A DNA stretch of 64,000 nucleotides from Cyanobium sp. E1_MAG_00006 (GTDB lineage Bacteria; Cyanobacteriota; Cyanobacteriia; PCC-6307; Cyanobiaceae), in NCBI GenBank assembly GCA_027488975.1, contig JAIYAQ010000037.1:1-64000 (forward strand). The letters are read 5' to 3'. Position numbers and translations under genes: made by a program. Position 1 is the stretch's first letter. The number at the start of each line of letters is the position of its first letter. Below, piece after piece: positions 1 through 64,000 of the stretch. Under the pieces are notes generated by a model. That model was not told the origin of the DNA, searched no databases, and saw only the letters and a list, made by a program, of their open reading frames with translations.

Positions 1-761
1 GGCTGCGTTCCCTCCGCCGCCAGCAGATCCAGCAGCTCCGTGTCCTCGCCATCGCCCACCTTCGTCTCCAGGCTCACCGGCTGACGCGCACGGCACAGCA
101 GATCCTTCACCTCCTCCTCTGGCAGCTCCACGTACTCCGCCAGCTCCGTCACCGTCGGCGTCCGGCCTAGCTCCTGGCTCAGCTCGCGCTGACCCTTCTT
201 CAGCTTGTTCAGCGTCTCCGTGATGTGGATCGGCAGCCGGATCGTGCGGCTCTTCTCGGCGATCGCCCGCGTGATCCCCTGACGGATCCACCAGTACGCA
301 TACGTACTGAACTTGTAGCCCCGCGTCGGATCGAATTTCTCCACACCCCGCACCAGGCCGATCGTTCCCTCCTGGATCAGGTCCAGCAGCTCCATGTTCC
401 GCTTGGTGTACTTCTTCGCCACGCTCACCACCAGCCGCAGGTTGGCGGACACCATCCGCTCCTTGGCCCGCTGACCCGCCCGTAGACGGCGCCGCAGCAA
501 CTGCGGCGTCAAGCCAGCGGCCTCGGCCAGCTGTTCACGGGTGGGCTGGCCACCGCCGGCGCGCATGGTCAGTTCCTGCTCCAGCTCCTCCAGCGCCACC
601 AGCTCCTGCACCTGGCGGCCCAGGGTGATCTCCTGCTCATGACTGAGCAATGGCACACGGCCGATGTCGCGCAGGTAGGAGCGAACCAGGTCAGCACTCA
701 GCGCGGCCGGCTCTGCAGCTGCACGGGCGGGGGCTTGAGCGGAGGCAACAGCAACGACCAC
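1..761 (-). CDS. Group 2 RNA polymerase sigma factor (sigma-70 family), C-terminus cut by window edge
   Basis: This protein directs RNA polymerase to promoters. About 253 codons are visible. Region 1.2 is recognisable at SYLRDIGRVPLLSHEQE, regions 2.1-2.4 at RMVSANLRLVVSVAKKY, LLDLIQEGTIGLVRGVEKFD and STYAYWWIRQGITRAIA, and region 3 at PTVTELAEYVELPEEEVKDL. The wording IRQGITRAIAEKSRTIRLPI and the short N-terminus fit the non-essential group 2 sigma factors of cyanobacteria rather than the principal SigA. Region 4 (-35 recognition) lies beyond position 1. The start is taken as GTG at 759-761: an in-frame TAG lies ten codons upstream and there is no ATG. It lies 100 bases downstream of mgtE on the same strand. 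Confidence 0.9.
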   Translation of the reverse strand, partial: MVVAVASAQAPARAAAEPAALSADLVRSYLRDIGRVPLLSHEQEITLGRQVQELVALEELEQELTMRAGGGQPTREQLAEAAGLTPQLLRRRLRAGQRAKERMVSANLRLVVSVAKKYTKRNMELLDLIQEGTIGLVRGVEKFDPTRGYKFSTYAYWWIRQGITRAIAEKSRTIRLPIHITETLNKLKKGQRELSQELGRTPTVTELAEYVELPEEEVKDLLCRARQPVSLETKVGDGEDTELLDLLAAEGTQ

Positions 762-861
762 GACCGGATCCGTGAACTGTTGTGAAGCCTAACCTGAAGA
801 AGTGTGAACTCCCTCTCAGAAAGCCCGGATTGCTCGAAAAAGCGCTAGGGGGGAATCCGAA

Positions 862-2298
862 TCAGCCCGGAGCAACGCGCCCCAGCAGCCAGCTGGCTGT
901 CCGCAGGTAGATGAAGACGCCCGCCACGTCGGTGGCGGTGGCGATGAACGGAGCCGACATCAGGGCCGGATCCAGGCCGATCCGCTCGAATAGCAGCGGC
1001 AGGGCCGCACCCGCGGTTGCCGCCAGGGTGGTGATCGCCACCAGGCTGATGCCCGCCGCCCAGGCCACCAACCAGTTCCAGTGCGACACGTAGGCCGCCC
1101 AGGGAATCACCACGATGATCATGAGCAGGCCGAGCAGGGCGCCGGCCACCGACTCGCGCCAGATGGCCGCCCATGTGCCGAGGCTCTGGATTCGCTGGGT
1201 GCTGAGACCGCGGATCACCACCGTGGAGCTCTGGGCACCAACGTTGCCACCGGTGCCGATCAGCAGCGGGATGAAGGCGGCCAGCACCACCACCTTGTTG
1301 AGCACGTCATCCATTGAGGCGATCACCGCGGCGGTGCCGCTGTTGGCCAGCAGCAGCACCAGCAGCCACACCACACGGCGGCGAGCCACGGTGAACAGGT
1401 TGCTCTGGAAGTAGTCGTCCTCATCGCCGGCCTGCACGGCGCCGGCGGCATAGAGGTCACGGGTGGCCTCCTGCTGGATCACGTCGATCACGTCGTCAAC
1501 GGTGACGATCCCCACCAACCGCTCCTCGCGGTCCACCACCGGCACGGCCAGGAAGTCGTAGCGCTGGATCACGCGCGCCACCTCCTCCTGGTCGGTGTCG
1601 GTGCCCACGCTCACCACCTCGCGGGTCATCACATCGCCGAGGCGCTCCTCCGGCTCAGCCACCACCAGATCCCTCAGCGAGAGGATGCCGGTGAGATGGC
1701 GCGAGGCGTCGGTCACATACAGGGCGTAGATCGTCTCGGTGTCGCGGGCGCGGCGGCGGATGATCGTCAGCGCCTGGGCCACGCTGTGGAACTCCTTGAG
1801 GTCGATGAACTCCGTTGTCATCAACCGGCCGGCGGTCTCCGGCTCGTAACCCAACAGCTGGGCCGTCACGCGGCGCTCCGCCGGGCTGAGCTCCGCCAGC
1901 AACCGGCGCACCACCTTGGCGGGCAGCTCATCGAAGAGGGTCACCCGATCATCGGGTGACATCTCCTCAACGAGCTCCAGAACCTCGCTGGAGCGCAGAC
2001 GCTCCAGCAGGGTCTGCTGCACGCTCGGATCCAGATATTCGTAGACCTCGATCGCCTCGTCCTTGGGCAGCAGCCGGAAGGCCAGGGCCTGCAGGGTGCG
2101 CGGTAGGCCGCCAATCGCCTCGGCGATATCCACCTCCTGCACAGGCTGGAGGAGCAGCTTGACGCCGTCGTAATTCCCGGCCTCCAGCAGACCCTTGAGC
2201 TGCTGGGTGAGCAACTCCGTGAGCACGGCCCCGTTGGCCGACTTGGTGGTGGCGTTCTTGGAGCTGGTGCTGTTGCCGGCAGCGGTCGCGTCGCTCAT
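862..2298 (-). CDS. mgtE: Magnesium transporter MgtE
   Basis: Inner-membrane Mg2+ channel gated by cytoplasmic Mg2+. The 478 residues follow the family layout: a helical N domain (about 30-160, with repeated SPxxR turns such as MSPDDR and LSPAERR), a CBS pair (about 165-290, with TGILSLRDL and VGIVTVDDVIDVI), a connecting helix, and a five-helix membrane domain from about residue 315. The pore signature GTGGNVGAQSS and the late motif DPALMSAPFIATATDVAG are intact, so it should be functional. The first 25 residues are Ser/Ala/Thr-rich and probably disordered. The gene is divergent from the peroxidase gene and is followed by the sigma factor gene on the same strand. Confidence 0.95.
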   Translation of the reverse strand: MSDATAAGNSTSSKNATTKSANGAVLTELLTQQLKGLLEAGNYDGVKLLLQPVQEVDIAEAIGGLPRTLQALAFRLLPKDEAIEVYEYLDPSVQQTLLERLRSSEVLELVEEMSPDDRVTLFDELPAKVVRRLLAELSPAERRVTAQLLGYEPETAGRLMTTEFIDLKEFHSVAQALTIIRRRARDTETIYALYVTDASRHLTGILSLRDLVVAEPEERLGDVMTREVVSVGTDTDQEEVARVIQRYDFLAVPVVDREERLVGIVTVDDVIDVIQQEATRDLYAAGAVQAGDEDDYFQSNLFTVARRRVVWLLVLLLANSGTAAVIASMDDVLNKVVVLAAFIPLLIGTGGNVGAQSSTVVIRGLSTQRIQSLGTWAAIWRESVAGALLGLLMIIVVIPWAAYVSHWNWLVAWAAGISLVAITTLAATAGAALPLLFERIGLDPALMSAPFIATATDVAGVFIYLRTASWLLGRVAPG

Positions 2299-2388
2299 GG
2301 CTCCGGTGCTGCGGCAATTCGAGTGTATGAGCTCAGGTCGCTAGGGTCGCGCCATCCCGAACACCGGCTGAGGCGGCCGGAGAGAACC

Positions 2389-2859
2389 ATGGCTGTGAAC
2401 GTGAGTGCCGTGCCGGTGATCGATGCCAGCGGCGAGGAGCAGACGCTCGGAGCCTTCGCCGGCCAGGTGGTTCTGGCGGTGAACGTGGCCAGCCGCTGCG
2501 GCTTCACCCGTCAGTACACGGGCCTGCAGGCCCTGCAGGAGGCCTACGGGCCTCAGGGCTTCACGGTGCTGGCCTTCCCCTGCAACGACTTCGGCGCCCA
2601 GGAACCCGGCAGCCTGAGCGAGATCCAGCAGTTCTGCTCCACCACCTATGGGGTGAACTTTCCGGTCTTCAGCAAGGTGGCGATCAGCGCCGAGCCCTTC
2701 AGCAGCCTGGTGCAGACCGAACCGGCCGGTCCGGTGGCCTGGAACTTCGAGAAATTCCTGATCGGCAAAGACGGCACTGTGCTGGCCCGCTTCAAGAGCG
2801 GCGTGGAGCCAGAGGCTGCCGAACTGAAGGCGGCCATTGAGGCGGCGCTGGCTGCCTGA
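2389..2859 (+). CDS. Glutathione peroxidase family protein (Cys type, probably thioredoxin-dependent)
   Basis: Thiol peroxidase that reduces H2O2 and lipid hydroperoxides. The product is 156 residues from ATG 2389; an upstream in-frame start at 2323 would add 22 residues that do not resemble the family. The peroxidatic residue is Cys37 in NVASRCGFT, not selenocysteine. Cys65 lies in FPCNDFGAQEPG, and Cys83 in QFCSTTYGV sits where the resolving cysteine of thioredoxin-dependent members lies. Trp118 and Asn119 of the WNF motif are present. The usual Gln of the PCNQFG motif, part of the catalytic tetrad, is Asp67 here. The gene converges on crcB. Confidence 0.9.
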   Translation: MAVNVSAVPVIDASGEEQTLGAFAGQVVLAVNVASRCGFTRQYTGLQALQEAYGPQGFTVLAFPCNDFGAQEPGSLSEIQQFCSTTYGVNFPVFSKVAISAEPFSSLVQTEPAGPVAWNFEKFLIGKDGTVLARFKSGVEPEAAELKAAIEAALAA

Positions 2860-2897
2860 GGGCAAGCAGGGCCCGGATCAACGCCGCCGTGCCCTCA
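2857..2897. terminator. Possible bidirectional hairpin between the peroxidase gene and crcB
   Basis: An 8-base perfect inverted repeat (TGAGGGCA at 2857-2864, TGCCCTCA at 2890-2897) overlaps both convergent stop codons with a 25-base loop. There is no T-tract on either side, so a terminator role is only a guess. Confidence 0.25.
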
Positions 2898-3326
2898 GCC
2901 GTCCCGCCGGGTTCGAAAAACCATCCGGCTGCTGAGCAGCCCAAGCAGGGAAGCGCCAAGACCCAGGCTGAGTGTTGCCAGCACCAGCACCAATCCCTGC
3001 CAGGGCTGCTGCGCCTCGATCAGGTGCACCACATCAAGCATCCAGCTGCTGAAGGTGGTGAGGCAGCCGCAGAAACCGATGCCCAGCCAGAGCAACAGGC
3101 TGGTGCGGTGTGGGATCGGTCCGGCCAGAAAGCCCAGCAGGAAGGAACCCAGCACATTCACCAGCAGATCGGCGCCGGCACTGCCCCCCAGCCAGGGGCC
3201 GAGCTGGACGGCGGCTTGCCAGCGCAGCAGAGCCCCGGGAACCCCTCCAGCCGCCACCAGCAACAGCTCGCGCAGCTCAAAGCGCAGACGACGGCGGCCC
3301 AGCTCGCGATCGGCAGCCTGCGTCAT
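2895..3326 (-). CDS. crcB: Fluoride channel subunit CrcB/Fluc, second of a pair
   Basis: Four-helix subunit of the dimeric fluoride export channel. The 143 residues contain family motifs in order: GGVPGALLRW in helix 1, the conserved Asn in LLVNVLGSFLLGF in helix 2, and GFCGCLTTFSSW in helix 3. ATG 3324-3326 overlaps the stop of the upstream crcB copy as ATGA, which favours translational coupling over the ATG at 3347. Arg-rich tails at both ends (RELGRRRLRFELRE and MVFRTRRDG) put N- and C-termini in the cytoplasm by the positive-inside rule, opposite to the partner subunit. Confidence 0.92.
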   Translation of the reverse strand: MTQAADRELGRRRLRFELRELLLVAAGGVPGALLRWQAAVQLGPWLGGSAGADLLVNVLGSFLLGFLAGPIPHRTSLLLWLGIGFCGCLTTFSSWMLDVVHLIEAQQPWQGLVLVLATLSLGLGASLLGLLSSRMVFRTRRDG

Positions 3327-3694
3327 CGCGTTCCGGCGCCCAGCCACAGACCCAGTGCCACCGCCAGCAGACCCGCAAGCACGGAACCGAACAGCAACCC
3401 CACGGCCTGACGGCGCGCGCCGCTCAACCAGGCCTGCAGCAGCTCGACACTGAAGGTGGAGAAGGTGCTGAAGCTGCCGAGAAAGCCCACGCCGAGCAGA
3501 AGGCCCAGCTGAAGCTGCGGGCCGCAGGCCTGCTCAAGGGCGCTGATCAGGCCCAGAGCGAAGCAGGCCGACACATTCACGCCGAAGGTGGCCCAGTGCT
3601 TGCGGGGAAGCAGCGGCTCGAAATGGTTCACCAAGCGGAAGCGCAGCCAGGCTCCAGGCACGGCGCCGATGGCCACCAACAGGGCATCACGCAT
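3323..3694 (-). CDS. crcB: Fluoride channel subunit CrcB/Fluc, first of a pair
   Basis: The 123-residue partner of the downstream copy. Motifs are AVPGAWLRFRL in helix 1, FGVNVSACFALG with the pore Asn in helix 2, and GFLGSFSTFSTF in helix 3. The positive charges lie in loops 1 and 3 (LLPRKHW, SGARRQ) rather than at the ends, predicting the opposite membrane orientation to the second subunit. Paired fluc genes commonly encode an antiparallel heterodimer. No fluoride riboswitch is evident in the short leader. Confidence 0.92.
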   Translation of the reverse strand: MRDALLVAIGAVPGAWLRFRLVNHFEPLLPRKHWATFGVNVSACFALGLISALEQACGPQLQLGLLLGVGFLGSFSTFSTFSVELLQAWLSGARRQAVGLLFGSVLAGLLAVALGLWLGAGTR

Positions 3695-3727
3695 GGGCAG
3701 AACCGACTCTCCTGGCGGCGGCGAGGT

Positions 3728-4059
3728 TCAGGCCGCCAGCCAACCGCGGCGGGCGGGCACCAGGCCTGGAACGGCAGCAGCCTCAACCTGCAGCCAGCGT
3801 GCACCGGCAGGGCTGCGCCAGGTGCGCAGCACGCGCAATGGTTGATCAGCCGCCAGCTGGCCAAGGGCAGGAGCCCGACACTCCGGAGCGGCCTGCAGGC
3901 TCCGGACGCTGGCGGGCAGCAACGGCTCACCAGCCTGGCGTCGGCGCACCTCCGGGAGCCGTCGCTCGGCACCACCGGCCGGCAGCGCCACCGGAGCGAT
4001 CAGGGCAAAGCCCAGCAACGCCGCCCAGCGCCAGGGCCCCGGGACAGGAATCCGGGCCA

Positions 4060-4060
<1 letters not shown>
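3728..4060 (-). CDS. Small secreted protein of unknown function
   Basis: The 110-residue product has a clear Sec-type signal sequence (WAALLGFALIAPVALPAGGA) and an Arg/Pro-rich mature part ending in WLQVEAAAVPGLVPARRGWL. I do not recognise a family. Its ATG shares one base with the gyrB stop (TGATG at 4062-4058), so it is probably translationally coupled to gyrB. Length, coupling and a plausible signal peptide favour a real gene, but there is no catalytic motif to suggest a role. Confidence 0.6.
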
Positions 4061-6108
<2,048 letters not shown>

Positions 6109-6160
6109 CTACCACCGATGCAATAGAGAGGCTCCTGGGGGCCTCTGCGTTGACATTTGA

Positions 6161-6180
6161 GTCAGGGGTGCAACCCTGAC
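6161..6180. other. Inverted repeat in the gyrB-miaA divergent region
   Basis: A perfect 7-base stem (GTCAGGG at 6161-6167, CCCTGAC at 6174-6180) with a 6-base loop lies in the 244-base gap between gyrB and miaA. A second 6-base stem (AGAGGC 6127-6132, GCCTCT 6141-6146) lies nearby. A -35-like TTGACA at 6150-6155 has no good -10 at the right distance. These may be leader structures or regulator sites; no function can be assigned. Confidence 0.3.
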
Positions 6181-6265
6181 ACCCGCAGGAACCGCCACGA
6201 GGCGACGCCGCGGTCGCCAGCAAGGCCGCCAGCGAGACGCGCCAGAGCCCGGGCAAAGTGCCTGG

Positions 6266-7225
6266 ATGGAGAGCGTGATCCACCCCGCGACGGCCACCAC
6301 CGACCAGCCCGACCTGCCGCTGCTGATCGTTCTGCTCGGCCCCACAGCCAGCGGCAAGACCGACCTGGGCATCGCCATCGCCCAGGCCCTGGATCTGGCG
6401 GTGCTGTCGGTGGATTCACGCCAGCTCTATGCGGAGATGGACATCGGCACCGCCAAACCCACCCCGGAGCAGCGGGCGGCGGTGCGGCATGAGCTGCTGG
6501 ATCTGCGCCGGCCCGACCAACCGATCAACCTTCAGGAGTTCCGCGCGGAGGCGGAACAGGCCATCGCCGCCGAACACCGGCGCCGCGGCATCGCCCTGCT
6601 GGTGGGCGGCAGCGGCCTCTATCTGAAGGCGATCAGCCAGGGGATGACGCCACCGGCAGTCCCTCCCCAGCCGCAACTGCGGGCCCAGCTGGAGGCCCTC
6701 GGCCAGCCCCTCTGCCACGGGCTGCTGGCGAGCGCGGATCCGGTGGCAGCAGCGCGGATCATGCCCCGCGATGCCGTGCGCACCCAGCGGGCCCTGGAAG
6801 TCCTGTACGCCACGGGGCGTCCGCTGAGCGCCCAGCAGGGGGCCAGCGCACCGCCCTGGCGGGTGCTGGAGCTGGGTCTGAACCCCGTGGACCTCAAACC
6901 GCGCATCGCCGCCCGCAGCGGTGCCATGTTCGCGGCGGGACTGGTGCAGGAAACCCGCGGGCTGGCGGAGCGCTACGGCGAGGGCTGCCCGCTGCTGGAC
7001 ACGATCGGCTACAGCGAGGCCAGGGCCGTGCTGCGTGGCGACCTCAGCGAAGCGGAGGCCATCAGCCAGACCAGCCGCCGCACCCAGCAGTTCGCCAAGC
7101 GCCAGCGCACCTGGTTCCGGCGCCAGCACAAGCCCCTATGGCTGACAGGCGACGGCGCGATCACCGATACCGGTTCCGATCCGCTGCAGGTGGCCTTGTC
7201 GGCGATCGAGCGCGTTCTAGGGTGA
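6266..7225 (+). CDS. miaA: tRNA dimethylallyltransferase
   Basis: Transfers a dimethylallyl group to N6 of A37 in tRNAs that read UNN codons. The 319 residues show the P-loop GPTASGKT (about 26-33), the substrate-tRNA motif [30 protein letters not shown], and the C-terminal [16 protein letters not shown]. It is divergent from gyrB and 44 bases upstream of infC on the same strand, so the two translation-related genes may share a transcript. Confidence 0.95.
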
Positions 7226-7269
7226 ACGATGAACAGCAACACCCTTTACCCGACCTCTCGCCCGCCTGA

Positions 7270-7923
7270 ATGCCACCCCGTCCCCGTTTTGACCGTCGCG
7301 CTCCTGTACGGGAGCTCCCCAACATCAACGACCGCATCAGTTACCCCCAGCTGCGGGTGGTCGATGCCGACGGCAGTCAGCTGGGGGTGATCTCAAGGGA
7401 GGCAGCCCTGGAGGTGGCCCAGGACCGCGAGCTCGACCTAGTGCTGGTCAGTGAGAAGGCCGACCCGCCGGTCTGCCGGATCATGGACTACGGCAAATAC
7501 AAGTTCGAGCAGGAAAAGAAGGCCAAGGAAGCCAAGAAGAAGTCGCATCAGACCGAGGTCAAGGAGGTCAAGATGCGCTACAAGATCGACCAGCACGACT
7601 ATGACGTGCGCATCGGTCAGGCCGTGCGCTTCCTCAAGGCCGGCGACAAGGTGAAGTGCACGGTGATCTTCCGCGGTCGCGAGATCCAGCACACCGCGCT
7701 GGCTGAGCTGCTGCTGATGCGCATGGCCAAGGACCTCGAGGAGAGCGCCGAGATTCAGCAGGAGCCGAAGCGCGAGGGCCGCAACATGATCATGTTCCTC
7801 AGCCCGCGCAAGACACCGCTGGCCAAGGAGAAGGAGGCCGCTGCAGCCGCCAGCAAGGCCGTGCGAACGATCGAAACCCCGCGCCAGGCTGCCGCCAGCG
7901 CTGCGGCCGCCGCCGAGAGCTGA
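7270..7923 (+). CDS. infC: Translation initiation factor IF-3
   Basis: Binds the 30S subunit and checks start-codon pairing. The N domain begins [20 protein letters not shown], the linker is rich in Lys ([15 protein letters not shown]), and the C domain has [20 protein letters not shown] and [15 protein letters not shown]. The 217 residues include a roughly 40-residue Ala/Lys-rich tail beyond the usual end at about 175, which looks disordered. ATG 7270 gives a 17-residue basic leader before the conserved start. Confidence 0.96.
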
Positions 7924-7981
7924 GGGCGAAAGCTCAAGGCGAGTTGAGGGGCCAGGCAAGCCCGCCCGAAAGCTGCAGCCG

Positions 7982-8743
7982 CTACAGCATCTCGCTGAAG
8001 AGCGCGAGCATGGCCGCCCAGCCGGAGGCGGCACCCTCGGGCTGGAAATCAGCCCGGGCTTCGCACAGGTAACCGTGGCCGGCCCCCGGCGCCATCACCA
8101 GCCTGTGGCGCGCCTGAGGGCTGCCGCAATCGACGCCGCCATTGGCGGCCGTGAGCGCCGCCGCCAACGCCTTGATCTCCTCCGCGGGGATCAGCGGATC
8201 GGCGTCGCCACGGAAGCAGAACAGGCGGCCGGGGATCTCGGGCAGCGCGTCCAGCGTGGGCGGCCCGCCCCCTGGCCGAAACGATGCCACCCGGGCGCCG
8301 TAGAAGTCGCAGGTGGCGGCGACCTGAGGCAGGGTGGCCGCCAGCATCGCCAGGTGGCCGCCGAAGCAGAAGCCCACGCAGCCAAGGGGCCGCTCCGCCA
8401 GGCCATCGCCGGCATGGGCCTGTTGCAGCCAGGCCGCCGCCGCCGCGACGTCATCAAGCAGCTGATCGGCGCTCACCTGGTCGCGATGCTCCCGGCCCGC
8501 CGCCAGTCCCTCTTCGTCGTAGCCCACATCCAGCTGAGGCGCCGTGCGCCAGAAGGTGCTGATCGCCAGGGCGGCATAGCCCTCCTCCGCCAGGCGGTCG
8601 GCCACGCTGCGCACCCAGGCGTTGACGCCGAACACCTCCGGTAGCACCAGCACCCCCGCCCGCGGGGGCCTGGCGCCCGCCGGCCGCGCCCACCAGGCGG
8701 GCATGGCGGCAGGGATCGTCACCCACTCGGACTGGATGGTCAT
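7982..8743 (-). CDS. Dienelactone hydrolase family protein
   Basis: Alpha/beta hydrolase of the carboxymethylenebutenolidase family. In 253 residues from ATG 8743 the expected features are Glu36 in LVLPEVFG, the nucleophile Cys126 in GFCFGG, an acid at Asp182 in RGDADPLIP, and His223 in APGAGHGYLC, so the Cys-Asp-His triad appears complete. A longer in-frame reading upstream runs antisense through the GntR gene and is not credible. The natural substrate is unknown. It converges on infC and is divergent from the GntR regulator gene, which may regulate it. Confidence 0.9.
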   Translation of the reverse strand: MTIQSEWVTIPAAMPAWWARPAGARPPRAGVLVLPEVFGVNAWVRSVADRLAEEGYAALAISTFWRTAPQLDVGYDEEGLAAGREHRDQVSADQLLDDVAAAAAWLQQAHAGDGLAERPLGCVGFCFGGHLAMLAATLPQVAATCDFYGARVASFRPGGGPPTLDALPEIPGRLFCFRGDADPLIPAEEIKALAAALTAANGGVDCGSPQARHRLVMAPGAGHGYLCEARADFQPEGAASGWAAMLALFSEML

Positions 8744-8848
8744 GGCTGGGCTCTGCAGGCCACCGTCACACTGCCGTATGCCAACGCTGCAATTGTCACG
8801 GGCGGCAAAGGTCCGTAAGGTGCGGCGACAGCGTTGTGCCAATCCGGC

Positions 8849-9838
8849 GTGCGGTTCCACATCCAGCAGGACAGCGACATTCCGGCGTCGAGCCAGCTGT
8901 ACAACCAGATCTGCTTCGCCATCGCGGCGCGCCACTTCCCGCCGGGCCATCGCCTGCCGAGCACGCGCCAGCTCGCCATGCAGACCGGCCTGCATCGCAA
9001 CACGATCAGCAAGGTCTACCGCCAGCTCGAGACCGATGGGGTGGTGGAGGCGATGGCCGGCTCGGGCATCTATGTGCGCGACCAGCAGAACCCCCGCGAG
9101 ATCAAGCCGCCGCCCGGTCTGCGCGGCCGACCGCTGCCGGATATCGACCGGGAGGTGCGCCAGAGCATCGACGGCCTGCTCAACGCCGGCTGCACCCTGC
9201 AGCAGGCCCGTGACCTGCTCACCCGCGAGATCGACTGGCGCCTGCGCTGCGGCGCCCGCGTACTGGTGAGCACCCCCCGCGAGGACATCGGTGCCTCGAT
9301 GCTCATCGCGGAGGAACTCACACCCAGCCTCGACGTGCCGGTGGAGGTGGTGCCCATGGAGGAGCTGGAGGCTGTGCTCGAGAGCTCCAGCAATGGGACG
9401 GTGGTGACCAGCCGGTACTTCCTGCAGCCGGTGGAGGAGATCGCCCGCCGCCATGGCGTGCGGGCCGTGCCGGTGGACCTCAACGACTTCCGTCACGAAC
9501 TCGACCTGCTCAAGGATCTGCGCGCCGGCAGCTGCGTGGGCCTGGTGAGCATCAGCCCGGGCATCCTGCGGGCCGCCGAGGTGATCCTGCACAGCATGCG
9601 CGGCAACGAGCTACTGCTGATGACCGCCACCCCCGACGTGAGCAGCCGCCTGCTGGCCCTGCTGCGGGCCGCCAGCCATGTGCTGTGCGACCGCCCCAGC
9701 CTGCCGCTGGTGGAGCAGAGCCTGCGCCAGAACCGTGCCCAGCTGATGCGCCTGCCGCAGGTGCACTGCGCCCAGAGCTACCTGGGCAGCGCCACGATCG
9801 ATCTGCTGCGCAAAGAGATCGGGCTGCTGGCGGCCTGA
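8849..9838 (+). CDS. GntR-family transcriptional regulator
   Basis: The N-terminal winged helix-turn-helix is clear: ASSQLYNQICFAIAARHFPP, LPSTRQLAMQTGLHRNTISK, VYRQLETDGVVEAMAGSGIY. The remaining 230 residues are not an aminotransferase of the MocR type: there is no PLP lysine motif, and they resemble a separate ligand-binding module (EELTPSLDVPVEVVPMEEL, CVGLVSISPGILRAAEVIL). GTG 8849 is chosen because the product then begins VRFHIQQDSDIP, matching my memory of picocyanobacterial homologues; TTG 8834 is the alternative. It lies 57 bases upstream of cysE and is divergent from the hydrolase gene. Confidence 0.85.
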   Translation: MRFHIQQDSDIPASSQLYNQICFAIAARHFPPGHRLPSTRQLAMQTGLHRNTISKVYRQLETDGVVEAMAGSGIYVRDQQNPREIKPPPGLRGRPLPDIDREVRQSIDGLLNAGCTLQQARDLLTREIDWRLRCGARVLVSTPREDIGASMLIAEELTPSLDVPVEVVPMEELEAVLESSSNGTVVTSRYFLQPVEEIARRHGVRAVPVDLNDFRHELDLLKDLRAGSCVGLVSISPGILRAAEVILHSMRGNELLLMTATPDVSSRLLALLRAASHVLCDRPSLPLVEQSLRQNRAQLMRLPQVHCAQSYLGSATIDLLRKEIGLLAA

Positions 9839-9895
9839 CGCAGGCCTGGCACCCGCCTGCCCCTCAAGCGAGCGGCGCCACGCGAAACTGCCCTC

Positions 9896-10654
9896 ATGCT
9901 TAAGGCCCTGCGCGCCGACCTGGCGATCATCAAGGAGCGCGACCCGGCGGCGCGCGGCACGCTGGAGATCCTGCTCTGCTATCCGGGGCTGCACGCCCTC
10001 AGCCTGCACCGCCTCAGCCACCGGCTCTGGCGGCAGCGCTGGCCACTGACCCCCCTGCTCGCCAGATTGATCAGCCAGCTGGGGCGCTGGCTCACCGGCA
10101 TCGAGATCCACCCAGGGGCCCGCATCGGCCACGGCGTGTTCATCGACCACGGCATGGGCGTGGTGATCGGTGAAACCAGCGTGATCGGTGACAAGTGCCT
10201 GCTGTACCAGGGCGTGACGCTGGGGGGCACCGGCAAGGCCCACGGCAAGCGCCACCCCACCCTGGCGGAGAACGTGGTGGTGGGCGCAGGCGCCAAGGTG
10301 CTGGGGGCGATCACGGTGGGCGCCAACACACGCATCGGCGCCGGCTCGGTGCTGCTGCGCGATGTGGACGCGGACAGCACCGTGGTGGGCATCCCCGGCC
10401 GCGTGATTCACCAGAGCGGCGTGCGCATCGACCCGCTGGCCCACTCGGCACTGCCCGATGCCGAAGCGCGCGTGATCCGCAATCTGATGGAGCGGATCGA
10501 TCAGCTCGAGAGCGACCTGGCCCGCACCCAGACCTGCCTGCGTGAACTGGCAGCAGGACGCCCCCTGCTCGAACCCTGCAGGGGGGTGGCCCAGAGCCTC
10601 AAGGATCGGGAGATCCTGGAGTTTCTGGGGGACGGTTCCGAAGAAGGCAGCTGA
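9896..10654 (+). CDS. cysE: Serine O-acetyltransferase
   Basis: Makes O-acetylserine for cysteine synthesis. The 252 residues have the N-terminal helical domain ([20 protein letters not shown]) and a left-handed beta helix of hexapeptide repeats with the signature [20 protein letters not shown] and [17 protein letters not shown], which carries the catalytic His-Asp pair and the acetyl-CoA site. The C-terminal 60 residues form a helical tail ([16 protein letters not shown]). It ends 9 bases from the convergent secA stop. Confidence 0.95.
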
Positions 10655-10663
10655 GAGAACCGA

Positions 10664-13492
10664 TCAGGCAGCCGCACCGGCAGGGGCCGGCTGGAACATG
10701 AACATCGAGTAGATCACATTGCGACGCATCTGGGTCATCATCTCCAGGAACATGTCGTAGCCCTCATTCTTGTATTCGATCAAAGGATCCTTCTGGCCAT
10801 AGCCACGCAGGCCTACGGATTCGCGCAGGGCATCCATCGCCTGCAGATGCTCGCGCCAAAGGGTATCGATCTGCTGAAGAATGAAAAAGCGTTCGGCCTC
10901 TCGCATCAGGCCGGGGCGCTCCTGTTCAATCTGACCCTCCTTAATGTCGTAGGCGTTGCGGAGCTGCTCCTGCAGAAAGGCCTTGAGTTCCTCCACCGAC
11001 AAACCGCGAAGCTGATCAGGCTTGAGATCTTCAAGGATGTAGACAAATTCCTGAACCTTGCTCACCAGCCGATCGAGATTCCACTCCTCGGGCGGTAGAT
11101 CAGGATTCACGTAGGCTTCAACTATATCCTCCATCGTGCGCTCTCCGTAGCCCACCACCTGAGCTTTGAGCTCACGACCTTCAAGCACGCGCCGGCGCTC
11201 GGCGTAGACGGCTTTGCGCTGATTATTCATGACTTCGTCATACTCGAACACCTGCTTGCGGATGTCGTAGTAGTAGGTCTCCACCTTCTTCTGGGCACCC
11301 TCCAGGGAGCGAGTGAGCATGCCGGATTCAATCGGCATGTCTTCCTCCACGCGGAAGGCATTCATCAGGCCGGCCACGCGATCACCGCCGAAGATGCGCA
11401 ACAGGTTGTCTTCCAGCGAAAGGAAGAAACGGGTGGTGCCCGGGTCGCCTTGGCGCCCGGCGCGGCCACGTAGCTGGTTGTCCACCCGGCGAGATTCATG
11501 GCGCTCGGTGCCCACCACGTGCAGGCCACCGGCCTCGCGCACCTGTTGCTCCTCGGTGTGGGTCACCCCCTCATATTCCGCTTTGACGCGGTTGATTAGC
11601 GCCCGCAGCTGCTGAATGGGCGCGTCATCTGTGGGGGCCTTCTCCGCCGCCTGGGCGATGCGGTCTTCCAGTTCCAGCACCGTGAGCTGGCGGTCGCCCC
11701 AGCTCTTCACCAGATCCTGCACCAGCTCGTTGAGCGATTGCTCGGTGGCCTCACTCAACTTGCAGGGATAGAGCTCGCGCACGGCCTTGGCTTCAGCCGA
11801 ACTGCCGGCACCGGGGCCACGGCGAGGTGCCACGGGGCGATGCTCATCCTCCGGCCGCACCAGCCGCGGCAGCAGCACCTCGCGCAGCTTGAGGCGGGCC
11901 ATGTAGTCGGCGTTGCCGCCGAGGATGATGTCCGTACCGCGGCCGGCCATGTTGGTGGCGATGGTCACGGCACCGGCGCGACCGGCCTGGGCGATGATTT
12001 CGGCCTCCCGCTCCACGTTCTCAGGCTTGGCATTCAGCAGGTTGTGGGGAATGTCCTGCTCGGCCAGCAGCGAGCTGAGCAGCTCCGATTTCTCCACGCT
12101 GGTGGTACCCACCAGCACCGGCCGGCCGCCCCTGTGCACCTCGGCGGTTTCCAGAGCGACAGCGCGCCACTTGGCCACCTCGTTCTTGTACACCTGATCG
12201 GTCCAGTCGGCCCGTGAGCGCACGCGGTTGGTGGGAACGATCGTGACCTCAAGCTTGTAGGTCTTCTCGAACTCCACCTCCTCGGTCTTGGCGGTGCCGG
12301 TCATGCCCGCCAGACGCGGATAGAGCAGGAAGAAGTTCTGGTAGGTGATCGAGGCGAGCGTCTGCGTTTCGGGCTGGATCGGCAGACCTTCCTTGGCCTC
12401 GATCGCCTGGTGCTGGCCATCGCTCCAGCGGCGGCCCGGCATCACCCTGCCGGTGAATTCGTCAACGATCACCGCATCGCCGCCACGCACGATGTAATTG
12501 ACATCCTTGATGAACAGTTCCTTGGCCTTGAGGGCATTGTTGATGTAATGGGCCCAGGGGTCCTGCGGATCAAACAGATCGCTGACGCCCAGCAGCTCCT
12601 CAGCCTTGGCATAGCCCTCATCGGTGAGGGTGCAATTGCGCTGCTTCTCGTCGACTTCGTAGTCGCCCTCGGGATCAATGCCGTCCTTGCCCAGCTCAGC
12701 CGCGCGCACCAAGGCAGCGGCCACCTCAGCGGCCTTCTGGTACTTCTCCTGCGGGCGCTCCACCTGGCCGGAGATGATCAAGGGCGTGCGGGCCTCATCG
12801 ATCAGGATCGAATCGACCTCGTCGATCACGCAGTAGTGGAACTCGCGCTGCACCACCTCGGCGATGTCCGCCGCCATGTTGTCGCGCAGATAGTCGAAGC
12901 CGAGCTCCGAGTTGGTTGCGTAGGTGATGTCGCAGCCGTAGTTTCGGCGGCGGCTGGCGGGATCCATGTCCTGCTGGATCAGACCAACGCTCAAACCGAG
13001 GAAGCGGTGCACCTGGCCCATCCACTCGGCGTCGCGTCGGGCCAGATAGTCGTTCACCGTGACCACGTGCACGCCGCGGCCGGTGAGGGCGTTGAGGTAA
13101 GCGGGCAGGGTGGCCACGAGGGTCTTGCCCTCGCCGGTCTTCATCTCGGCGATCTGGCCGTCGTGCAGCACCATGCCGCCGATCAGCTGGACATCGAAGT
13201 GGCGCATGCCGAGCACACGCTTGCCGGCCTCGCGCACCACGGCGAAGGCCTGAGGCAGCAGCTCATCGAGCAGCTTGCGTTCCCGCTCCAGAGTGGTGTC
13301 GAGGCTCAGGCCCCGGCTGCGGCACTCCTCCTGCAGGGCTGAGAGCTTTTGGCGGAATTCCGAGGTGAGGCCACGCAGGTCCTCGTCGCTGAGGGAGGCC
13401 ACCTCCTCCTCAAGCAGGCTGATGTCGGAGACGATCGGCTGGTAGCGCTTCAGCTTGCGGGCATTGGGATCACCCAGCAACAGCTTGAGCAT
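10664..13492 (-). CDS. secA: Protein translocase ATPase SecA
   Basis: Motor that drives preproteins through SecYEG at the plasma and possibly thylakoid membrane. The 942 residues carry Walker A in [20 protein letters not shown], the DEAD box at [15 protein letters not shown], the preprotein cross-linking domain, the second nucleotide fold with [19 protein letters not shown] and [11 protein letters not shown], and a scaffold ending at [15 protein letters not shown]. The usual proteobacterial C-terminal zinc-binding Cys motif is absent, as in other cyanobacteria and chloroplasts. An Ala/Arg-rich insertion lies around [16 protein letters not shown]. Confidence 0.97.
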
Positions 13493-13588
13493 GGAAAAAG
13501 GGCCGGATCGTGCTGGCAGCCAGCCTACTGAGGGCTGTTACCCGCCAAGGGTGAGGATTTGCTCTGCACCGATTGCGAAGGTGACCCG

Positions 13589-14032
13589 TTGAGCGCGGCC
13601 ATCCAACTGATCTGCCACCGGGCCGGGGCGTTGCGACTGCGCTGGTGGCCGGGACAGCTGCGACAGCTCCGGGCCCTGCTGGATGACCACAGCTTCTGGG
13701 CCCAGGGGCGCTCGCCGGCGCAGCTGCGACAGATGCTGGCGGGAAGCCAGGCGGTGGTGAGCGCCTGGCGAGGCGGACGCCTGGTGGGCTTCGGCCGGGC
13801 AACGAGTGACGGCGTGTTCCGGGCCGTTCTCTGGGATGTCGTGGTGGCTGGCGAGGAGCAGGGCCAGGGGTTGGGGCGGCAGCTGGTGGAGGCGCTGCTC
13901 GCCAGCAGGAACCTGGCTGGAGTGGAAAGGGTCTACCTGATGACCACGAACAGCACCGGCTTCTACAAGCGGCTGGGATTCGACGTGATCACCAACCAGA
14001 AGCTGATGATTTTGGATCAATCAAGCGGATGA
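13589..14032 (+). CDS. GNAT-family N-acetyltransferase
   Basis: Transfers an acetyl group from acetyl-CoA to an unknown amine. The fold is visible as LVGFGRATSDGVFRAVLWDVVV (beta4 region), the acetyl-CoA loop EEQGQGLGRQLVEALL, and VERVYLMTTNSTGFYKRLGF. TTG 13589 is preferred because GAAGG sits 7 bases upstream; TTG 13559 would add ten residues. The stop codon lies inside the 3' end of the oppositely oriented tRNA-Gly gene, an overlap of 9 bases. It is divergent from secA. Confidence 0.85.
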   Translation: MSAAIQLICHRAGALRLRWWPGQLRQLRALLDDHSFWAQGRSPAQLRQMLAGSQAVVSAWRGGRLVGFGRATSDGVFRAVLWDVVVAGEEQGQGLGRQLVEALLASRNLAGVERVYLMTTNSTGFYKRLGFDVITNQKLMILDQSSG

Positions 14033-14095
14033 AGAGATTCGAACTCTCGACCCTCTCCTTGGCAAGGAGATGCTCTACCACTGAGCTACATCCGC
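14024..14095 (-). tRNA. tRNA-Gly (anticodon GCC)
   Basis: The reverse complement folds as a cloverleaf: acceptor stem GCGGATG/CATCCGC, D arm GCTC-AGTGGTA-GAGC, anticodon stem TCTCC/GGAGA with loop TTGCCAA (anticodon GCC), T arm GAGAG-TTCGAAT-CTCTT. The discriminator base is T, as expected for tRNA-Gly. CCA is not encoded. It lies downstream of rfbB on the same strand. Confidence 0.97.
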
Positions 14096-14184
14096 ATCCG
14101 ACTGGTGACGTCACCGATGGTGGCGTGTCCGTCGACCGGCAGTTCCGCCGACTGAATGAGCATGCACCACCGAGGTGCCCGAGG

Positions 14185-15291
14185 TCAAATGGGACTCGTG
14201 GCCTGGCCGATGCGCTGACCGTGGTAGCCGGCCCGGGCCCGCACCTGGCTGCACCAGTCCTGGTGCTCCAGATACCAGCGCACGGTGGCCTCCAGGCCGG
14301 CCTCAAAGCTGTGGCTGGGCTGCCAGCCCAGCTCGCTGCTGATGCGGGCCGGATCGATGGCATAGCGGCGATCGTGGCCGGGGCGATCTGTCACCGGCGT
14401 GATCAGGCGGGCATGGGGGGCACCGGCGGGCAGCAGCTGATCAAGCAGGGTGCAGATCGATTCCACCACCTGCTTGTTGGTGCGCTCACCGTGCCCCCCT
14501 ACGCAATAGCTCCGGCCCAGCTCGCCGCGGGTGGCCGCCAGCAGCAGGGCATCCACGTGGTCATCCACGTAGAGCCAGTCGCGCACGTTGGCACCATCGC
14601 CGTAGAGCGGGATCGGCTCGCCGGCGGCGGCCTTAAGGATCACCACCGGGATGAGTTTCTCGGGGAACTGCCAGGAGCCGTAGTTGTTGGAGCAATTGGT
14701 GAGCACCACCGGCAGGCCGTAGGTGTGGTGCCAGGCGTTCACCAGGTGGTCGCTGGCTGCCTTGCTGGCCGAATAGGGGCTGCGCGGGTCGTACGGGGTG
14801 GTTTCCGAGAAGCGGCCTGTGTCGCCCAGCGAGCCGAACACCTCATCGGTGGAGATGTGGTGGAAGCGGAAGCCATCGCGACGCTCAGCCGGCAGGGTCT
14901 CCCAATGGGCGCGCACCGCCTGCAGCAGGTGGAAGGTGCCGCTCACGTTGCTGTCGATGAAGGCAGCCGGCCCATCGATGGAGCGGTCCACATGGCTCTC
15001 GGCTGCCAGGTGCAGCACCAGATCGGGATCGGCCTGACGCACGGCCTCAGCGGTGGCGACCGCATCGGTGAGGTTCACCCGCAGCAGGGTGTGACGCTCC
15101 GCAGCCTGGGGCAGCGCCTCGATGCTGGTGAGGTCGCTGGCGTAGCCCATCTTGTCGAGGTTGAACACCTCGGCCTTGCTGTCGGCCAGCAGGCGCCGCA
15201 CCATCGCCCCGCCGATGAAGCCAGCGCCGCCGGTCACCAGGATGCGGCGGCGGTTGGCGAGGAGCTCAGCGGCAGAAGGCATGGGGGTCAT
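14185..15291 (-). CDS. rfbB: dTDP-glucose 4,6-dehydratase
   Basis: Second step of dTDP-L-rhamnose synthesis, making dTDP-4-keto-6-deoxyglucose. The short-chain dehydrogenase fold shows the NAD motif VTGGAGFIGG, LAAESHVDRSID, the catalytic STDEVFGSLG with its Thr-Asp-Glu, and PYSASKAASDHLV holding the Tyr-Lys pair. ATG 15291 gives 368 residues and a 61-base gap to rfbD; the longer ORF start at 15369 would run into rfbD. It is the last gene of the rhamnose run before tRNA-Gly. Confidence 0.95.
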   Translation of the reverse strand: MTPMPSAAELLANRRRILVTGGAGFIGGAMVRRLLADSKAEVFNLDKMGYASDLTSIEALPQAAERHTLLRVNLTDAVATAEAVRQADPDLVLHLAAESHVDRSIDGPAAFIDSNVSGTFHLLQAVRAHWETLPAERRDGFRFHHISTDEVFGSLGDTGRFSETTPYDPRSPYSASKAASDHLVNAWHHTYGLPVVLTNCSNNYGSWQFPEKLIPVVILKAAAGEPIPLYGDGANVRDWLYVDDHVDALLLAATRGELGRSYCVGGHGERTNKQVVESICTLLDQLLPAGAPHARLITPVTDRPGHDRRYAIDPARISSELGWQPSHSFEAGLEATVRWYLEHQDWCSQVRARAGYHGQRIGQATSPI

Positions 15292-15352
15292 GGACGCTGG
15301 AGAGTCGTTAGGGACGAGAGGGAGACTGTGATGCGCTGGTCTGAGACGCTGC

Positions 15353-16291
15353 TCAGACGCTGGCAGCAAGCAGCTGCCGCAGAGCCGTGCGCCAATGCGT
15401 GGGCTCCAGCGCCAGAGCCCGGCGTGTGTCCGTGCAGTCGAGCAGGGAGTAGCTGGGGCGCTGCGCTGGGGTGGGGTAGTCGACCGTGGTGATGGGATTC
15501 ACCACGGCAGCGCACTCCAGCAGACCAAGATCCACAGCCAGCTCCCCCACCGCCACGGCGACGTCGTACCAGCTGGCGGCACCGGCATCGCTCCAATGCA
15601 GGATCGGGCCCAAGGCGCTGCTGGAGTCAGCGCTGAGGCCTGCGGACCGTTCGATCACGCGCCAGCAGGCCTGCGCCAGGGTGTGGGTGCAGGTGGGGCA
15701 GCCAACCTGATCGGCCACCACAGCCAGGGGCTGGCCACTGGCCCCGCGCTCGCGGTGCAGCCGCAGCATGGTGAGCGCAAAGTTGCGGCCCACCGGACCC
15801 ATCACCCAGCTGGTGCGCAGGATCACGCCCCGGCCATTGCTCCCCAGCAGCTGCTCCACGGCGTCCTCGCCAGCTGCTTTGCTGGCGCCATAGACCCCCA
15901 GAGGATCGCGGGGCTGCTCCGGGCGGTAGGGACTGCCCTGAGCGCCGTTGAAGACGAAATCGGTGCTCACCTGCAGCAGGCTCCCACCGGTTTCCCTCAG
16001 GGCCTCAGCGAAGGCGCGCGGGGCGCCGGCATTGACGGCATGGGCCAGCTCGGGCTCGCTTTCGGCCTTGTCCACCGCGGTGTAGGCGCCGCCGTTGAGC
16101 ACCCAGTCCGGCCGGTGCTGATTCACAGCGGCACGGCAGGCCTCGGCATCGGCCAGATCGAGCGCGATCAGGCCATCGCCATCAGCGCCGCTGCCACTGC
16201 GGCTGGTGGCGATCAGCTCCACGCCGGTGGGCACCTGCTGGCGCAGGGCGTGGCCGAGCTGACCGGCGGCGCCGGTGAGAAGAACCTTCAT
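15353..16291 (-). CDS. rfbD: dTDP-4-dehydrorhamnose reductase
   Basis: Last step to dTDP-L-rhamnose, using NAD(P)H. The 312 residues have the nucleotide-binding LLTGAAGQLGHAL, the substrate region STDFVFNGAQGSPYRP, the catalytic YGASK (in GVYGASKAAGEDAV) and ILRTSWVMGPVGRNF. Its ATG overlaps the rfbC stop as ATGA (16291-16288), so translation is coupled. Confidence 0.95.
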   Translation of the reverse strand: MKVLLTGAAGQLGHALRQQVPTGVELIATSRSGSGADGDGLIALDLADAEACRAAVNQHRPDWVLNGGAYTAVDKAESEPELAHAVNAGAPRAFAEALRETGGSLLQVSTDFVFNGAQGSPYRPEQPRDPLGVYGASKAAGEDAVEQLLGSNGRGVILRTSWVMGPVGRNFALTMLRLHRERGASGQPLAVVADQVGCPTCTHTLAQACWRVIERSAGLSADSSSALGPILHWSDAGAASWYDVAVAVGELAVDLGLLECAAVVNPITTVDYPTPAQRPSYSLLDCTDTRRALALEPTHWRTALRQLLAASV

Positions 16292-16899
16292 GGGAACACA
16301 TCCCCTGCTGCCAGGGCCTCGGCAAGGCTGGGTGCCTGGGCGTCCTTGGCAGCCAGCAGCGGCTGACCAGCTGGGCCACCTGGCTGCTCTGCGGGCAGGC
16401 CCTCCTCTGGCCAGTGGATCGCAAGCGCAGGGTCATCCCAGCGGACAGCCCGTTCGCAGGCCTGGCTCCAGAAGTCGGTGGTCTTGTAGAGCACCTCAGC
16501 GTGGTCGCTCAGGGTGAGAAAGCCATGGGCGAAACCCACAGGCACCCAGAGTTGCTGGTGGTTCTCGGCGCTCAGGCGCGCCCCCACCCACTGCCCGAAG
16601 CTGGGCGAACTGCGGCGCAGATCGACCGCCACATCGAAGATCTCACCCAGCACGCAACGCACGAGCTTGCCCTGGGGATTGGGAGGCAGCTGGTAGTGCA
16701 GGCCTCGCAGCACACCGCGACTGGAGCGGGAATGGTTGTCCTGCACCAGAGCCACCGGCTCCTGCCCGTGATCCGCCAGCAGCAGCTGCCAGTGGCGCTC
16801 ATTCCAGCTCTCGAAGAAGAAGCCGCGGGCGTCGCCGAACACCCGTGGTGTGATCAGCAGCGGCCCGGCGATCGAGAAGGCCTGAACAGACGGACTCAT
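16288..16899 (-). CDS. rfbC: dTDP-4-dehydrorhamnose 3,5-epimerase
   Basis: Third step of dTDP-L-rhamnose synthesis, a double epimerisation. The cupin core has PRVFGDARGFFFESW, DNHSRSSRGVLRGLHYQ with the catalytic His, VFDVAVDLRRSSPSFG-type sequence at EIFDVAVDLRRSSPSFG, VPVGFAHGFL and VLYKTTDFW with the catalytic Tyr. At 203 residues it has about 20 more Ala/Pro-rich residues at the C-terminus than typical. It lies between rfbA (39-base gap) and rfbD (overlap). Confidence 0.94.
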   Translation of the reverse strand: MSPSVQAFSIAGPLLITPRVFGDARGFFFESWNERHWQLLLADHGQEPVALVQDNHSRSSRGVLRGLHYQLPPNPQGKLVRCVLGEIFDVAVDLRRSSPSFGQWVGARLSAENHQQLWVPVGFAHGFLTLSDHAEVLYKTTDFWSQACERAVRWDDPALAIHWPEEGLPAEQPGGPAGQPLLAAKDAQAPSLAEALAAGDVFP

Positions 16900-16938
16900 G
16901 GGGGCTCCTGCATCACGGCATCCTCAGGCAGGGCATCC

Positions 16939-17829
16939 TCAGAGCAGGTTCGTCTGGCCATCGTCGAGCAGCCGCAGCAGGTATCCGCCGTAGCCGCTCT
17001 TGCGCAGGGGTTCCGCCAGGGCAGCGAGCTGCTCGCCGCTGATCCAGCCCTGGCGCCAGGCCACCTCCTCCGGGCAGCCCACCTTGAGAGCCTGACGGTG
17101 CTCGAGCGTGCGGATGTAGCTGCTGGCCTCGTGCAGGGAATCGCAGGTGCCGGTATCCAGCCAGGCCATGCCGCGGCCCATCAGCTCCACGCGCAGCAGG
17201 CCCTCCTCAAGGTATAGACGGTTGAGGTCGGTGATCTCCAGCTCTCCCCGCGGCGAGGGCTGCACCTGGCGGGCCCGCTCCACAACGGTGGCGTCATAGA
17301 AATACAGCCCGGTGACGGCGTAACGGGATCGCGGCTTGCTGGGCTTCTCCTCAATGCCCACCACCCGGCCGTCGCCGGCGAACTCCACCACGCCGTAGCG
17401 CTCCGGATCGCGCACCGGGTAGGCGAACACCGTGGCACCCTCGTCGCCGCCGTTGCTGGACTGCAACTGCGGCACCAGATCATGGCCGTGGAACAGGTTG
17501 TCGCCCAGCACCAGCGCCGCCGGTGCACCAGAGAGAAAGTCGGCTCCGATCAGGAAGGCCTGAGCCAGGCCATCGGGGCTGGGTTGCACCGCGTACTGAA
17601 TCGTCATGCCCCAGGCGCTGCCATCACCGAGCAGGCGCTGGAAGGCGGCCTGATCTTGGGGGGTGGTGATGATCAGCACCTCACGGAGTCCGGCCAGCAT
17701 CAACGTGCTGAGCGGATAGAAGATCATCGGCTTGTCGTACACCGGCAGCAACTGCTTGCTTACGGCCTGGGTGATCGGGTGCAGGCGTGTGCCGCTACCG
17801 CCGGCCAGGATGATCCCCTTGCGTGTCAT
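16939..17829 (-). CDS. rfbA: Glucose-1-phosphate thymidylyltransferase
   Basis: First step of dTDP-L-rhamnose synthesis: dTTP plus glucose 1-phosphate gives dTDP-glucose. The 296 residues begin with the nucleotidyltransferase signature [16 protein letters not shown] and [17 protein letters not shown], and include [33 protein letters not shown] and [10 protein letters not shown]. It follows ribH by 9 bases, so the rhamnose genes are probably read through from ribH. Confidence 0.96.
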
Positions 17830-17838
17830 CAGCTCGCC

Positions 17839-18318
17839 TCAGTTCGCCAGCGCAGCCATCAGGCTGCCCATCTCAATCGCCTGAAGGCCGTAGCTCCAGC
17901 CCAGGTTGCTCTTGATGCCGGCACGCTCGAGCGCCTGCTGCATCGTGTCGGTTGTGAGTACACCGAAGATCACCGGCACACCCGTGTCGCGGCTGACGGC
18001 TGCCACACCCTTGCTCACCTCGGCCACCACCACATCGAAGTGGGGGGTGTCGCCGCGGATCACGGCCCCCAGGGTGACCACCACCTGATAGCGACCGCTG
18101 GCGGCCAGCTTCTGAGCCACCAGCGGGATCTCGAAGCTGCCCGGCACCCAGGCCGTATCGAGCTGTGCGCTGCTGGCAGACGTATCGATGCCGTGGCGAC
18201 CGAGGCAGTCGAGGCAGCCGCTCAACAACTTGGCGGTAACGAGGTCATTGAAGCGGGCCACCACGATGGCCACGTGCAGGGATGAAGCCCCCGAGAACTG
18301 CCCTTCAAAGACGGTCAC
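17839..18318 (-). CDS. ribH: 6,7-dimethyl-8-ribityllumazine synthase
   Basis: Penultimate step of riboflavin synthesis. The 159 residues carry [49 protein letters not shown] with the catalytic His, and [23 protein letters not shown] start. It lies between psbZ and rfbA on the same strand; a short GC hairpin separates it from psbZ. Confidence 0.95.
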
Positions 18319-18357
18319 CGATCAGCGGCGCAGATCTGCCGAGCCTAGGCAGTGACC

Positions 18358-18378
18358 GGAAACGGGCTGTTGAGCCCG
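18358..18378 (-). terminator. Weak terminator-like hairpin after psbZ
   Basis: Read on the minus strand, the stem CGGGCT/AGCCCG (18378-18373 and 18368-18363) has a 4-base loop and is followed by only three T residues. It lies 24 bases past the psbZ stop and could partly end psbZ transcripts before ribH. Confidence 0.35.
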
Positions 18379-18401
18379 GCAGCGGATGGCGCGGTGTGAC
18401 C

Positions 18402-18590
18402 TCAGGCCACGAAGACGCTCATGCCCCAGTTCACCAGCACCAGCGCCACCCAGGCGAGGCTGCCCAACAGGATCAGGCGGTTGGAGTTGCCGCTGGTGTC
18501 GTTGCTGGCGTACAGCACCGGCACGGCGACGATCAGCGCGAACGACAGCACCACCAGGGCCAGAACGGTGAGGGTGTTGAGGATCGTCAT
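18402..18590 (-). CDS. psbZ: Photosystem II protein Z (Ycf9)
   Basis: Small thylakoid protein of the photosystem II core periphery. All 62 residues match the family length and two-helix layout: helix 1 in LTVLALVVLSFALIVAVPVLYA, the polar turn SNDTSGNSNRLIL, helix 2 in GSLAWVALVLVNWGMSVFV. It identifies the organism as a cyanobacterium. It is divergent from mutS across a 199-base gap in which I see no other gene. Confidence 0.95.
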   Translation of the reverse strand: MTILNTLTVLALVVLSFALIVAVPVLYASNDTSGNSNRLILLGSLAWVALVLVNWGMSVFVA

Positions 18591-18789
18591 GGATCAGCGG
18601 TGGGGAGCAGCTGCGGGACCAGCCGGTCAGTCTGGGGATTCTCACATGGGGGTTCAACCACGCCGGCCGGGGGGTCGGGCTTGCTTCACATGTTGTGGCG
18701 CGGCTGCGGCGCGCAGGGGCGGAGCGGACGGACGCAAGGGCCAAAGCGACTGGCTGGAAGACTCCCCCTACGATCAGGCCCCGTCCTGA

Positions 18790-21606
18790 GTGCCTGTGGC
18801 CGCGCCCGCCAAGCAGCAGCCGGAGCTGAACCTGCAGGGAAGCCTCTTCGCCACGGGCACTTTCGCGGCCGAAACACCTCCCGATCCGCATCCAGAAACA
18901 ACACCCGCAACGGCTGGATCGGAACCACTCCCAGAGCTTCTTTCGGAATCCAACCCCGACCGACCGCGGCAGCGCCGAGCCTCCAAGGCCCCCGCGGCAG
19001 ACAACGCCCCTGCACCCGAGAGCGGCGCAGAAGCAGCCGCAGAGCCTGACGACGACTCCGACCTGCCCGCCTGGCACCACCACGGCCTGGTGGATCCGGA
19101 GCAGCTCACGCCGATGCTGCGTCACTACGTGGAGCTCAAGGCCGCCCACCCGGAGCGGGTGTTGCTCTACCGCCTGGGTGATTTCTTCGAATGCTTCTTT
19201 GAGGACGCCATCAAGCTCTCGCGCCTGCTGGAGCTGACACTTACCGGCAAGGAGGGCGGCAAGGCGATCGGTCGGGTGCCGATGGCAGGCATCCCCCACC
19301 ATGCCGCCGAGCGCTACTGCGGCGAGCTGGTGCGGCGCGGACTGAGCGTGGCCCTGTGCGACCAAGTGGAGGCCACCCCAGCCAAGGGGGCCCTGCTCAA
19401 GCGCGAGATCACGCGCGTGCTCACCCCCGGCACGGTGCTGGAAGAGGGCATGCTGAGCGCACGCCGGAACAACTGGCTCTGCGCCGTGATCTGCGAGGGC
19501 CCGGGCTGGGGGCTGGCCATCGCCGACGTGAGCACTGGCGAATTCCGCGTCACCGAACGGCAAGGCAGCGACCAGCTGCATCAGGAGCTGCTGCAGGTGG
19601 AAGCGGCCGAAGTGCTGTGGCCGGCCCCTGATCACATGCCCGACGACACCGCCGCACCGGCCTGGTGCCCGGATGCCAAACGGCTCACGCCGCTGCCCCG
19701 CACCCCCTTCAGCAGCCAAGAGGCGCGCCGCAGCCTGCTGCAACGCTTCCGGCTGGCCAGCCTCGATGGTCTGGGACTGGGCGAGATGCCACTGGGGCTG
19801 CGCGCCGCCGGTGGACTGCTGCGCTATCTCGACGACACCCAGCCCGGCAACGCCATCCCCCTGGAGCTGCCCAACACCTGGCAGGCCGGCGACCAGCTGG
19901 TGCTCGATGCCGCAACCCGCCGCAACCTGGAACTCACCCGCACCCAGCTGGGCGGAGGCTTCCATGGCTCCCTGCTCTGGGCCCTGGATCGCACCATGAC
20001 CGCCATGGGCGGCCGCTGCCTGCGCCGCTGGATCGAGGCACCGCTGCTGGATCGCGCCGCCATCACCGCCCGCCAGGACGGCGTCGGCGAGCTGGTGCAA
20101 AGCTGCGGCGGTTCGGCCCGGCGATTGCGCCTGGCCCTGCGCCGGCTGCTGCGGCCCATGGGCGATCTGGAACGCCTGGCCGGCCGCGCCGGCGCCGGCA
20201 CCGCTTCAGCGCGTGATCTTGTAGCCCTGGCCGACGGCCTGGAGCGACTGCCCCAGCTGGCGGTCCTTGTGAACAGTGCCGGCTCCGCCAGTCCACCGCT
20301 GGCAGCCCTGGGTCGACCCTGGCCGGAGCTAGCGGCCCTGGCTGCGGAGCTGCGCCACCAACTGCTCGACACCCCACCCCTCAGCCTCACGGAGGGGGGC
20401 CTGATCCACGACGGCGTCGATCCCCAGCTCGATGCCCTGCGCAACCGGCTCGACGATCAGGACGCCTGGCTGGCCGAGCAGGAGCAGGCCGAGCGGCGGG
20501 CCAGCGGCATCAGCACGCTGAAACTGCAGTACCACCGCACCTTCGGCTACTTCCTGGCGGTGAGCCGGGCCAAGGCCACGGCAGTCCCGGAACACTGGAT
20601 CCGCCGCCAGACACTGGCCAATGAGGAGCGCTTCATCACGCCGGAGCTGAAGGCGCGCGAAGGCCAGATCCTTCAACTCAAGGCCCGGGCCGCCCAGCGC
20701 GAATACGAGCTGTTCTGCCAGCTGCGCAGCCGCGTCGGCGAGCAGGCCGGCCCGATCCGCTCCGCCGCGCGGCTGGTGGCCGAGCTTGATGCGATCGCCT
20801 CGCTGGCGGAGGTGGCGGCCACCAGCGGCTACTGCCGCCCTGAGATCAGCGATCCCGCAGGGCCGGAGGCCCGCATCCTGGCGATCGAGGACGGCCGCCA
20901 CCCGGTGGTGGAACAGCTGCTGGTGGAGGAGCGGTTCACCCCCAACGGCATCGCCCTGGGGTCAACAGCGCAGGCCACCGCAACCGACTCGACCGCCGCG
21001 TCCCGGCCGGACCTGCTGGTGCTCACGGGCCCCAATGCCAGCGGCAAGAGTTGTTATCTGCGCCAGACCGGCCTATTGCAGCTGATGGCGCAGATCGGCA
21101 GCTGGATCCCGGCACGCTCAGCGCGGCTGGGCATCACCGACCGCATCTTCACGCGCGTCGGCGCCGGCGATGACCTGGCGGCAGGGCAGTCCACCTTCAT
21201 GGTGGAGATGGCCGAGACCGCCAACATCCTTCATCACGCCAGCGAGCGCTCGCTGGTGCTGCTCGATGAGATCGGCCGCGGCACCGCCACCTTCGACGGC
21301 CTCTCGATCGCCTGGGCTGTGGCCGAATACCTGGCGGGCGATCTGCGGGCCCGCAGCATCTTCGCCACGCACTACCACGAGCTCAACGAGCTGGCCGATC
21401 AGCTGCCCAACGTGGCCAACGCCCAGGTGCTGGTGGAGGAAACCGGCGACGATCTGCGCTTCCTGCACCGGGTGGTGCCCGGCGGCGCCAGCCGCAGCTA
21501 TGGCATCGAAGCCGCCCGCCTGGCCGGCGTGCCGCCGGCGGTGGTGAAGCGGGCCCGTCAGGTGCTCAGCCGCATCGAGGCCAACAGTTACGTGGCGGTG
21601 GCCTGA
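18790..21606 (+). CDS. mutS: DNA mismatch repair protein MutS
   Basis: Recognises mismatches and starts repair. In 938 residues the mismatch-binding motif is F132 and E134 in [13 protein letters not shown], followed by the connector, core and clamp domains, then the ATPase with Walker [35 protein letters not shown], Walker [17 protein letters not shown] and [10 protein letters not shown]. The first 108 residues are a Pro/Ala/acidic extension with a possible sliding-clamp peptide QGSLF at 16-20. GTG start at 18790. The 3' end overlaps cobH by 19 bases, convergent. Confidence 0.96.
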
Positions 21607-22316
21607 AGCAGCCAGGCCCGCCGCAGCAACGCGTTGAGCGCCGCCGCCACCAGGCCCGCCCCGCCGCGGCTGCCATCGAGGCGGATCTGCGGCAGAGCGC
21701 TGGCGGCCAGATGCCGCTTGCTCTCCGCCACCCCCACGAATCCCACCGGCATGCCAATCACCAGAGCCGGGGCCGCGGCCCCCGGGTGCACGGCCTCAAG
21801 CAGCACCTCCAGCGCCGTGGGGGCGCTGCCGATCAGCACCACAGCTCCGGGATGCTCCGCCAGCGCCCGCTGCATGCCTGCGGCGGCGCGGGTGCTGCCG
21901 GCAGGCGCCTCCGGAGGAGCCCAAACGAGCACGTTGTGCACCGGGTTGACAAAGGTGCGCCTGGCCATCGGTGCCACGGCCGCGGCCGCCATGGCGGTAT
22001 CGGTGAGGATCGGCGCGCCGGCCGCCACAGCGGCCAGCCCGGCCTGGCAGGCTCCAGACGCGATCACGAGATCCGCCGGCAGTGTGAGATCGCCGCTGCT
22101 GTGCACCAGCCGCTCCAGCACGTCGCGCTCGGCAGGGTCACGGAAGCGGGCGTAGACCCCCGTGGGCTCGAGAGCCGCGCGGATCAGGTGGATGCTCTCG
22201 CGAAAGATCGGATGATCCAGCGGGGAAGCCGCAAGCAGGGGGTCGTGGGGATCGATCACGCTGATGGTGAACAGGCCTGCTGCCATCCCATTGTGAGCGG
22301 CGCCCTGGCCAGGCAT
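21588..22316 (-). CDS. cobH: Precorrin-8X methylmutase
   Basis: Moves a methyl group from C-11 to C-12 to give hydrogenobyrinate in cobalamin synthesis. The family core is [15 protein letters not shown], the catalytic His in [54 protein letters not shown] and [19 protein letters not shown] 22316 gives 242 residues; ATG 22286 (232 residues) is equally possible. No other cobalamin genes are nearby. The gene is divergent from the antitoxin-toxin fusion gene. Confidence 0.92.
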
Positions 22317-22344
22317 GCACGTACTTCGCAGCAGCGTCCGGCTT

Positions 22345-22361
22345 TCTGTACGGTCTGTACA
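22345..22361. promoter_or_regulatory. TGTAC dyad, candidate operator between cobH and the Phd-PIN gene
   Basis: A perfect dyad TGTAC-N5-GTACA (22347-22361) also forms a direct repeat of TCTGTAC at 22345-22351 and 22354-22360, with 9-base spacing. It lies 78 bases before the fusion gene and 30 before cobH. Phd antitoxins usually repress their own promoter through such dyads, so this is a plausible autoregulatory site; that is inference. Confidence 0.45.
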
Positions 22362-22439
22362 TAATCAGGGACAGTGCTGCAGGCAGACCTGTAATCCCTG
22401 CTGCAACCCCGTCGCGACCCACCCCAACCACACCCGGCC

Positions 22440-23183
22440 ATGGTGCAGCCCATCGGTGACGAGACCCTCGGGGTTGAGGAGGCCCGGCGACGCCTGCCGG
22501 AACTGCTCAGCCGGGCCCAGACGGGCGCCACCACGCTGATCAGTCGCCATGGCCGGCCCGTGGCCGCGCTGACACCTCTGGGGGGTCGCATTCCCGCCGA
22601 TCCGATGCTGCGACAACGGCGCTTGCAGGCCCTGCTGAACCTGAAAGGCAGCGGCAAGGACTGCTGGACCGGCAAAGCAGCACCAGCCGCCGTGCAACCA
22701 ATGCCGGCGAGCAGCGGCCAGACAAACGGTTTCAACCCCCAGCAGCTGCGCCAGGGCGATGCGATCGCCTTCGACGGCTCTGCCCTGGTGGCCTTCGTGC
22801 GCGACACCAAGGGCACGGGCCTGTTCCTGGAACCCCTGCTGCGGGGCATTGCCCAGGGAACCTGGCGGGGTGTGATCAGCAGCCTCAGCCTGGCGGAACT
22901 GCTGCAGGGTCCCCTCCAGCAGGGCAACGAAGCCCTGGCGCAGCGCTACGCCGCCGTTTTCCGAGATCCTCAGAGCTGGACCGTGGTGCCCGCCGATGCC
23001 GACCTGGTGCAGTCGGCTGCACGGCTGCAACAGGGCAACTCTGGTCTGACGGCGAACCTCAGCTTGACGGCCGCCATCGAGCTGGCCACCGCCATCGCCG
23101 CCGGCGCCGCCGTGCTGGTGAGCGACAACCCGGAGCTGGCCCAGACTGAGCACCATCCCGTGCTCAGCGCCCTGCACCGCTGA
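22440..23183 (+). CDS. Single-chain Phd/YefM antitoxin - PIN toxin fusion
   Basis: The 247 residues join two modules normally encoded separately. Residues about 8-50 match the Phd/YefM antitoxin DNA-binding fold (GVEEARRRLPELLSRAQTG, TTLISRHGRPVAALTPL). Residues about 105-235 match a PIN (VapC-like) ribonuclease: Asp112 in AIAFDGSALVAFV, Glu153 in VISSLSLAELLQG and Asp229 in VLVSDNPEL. The third acid, expected in a DAxxLAxA motif, is Ala211 (SLTAAIELATA), so nuclease activity may be reduced or lost. The linker 51-104 is basic and Pro/Ala-rich. It is followed 34 bases later by holA on the same strand. Alternatives are a domesticated regulator or a self-inhibited toxin. Confidence 0.8.
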   Translation: MVQPIGDETLGVEEARRRLPELLSRAQTGATTLISRHGRPVAALTPLGGRIPADPMLRQRRLQALLNLKGSGKDCWTGKAAPAAVQPMPASSGQTNGFNPQQLRQGDAIAFDGSALVAFVRDTKGTGLFLEPLLRGIAQGTWRGVISSLSLAELLQGPLQQGNEALAQRYAAVFRDPQSWTVVPADADLVQSAARLQQGNSGLTANLSLTAAIELATAIAAGAAVLVSDNPELAQTEHHPVLSALHR

Positions 23184-23217
23184 GCCCGCCCTTCGCGCCA
23201 ACGGGGCCCGCCGTCTG

Positions 23218-24198
23218 ATGCCGATCCACCTCTACTGGGGCGACGACGAGGCCGCCCGCACTCGGGCGGTGGAGGCCCTGATCGCTGAGCTCACCGATCC
23301 GGCCTGGCAAAGCATCAACCTCAGCCGCCTCGACGGCTCGGATGCCGTGCAGGCAGCCCAGGCCCTGGCGGAGGCCCGCACCCCACCCTTCGGCGGCGGC
23401 GATCGCGTGGTGCTGCTGCAGCGCAGTCCGTTCTGCAGTCAGTGCCCGGCGGAACTGGCGCAGCAGTTGGAGGCCAACCTGGAGCTGATCCCAAATAGCT
23501 GCCATCTGCTGCTGGTGAGCCCCGGCAAACCGGATGCCCGCCTGCGCAGCACCAAGGCCCTGCAGAAGCTGGTGAAGGCCGGCGGCGCCACGGAGAAGAG
23601 CTTCACCCTGCCGGCCATCTGGGATGGGGCGGGCCAGGTGGAGCTCGTGCAGCGCACGGCTCGCGAGCTGGGGCTGACGCTCGAGCCCGCCGCCGCCGAA
23701 GCCCTCAGCGACGCCATCGGCAGCGACAGCGCCCGCCTGGCCAGCGAACTGGAGAAGCTGTCGCTCTACGTGGGCAGCGGCAAGCCGATCACGGCCGCGG
23801 CCGTGGCCGCGCTGGTGGGCAGCCAGGCCACCAACGCCCTGCAGGTGGGCGATGCCCTGCTGGCCGGCAGACCCGCCGAGGCCATCGCCCTGGTGGAGGC
23901 CCTGCTGGCCGCCAATGAGCCGGCGCTGCGCATCGTCGCCACCCTCAGCGGTCAGATCCGCGGCTGGCTGTGGGTGAGCCTGCTGGACCGCCAGGGCGAG
24001 CAGGACGTGAACGCCATCGCCAAGGCTGCCGGCATCGGCAACCCCAAGCGCATCTACGTGATGCGCAAGCAGATCCGCGGTCGCGAACCGAAGCGCTTTC
24101 TGCAGCTGCTGAGCCAGCTGCTGGAGGTGGAGAGCGCCCTCAAACGCGGCAGCGATCCCGGCGACGCCTTCCGCGATGGCTTCCTGTTGGCCAGCTGA
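23218..24198 (+). CDS. holA: DNA polymerase III delta subunit
   Basis: Clamp-loader subunit that opens the sliding clamp. The 326 residues open with MPIHLYWGDDEAARTRAVEAL (a degenerate AAA+ start without a P-loop, as expected), then LSRLDGSDAVQAAQALAEAR, PFGGGDRVVLLQR, ELEKLSLYVGSGKPITAAAV and the C-terminal collar LQVGDALLAGRPAEAI, ANEPALRIVATLSGQIRGWL. It follows the antitoxin-toxin fusion by 34 bases and may share its transcript. Confidence 0.92.
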   Translation: MPIHLYWGDDEAARTRAVEALIAELTDPAWQSINLSRLDGSDAVQAAQALAEARTPPFGGGDRVVLLQRSPFCSQCPAELAQQLEANLELIPNSCHLLLVSPGKPDARLRSTKALQKLVKAGGATEKSFTLPAIWDGAGQVELVQRTARELGLTLEPAAAEALSDAIGSDSARLASELEKLSLYVGSGKPITAAAVAALVGSQATNALQVGDALLAGRPAEAIALVEALLAANEPALRIVATLSGQIRGWLWVSLLDRQGEQDVNAIAKAAGIGNPKRIYVMRKQIRGREPKRFLQLLSQLLEVESALKRGSDPGDAFRDGFLLAS

Positions 24199-24237
24199 GG
24201 CCACCCGATAGGCCCCAGCCAGCCAAGTGCCCAGCGC

Positions 24238-24627
24238 TCAATAGGCCGCGTAGCTCTTCTCCTCCACAAGCTCAGAACCCACCAGCGCATTGATGCGGCG
24301 CTTGAGATCAGCGCGCTGGTCGTTGGTGCGGTAAACGGCGCGGGCCAGGGCGATAAAGGCGGCATCGAAGCGCTGCTGGCGCTCGTGCTCACGGATGCTG
24401 TCCTCGATCTCCCAGAGCTGCTCATTCACCCGGCGCAGCTCGGCCTCCAGCTCGGCCACCCCGACGGCAGCCCGCAACCCCGCGGCGGCCACCACGATCT
24501 CCAGCGCCTCCTGTTCACGGGCGATATTGGCGCGCTTGGCCGCATCGTCGATGCGCTGCAGCTTGATCGCCAGGATCGTGAGCTTGTCGAGCAGCTCCCC
24601 CACGGACACGGGCACCTGAACGGGCAT
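24238..24627 (-). CDS. DUF6165 family protein
   Basis: The 129 residues begin MPVQVPVSVGELLDKLTILA, the typical opening of the DUF6165 family, followed by a mostly helical, charged protein (KLQRIDDAAKRANIAREQEA, LEAELRRVNEQLWEIEDSIR, NDQRADLKRRINALVGSELV). Function is unknown; the pattern suggests a coiled-coil. ATG 24627 is chosen over the upstream ORF start because the family motif begins there. It is divergent from lysC and convergent with holA. Confidence 0.8.
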   Translation of the reverse strand: MPVQVPVSVGELLDKLTILAIKLQRIDDAAKRANIAREQEALEIVVAAAGLRAAVGVAELEAELRRVNEQLWEIEDSIREHERQQRFDAAFIALARAVYRTNDQRADLKRRINALVGSELVEEKSYAAY

Positions 24628-24734
24628 GGCGGACAACCGGGCTGGCCGGCGGGTGAGCGGGAGCTGGCCGGAGCGTAGAGACGGATAATCCCTCAGATCC
24701 ACGACCGCCACAGCCGGCGTCCCCCTGCACTGCC

Positions 24735-26588
24735 ATGGCCCTGCTGGTTCAGAAATTCGGGGGCACCTCGGTGGCCGATCCGGAGCGCATCCAGGCGGTG
24801 GCCCGGCGCATCGCCGCCAGCCGCCAGGCCGGCAACGATCTGGTGATCGTGGTGTCGGCCATGGGGCACACCACCGACGAACTCACCGGGCTGGCCAGGG
24901 CGATCAGCAGCAATCCTCCGCAGCGGGAGATGGACATGCTGCTGGCCACCGGCGAGCAGGTGTCGATCGCGCTGCTCGCCATGGCCCTGCACGCCATCGG
25001 GGTACCGGCCGTGTCCATGACAGGCCCGCAGGTGGGCATCCTCACCGAATCGGCCCACGGCCGCGCCCGCATCCTCGAGGTGCGCACCGACCGACTGCAT
25101 CGGCTGCTGGGCGACGGAAACGTGGTGGTGGTGGCAGGTTTCCAGGGCACAAGCAACGGCCTGAGCGGCGTGCCTGAGATCACCACCCTCGGCCGCGGCG
25201 GCTCCGACACCTCGGCCGTAGCCCTGGCCGCTGCCCTGGGGGCTGACGCCTGTGAGATCTACACCGATGTGCCGGGTGTGCTCACCACCGACCCGCGCAA
25301 GGTGGCCGATGCCCAGCTGATGGAGACGATCACCTGCAACGAGATGCTGGAACTGGCCAGCCTCGGGGCCGCCGTACTGCACCCGCGGGCCGTGGAGATC
25401 GCCCGCAACTACGGCGTACCGCTGGTGGTGCGCTCCAGCTGGAGTGAGGCCCCTGGCACCCTGCTCACCAGCGACGCCGCCAGCCGCCGCGGCAGCGGGG
25501 TGGGACTGGAACTGGGTAAGCCGGTGGATGGCGCAGATCTCGAAACCGATCAGGCGGTGCTGGCCCTGGCCCATGTGCCTGATCGCCCCGGCGTGGCTGC
25601 TCAGCTGTTCGAGGCCCTCTCCGGGGCAGGCCTGAACGTGGACCTGATCGTGCAGGCCACCCACGAGGCGGAGGGCCAGTGCAGCGGCAGCGACTGCACC
25701 TTCACCAACGACATCGCCTTCACCGTGGCCGAGGAGCAGCTGGATCGGGCCCAGCTCGTGTGCCGTGAAGTGCTGGCGGCGATGGGCCCGGCCGCCAGCG
25801 GCGCCACCCTCAGCGCCGAGGCCGGCATGGCGAAACTCAGCATCTCCGGCGCCGGCATCATGGGTCGCCCCGGCGTGGCGGCTCGACTGTTCGACACCCT
25901 TGCCAAACAGGGCGTGAACCTGCGCCTGATCGCCACCAGCGAGGTGAAGGTGAGCTGCCTGGTGGCTGGCTTCCAGGGGGCCAAGGCCCTGCAGGCAGCA
26001 GCCAACTGCTTCGAACTGAAAGAGCGCCAGCTGCACCACAACCCCCCACCGGCCGGTGCCGGCGAACCGGAGGTGCGCGGCGTGGCCCTCGATCGCGATC
26101 AGGCCCAGGTGGCCGTGCGCCACATCCCGGACAAACCCGGCACCGCGGCGGCCGTATGCCGCGCGCTGGCCGATGCCGCCATCAGCCTCGATGCGATCGT
26201 GCAGTCGGAGCGCACCCACGGCAGCGGCGAGCAGCGCAGCCGCGACATGGGCTTCACCCTCAAGCGCGACGACCTCGATCGCGCCCACACAGCCCTGCAG
26301 CCCCTGCTGAACCAGTGGCCCGGCGCCAGCTTCGAGGAGGGCCCGGCGATCGCCCGCGTGAGCGCCGTGGGCGCCGGCATGCCCTGCACCGCCGGCACGG
26401 CGGCGCGGATGTTCCGCTCCCTGGCAACCGAAGGCATCAACATCGAAATGATCGCCACCAGCGAGATCCGCACCAGCTGCGTGGTGCCGGAAGCCGACGG
26501 TGTGCGCGCCCTGCAGGCGGTGCATGCCGCCTTCGGCCTGGGCGGCGCGGTGGTGCACAAAGCTGAGGGCACCGAAGCGCCTGTCTGA
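24735..26588 (+). CDS. lysC: Aspartate kinase with four ACT domains
   Basis: First committed step to lysine, threonine and methionine. The kinase domain (about 1-250) has VQKFGGTSVADPERI, TTLGRGGSDTSAVALAAALG and IYTDVPGVLTTDPRKV. The rest holds four ACT repeats as two pairs: VPDRPGVAAQLFEALSGAGL, GRPGVAARLFDTLAKQGVNL, IPDKPGTAAAVCRALADAAI and CTAGTAARMFRSLATEGINI, each pair followed by an ATSEVKVSCLV or ATSEIRTSCVV strand. The duplicated regulatory region is typical of cyanobacteria and allows feedback by lysine and threonine. Length 617 is normal for this class. Confidence 0.95.
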   Translation: MALLVQKFGGTSVADPERIQAVARRIAASRQAGNDLVIVVSAMGHTTDELTGLARAISSNPPQREMDMLLATGEQVSIALLAMALHAIGVPAVSMTGPQVGILTESAHGRARILEVRTDRLHRLLGDGNVVVVAGFQGTSNGLSGVPEITTLGRGGSDTSAVALAAALGADACEIYTDVPGVLTTDPRKVADAQLMETITCNEMLELASLGAAVLHPRAVEIARNYGVPLVVRSSWSEAPGTLLTSDAASRRGSGVGLELGKPVDGADLETDQAVLALAHVPDRPGVAAQLFEALSGAGLNVDLIVQATHEAEGQCSGSDCTFTNDIAFTVAEEQLDRAQLVCREVLAAMGPAASGATLSAEAGMAKLSISGAGIMGRPGVAARLFDTLAKQGVNLRLIATSEVKVSCLVAGFQGAKALQAAANCFELKERQLHHNPPPAGAGEPEVRGVALDRDQAQVAVRHIPDKPGTAAAVCRALADAAISLDAIVQSERTHGSGEQRSRDMGFTLKRDDLDRAHTALQPLLNQWPGASFEEGPAIARVSAVGAGMPCTAGTAARMFRSLATEGINIEMIATSEIRTSCVVPEADGVRALQAVHAAFGLGGAVVHKAEGTEAPV

Positions 26589-26626
26589 GGCGCCCGGCTC
26601 GCAGGCCAAGCTCAGGCAGCCAACGC

Positions 26627-28183
26627 TCAGACCGTGGCCGCGATGCCACCAGGCTCCAGCATCAGCTTGCTGTTGCGCAGCGACTCCTCCATCTCAATCG
26701 GGTAGGCGCCGTCGAAGCAGGCGGTGCAAAAGTGGCCGGCATTCGACCGTGCCGCTTCCACCATGCCCTCCTTGCTGAGGTAGGCCAGCGAATCCACGCC
26801 CAGGTGGGCGGCGATCTCGGCCAGGGTGAGGCGGGCAGCGATCAACTGGTCCTGGGTGTCGGTGTCGATGCCGTAGAAGCAGGGGTGGGTGACGGGCGGC
26901 GAGCTGATGCGCATATGCACCTCGGTGGCGCCGGCATCACGAATGGCGGCCACCAGCTTGCGGCTGGTGGTACCGCGCACGATCGAATCGTCGATCACCA
27001 CCACCCGCTTGCCGGCCAGCACGTCCGGCAGGGGATTGAGCTTCACGCGGATGCCTGCTTCGCGCATCGCCTGGGTGGGCTGGATGAAGGTGCGGCCCAC
27101 ATAGCGGTTCTTGATCAGGCCATCGCCGAAGGGGATGCCGCTGTACTGGGAGTAGCCGATGGCCGCCGGGATACCGGAATCGGGAACACCGATCACGATG
27201 TCTGCCGCCACGGGCGTTTCACGGGCCAGGGCTTCGCCGATGCGCACCCGATAGCTGTAGAGCGACTCGCCAAAAAAGCGACTGTCGGGCCGGGCGAAGT
27301 AGATCATCTCGAACACGCACAGCCTGGCGGGTTCGCTGATCCAGCGGCTGCGCTGCGGCTCTGGATCGCCGAGGCGGAACTGGATGATCTCGCCGGGCTC
27401 GACATCGCCGTCAAAACTGGAGCCAATGATGTCGAGGCCGCAGCTCTCGCTGCTCACAACCCACTGCGCTTCGCTGCGCTCGCCCATGTGGCCGAACACC
27501 AGCGGACGGATGCCATGCCCATCCCGCAGGGCGAACAGACCTTCAGGGGTGCCGATCACCAGGCTGAAGGCACCGCGGCAGCGCTCGGCGGCGGCGCGGA
27601 TGGCGGCGTCCCAGTCGAGCCCACCGTTCACCGCCTGCTGGATGGCGAAGGCGATCAACTCCGAATCGGTGGTGGAGGTGAACTCCGCCTCGGGGGTGTC
27701 GGCGGCGATGGCCTGGCGCAGCTCGGCCGCGTTCACCAGGTTGCCGTTGTGGGCGAAGGCGAAGGCCCCCAGGCGCGTGTTGAGCACCACCGGCTGGGCG
27801 TTGCAGGCCTTGCTGCTGCCGGTGGTGGAATAGCGGTTGTGGCCGATGGCCAGGTGGCCGGGCAGGCGCTGCAGCAGCTCCTGATCGAACACCTGACTCA
27901 CGAGCCCCATGTCCTTGTGCAGGCGCACCTGCAAACGCCCGTCCACAGGGCCATCGAACACCGCGATGCCGGCAGACTCCTGGCCGCGGTGCTGCAGGGC
28001 GTAGAGGCCGAAGTAGGTGAGATTGGCCACCGGCTGGTCGGCCGCCAGCACCGCGAACACACCGCAGGCCTCCTCGGGCTTGTCGGGGCGCTCCAGAGCC
28101 TCGTCCTGCCGGGTGGGGCTGATGCCGGGCTGCAGATCGCTCACAGCAGGTCCCACCGTTGGATTGGCTTCAGCATTGTGCAT
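26627..28183 (-). CDS. purF: Amidophosphoribosyltransferase
   Basis: First step of purine synthesis, making phosphoribosylamine from PRPP and glutamine. ATG 28183 gives 518 residues with a 39-residue propeptide-like leader before the nucleophile Cys40 (CGVFAVLAADQP); a GTG at 28144 is an alternative. The glutaminase domain has YALQHRGQESAGIAV and GHNRYSTTGSS, and the transferase domain has the PRPP loop VVIDDSIVRGTTSRKL. It lies 31 bases downstream of purL, forming a purL-purF operon. Confidence 0.95.
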   Translation of the reverse strand: MHNAEANPTVGPAVSDLQPGISPTRQDEALERPDKPEEACGVFAVLAADQPVANLTYFGLYALQHRGQESAGIAVFDGPVDGRLQVRLHKDMGLVSQVFDQELLQRLPGHLAIGHNRYSTTGSSKACNAQPVVLNTRLGAFAFAHNGNLVNAAELRQAIAADTPEAEFTSTTDSELIAFAIQQAVNGGLDWDAAIRAAAERCRGAFSLVIGTPEGLFALRDGHGIRPLVFGHMGERSEAQWVVSSESCGLDIIGSSFDGDVEPGEIIQFRLGDPEPQRSRWISEPARLCVFEMIYFARPDSRFFGESLYSYRVRIGEALARETPVAADIVIGVPDSGIPAAIGYSQYSGIPFGDGLIKNRYVGRTFIQPTQAMREAGIRVKLNPLPDVLAGKRVVVIDDSIVRGTTSRKLVAAIRDAGATEVHMRISSPPVTHPCFYGIDTDTQDQLIAARLTLAEIAAHLGVDSLAYLSKEGMVEAARSNAGHFCTACFDGAYPIEMEESLRNSKLMLEPGGIAATV

Positions 28184-28214
28184 CAGGGCTGGTGGTGCTC
28201 CGGCGGGAATCCGT

Positions 28215-30653
28215 TCAGGCGCTGGGCGGCAGATCCACGCCCATGCGGCGCGGGATCGCCTGCTCAAAACGCTCGCTCATCTGGGCCACAGGCAGCTGCA
28301 GCAGGCGGTTGCCGGCCTGGCTGATGGTGAGCTCAGGCTCGTCCTCCACCACGCCCAGGCACTGGGCCGGCACCGACCCGGGCGCGGCGGCGTTAGCGGC
28401 ATCGAGGGCCTCCTGCCAGGCCACCGTGTGGGCGGGCGCCACGCTCACCAGGATGCGAGCGCCGCCCTCGGCAAACAGCAGACGATCGAGGCGGGCCGTG
28501 CCCGCGGGGATCTCCAGGTGGGCACCGAGGGGGGAGGAAGCCCCGCTGACGGCACCGGCCCCGGAGGCCATGCAGCACTCGGCCGCGGCGACCGCCAGGC
28601 CGCCGTCGCTCAGGTCGTGGGCGGAGCGCACCAGGCCGGCGGCGATCGCCTGGCGCAGGAAGCCCTGAACCGAGCGCTCCAGCGCCAGATCGATCTCGGG
28701 CGGGCGCCCCGTGACGGCTCCATGCAGCCGCTCCAGATAGCTGCTGCCGGCCAGGCCCAGGCGTGGATCGGCGGGAGTCTCCCCCCCTTCCAGCGGCGCC
28801 CCCAGCAACCAGATCACATCGCCGGCTTCACGCCAGGCCTGGCCGCGCACCTGGGCCAGATCGTGCACCAGGCCCACCATTCCCACCACCGGCGTGGGGT
28901 GGATCGGCTGCATGGTGCCGTTCGGCAGGCGGGTCTCGTTGTAGAGGGAGACGTTGCCGCCGGTGACGGGGGTATCGAGGGCCGAGCAGGCGGCCGACAG
29001 GCCGCGGCAAGCAAGGGCCAGCTGCCAGTAGCCGGTGGGGGTTTCTGGTGAAGGGAAATTGAGGTTGTCGGTGACGGCCAGGGGCTCGGCGCCCACGCAG
29101 CTGAGGTTGCGGGCCGCCTCGGCCACCGCCGCCATGCCGCCGCGCTCCGGGTCGAGAGCAACCCAGCGATTGGGGCAGTCGACCACCGCGGCCACACCGC
29201 GCGTAGACGCCGCCACAGCGCCCGCGCCCTGCTGGGGGCGCAGCCGCACCACGGCCGCATCGGCACCGCCGGGGGGCACCACAGTGTTGGCCTGCACCTG
29301 ATGGTCGTACTGGCGATACACCCAGCGCTTAGAGGCGATGGTGGGGTCATCGAGCAGCTCCAACAGGGCCTCGTTCCAGCTGGTGGGCTGCCCGCCGCGG
29401 GCGCCCGCGGCGGGTGTGATGCCGGTGGCGCTGGCGGCGGGCAGCTCCGCCTCGCTCCAGCGCCAGTGGGCCTGGATCTCGGCCGGCGGCTCGCTGATCA
29501 GCTCATGGTGGTTGATGGGGGTGTCGTCCGCCAAGGCGCTGGCGGGCACCTCGGCAGCAACCTCGCCGTTCTGCAGCACGCGCACGATGTTGTCCTCCAG
29601 CACGCGGCCCACCACGGCCGCCTGCAGGCCCCAGCGGCTGAAGCGATCCATCAGCGCCTGCTCCGTGCCGGGCTTCACCACAAACAGCATCCGCTCCTGG
29701 GATTCGCTCAGCAGAAACTCGTAGGGGGTCATGCCGGCCTCGCGGGCGGGCACGCGATCGAGATCCAGCTCGATGCCCAGGCCCCCCTTGGCGGCCATCT
29801 CCGAGCAGCTGCAGGTGAGGCCGGCAGCCCCCATGTCCTGCGCGGCCACCACATCGCCGCTCTGGAAGGCCTCGAGGCAGGCCTCGATCAGCCCCTTCTC
29901 CAGGAACGGATCGCCCACCTGCACGGCAGGGCGGTCATCCAGGGAGGCCTCGGTGAGCTCGGCGGAGGCGAAGCTGGCGCCGCCCATGCCGTCGCGACCG
30001 GTGGTGCTGCCTACATACACAACGGGATAGCCCACCCCCTCGGCGCCGGAGCAGACGATCTCCTCGGTTTCCATCAGCCCCAGGGCCATGGCATTGACCA
30101 AGGGATTACCGGAGTAGCTGGGGTCGAAGGCCACCTCACCGCCCACGGTGGGCACACCCACGCAGTTGCCGTAATGGGCAATGCCAGCCACCACGCCCTC
30201 CATCAGGCCCACGTTGCGCTCGTCCTCCAGGGGACCGAAGCGCAGGGCGTTGAGCAGGGCGATGGGCCGCGCGCCCATGGTGAAGATGTCGCGCAGAATG
30301 CCGCCCACGCCCGTGGCCGCGCCCTGGAACGGCTCCACCGCCGAGGGGTGGTTGTGGCTCTCGATCTTGAACGCCAGCCGCTGGCCCTCGCCCAGATCCA
30401 CCACGCCGGCGTTCTCGCCGGGGCCCACCAGGATGCGCGGGCCAGTGGTGGGGAAGCCCTGCAGCAGCGGCCGCGAGTTGCGGTAGCAGCAGTGCTCCGA
30501 CCACATCACCCCGAACATGCCGAGCTCGGCCCGGTTGGGGGCCCGGCCGAGGCGGCGGCAGATCTCGTCGTAGTCGGCCTGGCTGAGGTTCTCCTTCTTC
30601 AGCGCCTCGGGCACCGAATAGGCGGGGGCGGCGTACTCAGGAGCGGCGACCAC
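28215..30653 (-). CDS. purL: Phosphoribosylformylglycinamidine synthase subunit PurL
   Basis: Fourth step of purine synthesis, acting with PurQ and PurS. The 812 residues are of the small PurL type. Motifs include [19 protein letters not shown], the ATP site [73 protein letters not shown] and the second half with [16 protein letters not shown] and [23 protein letters not shown] start at 30653. It sits between the PRC-barrel gene and purF, all leftward. Confidence 0.96.
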
Positions 30654-30703
30654 GAACTCACGGGCGGGATGACGCCAGTCTTGCCGAGCGACTTACCGGC
30701 AGC

Positions 30704-31507
30704 TCAGAACCAGGGATCGTCCTCGCGCTCATCCGGGCCAGCGGCGGGCTCGGAGCGGCGGCGACGGGGAGCGGGGGGGGTCTCATCGGGCCAGTCGTCC
30801 CAGGTGTCTCCGGAGCGCGGCCGCTCCAGCCAGGGAGCAGCGGCGTCATCCTCTGGTGGGGCGTCCCAGGGAGGCTCCTCCAGCCAGCCCTCGAGGCGGT
30901 CCTCGAAGCGATCGCCGGCCTGCTGGAACTGATCACGCAGCCGGGAGGTCTCCTCCTGCACCTGGTCGCGCCAGCGGCGTGAACGCCGCAGGAACTCCTG
31001 GCGCACGCTTGCACGGGCCAAAGGCAGATCATCGAGGCCCTCGAGGGCGGTGAACACCTGACCGGGCTGCTGGTCAACGATCCGTTCGGGGCTGAGGCGC
31101 CAGCGGCTGCTGCCCGGCAGGCGCGGATCGCTGCGGGCCACCAGGTAATGAACGATGCGACCGCTGCTGAATTCCACGGCAGCATCCGCCACACGGCCGA
31201 TCACGTCGCGATCGCGCCCCAGCAGGGAGGCGCCAATCAAGGTAGGCAGCCGGTCGACGGTGGGCTGATCGGTATCGGCCCCAGCGCCCTGCACGTACAG
31301 CTCCTGCTCGGCCAGACCGCGCAGCTGATCGAGGCGCCAGGCGAGACGCCGCTCTCCAAAGCTGGAAGGCCGACTGATCCACCCCAGAAGCCGGTGCACC
31401 GGTGGGTGCATCCAGGCCTCGCTGCCGGGGCCGTGGTCAAGGCCCTGATCGCAGCGCACGCGCCGGCGCAGAAGATCGCTGAGAAGAAGTAGCTCGGGAA
31501 GGCTCAC
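30704..31507 (-). CDS. PRC-barrel domain protein
   Basis: The 267 residues contain two stretches resembling PRC-barrel strands: SLPELLLLSDLLRRRVRCDQ near the N-terminus and LGRDRDVIGRVADAAVEFSS with GRIVHYLVARSDPRLPG in the middle. The C-terminal third is acidic, Pro/Trp-rich and low in complexity, ending EREDDPWF. Function is unknown. A gene of this kind between dnaN and purL is conserved in picocyanobacteria. GTG start; it lies 23 bases after dnaN and 50 before purL. Confidence 0.8.
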   Translation of the reverse strand: MSLPELLLLSDLLRRRVRCDQGLDHGPGSEAWMHPPVHRLLGWISRPSSFGERRLAWRLDQLRGLAEQELYVQGAGADTDQPTVDRLPTLIGASLLGRDRDVIGRVADAAVEFSSGRIVHYLVARSDPRLPGSSRWRLSPERIVDQQPGQVFTALEGLDDLPLARASVRQEFLRRSRRWRDQVQEETSRLRDQFQQAGDRFEDRLEGWLEEPPWDAPPEDDAAAPWLERPRSGDTWDDWPDETPPAPRRRRSEPAAGPDEREDDPWF

Positions 31508-31530
31508 CGGCTCAGTCTGCCGCTGCCGAC

Positions 31531-32661
31531 CTACTGGCGGATCTGAACCGGCATCACCAGGTAGGTGAAGGCGGGGTCGTCATGGGGTGCGAGCACCACG
31601 GGAGTCGTGGGTGCGTTGCAGCGCAGCTCGACCCGTTCGGAGGTCATGGCCTTGAGACCATCAAGCACATAGCGGACGTTGAAGGCGATCTGGATGGCAT
31701 CGCCGGTGATCTCGGCGGCCAGGGATTCGGAGCCGCTGCCCACATCCTGGGCATCGGCGCTGATGGCCAGCTGACCATGGGCCGGATCACTGCTGAGCTT
31801 GACCACGTTGTTGTGCTGGTCAGCCAGAACCGCCACCCGTTCCAGGGCGCTCACAAGGCCGCGGCGATCGATCGTGAGGGTGCGCACGAAGCTGTCTGGG
31901 ATCAGCTGGCGATAGTTGGGATACGTGCCATCGAGGCTGCGGCTGGTGAGCACCTGATCAGCCCACTGGAACACGACTTGGCCGCGATCACAGAACAGAC
32001 TCACGGCCTCAGCGCCACCACGACCGGAGAGCAGGCGCTCCAGTTCCCGCAGGGAGCGCGCGGGCACGGTGACATCCACAGCACCCTCTCCCTCGGCGCT
32101 GTTCTCCAGCCGCAGCACCGCCAGGCGATGGCCATCGGTGGCGGCGCATTCGAGGCCCTGCTCATCGAGGCCGAGGTGCACACCGGTGAGCAGCTGCTTG
32201 GCCTCGTCGCCACTGCTGGCGAACAGGGTGGCCCGCAGGCCCCTCACCAACACATCGGGATCGAGGCGGATCGGTGTGCTGCTCTGGGCCAGCGGCAGCT
32301 CGGGGAAGTCATCTGCCGGCATGCCGCGCATCTGGTAGCTGCCTGAGGCGCTGGTGAGCTCCACCTGCTCACTGGCCTCCGCGCAGCTGAGGCTGATCGG
32401 GCTGTCGGCCGGCATGCGGGCCACGATCTCGCCGAACAGGCGTGCCGGCAGGGTGATGGCGCCGCTGGTCTGGACAGAGGCCGCGAGGCTGGTCTGAATT
32501 CCGAGGCTGAGGTCGTAACCGGTGAGGCTGAGACGCCCGGTGCCGGCATCAGCGGTGAGCAGCACGTTGGCCAGCACCGGATGGGTGGGGCGGCCTGCCA
32601 CGGCCCGACTCACCAGCTGAAGGCTGGCGTTGAGTTCGGCCTGGGAGCAGACCAGCTTCAT
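31531..32661 (-). CDS. dnaN: DNA polymerase III beta subunit (sliding clamp)
   Basis: Ring-shaped processivity factor. ATG 32661 gives 376 residues, starting MKLVCSQAELNASLQLVSRA; the upstream reading is not family-like. Three clamp domains are visible, with GRPTHPVLANVLLTADAGTG, GVHLGLDEQGLECAATDGHR and the C-terminal APHDDPAFTYLVMPVQIRQ, whose MPVQI strand forms part of the partner-binding groove. It is the first gene leftward of the candidate origin. Confidence 0.97.
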   Translation of the reverse strand: MKLVCSQAELNASLQLVSRAVAGRPTHPVLANVLLTADAGTGRLSLTGYDLSLGIQTSLAASVQTSGAITLPARLFGEIVARMPADSPISLSCAEASEQVELTSASGSYQMRGMPADDFPELPLAQSSTPIRLDPDVLVRGLRATLFASSGDEAKQLLTGVHLGLDEQGLECAATDGHRLAVLRLENSAEGEGAVDVTVPARSLRELERLLSGRGGAEAVSLFCDRGQVVFQWADQVLTSRSLDGTYPNYRQLIPDSFVRTLTIDRRGLVSALERVAVLADQHNNVVKLSSDPAHGQLAISADAQDVGSGSESLAAEITGDAIQIAFNVRYVLDGLKAMTSERVELRCNAPTTPVVLAPHDDPAFTYLVMPVQIRQ

Positions 32662-33058
32662 GGCGGAGTGGAAGGGTCCCCCACGCTTCCACAGGGCGCC
32701 CCGAAGCGCAACGGGCGGCTCCCTCACCCAGCCTCGCGTTCCCCAGCCGATCGCTAAACGGATTTAAAGGTTTGAAGAGAAGAGATGGAATCCGTAGTCG
32801 TAGGGCCTGGGGAAAGCGGCAAGAAGCCTTAAAACCCCCTGTGCCGCAAAGGCTTTTTAAAACACAGCCCTGCGGAAAGCCGCCTGAGAGAAAACACTCA
32901 TTCGACCTTTTCCTGAGATTCCGGAGGCTGGGGAAAACAACGGCTTGGTTGGGCTGTGTTGACCCCGGCGGTTTTCCCGGTTCCGACGGGAGCTTTTCCT
33001 GAGGTTGTGGACAGACACTTTCTGGCCTGGCGGCGGTTTGCTGACCCTGTCGGAGCAC
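32662..33058. other. oriC: Candidate chromosomal replication origin (dnaN-thrC intergenic region)
   Basis: This gene-free stretch is about 50 % GC in three hand-counted lines (32761-32940), against roughly two thirds in its surroundings. It holds a cluster of TTTTCC-core motifs resembling the cyanobacterial DnaA box TTTTCCACA: TTTCCCCA (complement of 32808-32815), TTTTCCTGA 32908-32916, TTTTCCCCA (complement of 32929-32937), TTTTCCCGG 32972-32980, TTTTCCTGA 32994-33002 and CTGTCCACA (complement of 33006-33014). None is a perfect box. In Synechococcus elongatus the origin is also placed beside dnaN. The dnaN promoter must also lie here. Confidence 0.6.
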
Positions 33059-33085
33059 AAAAAAGCCGCCGGTTGGATCGGCGGC
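33059..33085 (-). terminator. Rho-independent terminator of thrC
   Basis: On the minus strand a perfect 7-base stem (GCCGCCG at 33085-33079, CGGCGGC at 33071-33065) with a 7-base loop is followed directly by six T residues (33064-33059). It lies 34 bases past the thrC stop and would keep thrC transcription out of the candidate origin. Confidence 0.88.
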
Positions 33086-33118
33086 GGCAGGGTTAGAGCT
33101 GGATCGGCTGCGCTGGCG

Positions 33119-34228
33119 TCAGAAGCCCATCACGCGGGCCACGGTGTCGGTGTCGGGATCGAGGCCGGTGTGGAACTTGGAATCGTTGTGCTCGATGGCC
33201 GTGGTGGGGTCCTTGAGGCCGTTGCCGGTGAGGACGCACACCACCGTGGCGCCGGCGGGCACCTCTTCGCGGCGCTTGATCAGGCCGGCCACTGAGGCTG
33301 CGCTGGCGGGCTCGCAGAACACACCCTCACCGCTGCCCAGCAGCTTGTAGGCGTCGATGATTTCGGCGTCGGTCACGGCCATGAAGTCGCCGTTGCTCTC
33401 GGCACGGGCCTTGAGGGCGTTCTCCCTGTTCACCGGGTTGCCGATGCGGATCGCGGTGGCGATCGTGTCCGGCTGTTCCACCGTGTGGCCCAGCACCAGC
33501 GGTGCGGCTCCGGCGGCCTGGAAGCCCATCATCCGCGGCAGCCTGCGGCTGTGGCCGGCGGCCTTGTACTCGTTGAAGCCCATCCAGTAGGCGCTGATGT
33601 TGCCGGCGTTGCCCACGGGGACGCACAGCCAGTCGGGCGCCTCGCCCAGGGCATCCACCACTTCGAAGGCGGCGGTCTTCTGACCTTGGAGCCGGTAGGG
33701 GTTGAGCGAGTTCACCAGGGTGACCGGGTACTGATCGGCCACCTCGCGCACGATCGCCAGGGCCCGGTCGAAGTTGCCCTTCACCGCCAGAACCTCAGCG
33801 CCGTAGAGCAGGGCCTGGGCCAGCTTGCCCTGGGCCACGTAGCCATCGGGAATCAGCACGAAGGCCCGCATGCCGCCGCGGCGGGCATAGGCGGCAGCGG
33901 CCGCCGAGGTGTTGCCGGTGCTGGCGCAGATCACCGCCTCCGAGCCCGCTTCCTTGGCCTTGCTGATGGCCATGGTCATACCCCGGTCCTTGAAGGAGCC
34001 GGTGGGGTTGAGGCCGTCGTATTTGAGGTAGACCTTCACGCCCTTGCCGATGCGCTCGGCGATCACCGGGGCGGGAATCAGAGGCGTGGCGCCCTCGCGC
34101 AGGGTGATCACCGGTGTCCTGTCGCTCACCGGCAGCCACTTGCGGTAGCCCTCGATCAGCCCCGGCCAATCCTGCATGGCCGGTTTGGTGCCACCCAGGC
34201 GCCGGCGGATGGAGGACAGCAGGGGCAC
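33119..34228 (-). CDS. thrC: Threonine synthase
   Basis: PLP enzyme converting O-phosphohomoserine to threonine. The 369 residues include REGATPLIPAPVIAERIG, the PLP lysine in GLNPTGSFKDRGMTMA, ASTGNTSAAAAAYARRGGM, the phosphate-binding PVGNAGNISAYWMGF and the late TGNGLKDP. GTG 34228 is used; ATG 34177 would remove 17 residues and remains possible. It supplies the same pathway that starts at lysC, 8 kb away. It ends with a strong terminator facing the candidate origin. Confidence 0.95.
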   Translation of the reverse strand: MPLLSSIRRRLGGTKPAMQDWPGLIEGYRKWLPVSDRTPVITLREGATPLIPAPVIAERIGKGVKVYLKYDGLNPTGSFKDRGMTMAISKAKEAGSEAVICASTGNTSAAAAAYARRGGMRAFVLIPDGYVAQGKLAQALLYGAEVLAVKGNFDRALAIVREVADQYPVTLVNSLNPYRLQGQKTAAFEVVDALGEAPDWLCVPVGNAGNISAYWMGFNEYKAAGHSRRLPRMMGFQAAGAAPLVLGHTVEQPDTIATAIRIGNPVNRENALKARAESNGDFMAVTDAEIIDAYKLLGSGEGVFCEPASAASVAGLIKRREEVPAGATVVCVLTGNGLKDPTTAIEHNDSKFHTGLDPDTDTVARVMGF

Positions 34229-34258
34229 GGGCGATGGGCTGGTGGTCTGAATCTGAAT

Positions 34259-34864
34259 CTACGGGGCCGGTTTCAGGCCCTTGGGGGCATCGGATTCACC
34301 GCGCAGCCCATCGAGCGGTGCATCGGTGAAATAGCTCACCAGCTGGCTGATCGAGCTGGCTTTGCGCATCAACGCCAGCAGCGCCGGGATGTTGACCTCC
34401 AGCTCATCCACCGGATAGGCCTGCAGGAAGCCGATGGCATTGAGCCTGCCGTCGCCCGCCACCAGGCCGTTGATCACACCGGCTCGCAGCGCCGGAATGC
34501 CGGCGGGTTTCGCCTTGAGCGGGTACATGATCTGAGCGAGCCTGTTGAGGATCGCTTCACCGATGCGGGTGTTGAGCAGGCGGCTGGTGAGAACCAGCGG
34601 CAGGCTCAGTTCCGCATTTAGCAGCTTGGCGACGTCCTGTGGCTTCTGCCTGGCGAAGGACATCACATCCGCCAGCAGACCACGCGCTTCGCCTGTGGTG
34701 GCCAGATGCTTCATATCGGCCACGGCGATCGAACGCCGGAAGGCCCCGCTCACGAACACCACGTTCTGGGCGGCCAGGCTCGCGCTGGGCAGCAGCGGCG
34801 ATCCCGCCAGCAGGCCTGCGCCCAGAAGAACGGCGGCCAGGCGCTGACGCTTCAAGGAGGCCAT
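34259..34864 (-). CDS. DUF1400-type exported alpha/beta hydrolase-like protein
   Basis: The 201 residues have a signal peptide (LAAVLLGAGLLAGSPLLPSA, ending SLAAQ) followed by the cyanobacterial DUF1400 pattern NVVFVSGAFRRSIAVADMKH, LADVMSFARQKPQDVAKLLN and LTSRLLNTRIGEAILNRLAQ. In this family the domain usually precedes or resembles an alpha/beta hydrolase, but no GxSxG nucleophile motif is seen, so enzymatic activity is unproven. ATG 34864 starts the signal peptide. It lies between the ABC1 kinase and thrC on the same strand. Confidence 0.75.
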   Translation of the reverse strand: MASLKRQRLAAVLLGAGLLAGSPLLPSASLAAQNVVFVSGAFRRSIAVADMKHLATTGEARGLLADVMSFARQKPQDVAKLLNAELSLPLVLTSRLLNTRIGEAILNRLAQIMYPLKAKPAGIPALRAGVINGLVAGDGRLNAIGFLQAYPVDELEVNIPALLALMRKASSISQLVSYFTDAPLDGLRGESDAPKGLKPAP

Positions 34865-34901
34865 GGTGGGGCGACGCGGCGGGTACGGGCGTGGGGCAAC
34901 C

Positions 34902-37025
34902 CTAGGCGCTGCCTGCTGCCGTTCCAGGACCCACCAGCACATCGCGCAGGAGACGCACCACGCTGCGTTCGGCAAGCCCGCGTGCCAGCTCTGCCCCCAT
35001 GCGGCGCAATTCGGTTTCCTGCAGCAGCCGTGGCAGTCGACGCAGCAGCAGCTGCGGCTCAAAGCCGGGTAGCTGGCCCAGGATCGCCACCAGCCGCTGG
35101 ATCGGTTCGAGGGACAGCATTTCCAGGTCGCTGACCGTGGCTGGTTGCCGGTCCCGCAGCCCCGGTGGCAGCAGCCGCCTCGGCAGCCGCTGGCTGAGGC
35201 GCAGGGTTGTCTGCCAGCCGAAGGCATCCATCTGGTTCACGGCGGCTTCCACCAGCTGGTTGCGCAACAGACCGGCCTTTGGTGAGAAGAGGAAGTCGAG
35301 AACCTGATCGAGCAGACCCTCCAGATCGAGCGCGGCGCCGCTGGCGGCACTGGTGATCAGGTTGTCCAGCCGCTGCCAGCGGAAGATCTCGCCGTCGAAC
35401 AGCATTTCCCGCAGGCTGTCGCGCAGCTGGGGGTCGGGATCCTCCATCAACCGGCGGGCAAAGTAGGGGTAGGCGGCGCCGAGGATCTTGAACTCGGGGT
35501 CCACGCTCAGGGCGATCCCCTCGAGCGTCACCAGCGAGCGGATGATCAGGGCGTAGTAAGGGGGCACCCGGAACGGGAAGCGATACATCACGCCCGAGAG
35601 GTCGTCGGTGACGGCCTTGAAGTCCATGCGGCTGACCCCCATCTCCAGGGCCTGGCCGAACACGCTTTCGAACGCTGGCACGATCGGTTCAAGGTTGACG
35701 TCCTCCGCCAGGAAGCCGAGGGCAACGAAGTCCTTCGAAAGCTTGGCGAAGTTGCGGTTCACCAGGTGCACCACCGCCTGGATCAGGCCGGTGCGCGATT
35801 CGCGGCTCACCGTGCTCATCATGCCGAAATCGAGATAGGCCAGGCGGCCATCCGGCAGCGCCAGCAGGTTGCCCGGGTGGGGATCGGCGTGGAAGAACCC
35901 GTGTTCCAGCAGTTGCTGCAGAGAGCAGTTCACCCCCACAGTCACCATGTCGTCCGGGTCGATGCCCAGCTGGCGCACCGCCTCGAGGTTGGTGAGCTTG
36001 ACCCCGTCGATCCATTCCATGGTGAGCACCCGGCGCGCCGTGGCCTCGTGGTGGATGCGCGGCACGGCGATGCGCGGGTTATGGGCGTGCAGCCGGGCGA
36101 ATTCCTCGGCGTTGCTCGCTTCATTGCAGTAATCCATCTCCTCGAACACTCGCTGGCCCAGTTCATCGATCAAGGCCACCAGGTCGGAGCGGATCAGTCC
36201 GACGTTGCGGTTCAGCCAGGCGGCGATGTTGCGCACGATGTAGAGATCGAGCGTGATCTGCTCGCGCAGGCCCGGGCGCTGCACCTTTACGGCAACCTTC
36301 TCGCCGCTGAGCAGCACGCCGCGGTGCACCTGGCCCAGCGAGGCCGCCGAGATCGGCTCCCGTTCCAGCTCGGCGTAGATCGTGTGGATCGGTGCTCCGA
36401 GGTCCTCCTCGATGCAGGCCATGGCCAGGGCTGAATCGAAGCCCGGCAGTTGGTCCTGCAGTTGGGCCAGTTCCTCCAGCAGCAGTGGCGGAATGATGTC
36501 CGGTCGGGTGGAGAGGGCCTGACCGGCTTTGATGAAAGCGGGCCCCAGCGACGCCACCAGATCCGCGGCCTCCTTGGCCCGGGCCCGGGCATGGCTGGGG
36601 TCCTGCAGTCGGCGCGTGAGCCAGTCGACGCCAACGCCCAGCAGATAGAGGCCGATCGGCACCAGGGTCTGCCAGAGGCGGCGCAGCAACCGCTGGGGAT
36701 GACCGGCATAGATGCGGGTGATCGCCGCAGGGTCGTAGGTGAGCAGGCCGGAGGCCTCGATGAAGTCGCTCAGTTCCGCATCAGAGCCTTGTGCCGGTGC
36801 GGCCTGGGCTGCTGGTTTGACCGCGCCTTGGTTCTGGATGTCGTGCTCTGTGATCAGGTTCAGCTGAGGTGTCGCGCCGTCGTTCAGGTCTGTCCAGAAC
36901 TCCTGGGGCGCTGCTTCGGTTGCGCAGGCAGTGCTGCCGTTGTCGGCCTGTTCACCGAACACTGCCGCCCGCATGGCCGCCGCCGCTGCTTCAGCCGGGG
37001 TTAGGGGGGTGACGCGATCGACCAT
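34902..37025 (-). CDS. ABC1/UbiB (AarF) family atypical kinase
   Basis: Member of the ABC1 kinase family, whose members act in prenylquinone metabolism and membrane lipid homeostasis. The 707 residues have the KxGQ motif FIKAGQALSTRPDIIPPLL, the Ala-rich loop ISAASLGQVHRG, VAVKVQRPG with the ATP lysine, the catalytic HADPHPGNLL and YLDFGMMSTVSRE. The first 90 residues are an Ala/Gln-rich extension without known function. Cyanobacteria carry several paralogues, so the exact substrate cannot be assigned. Divergent from recN. Confidence 0.92.
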   Translation of the reverse strand: MVDRVTPLTPAEAAAAAMRAAVFGEQADNGSTACATEAAPQEFWTDLNDGATPQLNLITEHDIQNQGAVKPAAQAAPAQGSDAELSDFIEASGLLTYDPAAITRIYAGHPQRLLRRLWQTLVPIGLYLLGVGVDWLTRRLQDPSHARARAKEAADLVASLGPAFIKAGQALSTRPDIIPPLLLEELAQLQDQLPGFDSALAMACIEEDLGAPIHTIYAELEREPISAASLGQVHRGVLLSGEKVAVKVQRPGLREQITLDLYIVRNIAAWLNRNVGLIRSDLVALIDELGQRVFEEMDYCNEASNAEEFARLHAHNPRIAVPRIHHEATARRVLTMEWIDGVKLTNLEAVRQLGIDPDDMVTVGVNCSLQQLLEHGFFHADPHPGNLLALPDGRLAYLDFGMMSTVSRESRTGLIQAVVHLVNRNFAKLSKDFVALGFLAEDVNLEPIVPAFESVFGQALEMGVSRMDFKAVTDDLSGVMYRFPFRVPPYYALIIRSLVTLEGIALSVDPEFKILGAAYPYFARRLMEDPDPQLRDSLREMLFDGEIFRWQRLDNLITSAASGAALDLEGLLDQVLDFLFSPKAGLLRNQLVEAAVNQMDAFGWQTTLRLSQRLPRRLLPPGLRDRQPATVSDLEMLSLEPIQRLVAILGQLPGFEPQLLLRRLPRLLQETELRRMGAELARGLAERSVVRLLRDVLVGPGTAAGSA

Positions 37026-37124
37026 GTCGCCCTGGCGCTTGGGCCTTCACTGGTCACCCCCTTCTAAACGAAAGATGCTGCCGCTACGGTCGGGCCGCCT
37101 ACCCTCCGGCTGCCGGACGCGCCT

Positions 37125-38822
37125 GTGCTCACCGGACTGCGCCTCGAGAACATCGCCCTGATCGAGGCGTTGCAGCTGAGCTTCAGTGGCGGTTTCACGG
37201 TGCTCACCGGCGAAACCGGAGCCGGTAAATCAATCCTCCTGGATGCCCTCGATGCCCTGCTGGGGGGCGCTGCGGGCAGCGGCAGCGGCAGCGGTCTGCG
37301 CTTGCTGCGCCAGGGGGCGGAGCGGGGCGTGATCGAGGCCAGCTTCAGCCTGACGCCACCGCTGCAGGCCTGGCTGGAGCAGCAGGAGCTGGAGCCTGAG
37401 GACGGCGAGATCCTGCTCAGCCGGGAGTGGCGCCTCAGCGAGGGTCGCCTTGGCAGCCGCCATCGGCTCAACGGCGTCGCGGTCAACCGCGCCCAGATCC
37501 AGGAGCTGCGGCCGCTGCTGCTCGACCTCACGGTTCAGGGGCAGACCCAGCAGCTGGCACGGCCGGGTCAGCAGCGCCGCTGGCTGGATCGCTTCGCCGG
37601 CGAGCCGCTGCAGCGTCAGCTGCCGGAGGTGGCCCAGGCCTGGCGGGCCTGGCGGCAGGCGGCGGCGGCCCTGGAGCAGGCCCAGGCCAACTGGCAGCAG
37701 CTGCAGCAGGAGCGGGCCCGCCAGGAGCAGCTGCTTGAAGATCTCGAGACGGCGCGACTTGAGGATCCGCTCGAGCGGGAGCGCCTGCAGGCGGAGGAGA
37801 ACCGCCTGGCCCACGGCGTGCGCCTGCAGGAGGGGGTGATGGCCTTGATCGGGCGCCTGGTGGAGGGGGCTGATGAGGCACCGGCGGTTCTCGATCACCT
37901 GGCCGCCTGCGAGGCGGAGCTGGCGCAGATGCAGCAGCTGGACCCCTCCGTGGCTGAGCTTGCGGCCCGCTGCAGCGATGGCCTGGCCCAGCTGCAGGAC
38001 CTGGCTCGTGATCTCGACCGCTACGGCGCCTGCCTGGAAAGCGATCCCGAGAGCCTGGGCCAGCTGCAGGAGCGCATCGCCCAGCTCAAGGCCCTGGAAC
38101 GCCGCCATGGCAAGGATCTGGCTGAATTGATCCACTGGCGCGATGACCTGCGCGAGCAGCTCGCCCCCGGTGGCGCTGAGGCCAGCCTCGAGGCGCTCCA
38201 GGCCGCTGAGGTTGCCGCCCGGGCCGGCCGCGACCGGGCCAATGCCGCGCTCACGGCAGCCCGCCGCACCGCGGCCTCGGCTCTGGAGCAGCAGCTGATG
38301 GAGGCTCTGCGGCCGATGGGGCTGGCCAATGTGCGCTTCGCGGTGGCGATCGCGTCCGCCACGCCCGGGGAGGAGGGGGCCGATGCAGTGCAGTTCCTGT
38401 TCTCCGCCAACCCCGGCCAGGCCCTGGCCCCGCTGGCGGAGGTGGCCTCCGGCGGCGAGATGTCGCGCTTCCTGTTGGCCTTGAAAACCTGCCTGGCGGC
38501 GGCAGATCCGCACGTCACCCTGCTGTTCGATGAGATCGACACCGGTGTCAGCGGCCGGGTGAGCGGTGCCATGGCCGAGCTGCTGCGGCGTTTGGCGGCC
38601 AAACGGCAGGTGTTCTGCGTTACCCACCAGCCGCTGCTGGCGGCGGCGGCGGATCATCACTTCCGTGTGGCTAAGCAGGTGGTGAAGGGCATCACCCACA
38701 CGCGTGTGTCCCAGCTGCGGGACACTCAGGCCCGTCAGGCGGAACTGGCGGAACTTGCCGGCGGCGACGTCGGTCAGGCCCAGAGCTACGCGGCCAGCCT
38801 GCTGGAGGCCCACAGCTCGTGA
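37125..38822 (+). CDS. recN: DNA repair protein RecN
   Basis: SMC-like ATPase acting early in double-strand break repair. The 565 residues begin LTGLRLENIALIEALQLSFS with Walker A TVLTGETGAGKSILLDALDA, continue through a Gln/Glu-rich coiled coil (about 150-360) and end with the ABC signature ASGGEMSRFLLALKT, Walker B LLFDEIDTGVSGRVSGAMAE and QVFCVTHQPLLAAAADHHF. GTG start. Its stop overlaps the next gene as GTGA. Confidence 0.96.
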   Translation: MLTGLRLENIALIEALQLSFSGGFTVLTGETGAGKSILLDALDALLGGAAGSGSGSGLRLLRQGAERGVIEASFSLTPPLQAWLEQQELEPEDGEILLSREWRLSEGRLGSRHRLNGVAVNRAQIQELRPLLLDLTVQGQTQQLARPGQQRRWLDRFAGEPLQRQLPEVAQAWRAWRQAAAALEQAQANWQQLQQERARQEQLLEDLETARLEDPLERERLQAEENRLAHGVRLQEGVMALIGRLVEGADEAPAVLDHLAACEAELAQMQQLDPSVAELAARCSDGLAQLQDLARDLDRYGACLESDPESLGQLQERIAQLKALERRHGKDLAELIHWRDDLREQLAPGGAEASLEALQAAEVAARAGRDRANAALTAARRTAASALEQQLMEALRPMGLANVRFAVAIASATPGEEGADAVQFLFSANPGQALAPLAEVASGGEMSRFLLALKTCLAAADPHVTLLFDEIDTGVSGRVSGAMAELLRRLAAKRQVFCVTHQPLLAAAADHHFRVAKQVVKGITHTRVSQLRDTQARQAELAELAGGDVGQAQSYAASLLEAHSS

Positions 38823-39529
38823 GCAGCGCCCGCGGCGCGTTGCCCTATGTGCTCGCGTTGCTGGCGTCCGTGCTGATCGGCGCTCTGATCCGCTGGCAGT
38901 TGCTGCAGCATCTTCTGCATCGACAGATCGCCACCGCCAGCTGGCTGGTGGCCTGCCGCTACGGGTTGATGGTGGCCTACGGCCTCAGCCTGCTGCTGTT
39001 CCTGGCGCTGTTGCTGTGGGCCTATCTGCCCCGGCTGCGCCGGGACGCAGCCTGTTCCCGCGGGTTGCTGGCACTGCTGGGCGCTCTGGCCTCGGCTGAG
39101 CTGATGGTCAATCTGGCGTCACTGAATCTGGGCATCGTGCGCCTGGGCATCGCCTCCTATGCGTTGTTGTTCGAGGGTCTGCTGCTGTATGTCGCGGTGA
39201 ATCTCAGTTTCTTGTTCTGGTACTGGTATTTCGATCACCCCTTGCGTCTGATCAGCGCCGATGCTCACGCTTCCGCGCAGCCCCGGCTGCCGCTGGGCAT
39301 TCTCTTTCCAGAAGAGGCGATCGAGGATGTGCGCTTCCATTCGGCCAACTGGATCCCCGGGCCGATTGATTATCTCTACTTCACAACACTATCCAGCAAC
39401 TGTTTTGCAGCCCCTGAGGGGCATCTGTTGATCGGATCCAAACTCAAGACCCTGCAGCTGATCCACAGCTTTTCGATGATTATTGTGTTCATTGTGATCC
39501 TGGCCCGTGCCATCAACACGCTCGGCTGA
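38819..39529 (+). CDS. Multi-pass membrane protein with pore-loop-like C-terminus, function unknown
   Basis: The 236 residues hold about five membrane helices (around 10-28, 43-68, 84-105, 110-137, 213-233). The end resembles the pore-helix to inner-helix half of DUF1345 and two-helix potassium channel proteins: LGILFPEEAIEDV, PGPIDYLYFTTLSSN, KLKTLQLIHSFSMIIVF, ILARAINTL. The canonical selectivity filter TVGYGD is not present. GTG 38819 overlaps the recN stop, so translation is coupled. The last 180 bases are lower in GC (48, 48 and 57 % in three lines) than the neighbours. Confidence 0.7.
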   Translation: MSSARGALPYVLALLASVLIGALIRWQLLQHLLHRQIATASWLVACRYGLMVAYGLSLLLFLALLLWAYLPRLRRDAACSRGLLALLGALASAELMVNLASLNLGIVRLGIASYALLFEGLLLYVAVNLSFLFWYWYFDHPLRLISADAHASAQPRLPLGILFPEEAIEDVRFHSANWIPGPIDYLYFTTLSSNCFAAPEGHLLIGSKLKTLQLIHSFSMIIVFIVILARAINTLG

Positions 39530-39578
39530 CAGTCGACCGGGCACGGCTCCTAGAGTGCACTGTTGCTGAACCTGCAGG

Positions 39579-42581
<3,003 letters not shown>

Positions 42582-42582
42582 T

Positions 42583-45087
<2,505 letters not shown>

Positions 45088-45166
45088 CCGTTGCTGCGGC
45101 CGGGGGCTGGAAAGTGGCGCTCAGCCTACCGATGGCGTCCAGGCCGGGTCAGGCGGGGCCGGGGCG

Positions 45167-46090
45167 TCAGGGCTCGTCGTCGCTGCTGCCGCCGCCGGCG
45201 TTGGCCTGGGCTCGCTCCACATCGCCTTTGAGGGCCGGCTGGCTGAGCAGGATTGCAGTGGCGGCCCGCAGCCGGCTGCCCCACAGCTGCTCCTTCTGGT
45301 AGCTGTCCAGCACGTAGTTCGGTTCACCGGCCAGGGCCTTGTGGGCCAGTTCCAGGCTTTCGCTGCTGCCCGGTTGCCGGCTGTTGAGGGCCGAGGCCAG
45401 GGCCAGCATCGGTTCGGAGGCGGTCGGGCTGATCTTCAGAACCCGCCGCCAGCGCTGGATTGCGGCGTCATCCTTGCGCTGCTCGAACAGCACCAGGGCC
45501 TGGTTGTTGATCGCCTCCCAGAAGTCCTTGCGCAGGCCGGCGGCCTTTTCGAACGCCGCCAGGGCCTCGCCGTTGCGGCCCATCAGGATGTGGGCGTTGC
45601 CCAGATCGAAGTAAGCGCCTGCGTTGCGGCCATCGAGCTTGAGCCCCTGCTGGATCAGTTCCACCGCCTGGGTGGGGTTGTTGGCCTTCAGCGCCAGCGA
45701 CCCCTGGGCGAACAGGATGCCGGGGTTGCGCGGGTCGAGGCTGCGGGCCTTTTCCAGTGCCACCGCTGCCGCTTTCTCCTGGCCGCTGCGCAGATCTGCC
45801 TCCGCCAGCAACACCCAGCCGCGGGGGTCGTCGGGGATCAGCTGCACCACCAGGGCCGCCAGTCGGGCGGCGTCATCTGCCTGACCCAGCCGCAGAAGCC
45901 GGGCCGCCGCCTGGGCGATGCCGAGCCCGGCTCCCTCCAGGTTGGCGGGGCTCGGTACGAGCACGTAGGGCACCAGGGCTCTGGCGGGCGCTGCGCTGCT
46001 GAGGATGAAACCGCTCGCTGCCGCTCCTGCGAGCAGCCCGCCGAACATCAGGGGAGCTGCCGCCAGAGACCTCAACCAGCGCGCAGCCAT
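45167..46090 (-). CDS. TPR repeat protein with signal peptide
   Basis: The 307 residues begin with a signal or anchor segment (APLMFGGLLAGAAASGFILS) and then about five tetratricopeptide repeats, for example PRGWVLLAEADLRSGQEKAA, PGILFAQGSLALKANNPTQA, AGAYFDLGNAHILMGRNGEA and WEAINNQALVLFEQRKDDAA. Such proteins scaffold other proteins; the partner is unknown. The same gene lies between gyrA-type and queG in Prochlorococcus. It ends 79 bases before the gyrase A-type start, same strand. Confidence 0.85.
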   Translation of the reverse strand: MAARWLRSLAAAPLMFGGLLAGAAASGFILSSAAPARALVPYVLVPSPANLEGAGLGIAQAAARLLRLGQADDAARLAALVVQLIPDDPRGWVLLAEADLRSGQEKAAAVALEKARSLDPRNPGILFAQGSLALKANNPTQAVELIQQGLKLDGRNAGAYFDLGNAHILMGRNGEALAAFEKAAGLRKDFWEAINNQALVLFEQRKDDAAIQRWRRVLKISPTASEPMLALASALNSRQPGSSESLELAHKALAGEPNYVLDSYQKEQLWGSRLRAATAILLSQPALKGDVERAQANAGGGSSDDEP

Positions 46091-46155
46091 CGATGGGGAT
46101 CAACTCAGCTGCAGCCTAGGCAGGGACGGCTTCGTTGCCCTTCCGCCGTGCGCCA

Positions 46156-47112
46156 TCAACCCTGGGTGGCACGGATGTTGCGGCGCCACATCGCCGGTTT
46201 GATGCGGCGCAGGGCTGAGGCGCGCAGCTTCTCGTCCCACTCGGCATCGCTCCAGCTCAGGGCTTCGCTCGCCTGCAGATTCAGCCACCAGGGGCGCGGC
46301 TGCAGATCCGGGTCGGTGTTGAGCGGCCCCGGCCGCCGGTTCCAGGGGCACACCTCCTGGCAGATGTCGCAGCCGGCCACCCAGCCCTGCAGGGCGCCGG
46401 CGATGGCGGGCGGCAGCTCCGGCTCGCGGTTCTCGATCGTGTGAAAGGCGATGCAGCGGCGGGCATCCACCACGAACGGCTCCACGATCGCGGTGGTGGG
46501 GCAGGCGTCGAGGCAGGCGGTGCAGGCACCGCAGGCGGGTTTTGCTGGCGCATCGGCCGGCAGGGCCAGGTCGGTGAGCAGGTGGCCGAGCAGCAGCCAG
46601 GAGCCGCGTTTCGGGTGGATCAGGTTGCCGTGCTTGCCGATCCAGCCCAGGCCCGCCTCCTCGGCCCAGGCCTTGTCCAGCAGCGGGGCGCTGTCCACGC
46701 AGGCCCGCCAGCGCATCCCCGGCACCTGGCTCGCCAGCCAGCGGCCCAGGGTCCGCAGCCGCCCGTCGATCACGCGGTGGTAGTCGCGCCCCCAGCCGTA
46801 GCGCGCCACTTTCAGGCTGCCGGGCGCTCGCTCGGCCGGCACGTGGTAGTCCAGGCCCACCGCCACCAGGCTGCGCACCCCCTCCAGCAGCTGGCTCACA
46901 TCGCGCCGTCGTGGGTCTGCCATCCAGGCCATCTCCGCCTGGTGGCCGGCCGCCAGCCAGCGCTCCAGGGCGGCGGTGCGCAGTGGCAGCCGCTCGCCGC
47001 CGGGCACCGCCGCGATCCCCACCGGATCGAAGCCCAGGCGCCGTGCCTCGGCCTTGATTGCCGTCACCAGCGCCCCGCTGGCCTGCAACCCAGGGTCGTC
47101 TGGATGCCCCAT
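46156..47112 (-). CDS. queG: Epoxyqueuosine reductase
   Basis: Last step of queuosine synthesis, reducing epoxyqueuosine in tRNA with cobalamin. ATG 47112 gives 318 residues. Motifs are GFDPVGIAAVPGG, VAVGLDYHVP, VDSAPLLDKAWAEEAGLGWI and GKHGNLIHPKRGSWLLLGHL. Two [4Fe-4S] clusters are bound by CGACTACLDACPTTAI and CDICQEVCPWNRR. The enzyme needs cobalamin, and cobH lies in this same window. Divergent from the HpsJ-like gene across 43 bases. Confidence 0.95.
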   Translation of the reverse strand: MGHPDDPGLQASGALVTAIKAEARRLGFDPVGIAAVPGGERLPLRTAALERWLAAGHQAEMAWMADPRRRDVSQLLEGVRSLVAVGLDYHVPAERAPGSLKVARYGWGRDYHRVIDGRLRTLGRWLASQVPGMRWRACVDSAPLLDKAWAEEAGLGWIGKHGNLIHPKRGSWLLLGHLLTDLALPADAPAKPACGACTACLDACPTTAIVEPFVVDARRCIAFHTIENREPELPPAIAGALQGWVAGCDICQEVCPWNRRPGPLNTDPDLQPRPWWLNLQASEALSWSDAEWDEKLRASALRRIKPAMWRRNIRATQG

Positions 47113-47155
47113 CCGCCCACCACCCCTACGATTGCGCGATTGCGTCAGATCCACT

Positions 47156-47806
47156 GTGAGCACAGCAGCACCCGGCCGCCTCGGCAACCTGTTCCGCTGG
47201 CTGGGACTCACCCTGGTGCTGCTGCTCGGGCTGCAGCTGCTTTCGGTGCTGGCGGTGAACGGCTGGGGTGAAGAGAGTTTCCGCCAGCTGGTGTCCACCA
47301 CCCTGGTCACCCAGTCACCGATGGCCTTCGTGGGGCTGTTGCTGATGCTGATCGCCTCCCGCCTGGATGATCCGCATGCCCGGCGCACGCCGATCCACTG
47401 GTTCATCACGGTGGTCAGTGGTGTGCTGGCCCTGGCTCTGATGGTGACCATCCCCGTCACCATCGCCGGCGACCGGACCATCAGCGAACAGGCGGATCAG
47501 GCGCTGATGGCTCAGAAGGGTCAGCTCGAGATGGCCCGCGCCCAGCTCCAGAACCCCCAGGTGATCGAGCAGGTGATCGCTCAGGGCGAGAAGGCCGGTC
47601 AGATTCCGGCCACGGCCACCGAGGCCCAGAAGCAGCAGGTGGCCAAGTCCTTCATGGACCGCCAGCTCTCCCAGGCCGATGAGCAGCTGAAGCAGGCCGA
47701 AAGCCGCCGTGATCTGGCCGCCAATCAGCGGCGGATCGGTGGTCTCGGCACCGCCGCCGTGCTGCTGGTGGCCTTCGTCCTGCTGGCCGTCGTGGCCGTC
47801 GTGTGA
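47156..47806 (+). CDS. HpsJ-like membrane protein
   Basis: The 216 residues have three or four membrane helices (WLGLTLVLLLGLQLLSVLAV, MAFVGLLLMLIASRLD, WFITVVSGVLALALMVTIPV and the terminal LGTAAVLLVAFVLLAVVAVV) enclosing a Gln-rich coiled coil (QLEMARAQLQNPQVIEQVIA, SQADEQLKQAESRRDLAANQ). This layout matches the cyanobacterial HpsJ family, named from hormogonium polysaccharide genes; its role in a unicellular strain is unknown. GTG 47156 is the first start past the divergent queG gene. Confidence 0.75.
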   Translation: MSTAAPGRLGNLFRWLGLTLVLLLGLQLLSVLAVNGWGEESFRQLVSTTLVTQSPMAFVGLLLMLIASRLDDPHARRTPIHWFITVVSGVLALALMVTIPVTIAGDRTISEQADQALMAQKGQLEMARAQLQNPQVIEQVIAQGEKAGQIPATATEAQKQQVAKSFMDRQLSQADEQLKQAESRRDLAANQRRIGGLGTAAVLLVAFVLLAVVAVV

Positions 47807-47838
47807 GGGCGGCTGGCTAAGTTGCGGATTGGTTTCTG

Positions 47839-48612
47839 TTGACCGGAACAGCCGGCCCGCCGTTGGTGCAGTCCAGTCCCAGACCTGATCAGCCGCTGGG
47901 CGACCGCCTGCAGCAGGATCTGAAGAACGATCTGATCGCCGGCCTGCTGGTGGTCATCCCCTTGGCCACCACGATCTGGCTGGCCACCACGGTGAGCCGC
48001 TTCGTGCTGGCGTTCCTCACCTCGATCCCCAAGCAGCTCAATCCGTTCAACACCCTCAACCCACTGCTCCAGGAGCTGATCAACCTGGGTCTGGGTCTGG
48101 TGGTGCCGCTGCTGGCGATCCTCCTGATCGGCCTGATGGCGCGCAACATCGTCGGACGCTGGTTGCTCGAGTTCGGCGAGGGCACCCTGCAGCGCATCCC
48201 CGTGGCCGGCAGCGTCTACAAGACGCTCAAGCAGCTGCTGGAAACATTCCTGCGCGACAACTCCAGTCGCTTCCGCCGGGTGGTGTTGATCGAGTACCCC
48301 CGTGAGGGCCTCTATGCGCTCGGCTTCGTCACCGGGGTGCTGGGGGCGACCCTCTCGGCCGGCTTCGACAAACCGATGCTGAGCGTGTTCATTCCCACGG
48401 CCCCCAACCCCACCACCGGCTGGTATGCCGTGGTGCCGGAAACGTCGGTGCGCGATCTCGATCTGTCGGTGGAGGATGCCTTCCGCACGATCATCTCGGC
48501 GGGCATCGTCAATCCCGACGAGCGAGAAACCCCCGCAAGCCGCAGTTTCTCGAGCCTGCTGGCTCAGTTGCGCGCTCCGGCTTACTCCCCTCTCCCCTCC
48601 AACAAGGCCTGA
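47839..48612 (+). CDS. DUF502 family membrane protein
   Basis: The 257 residues contain two membrane helices (LIAGLLVVIPLATTIWLATT and LGLVVPLLAILLIGLMARNI) and the DUF502 core IPVAGSVYKTLKQLLETFLR, RFRRVVLIEYPREGLYALGF and VFIPTAPNPTTGWYAVVPET. Homologues include plant LCV-type proteins, with no defined biochemical function. TTG 47839 is the likely start; a GTG nine codons in is possible. Its stop shares a base with the nusB ATG (TGATG). Confidence 0.85.
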   Translation: MTGTAGPPLVQSSPRPDQPLGDRLQQDLKNDLIAGLLVVIPLATTIWLATTVSRFVLAFLTSIPKQLNPFNTLNPLLQELINLGLGLVVPLLAILLIGLMARNIVGRWLLEFGEGTLQRIPVAGSVYKTLKQLLETFLRDNSSRFRRVVLIEYPREGLYALGFVTGVLGATLSAGFDKPMLSVFIPTAPNPTTGWYAVVPETSVRDLDLSVEDAFRTIISAGIVNPDERETPASRSFSSLLAQLRAPAYSPLPSNKA

Positions 48613-49259
48613 TGCAGAGCCGCACCGTTGCCCGTGAACTGGCCCTGCTGATGCTCGGCCAGATCAGTGACCGGCCGGCCGGCGCTGGTGCGGCCCCCGC
48701 CGCTGACATGGCGCTCGACACCCTGCTTCACCAGGCCCTGGCCACCCTCAGCAACCACGTGCGCGAAGCGCTCGACCAGGCAGCAGGCGATCTACAGGCG
48801 GCGCAGCAGCAGCTGCTCGACAGCGAACTGCAGGATGAGGGCAGCGCCGGCCAGCTGCCGAAGGTGCGTCAGCACCTCCAGGAGGGCCTCGGCCACGCTG
48901 AGCACGCTTTGAACCGCCTCTCCGCCAGCCTTGAACTGCCGCGCCTGCTGATGCTGGCCGACCAGGAAGAGGTGCGTCGCGGCGCCGTGGACCGCACCCG
49001 GGCCGTGCTGCGTGGCCGCGAGGATCTCGATCAGCGCATCGATGCCGTGATGGAGGGTTGGCGCCTCACCCGCCTGCCCCGCATCGACCGCGACATCCTG
49101 CGCCTGGCCGCCGTGGAGATTGAGGCCTTCAACACGCCCCCCGCCGTCGCCTGCAACGAGGCGGTGGAATTGGCCAACCGCTACAGCGACGAACAGGGCC
49201 GCCGCATGATCAACGGCGTGCTGCGTCGCTTCACCAGCGCCGGCGCTCCCCAGCGCTGA
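48612..49259 (+). CDS. nusB: Transcription antitermination factor NusB
   Basis: Acts with NusE/S10 in rRNA antitermination. The 215 residues open with SRTVARELALLMLGQIS and end with the conserved GWRLTRLPRIDRDILRLAAV, EIEAFNTPPAVACNEAVELA and RMINGVLRRF. It is longer than the usual 140 residues because of a Gln/Leu-rich helical insertion at about 20-110, typical of cyanobacteria. It overlaps DUF502 and lies 30 bases before ftsY. Confidence 0.92.
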   Translation: MQSRTVARELALLMLGQISDRPAGAGAAPAADMALDTLLHQALATLSNHVREALDQAAGDLQAAQQQLLDSELQDEGSAGQLPKVRQHLQEGLGHAEHALNRLSASLELPRLLMLADQEEVRRGAVDRTRAVLRGREDLDQRIDAVMEGWRLTRLPRIDRDILRLAAVEIEAFNTPPAVACNEAVELANRYSDEQGRRMINGVLRRFTSAGAPQR

Positions 49260-49289
49260 CGCCACCGGCCCGAGCGCAACAGGAGAGCG

Positions 49290-50969
49290 ATGGTTTTCGA
49301 CTGGTTCAACCGGGGCCAGGCCCCCCAGAACCCCCAGCCCGCCGCGCCGGAACCGGCCCCGGAGCCGCCTCGGGCCGACGAGTCTGTGGCGGCTGAGGCT
49401 CCTGCAGCCGATCCAGCCCCAGAACCCCCGAGCGTTACTGCCCCGGCCCCCGACAGCCCGAGCGCTCCCGTCGGCGTCGATCAGGACGCCTTGGAGTGGG
49501 CCCGCCAGGCCTACGCGCGCCTCAAGGCCCAGCAGGAGGCCGAACGGCAGGCCTCCCAGGCTGCTGAGGCCGCGCCACCCGCGGCGGCCGCTGCGCCTGG
49601 TGCGAGTGCCCAGGCTTCTGTACAGGCTGTACAGAAATCGGGAGAGGTGCCTGCAGGCCTGTCCCCTGATGATGTGTCTGGCCCGGCCCCTGCGGCTGTG
49701 GGTGAGCCTGCTTTGCAGCCCGAGCCCGAGCCTGCGCTCGAAACCGAGCCGGCTGCTCCCGCCTCCGCTCCGTCTGCGGGACTGTCGCTGCTGGAGCTGG
49801 CCGCCGCCCAGCGCGCGCAGCGGCAGCAGGAGATCCGCGAGCGAGCGCTCGACGTTGTTCAGGAGCCCGCCGCGCCGTCAGCGGCGACTGTGCCGGCTCC
49901 TGCTGCCGCCACACCATTCACTGCAGCCGGGGCGGTGGATGAGGCCGCGCCCCAGCTCGGTGCCTTTGATGACGACTTCACCTGGTCGGCGGAGGTGCTG
50001 GCCGCCCAGGGCCGCCAGCTCGAAGACATCTCCCTGGAGGAGATCGACTGGCTCGGCCGCCTGCGGCGCGGCATGGAGAAGACGCGCCGCGGCTTCGTCA
50101 CCCAGTTGCTCGACACCCTCGGCGACGATCCCCTCAGTCCCGAGGTGCTCGACGACCTCGAGACCCTGCTGCTGCGCGCCGATGTGGGCGTCCAGGCCAC
50201 CGATCAGGTGCTCGAGGCCCTGCGCCGCCGCATGAACGAGGAGGTGGTGGATCCGGCCGAAGGCATCCGCTTCCTCAAGGATCAGCTGCGGGGCCTGCTT
50301 GAGGCCCCGATCCAGGCCAGCGGCGTTCCGCTGCTGGCGCCCGAGCGCGGGCGCCTGAATGTCTGGCTGATGGTGGGTGTGAACGGTGTCGGCAAGACCA
50401 CCACCCTCGGCAAGCTGGCCAATCTCGCCATCCGCAGCGGCTACAGCTGCCTGATCGCCGCCGCCGACACCTTCCGCGCCGCCGCCGTGCGCCAGGTGGA
50501 GGTGTGGGGGGAGCGCAGCGGCGTGAGCGTGGTCTCGAACCCCTCGGCCAACGCCGATCCGGCTGCTGTGGTTTTTGATGCCATCGGTGCCGCCCGCGCC
50601 AAGGGCACCGATCTGGTGCTGGTGGACACGGCCGGTCGCCTGCAGACCAAGCACAACCTGATGGAGGAGCTCACCAAGGTGCGCCGCATCGTCGACAAGC
50701 TGGCGCCGGAAGCGGTGGTGCAGTCGCTGCTGGTGCTGGATGCCAGCCAGGGCCAGAACGGCCTCAAGCAGGCAATGGCCTTCGCGCAGGCCGCCGGTCT
50801 CACCGGCGTGGTGCTCACCAAGCTCGATGGCAGTGCCCGCGGTGGCGTTGCCCTGGCGGTGGCCTCCGAGGCCAACCTTCCCATCCGCTTCATCGGCGCC
50901 GGCGAGGGCATCCGCGACCTTCGGCCCTTCAACAGCTTCGAGTTCATCGAGGCCCTGCTGGCCTCCTAA
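49290..50969 (+). CDS. ftsY: Signal recognition particle receptor FtsY
   Basis: GTPase receptor that docks ribosome-SRP complexes at the membrane. The conserved NG domain occupies the C-terminal 300 residues: DDLETLLLRADVGVQATDQV, G1 GVNGVGKTTTLGKLANLA (about 362), AADTFRAAAVRQVEVWGERS, DTAGRLQTKHNLMEELTKV and TKLDGSARGGVALAVASEAN. The first 230 residues are an Ala/Pro/Glu-rich acidic extension used for membrane contact. The ATG has a strong site AACAGGAG 5 bases upstream. A perfect 21-base palindrome lies in the extension. Confidence 0.95.
   Translation: MVFDWFNRGQAPQNPQPAAPEPAPEPPRADESVAAEAPAADPAPEPPSVTAPAPDSPSAPVGVDQDALEWARQAYARLKAQQEAERQASQAAEAAPPAAAAAPGASAQASVQAVQKSGEVPAGLSPDDVSGPAPAAVGEPALQPEPEPALETEPAAPASAPSAGLSLLELAAAQRAQRQQEIRERALDVVQEPAAPSAATVPAPAAATPFTAAGAVDEAAPQLGAFDDDFTWSAEVLAAQGRQLEDISLEEIDWLGRLRRGMEKTRRGFVTQLLDTLGDDPLSPEVLDDLETLLLRADVGVQATDQVLEALRRRMNEEVVDPAEGIRFLKDQLRGLLEAPIQASGVPLLAPERGRLNVWLMVGVNGVGKTTTLGKLANLAIRSGYSCLIAAADTFRAAAVRQVEVWGERSGVSVVSNPSANADPAAVVFDAIGAARAKGTDLVLVDTAGRLQTKHNLMEELTKVRRIVDKLAPEAVVQSLLVLDASQGQNGLKQAMAFAQAAGLTGVVLTKLDGSARGGVALAVASEANLPIRFIGAGEGIRDLRPFNSFEFIEALLAS
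49616..49636. repeat. 21-base perfect palindrome inside ftsY
   Basis: Ten-base arms TTCTGTACAG and CTGTACAGAA flank a single G. Seen another way, it is two copies of the palindrome CTGTACAG one base apart. It encodes VQAVQ in the low-complexity N-terminal extension of FtsY. It shares the TGTAC core with the dyad near 22347. Confidence 0.75.
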
Positions 50970-51098
50970 CGGTGGTTTCTCACCAGGTCATGCAGCGGCC
51001 CGCAGCGGGTTGTCCGGTTCTGGCGTGCGGTTGAACGGGGAAGCCCCCGTCCGATCACGGCACCGCCGCTATCTTGCGGGCTCCTATGCGGCCGCGCG

Positions 51099-52490
51099 GT
51101 GAGCAGCAAGCCGCCACCACTGCCGTCAGCGCCACTGCCGTCGCGGCCGCTGACGGCGATGGCCTCCCTGCGCCAGCTGCTCGACAGCCTCAGCCGCGAA
51201 CAGCGCCGCAACCAGGAGCTGCTGGCATCGCTGGGGTTCGCCCTGCGCAGCTTCACCAACCTCGGCCGCTTCCTCGAGCTCGTGCCGCTGGTGACGGCCC
51301 GGCTGGTGGAGGCCGAAGGCGCCGTGCTGGTGGTGTTTCACCCGGATGGGCGCCTCTGGCGCGAGCAGCTGCATGCCGCCCCGCCCGGTGCCAGCGGCGA
51401 ACTACTGCGCCAGCTGGCCAGCCTCAGCGATCAGGAGCTGCTGCAGGCCTCCGGTGATGAGGCGGTGGCGGCGCTGCTGGATCGGTTGGTGCGGCGTCAG
51501 CTGGGAGATCGGCCCCTGTTCGCCACATCGGTGGTGGCCCGCAGCCGGGTGCGCGGCCGTCTGTATCTGTTCGGCGCCCGCAGTGGCCTCAGCTGGAGCG
51601 AGGTCCACCGCGGCCATGCCCAGCTGGTGGCCGACCTCACCGGCGTGGCGATCGAGAGCGAACAGCTGCAGCAGCAGGCCCGTCGCCATGAGCGGGTCGA
51701 TCGACAGCTCTCGATCGGCGCCGAGATTCAGGCCCAGCTGCTGCCCGATCACCCGCCGGTGATTGATGGGGTGGAGCTGGCGGCCCGCTGCCGTCCTGCC
51801 TTTCAGGTGGGCGGCGATTACTACGACTTCATCCCCACCCGGCCCCAGCTGCTGGGGCGCCGTCGCGAGCAGGGCCGCTGGGCTCTGGTGATGGGGGACG
51901 TGATGGGCAAGGGGGTCCCCGCCGGCCTGCTGATGACCCTGCTGCGCGGCATGCTGCGGGCCGAGGTGCTCAGCGGCCATCCGCCCGATCGCATCCTGCA
52001 CGACCTCAACCAGCTGGCACAGGAGGATCTCGCCCACTCGCACCGCTTTGTCACCCTCTTCTATTCCGACTTCGACCCGCGCACCCGCCTGCTGCGCTAT
52101 GCCAACGCAGCCCACAACCCGCCGCTGATCTGGCGGCGCCTGCGCAATGCCGTGGATCGTCTGGATGCCCCTGGTCTGCTGATCGGCCTGCAGGCCGAGG
52201 CTGAGTACGGCTGTGAGCAGATCGTGCTCGATCCCGGCGATGTGCTGCTGTACTACACCGACGGTGTGACCGAGGCGTCTGGCCTCAACGGCGAGCGCTT
52301 CGATGAGCAGCGGCTGGTGCAGGCCCTGCAAACCGCCTGCCGCTCCGGTGTTGGCGCCCAGGGCATCCTCGATCAGCTCTACGCCCGCCTCGATCGCTTC
52401 GTCGGCCCCGATCGCCCGCTTGAGGACGACGCCTCGATGGTGGTGCTGAAGGTGCGTGAGGAGGTCATGCTCCCTTCCCTGCCCGCCTGA
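51099..52490 (+). CDS. PP2C-type serine phosphatase with GAF-like sensor (RsbU/SpoIIE class)
   Basis: The 463 residues have a GAF-like N-terminal region (about 30-200, with FTNLGRFLELVPLVTARLVE and LFATSVVARSRVRGRLYLFG), a short linker helix, and a SpoIIE/PP2C domain: LSIGAEIQAQLLPDHPP, FQVGGDYYDFI with a metal-binding Asp, LVMGDVMGKGVPAGLLM, LRYANAAHNPPLIWRR, LLYYTDGVTEA and DDASMVVLKV. All metal-binding Asp positions look intact. Such phosphatases usually act on an anti-sigma antagonist, but no partner gene is adjacent. GTG start. Confidence 0.9.
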   Translation: MSSKPPPLPSAPLPSRPLTAMASLRQLLDSLSREQRRNQELLASLGFALRSFTNLGRFLELVPLVTARLVEAEGAVLVVFHPDGRLWREQLHAAPPGASGELLRQLASLSDQELLQASGDEAVAALLDRLVRRQLGDRPLFATSVVARSRVRGRLYLFGARSGLSWSEVHRGHAQLVADLTGVAIESEQLQQQARRHERVDRQLSIGAEIQAQLLPDHPPVIDGVELAARCRPAFQVGGDYYDFIPTRPQLLGRRREQGRWALVMGDVMGKGVPAGLLMTLLRGMLRAEVLSGHPPDRILHDLNQLAQEDLAHSHRFVTLFYSDFDPRTRLLRYANAAHNPPLIWRRLRNAVDRLDAPGLLIGLQAEAEYGCEQIVLDPGDVLLYYTDGVTEASGLNGERFDEQRLVQALQTACRSGVGAQGILDQLYARLDRFVGPDRPLEDDASMVVLKVREEVMLPSLPA

Positions 52491-52532
52491 AGCACCGTTT
52501 GCCAAGCTGAGCCCAGCCGTCTGCCCGGGCCC

Positions 52533-53930
52533 GTGGCCGTCGATTCCACCGCCTCCACCTGGAGCCAGCGCTTCGAGCAGGGGCTGCATCCGGCGATCGA
52601 GCGCTTCAACGCCTCGATCGGCTTCGATATCGCCCTGCTGCAGGAGGACCTCGACGGCTCCATCGCCCACGCCCGCATGCTGGCCAGCACCGGTGTGCTC
52701 ACAGCCGAGGAGGCCGAGCAGCTGGTGGGCGGGCTTGAGCAGGTGCGTTCCGAGGCCGCGGCCGGCACCTTCAACCCCGGTCTGGAGGACGAGGACGTGC
52801 ACTTCGCCGTCGAGCGGCGTCTGATCGCCATCCTCGGCCCCTTGGGCAAGAAGCTCCACACCGGCCGCTCCCGCAACGACCAGGTGGGCACGGACCTGCG
52901 CCTGTGGCTGCGCCGCCGCATCGCTGAGATCGACGCGGCCCTGCTGCGATTCGAGCGGGCCCTGCTGGCCCAGGCCGAAGACCATGCCGGCGTGATGATC
53001 CCGGGCTACACCCACCTGCAGCGGGCTCAGCCGATCGCCCTGGCCCACCATCTGCTGGCCTACATCGAGATGGCCGAGCGCGACCGGGCCCGCCTGCGGG
53101 ATCTGCGCCAGCGCGTGAATATCTGCCCGCTCGGTGCCGCTGCCCTGGCCGGCACACCGGTGCCGATCGATCGGCGCCACACCGCCGCCGCCCTGGGCTT
53201 TGACGACGTCTACGCCAACAGCCTCGATGCGGTCAGCGACCGCGACTTCGCCGTGGAGTTCAGCGCCGCCGCCAGCCTGGTGCTGGTGCACCTCAGCCGC
53301 CTCAGTGAGGAGGTGATCCTCTGGGCCAGCGAGGAGTTCCGCTTTGTCAGCCTCAGCGACCGCTGCGCCACCGGCAGCAGCCTGATGCCTCAGAAGAAGA
53401 ACCCCGACGTGCCCGAGCTGGTGCGCGGCAAGTGCGGCCGCGTGTTCGGCCACCTGCAGGGGCTGCTGGTGATGATCAAGGGCTTGCCCCTGGCCTACAA
53501 CAAGGACTTCCAGGAGGACAAGGAAGCCCTGTTCGACACGGTGCGCACGACGCTCGACTGTCTGGAGGCGATGGCGATCCTGTTCGAGGAGGGCCTCACG
53601 TTCAGGCCGGAGCGACTGGAACAGGCGGTCGCGGCCGACTTCTCCAACGCCACCGACGTGGCCGACTACCTGGTGGGCAAGGGGGTGCCGTTCCGCGAGG
53701 CTTACCAGCTGGTGGGCGGTCTGGTGAAGGGCTGTCTGCAGGAGGGGGTACTGCTGCGGGATCTGCCGCTGGAGCGCTGGCAGCAGCTGCATCCCGCTTT
53801 CGAGGCCGACATCCACGAGGCGATCCACCCGCGCCAGGTGGTGTCGGCCCGGCGCAGTGAGGGGGGCACCGGCTTTGAGCAGGTGCAGCTGCAGCTAGAG
53901 CGCGCCCGGACGCGACTGGGCGCCGCCTGA
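52533..53930 (+). CDS. argH: Argininosuccinate lyase
   Basis: Last step of arginine synthesis, splitting argininosuccinate into arginine and fumarate. The 465 residues have [73 protein letters not shown] with the catalytic His, and the superfamily signature [23 protein letters not shown] start. It follows the phosphatase gene by 42 bases on the same strand. Confidence 0.97.
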
Positions 53931-54033
53931 ATCGGGAGTCGTGTGGGTGAAGTTCCGCCGGGAACCTGTCAGGTCGAAATCAGCGGTTTAGGCTCAGTAG
54001 GCTGGACTTCCGCCTGATCGGCCCCTTCGGCCT

Positions 54034-54579
54034 GTGAGCATTTTTGTTGGAAATCTCCCCTTCCGTGCTGAGAAGGAGGATGTTGCTGAGCTGTTCTCGC
54101 CCTTCGGTGATGTGGCGAACTGCTCTTTGCCCCTGGAGCGCGACACCGGCCGCAAACGCGGCTTCGCCTTCGTGGAGATGGCGGATGACGACAGTGAGAA
54201 CCGTGCCATCGCGGCCCTGCAGGGCGCCGAGCTGATGGGCCGCCCGCTGCGCATCAACAAGGCCGAGCCCCGCACCGGCGGTGGCGGTGGTGGCGCCGGT
54301 GGCCCTCGCCGCGGTGGCGGTGGTTACGGCGGCGGCGGTGGCGGCTACTCCGGTGGCGGTGGTGGTTACGGCGGTGGAGGTGGTGGCTACTCCGGTGGTG
54401 GCGGTGCCGCTACCCCTTCCGCTGAGCGTGGCTCCGGAGCCCGTGGCTGGGAAGACCGCAGCTATGGCGGTGGCGGCGGTGGCGACAGCTTTGGCGAGGC
54501 CCGCAGTCGTCGGCGACGCAGCAGCGGGGGTGACAGCGCGGGAGACGCTTACGGCGGTTACAGCGGCGCTGAGGACTGA
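54034..54579 (+). CDS. RRM RNA-binding protein with glycine-rich tail
   Basis: The 181 residues carry one RNA recognition motif (about 1-78): RNP2 IFVGNL, RNP1 RKRGFAFVEM and LMGRPLRINKAEPR. The tail is Gly/Tyr-rich (GGGGYGGGGGGYSGGGG) with a 14-residue repeat and a later Arg patch SRRRRSS. Cyanobacterial RBPs of this type are cold-induced or mRNA-localising. GTG start; a 5-base hairpin GTTCC/GGAAC lies in the leader near 53953. Confidence 0.93.
   Translation: MSIFVGNLPFRAEKEDVAELFSPFGDVANCSLPLERDTGRKRGFAFVEMADDDSENRAIAALQGAELMGRPLRINKAEPRTGGGGGGAGGPRRGGGGYGGGGGGYSGGGGGYGGGGGGYSGGGGAATPSAERGSGARGWEDRSYGGGGGGDSFGEARSRRRRSSGGDSAGDAYGGYSGAED
54319..54402 (+). repeat. 42-base tandem repeat encoding the glycine-rich tail
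   Basis: Two imperfect copies of a 42-base unit encode GYGGGGGGYSGGGG in the RNA-binding protein tail. The TTAC marks in each copy are 42 bases apart (54324 and 54366). Slippage here would change tail length in frame. Confidence 0.7.
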
Positions 54580-54647
54580 CGGCTGAGTGCGGACCGCTGC
54601 GGACCGCTGTTGAGGGACTGCGTGGGGCGCTGGCTCATGCTGGTGCC

Positions 54648-55724
54648 TCAGAGTCCCCGCTCCTCCAGTTGCTGCGCAGCCCGCTCAAGGATCTCCGGAC
54701 CGGCACTGCGCGCGCCGGCCGCCTGGCCGAGATCGCGCCGCCAGTGGCGGGCGCCGCTGACCCCTTCCACCACCTGCACCAGGTGGCGGGCGATCGCCCA
54801 GAGGCGTCCGCCATCACGGCACCAGCGCTCGGCGTAGGGGATGAGGCCTCGCACAATCGTTGAAGCGGTGGCGAGTGGCTGGTTGTCGTCGCCGAACAGT
54901 TCCCTGTCCACCTCAGCCCAGCGCAGGGGATGGTCGTAGACGGCGCGGCCCACCATCACGCCATCGATCAGGGTCAGCTGCTGCCGGCAGGCGTCCAGAT
55001 CCTGCAGGCCGCCGTTCAGTTCGATGGTGAGCTGCGGTCGATCCCGCTTGAGCTGCTGCACCAGCTCGTGGCGCAGGGGAGGAATGGTGCGATTTTGCTT
55101 TGGATCGAGTCCCTCCAGCCAGGCCTTGCGCGCATGCACGCTGAAGCGGCGGGCGCCGGCATCGGCCAGGGTGTCCACGAAGGCCAGCAGCTCGGCGTAG
55201 GAGTCGCGCTCGTCGATGCCGATGCGGTGCTTCACCGTCACCGGCAGGGGGCTGGCCTCCGCCATGGCGGCGATGCAGCGGGCCACCACCGCCGGCTCCG
55301 CCATCAGGCAGGCGCCGAAGCGCCCCTTCTGCACCTTCTCACTGGGGCAGCCCACGTTGAGGTTCACTTCGTCGTAACCGCGATCCGCCGCGATCCGCGT
55401 GGCCTCCGCCAGCAGCCCCGGGTCGTCACCCCCCAGCTGCAGGGCCACGGGATGCTCGATCGGGTCGAAGCCGATCAGCCGCTCGAGCCGTTGCTGAGCC
55501 CGTTGATCGCCGCCCGCGCCGGCCAGCCGGCAGTGGTGCAAGGCCTGGGCCACCACCATCTCGCTGTAGAGCAGGCTGCGGCGGCTGATCTGGCGGAACA
55601 GCACCCGGAAGTGCCGATCGGTGTAATCCAGCATCGGCGCCACACTGAAGCGGTGGGCTCCTGCCGGAGCGGCCGCGGCCGGCTTGGCCGGGGTGGCAGG
55701 GTTCTGGGGCTGGATGGCGACCAT
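54648..55724 (-). CDS. dusA: tRNA-dihydrouridine(20/20a) synthase
   Basis: Flavoenzyme reducing uridines in the tRNA D-loop. The 358 residues have FSVAPMLDYTDRHFRVLFRQ, LQLGGDDPGLLAEATRIA, VNLNVGCPSEKVQKGRFGAC with the catalytic Cys, TVKHRIGIDERDSY, FSVHARKAWLEGLDPKQNR and DGVMVGRAVYDHPL, which place it in the DusA branch. A Pro/Ala-rich leader of about 22 residues precedes the core. Convergent with the RNA-binding protein gene. Confidence 0.94.
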   Translation of the reverse strand: MVAIQPQNPATPAKPAAAAPAGAHRFSVAPMLDYTDRHFRVLFRQISRRSLLYSEMVVAQALHHCRLAGAGGDQRAQQRLERLIGFDPIEHPVALQLGGDDPGLLAEATRIAADRGYDEVNLNVGCPSEKVQKGRFGACLMAEPAVVARCIAAMAEASPLPVTVKHRIGIDERDSYAELLAFVDTLADAGARRFSVHARKAWLEGLDPKQNRTIPPLRHELVQQLKRDRPQLTIELNGGLQDLDACRQQLTLIDGVMVGRAVYDHPLRWAEVDRELFGDDNQPLATASTIVRGLIPYAERWCRDGGRLWAIARHLVQVVEGVSGARHWRRDLGQAAGARSAGPEILERAAQQLEERGL

Positions 55725-55821
55725 CCCCCCATGCTGCCCTCTGCTCCGCCGGCGCCGGTTCTTGCCGCTGCTGTTGCCTCGCTGTGCTCACCTCGTCGCC
55801 TCTCCACTGCTGCGGTTGTTG

Positions 55822-57129
55822 ATGTCCTCGTCCACCCCGTTCTGGAATCTGGTGGTGGCTGGCGGTGGTCCGGCCGGGTTCATGGCGGCGATCACCGCTG
55901 CTGAAGCCGGCCTGGATCGGGTTCTGCTGCTGGAGAGCACTCCTGAGCCCCTCGGCAAGGTGCGGATCAGCGGTGGTGGCCGCTGCAACGTGACCCACGC
56001 CTGCTGGGATCCGCGTGAGCTGGTGGGCCATTACCCCCGCGGTGGGCGGGCCCTGCGCGGACCGTTCAGTCGCTTCGCCAGCGGGGATGCGGTCGCCTGG
56101 TTCGACGAGCGCGGCCTGGAGCTGGTGGAGGAAGCCGATGGACGCCTGTTTCCGCGCAGCAACCGCTCCAGCTCCGTGATCCAGACCCTGCGGGAGGCTG
56201 CAGGCAGGGCCGGTGTGGTGGTGCAGACGCACACGGCCTTGCAGCGGGCGGAGGCGCTGCCCGCCGGTGGATTCGCCCTGGCACTCCGGTGCGGCGACGA
56301 TGCGCCATCCCTGCAGTGTCAGCGTTTGGTGCTGGCCACCGGCAGCCACCCCAGCGGTCGGCGCCTGGCTCAGGCGCTGGGCCACGGCCTCGTGCCGCCG
56401 GTGCCCTCCCTGTTCACCCTGGCCTTTCGGCCCAACCCCCTGCTGGTGCTGGCGGGGGTCAGTCAGGATCCGGTGGGTTTGGACCTGGAGCTGGAGGATC
56501 CCCTGCCCGGGTCAGCCGGGCGTGCTGCGCACACGGCAGGCCTGCCGCGCCGCTTCCGGCAGCAGGGGCCGGTGCTGATCACCCACTGGGGCCTGAGCGG
56601 TCCGGCCACCCTGCGGCTCACGGCCTTCGCGGCGCGGGCGCTGCACCACGGCGGCTATCACGCAACCCTGCGGCTCGACTGGAGTGGCGGTCGCTCCCAG
56701 GCCGAGCTGGAGCAGTTGTTCGCCCTCTGCCGGCAGGAGCAGGCCCGCCGCCAGCTCAGCAACGCCCGACCCTGGCCCCAGCTCAGCCGTCGCCTCTGGC
56801 TGCATCTGCTCGATCAGCAGGGCGCCGATCCGGAGCTGCGCTGGGCTGATTGGCCACGACGCCAGGAGCGGGCCCTGATCGCCGCCCTGCGCTCCAGTTG
56901 CTACGCCGTGGCCGGGCGGGGACCCTTCGGCGAGGAGTTCGTCACCGCCGGTGGCGTACCCCTGGGTGAAGTGAACCTGGCCACGATGGAAAGCCGTCAG
57001 GTGGCCGGCCTGCATCTGGTTGGGGAGCTGCTCGATGTCGACGGCGTCACCGGCGGCTTCAACTTCCAGCACTGCTGGACCTCAGGCTGGCTGGCGGGCC
57101 AGGCTGTTGCCGCTGCCCGAGGGCATTGA
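55822..57129 (+). CDS. FAD-dependent oxidoreductase, HI0933/BaiN family
   Basis: The 435 residues from ATG 55822 have the dinucleotide motif LVVAGGGPAGFMAAITAAEA, the family signature ISGGGRCNVTHACWDPREL, LVLATGSHPSGRRLAQALGH, and the C-terminal FAD-contact region ATMESRQVAGLHLVGELLDV through DGVTGGFNFQHCWTSGW. The substrate of this family is not established. The longer ORF start at 55684 overlaps the divergent dusA start and reads as low-complexity sequence. It ends one base before the pilC stop. Confidence 0.9.
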   Translation: MSSSTPFWNLVVAGGGPAGFMAAITAAEAGLDRVLLLESTPEPLGKVRISGGGRCNVTHACWDPRELVGHYPRGGRALRGPFSRFASGDAVAWFDERGLELVEEADGRLFPRSNRSSSVIQTLREAAGRAGVVVQTHTALQRAEALPAGGFALALRCGDDAPSLQCQRLVLATGSHPSGRRLAQALGHGLVPPVPSLFTLAFRPNPLLVLAGVSQDPVGLDLELEDPLPGSAGRAAHTAGLPRRFRQQGPVLITHWGLSGPATLRLTAFAARALHHGGYHATLRLDWSGGRSQAELEQLFALCRQEQARRQLSNARPWPQLSRRLWLHLLDQQGADPELRWADWPRRQERALIAALRSSCYAVAGRGPFGEEFVTAGGVPLGEVNLATMESRQVAGLHLVGELLDVDGVTGGFNFQHCWTSGWLAGQAVAAARGH

Positions 57130-57130
57130 A

Positions 57131-58384
57131 CTATCTGATCTTCTCGAACACCGAGAACATCGGCAGGTACATGGCCACCAGGATGGAGGCCACGATGCCG
57201 CCGCAGATCACGATCATGGCTGGCTCCAGCATGGCCGTCATGATCTTGACGGCGGCCTCCACCTCGTCTTCATAGAAATCAGCCACCTTGGAAAGCATTG
57301 CATCCATCTGGCCGGTTTCTTCGCCGATGGATAACATGCTCATGGCGAGCTCAGGAAATACATCTTTGCGTTGAAGAGCCAGGCTGAGCGGAATCCCTTC
57401 CTGGATATCAAGTCTGGAGTTGAGAATCGCATCGGATATGATGGCATTGCCGGCAATTTCGTGAACGATTTCCAGAGACATCAGGATCGGCACGCCCGCT
57501 CTGGTCAGAGAACTGAAGGTGCGGGAGAACTGCGCTGTTGCGGTTTTGCGCAGCAGATCGCCGAACAGCGGCAGCTTGAGGATGATTCCATCAACACGCC
57601 GTTTGCCAACTGGTGTGGCGTAGAAGCGTGAGAACAGCACAATGCCGCCAATGATGGCCAGAACCAGAAAAAAGGAGAAGGGTGATCGCAGCAGTTCGCT
57701 TAGATCCACCATTGCCTGTGTGAAGGCGGGCAGATCGGCGCCAAGGCTGTCAAAGATTCCTTCAAATGTTGGAATCAGAAAGATGGTCATCGCCAGAAAG
57801 ATGATCACCGCGAGAGACAGCACAGCGATGGGATAGCCCATGGCGCCCTTGATCTGGTTCTGCAACTTGGCATTGCCTTCCAGCAAGGTGGCCAGACGTT
57901 TGAGCGTTTCGTCCAGAACGCCACCGGCTTCACCGGCTTCGATCATGGCGATCATGAGCTTGTCGAACACCTTCGGCCAGCGGCGCATCGATGTTCCGAT
58001 GCCTTCCCCCTGGCTCACTTCTTCGGTGATGGCCTGCAGCGCCCGCTTGAACAGCGGCATCTTCTGCTGCTGGGCCATCAGCGTGAGGCCGCGCACGATC
58101 GGCACGCCGGCATCCACCAGGGCAGCCAGCTTGTTGGCGAACAGCGCCTTCTCCTTGACCCCCGGCTTCGCCTCCAGCAGGCGTGAGAGATCCGCGCTGA
58201 AGAGGCTGTTGGCGCTGCCGGCTTTCTTGGTCTTGCTCGGCTCACCTGTGAAGGCCTGCAGGGAGCTAGGGATGATGCCGCGTTGCCTCAGGCTTCGTCT
58301 GGCACTGCCGAGATCGCTGGCCTGTAGCCGGATGTTCCGATTCTGTCCGGATGCTGTGGTGTAACTGGCAGTGAAGGTCGGCAT
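57131..58384 (-). CDS. pilC: Type IV pilus inner-membrane platform protein PilC
   Basis: Polytopic protein on which the pilus motors act. The 417 residues have the two GspF repeats (LFANKLAALVDAGVPIVRGL with QQQKMPLFKRALQAITEEVS; FSRTFSSLTRAGVPILMSLE with ALQRKDVFPELAMSMLSIGE) and three membrane segments, including YPIAVLSLAVIIFLAMTIFL and PAMIVICGGIVASILVAMYL. The central part is about 50 % GC, well below pilT and pilB. Last gene of the pilB-pilT-pilC run, 19 bases after pilT. Confidence 0.95.
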   Translation of the reverse strand: MPTFTASYTTASGQNRNIRLQASDLGSARRSLRQRGIIPSSLQAFTGEPSKTKKAGSANSLFSADLSRLLEAKPGVKEKALFANKLAALVDAGVPIVRGLTLMAQQQKMPLFKRALQAITEEVSQGEGIGTSMRRWPKVFDKLMIAMIEAGEAGGVLDETLKRLATLLEGNAKLQNQIKGAMGYPIAVLSLAVIIFLAMTIFLIPTFEGIFDSLGADLPAFTQAMVDLSELLRSPFSFFLVLAIIGGIVLFSRFYATPVGKRRVDGIILKLPLFGDLLRKTATAQFSRTFSSLTRAGVPILMSLEIVHEIAGNAIISDAILNSRLDIQEGIPLSLALQRKDVFPELAMSMLSIGEETGQMDAMLSKVADFYEDEVEAAVKIMTAMLEPAMIVICGGIVASILVAMYLPMFSVFEKIR

Positions 58385-58403
58385 CGCGGTTGCTCAGTGC
58401 TGG

Positions 58404-59486
58404 TCAGGAGTCATTTCCATCGAGCAGCCGTCCCAGTTCCTCCGGTTTGCCTGCCTTGGCCATCGCTTCGTTACGGCTCACGTCGCCCTGCTGCACCAGG
58501 TTGGCCAGGGCCCGCTCCAGGGTCTGCATGCCCATCTGGCCGCTCGTCTGGATCTGCGAATACAGCTGGGCGGTCTTGCCCTCGCGGATCAGGTTGGCGA
58601 TGGCCGGCGTGTTGATCATGATCTCCTGGGCCATCACCCGCCCGAACTGGCCGGGGGCCGGGTTGAGGCGCTTGCAGAGGGTCTGCGAGAAGACGCCCAC
58701 CAGCGAGCTGCTCAGCTGCACCCGGATCTGGGTCTGTTGCACAGGCGGGAACACATCCACCACGCGGTCGACCGTCTGAGCGGCGGAGCTGGTGTGCAGC
58801 GTGCCCAGCACCAGGTGGCCCGTCTCCGCCGCGGTGATGGCCAGCTGAATCGTTTCCAGGTCGCGCATCTCCCCCACCAGGATCACGTCCGGGTCTTCGC
58901 GCAGTGCAGCGCGCAGGGCCGCGGAGAAGCTGCGGGTGTCCTCGCCAAGCTGCCGCTGGTGGATCAGGCTTTTCTCGTTGCGGTAGGTGAATTCGATCGG
59001 ATCCTCGATCGTGAGGATGTGCTCCGAGCGGGTCTGGTTGATGTGCTCCAGCAGCGCCGCCAGCGTGGTGGTCTTGCCGGAGCCGGTGGGTCCCGTCACC
59101 AGGATCAGGCCGCGGGGGCGGTGGCTGGTCTCCTCCACCACCGGCGGCAGATCCAGGGCCTTGAGGGTGGGAATCGAGTTGCCAAGGGCCCGCAGGCAGG
59201 CGGCGTAGGTGTTGCGCTGCCGGTAGACGTTGACGCGGAAGCGGGCGACCCCCCTGAGGCCATAGGCGCAGTCGAGTTCCCAGGTCTGCTCCAGCTGTTT
59301 GCGCTGGGCATTGTTGATCATCGAGAAGATCAGCCGGTTGCAGGCGTCCTCGCTGAGTTTGTCCTCGCGCATCGGCCGCAGGCCGCCGCTGAACCGTCCG
59401 TAGGGAGGTTGGCCGGCCGCCAGATGCAGATCACTGCCGCCCTCCTTCACCAGTTCCTCCATCAGGTCCTCGATCTGGAGGTCCAT
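58404..59486 (-). CDS. pilT: Pilus retraction ATPase PilT
   Basis: Hexameric ATPase that retracts type IV pili in twitching and DNA uptake. The 360 residues have LVKEGGSDLHLAAGQPPYGR, Walker [21 protein letters not shown], the Asp box ILTIEDPIEFTYRNEKSLIH, Walker B DVILVGEMRDLETIQ, the His box AAETGHLVLGTLHTSSAAQT and a degenerate AIRNLIRE-like element (TPAIANLIREGKTAQLYSQI). It lies between pilB and pilC. Confidence 0.95.
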   Translation of the reverse strand: MDLQIEDLMEELVKEGGSDLHLAAGQPPYGRFSGGLRPMREDKLSEDACNRLIFSMINNAQRKQLEQTWELDCAYGLRGVARFRVNVYRQRNTYAACLRALGNSIPTLKALDLPPVVEETSHRPRGLILVTGPTGSGKTTTLAALLEHINQTRSEHILTIEDPIEFTYRNEKSLIHQRQLGEDTRSFSAALRAALREDPDVILVGEMRDLETIQLAITAAETGHLVLGTLHTSSAAQTVDRVVDVFPPVQQTQIRVQLSSSLVGVFSQTLCKRLNPAPGQFGRVMAQEIMINTPAIANLIREGKTAQLYSQIQTSGQMGMQTLERALANLVQQGDVSRNEAMAKAGKPEELGRLLDGNDS

Positions 59487-59556
59487 GGTCTGCGTGATCG
59501 TCCAGGCGTCTGTTGAGTCTGCGGCCGCTGGCCCGGCAAAGCAACAGGTTGCGGTT

Positions 59557-61422
59557 TCAGCCGATCCCTCGTGGCGTCAGGCAATACGGGCATTCCAGCC
59601 ACTCATCCTCCAGGCCGGCGCCGCACCCCTGGCAGCTGATCGTGTGCAGCGCCTTGGCCCGCCGCTCCGATTCCAGGCCTGAATCCGTAAGGATCATCCG
59701 CTCCACCTCCTCGAGGGTGGTCCGGCCCTGCCGCACCAGATCCAGGCTGTAGCCGAGCAGGGTTTTCATGCCTGATTCCACGGCAAGCTTGCGGATCTTC
59801 TCGGTGGTGGCCTTCTGGGCGATCGCGGTGGTGAGGGCTTCGTTGAGCCGCAGCACCTCATAGACACCGATCCGGCCCTTGTAGCCCAGTCCCTGGCAGG
59901 TCGGGCAGCCTGCGCCGCGGCTGTTGCGCTTGGCCTTGTAGAAGGTGATGGTCTGCTCTCGGCTGGCCAGCAGGCCGAAGCGTCCCAGCTCCGCTTCGCT
60001 GGGCTTGTAGGCCACGCGGCAGTCGGGGCAGACGCGGCGCAGAAGGCGCTGCGACACGATTCCGAGCAGGGAGGCGCTCACCATGAACGGCTCCACACCC
60101 ATCTCGGTCAGACGGGCGATGGCGCTCGGGGCATCGTTGCAGTGCAGGGTGGTGAGCACCAGGTGACCGGTCAGTGCTGCCTCGATGGCGGTCTTGGCGG
60201 TCTCCTCGTCGCGGGTTTCCCCCACCAGCAGCACATCCGGGTCCTGTCGCATGAAGGCGCGCAGGGCCATGGAGAAGTCGTAGCCCTTGTCGCGGTTCAC
60301 CTGGGTCTGGGAGATGCCCTTGAGGGAGTACTCAATCGGGTCCTCCACTGTGGAGATGTTCACCCCCGGGCTGTTGCGTTCCGCCAGGAGCGAATAGAGC
60401 GTGGTGCTCTTGCCGGAGCCGGTCGGGCCGGTCACCAGTACCATGCCGAATGGCTTGGACCCCATGTCGCGGACCGTCGCCAGTGCCATCGGGTCGGAGA
60501 TCAGCTTGTCGAGGCCGAGGTGGGTGGCGCCGCTGTCCAGCAGACGCATGCACACCTTCTCGCCGTAACGGGTCGGCAGGGTGCTGACCCGCAGATCAAA
60601 CAGCCGGCCCTGGTAGCGACGTCGGATCCGGCCGTCCTGGGGCATCCGCCGCTCGGCGATGTCCAGGTCGGCGATGATCTTCACCCGTGAGGTGACGGCC
60701 GGGATCAGATTCTTCGGCAGCCTTTCAATCGGCTCGAGCACGCCGTCCTGGCGGAAGCGGATCAGCAGTCCGTCCTCCTGGGGTTCCATGTGGATGTCAC
60801 TCGCGCCGCGGCTGAGGGCGTGCACGAGCACCTTGTCCACCAGGGTCACCACAGGGGAGGAGGTGGAGGCGTTGAGGTTCTTCTCCACATCGATGTCGGA
60901 GAAGTCCTCGTCGGCCACCTCCTCGAGCGGGCCGCTGAGCTGGAGGTCGTCCACCAGGGAGGGCCGGATCCTCTCGGCTGCCTCAACCGGATCGAGAGGC
61001 TCGTCGTCTTCCTCCTCGGCCTCTTTCACAGGATTGTCTTGATCGGCGCCCTCGGTCTGCGCTGCCTCCAGGTCCGCTGCTGTGCGATTTAGCTCCGCCT
61101 CGATGTCGCCCTGGAGGGCCAGTCGCAGGGCCAGGTTCAGGCCCGCTGTAGCACCGAGCTCCAGAAATGCCTGGCGCTGCGCCTGGCTCCACTGGGTCGG
61201 CACGGCCACCGTCAGGGTTGCGTCATCTCGTCGCGTTGGCAGACAGCCCAGCTGACGGCATTGGTCCTTGCTGAACCGGTCGCTCCAGTTCCAGCGCGCA
61301 GCACCGGCTTCAGTCAGATCCTCCGCGGAGAGCACCACTTCACCCAGCAGCAGTTCCACCTCCAGCCGCTGCTGGGCTGCGGTGATCGCGGGAGGAACAG
61401 GACGGCTTGGGGTGAGGGTCAT
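59557..61422 (-). CDS. pilB: Pilus assembly ATPase PilB with extra C-terminal zinc ribbon
   Basis: Extends type IV pili. ATG 61422 gives 621 residues; the ORF upstream runs into the grpE leader and is not family-like. After an N domain and an acidic linker come [20 protein letters not shown], Walker [41 protein letters not shown], Walker [21 protein letters not shown] and [20 protein letters not shown]. The usual tetracysteine site is CPDC with CPTC. A second Cys4 ribbon, C597, C600, C611 and C614 (CQGC, CPYC), ends the protein. Divergent from grpE. Confidence 0.95.
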
Positions 61423-61537
61423 CGCCGGGCGCCGGCAGCTGGCTCCGAAGTGGGCTCTGAGGTGCGGGCTTCCGCCAATTGTGAGGAGGAACCCCTTCAG
61501 AGGAACATGTTTACAGCAATTCTCCGGTTCGGACAGC

Positions 61538-62281
61538 ATGAGCGGCGAGACCACCCCGTTCCCCATGGACTCCGCCGAGGACAGGTCCGAGGCCAGCACA
61601 CAGGCCAGAAGCGAGGCTGCCGCTGAGGCCGCCGGTGTGGATGCGGATGTTCAGGACAGCCCCGCATCGCAGGCCTCAGCTCCGGAGGTCGCCGCGGTGC
61701 CTGACCCCACCGAATCTGCCCAGGTGAGTGATCCGCCGGAACGCCTCCGGCAACTGGAGGGCGAGCTGGAGTCTCTGCGCAGCGAGCATGAGGCCCTGCG
61801 CAGTCAGTACATGCGCATCGCCGCCGACTTCGACAACTTCCGCAAGCGCCAGAGCCGCGACCAGGAGGATCAGCGCCTGCAGATCGCCTGCTCCACCCTC
61901 AGCGAGATCCTGCCGGTGGTGGACAACTTCGAGCGGGCCCGCCAGCAGCTGGATCCTCAGGCCGAGGAGGCCCAGACCATCCATCGCAGCTACCAGGGGC
62001 TCTACAAGCAGCTGGTTGAGGTCTTCAAGCAGCTGGGCGTTTCGCCGATGCGGGTGGAGGGAGAGGCCTTCGACCCCAGCCTGCACGAGGCGGTGCTGCG
62101 CGAGCCCAGCGAGGAACACGAGGAGGATGTGGTGATCGCGGAGCTGCAGCGCGGCTATCACCTCAACGGCCGTGTGCTGCGCCATGCCCTGGTGAAGGTG
62201 TCGATGGGGCCCGGTCGTGGCGGGGCCGGCGGGGATTCCATGCCCCCGGTTGATCCGGAGCCCGCTGAGCACGGGGCCTGA
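61538..62281 (+). CDS. grpE: Nucleotide exchange factor GrpE
   Basis: Releases ADP from DnaK. ATG 61538 gives 247 residues: an acidic Ala/Ser-rich leader (about 1-70), a long coiled coil ([20 protein letters not shown]), then [18 protein letters not shown] and the beta domain [39 protein letters not shown]. It is followed by dnaJ after 3 bases. The pairing of grpE-dnaJ with a divergent pilB is also known in Synechococcus elongatus (from memory). Confidence 0.95.
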
Positions 62282-62284
62282 TCG

Positions 62285-63412
62285 ATGGCCGACTACTACG
62301 ACCTGCTGGGTGTGGCGCGCGACGCCGATGCCGACACCCTCAAGCGGGCCTATCGCCGTCTGGCGCGGCAGTACCACCCCGACATCAACAAGGAACCGGG
62401 CGCTGAGGACAGGTTCAAGGAGATCGGCCGGGCCTACGAGGTGCTCAGCGATCCTCAGACTCGCTCCCGTTACGACCAGTTCGGCGAAGCCGGCCTGGGC
62501 GGCGGCGGCGGCATGCCGGACATGGGCGATATGGGGGGATTCGCCGATCTGTTCGAAACCTTCTTCAGCGGTTTCGGCGGGGGCCCAGCCGGCTCCGGTG
62601 GCGCCGGCGCCCGCCGTCGCGGACCCCGCCAGGGGGATGACCTCCGCTTCGACCTGACGATCAGCTTCAGCGAGGCCGTGTTCGGCCAGGAGAAGGAGAT
62701 CCAGATCCGCCACCTGGAAACCTGCAGCACGTGCAGTGGTTCCGGCGCGAAAAGCGGCAGCGGTCCCACCAGCTGTGGCACCTGCGGCGGCGCTGGTCAG
62801 GTGCGCCGCGCCACCCGGACCCCCTTCGGCAGCTTCACCCAGGTGGCCCCCTGCCCCACCTGCGAGGGCACAGGCCAGGTGATCGCCGATCCCTGCTCCG
62901 CCTGCGGCGGCCAGGGGTTGCAGCAGGTGCGCAAGAAACTGCGGATCAACATCCCCGCCGGCGTGGATTCCGGCACCCGGCTACGGGTCGCCAGCGAGGG
63001 CAATGCCGGCCAGCGGGGCGGCCCCGCTGGCGATCTCTACGTGTTCCTCACGGTGCAGTCACACCCGACCCTGCGGCGCGATGGCATCAACATCCACGCG
63101 GAGGTCACCATCAACTACCTCCAGGCGATCCTCGGCGACACGATCGAGGTGGAAACCGTGGAGGGTCCGGCTCAGCTGGAGATCCCGGCTGGCACCCAGC
63201 CCGGCGCTGTGCTCACCCTGAATGGCAAGGGCGTGCCCAGGCTCGGTAACCCGGTGGCGCGCGGCAACCAGCTGATCAGCATCAAGGTGCAGCTGCCCAC
63301 CAAGCTCAACGGCGAGGAGCGGGAGCTGCTGGAGCAGCTGGCAGGCCACCACAGTGCCCGCGGCCAAAAACACCCACACAAGAGCGGGCTGTTCGGCGGC
63401 CTGTTCGGCTGA
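62285..63412 (+). CDS. dnaJ: Chaperone protein DnaJ
   Basis: Co-chaperone that loads substrates on DnaK. The 375 residues have the J domain with the HPD motif ([20 protein letters not shown]), a Gly-rich stretch ([16 protein letters not shown]), and four zinc-binding CxxCxGxG repeats: [24 protein letters not shown] and CSACGGQG. The substrate-binding domain follows ([20 protein letters not shown]). This is a full type I DnaJ. It forms an operon with grpE. Confidence 0.96.
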
Positions 63413-63422
63413 GGACCTCCGC

Positions 63423-63689
63423 TTGAGCACCCCGTCTGCCCATCCGCCCAGCTCGGGCGCCGCTGGCGAAACCAGTCTTGATCTGCGCGGCACCCCCTGC
63501 CCGCTCAACTACATCCGCAGCAAGCTGGCCCTGGAGAAACTGGAGACCGGTGCCTGGCTGCAGGTGGAGCTGGATGCCGGCGAACCGGAGCACATGGTGA
63601 TGGCCGGCCTGCGCGATGCAGGCCATCGGGTGGAGCGGGAGCCGCTGGAGCCGGGGATCGTGCGGTTGCGCATCCGCCGGGATGGCTGA
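63423..63689 (+). CDS. TusA-family sulfur carrier protein
   Basis: The 88 residues contain the TusA core SLDLRGTPCPLNYIRSKLAL with Cys26, and LQVELDAGEPEHMVMAGLRD. The usual CPxP signature reads CPLN, so the Pro two places after the first Pro is lost, as I recall for picocyanobacterial members. Role may be sulfur transfer for tRNA or cofactors, unproven. TTG 63423 with GAGG about 10 bases upstream is the likely start. It overlaps rsgA by 8 bases. Confidence 0.8.
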   Translation: MSTPSAHPPSSGAAGETSLDLRGTPCPLNYIRSKLALEKLETGAWLQVELDAGEPEHMVMAGLRDAGHRVEREPLEPGIVRLRIRRDG

Positions 63690-64000
63690 GCCCTCGGCGC
63701 AGGTTGAGGGCCTTGTGACGGCCCTGGAGGCCAATTTCTGCCGGGTACGACTGGATGGCATCGATCCAGCCGCCGCCGGGGAGTTGCTCTGCGTGCGCCG
63801 CACCCGCCTGGGCAAGACCGGCCAGCGCATCTACGTGGGTGATCGCGTGCGTGTGGAGGGGATCGACTGGTCGGCGCGCCGGGGGGCGATCGCCGCCGTG
63901 GCCGAGCGCCGCACCCAGCTGGAGCGCCCTGCTGTGGCCAACTGCAGCCGGGTGGTGGTGGTGGTCGCTCTCGAGCAGCCAAGGCTCGACCCTCCCCAGC
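63682..64000 (+). CDS. rsgA: Ribosome small subunit GTPase RsgA, cut by window edge
   Basis: Late 30S assembly GTPase. Only the first 106 residues are in the window: the N-terminal OB domain with VEGLVTALEANFCRVRL, LGKTGQRIYVGDRVRVEGID, and the transition to the GTPase domain RRTQLERPAVANCSRVVVVV. The circularly permuted G motifs lie beyond the edge. ATG 63682 lies inside the end of the TusA-like gene, so translation is probably coupled. Confidence 0.9.
   Translation, partial: MAEPSAQVEGLVTALEANFCRVRLDGIDPAAAGELLCVRRTRLGKTGQRIYVGDRVRVEGIDWSARRGAIAAVAERRTQLERPAVANCSRVVVVVALEQPRLDPPQ

Follow-up and report, generated by a model that had tools for sequence, protein, structure and literature searches.

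The window analysed here, the first 64,000 nucleotides of contig JAIYAQ010000037.1 of Cyanobium sp. E1_MAG_00006, carries between cobH and holA a single gene that joins a Phd/YefM-type DNA-binding domain to a PIN domain. This gene is probably a domesticated toxin-antitoxin (TA) pair, whose product would be a catalytically dead autorepressor of an operon with holA, with the PIN half serving as a scaffold. The starting point would have been an ordinary two-gene module of the Phd-VapC type between cobH and holA. Its two genes would have merged into a single frame, the nuclease would have lost its catalytic acids and the product would have been retained as a DNA-binding protein. In its present form, the Phd half would bind a paired TGTACA palindrome upstream and repress the fused gene and holA, perhaps the divergent cobH too. 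The PIN half would no longer cut RNA and would most likely be a dimerisation module that spaces the DNA-binding halves. The features concerned are as follows.

21588..22316, minus strand: cobH/cbiC, precorrin-8X methylmutase (Pfam CbiC), divergent neighbour of the fused gene.
22344..22364, no strand: paired TGTACA-like palindrome, putative operator, with the core TGTACGGTCTGTACA at 22347-22361, between cobH and the fused gene.
22440..23183, plus strand: fused Phd-PIN gene of 247 aa, supported by the open frame, profile matches and 46 one-frame orthologues.
22464..22580, plus strand: Phd/YefM-type DNA-binding domain, residues 9-47, from profiles and predicted structure, with R16 and R36 unchanged in all 46 fusions.
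22632..22667, plus strand: segment L65-W76 with the motif L-x-GSG-x3-W common to two-gene antitoxins, a putative toxin-contact segment.
22770..23147, plus strand: PIN domain, residues 111-236, from profile, alignment and predicted structure, with D112, E153, A211 and N230 at the acid positions.
23218..24198, plus strand: holA, DNA polymerase III delta subunit (Pfam), downstream of the fused gene.

The preliminary description of this DNA had placed a Phd module and a PIN nuclease in one uninterrupted frame, and this was borne out: the frame at 22440-23183 is open, and separate profile searches of the halves matched both domains. NCBIfam phd_fam (TIGR01552) matched the Phd half over its cut-off (E 2e-6), and Pfam PhdYeFM (PF02604) reached E 9.5e-6 and 25.7 bits, under its cut-off of 29.8. 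Pfam PIN matched the second half over its cut-off (E 1.1e-6), and the NCBIfam VapC equivalog NF047959 scored 12.1 bits against a cut-off of 80. An AlphaFold model of the full chain, built on the 46 orthologues (mean pLDDT 85), predicted both folds: residues 108-245 gave a PIN fold with VapC15 as best match (Z 13.3), and residues 6-48 corresponded to the VapB46 N-terminal domain (Z 7.3, rmsd 1.2 over 43 residues). Because each of the 46 orthologues has the two halves in one frame, the gene is no sequencing accident, and a frameshift or chance fusion is ruled out. The fused chain thus differs from Phd/YefM antitoxins, which are separate small proteins, and the 46 one-frame loci do not show the arrangement of two genes, antitoxin first, of type II TA systems. 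The motif L-x-GSG-x3-W is mostly retained in the fusions (G70 invariant; S71, G72 and W76 each at 90% or more). Two-gene antitoxins carry a tail after this motif, which the fusions lack.

Searching 400 genomes of the family gave matches in 72. We identified at least 52 loci in at least 51 genomes, namely 46 fused loci (45 genomes), three two-gene loci (L046, L050 and L051) and three broken ones (L048, L049 and L052); the 51 carriers are a lower bound because few of the weak matches to a single half were fetched. L031 and L053 were dropped as duplicates, and L055-L057 as unrelated or partial. A named relative comes from an uncultured Synechococcaceae bin. In a class-wide scan of 291 genomes, with up to nine candidates scored per genome, both halves were found in one frame only inside the family. 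The same locus is occupied throughout: cobH and holA flank the gene wherever the contig extends far enough (the contig of L051 stops before cobH). In the window, the order by Pfam is MutS, CbiC (cobH), the fused gene, holA and an amino acid kinase with ACT domains, which by our reading is lysC. A position directly before holA had been claimed for the gene, and the gap is indeed 34 bp. Among 49 fused or two-gene loci, all but one have a gap no longer than 40 bp, and in 29 of the 49 the genes touch or overlap. Hence holA is probably co-transcribed with the fused gene.

The gene is also frequently absent. Forty stretches upstream of holA were fetched from genomes without a full-length match, and among those listed cobH mostly lies close to holA, with a few wider gaps; the stretch L093 has no cobH. 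Remnants of the gene were found at L058, L059 and L063. Absence from most of the 400 genomes, together with these three deletion remnants, shows that the fused gene is dispensable, which counts against domestication. On a tree of the neighbouring genes (91 of 92 rows, L093 left out), presence and absence of the gene need 12 changes. Thus it is either old at this place and often lost, or it has moved in repeatedly with its flanks.

The catalytic acid positions of the PIN half (112, 153, 211 and 230) were set by aligning the fusions with the two-gene forms, and the three broken loci were left out of the counts. D112 and E153 are retained in the window protein, and A211 and N230 are losses, so that only two of the four catalytic acids of a VapC are present. 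Among the 46 aligned fusions, Asp is found at position 112 in 43 and at position 230 in 23, Glu at position 153 in three (the window protein included), and Asp at position 211 in none. One acid is retained in 24 fusions, two in 21 and three in a single one. Meanwhile, all three two-gene forms have all four acids. The claim that Ala replaces the motif Asp at 211 is therefore confirmed. It had further been stated that one acid is missing and that D112, E153 and D229 are present; D112 and E153 stand, and both D229 as a catalytic acid and the count fall. In the alignment D229 pairs with His and merely adjoins the lost acid, which rules it out as the fourth catalytic acid; the fourth Asp column is residue 230, Asn in the window protein. 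As the fourth Asp is residue 230 and not 229, the window protein is without two acids. Judged by eye, this site reads T-N-D in 11 of 11 PIN proteins outside the family.

The two acids left in the window protein, and the three in one relative, count against a dead toxin and make some residual activity conceivable. Together with the PIN fold, D112 and E153 might speak for a self-inhibited or conditionally active RNase, as the preliminary description had considered. D211, however, is lost in all 46 fusions, E153 in 43, more than half of the proteins keep a single acid, and the C-terminal tail of the antitoxin is gone. A self-inhibited nuclease is for these reasons very improbable. Both halves of the fused protein are under purifying selection: in 20 close pairs picked by hand, omega of the PIN half is 0.05-0.71 (median about 0.19), that of the Phd half does not exceed 0.31 in the 19 pairs for which it is defined, and the linker is freer (0.06-0.79). 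Since the PIN half is constrained even where its acids are lost, it should have a role other than cutting.

Two unrooted trees bear on how the fusion arose. The three two-gene forms make up one clade of the gene tree (support 100/99), and one change divides them from all fusions. An ordinary Phd-VapC pair thus probably fused once. The neighbour-gene tree counts against a single fusion, as the fused and two-gene states need three changes there; the two-gene genome G192 adjoins the fused G168 and is nested among fused relatives. A single fusion, together with exchange of the complete locus among genomes, is the most economical reading, and repeated fusion or fission of the locus is possible on the neighbour-gene tree. 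Given the intact acids and the two-gene relatives outside the family, the direction of change was likely from pair to fusion. Separate genes for the two halves had been named as a possible sign of a sequencing error or chance fusion. Such genes do exist at the three two-gene loci, but because these form a separate clade with intact acids, they indicate ancestry and not error.

The DNA upstream of the gene is conserved as well. The pattern GTACN5GTAC was found at 47 of the 52 loci that carry the gene and at none of 39 that lack an intact copy, against about 0.03 per locus expected from shuffling. When fused and two-gene loci were anchored on the conserved Gly of the Phd half, 44 of 48 had the palindrome, 41 of them at 47-144 bp before this residue and three farther upstream. 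The fused loci L007, L024, L026 and L028 count against this rule, having the palindrome only in a form with two mismatches. At L011, L013, L014, L016, L018 and L020, the TGTACA-like boxes stand in tandem, one every 9 bp, instead of as a single pair. No sigma-70-like consensus promoter was detected at 22250-22460, a result that speaks against the autorepressor reading.

Paired TGTACA hexamers are also the operators of YefM, whose residues R10 and R31 are required for DNA binding, according to excerpts of the published accounts (PMC3920265, PMC4803016). From their position in the motif, we infer that R16 and R36 correspond to this arginine pair. The likeness to YefM-YoeB autoregulation hence extends to both the hexamers and the two arginines, with the differences, as far as these excerpts go, that the hexamer centres are 12 bp apart in YefM-YoeB and 9 bp apart here, and that the partner toxin is RelE-like there and PIN here. 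Because the gap to holA is short, the putative operator probably governs holA too, as judged from gene spacing. Among the options first put forward, a domesticated repressor fits best: the DNA-binding half, its two arginines and the palindrome are conserved, and acids are lost in 46 of 46 fusions.

The same locus allows another reading, in which the fused protein is an anti-addiction factor that guards against the intact pair at this locus, by repressing its near-identical operator or by binding its toxin. Fused and two-gene alleles occupy one place and share the palindrome, G192 sits among fused relatives as recombinational replacement would leave it, and the antitoxin motif is mostly retained. 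However, no genome with both alleles was seen among the matches listed for the 400 genomes, the fusions lack the C-terminal tail that the two-gene antitoxins have, and the dispersed sites described below are left unexplained. We therefore consider anti-addiction improbable; like residual RNase activity, it is less likely than a domesticated autorepressor.

Besides the operator, the palindrome occurs elsewhere in the chromosome. Three perfect TGTACNNNNNGTACA palindromes are present in the genome of the window, at 22347 and 49619 of the window and on contig 31. With one mismatch allowed, 28 sites were counted against 24 in the control, so only near-perfect copies count. At up to three mismatches the window has two matches, a number reached in 17 of 100 shuffles. 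The second site and the gene used below as origin marker are as follows.

31531..32727, minus strand: dnaN, marker of the replication origin region.
49619..49633, no strand: a further perfect palindrome, TGTACAGGCTGTACA, within the 5' portion of ftsY (49290-50969).

The strict pattern TGTACRNNNYGTACA was counted in the 400 family genomes, own operators included, with the counts for this tally and for the tree test entered by hand. The palindrome recurs at up to about ten places per genome, mainly in gene carriers: three or more strict sites were found in 32 of 51 carriers and in 5 of 349 other genomes. Of these five, G205 and G209 have gene remnants and G106 is closely related to carriers. The other two, G251 and G309, are draft assemblies with a completeness of 84% and 88% and no holA match. 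In a hand-picked subset of 70 genomes with own-locus sites removed, the mean was 3.7 in 32 fused-gene genomes and 0.26 in 31 without the gene. Non-self sites match the consensus of the own operators; farther than about 11 bp from the centre, they are little conserved.

These counts raise the possibility that the fused protein is a multi-site chromosomal factor, which would bind, besides its own operator, a small set of scattered palindromes enriched near the origin and act as a regulator of scattered genes or as an organiser of DNA near the origin, bridged by PIN dimers. The pattern in the 400 genomes and the shared consensus favour it, as does the lack of strict sites in two of the three two-gene genomes, G181 and the 78% complete draft G127. 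On the other hand, the third, G192, has three, and 8 of 51 carriers have none. The tree-corrected test held only six supported independent contrasts, and its sign test was significant at neither threshold, the power being too low: with two sites as threshold about 3.3 contrasts agreed, none opposed and 2.7 showed no difference, and with one site about 3.4 agreed and one opposed. By a rough gene call based on GC3, 39 of 69 non-self sites are intergenic (17% expected). These 39 have no promoter preference (9 divergent, 20 tandem and 10 convergent), and the 16 proteins beside sites form no coherent regulon; they include MutS, MazG, a GntR regulator, a LuxR-type regulator, an IF-2B family protein, an ABC1 kinase, pseudouridine synthases and an SRP54-type GTPase. 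In genus g6, clusters of two to four sites surround homologous genes at L157, L164 and L170, one of which at L164 encodes a DUF6880 protein.

The SRP54-type GTPase is FtsY by our reading. FtsY was searched for in 30 genomes, and a site in ftsY was accepted at up to 2 mismatches in 14 positions. Of the 16 fused-gene genomes searched, 8 have it, as do one of the 12 that lack the gene and one of the two that carry remnants; four further genomes with it (three fused, one remnant) were found via the site itself. It occurs in two genera, always in the identical reading phase, and both of its Val codons are GTA, a codon rarely used: across four window genes, with the site counted in, it makes up 8 of 166 Val codons. 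This distribution also favours a multi-site factor. Conservation of a mere peptide motif was judged unlikely, as VQxVQ occurs in 2 of 20 site-less FtsY proteins with other codons, one of the two outside the FtsY N-terminal region.

We take the replication origin to lie near dnaN, which in the window starts 8 kb farther along, at 31531. In five closed genomes, including G205 with a gene remnant only, 12 of the 24 sites fall no farther than 250 kb from dnaN, against 4.0 expected (KS p 4e-4; positions entered by hand). Within 50 kb, one of five distances tried, 5 of 24 sites are near the fused gene (p 0.001) and 3 of 24 near dnaN (p 0.04). The two biases are inseparable because the fused gene itself is near dnaN. 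A shallow minimum of cumulative GC skew was noted at 24001-28000 of the window, a position near the fused gene with dnaN a few kb away. Taken for and against, a multi-site factor and its wider, origin-biased binding network are possible, a reading that we put forward tentatively. The fuller version, in which the TA pair became a chromosomal factor with a palindrome network denser near the origin, beside the clamp-loader gene holA, and the dead PIN half bridges or clusters sites, is somewhat more doubtful still.

Alternatively, the dispersed palindromes may be the sites of another regulator or a mobile palindromic repeat, with the fused gene merely one of their locations. The arms outside the core, often complementary and variable, would agree with this, as would palindromes of about 43 bp and the further Phd/YefM-like proteins of these genomes. 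Yet the sites track the fused gene, the ftsY site stays in the same position across two genera, and a Phd-like frame (E at most 0.01) was found in 5 of 63 non-self stretches, two of which are the same place. We regard this explanation as unlikely. Arms that are often complementary yet differ in sequence were recorded at L161, L163, L171, L172, L154 and L136 and at the ftsY sites of G165, G177, G200 and G205, some of them making palindromes that are perfect or nearly so over about 37-43 bp; hairpins, cruciforms or mutation that corrects palindromes may be behind them. The genome of the window also has a second Phd-like match (contig 31, 3446-3598, E 3.6e-8) within an open frame of 498 codons.

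For the preferred reading, a domesticated autorepressor, the closest known systems are the two-gene Phd/YefM-VapC pairs (VapB46-like plus PIN), which share the folds, the order and the kind of operator and occur intact at the same locus in three relatives. Compared with them, the fusion is one chain that has lost toxin acids and the C-terminal tail of the antitoxin. Fused TA chains are already known, including one Phd fusion thought inactive: yb_293189 of Ralstonia eutropha is described, in the excerpted source, as a Phd-RelE fusion whose truncations are thought to abolish activity (PMC4826407). It likewise joins a Phd antitoxin to a toxin; here the toxin is PIN, and the fusion belongs to a conserved orthologous family for which operators and sites are documented. 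EzeT of E. coli also holds antitoxin and toxin domains in one polypeptide, but according to excerpts its toxin is a zeta-type kinase that is active after removal of the antitoxin part (PMC4826407, PMC4803016). No Phd-PIN fusion was found in the excerpts of the mostly open-access literature consulted (PMC2701414, PMC4826407, PMC5498466, PMC3920265, PMC4803016). What is new here is a Phd-PIN family that shows, at one locus, the stages between an intact pair and a dead fusion. As a side observation, in ten cases among cyanobacteria (L204-L213) a PIN protein of about 148 aa overlaps a small upstream gene by 13 nt. The upstream genes have a variable front and a tail ending in a similar E-[RK]-x-x-W motif, a pattern that suggests DNA-binding halves swapped onto one toxin-binding tail.

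Domestication of TA modules has often been proposed and is hard to catch midway. In this family, one locus displays the intact pair, the dead fusion, broken forms, remnants and clean absences, with the operator kept. Because all stages are present at one locus with the operator kept, the steps become testable. A selfish element has here probably turned gene regulator; if the dispersed palindromes are bound as well, it would have become a chromosome-wide factor.
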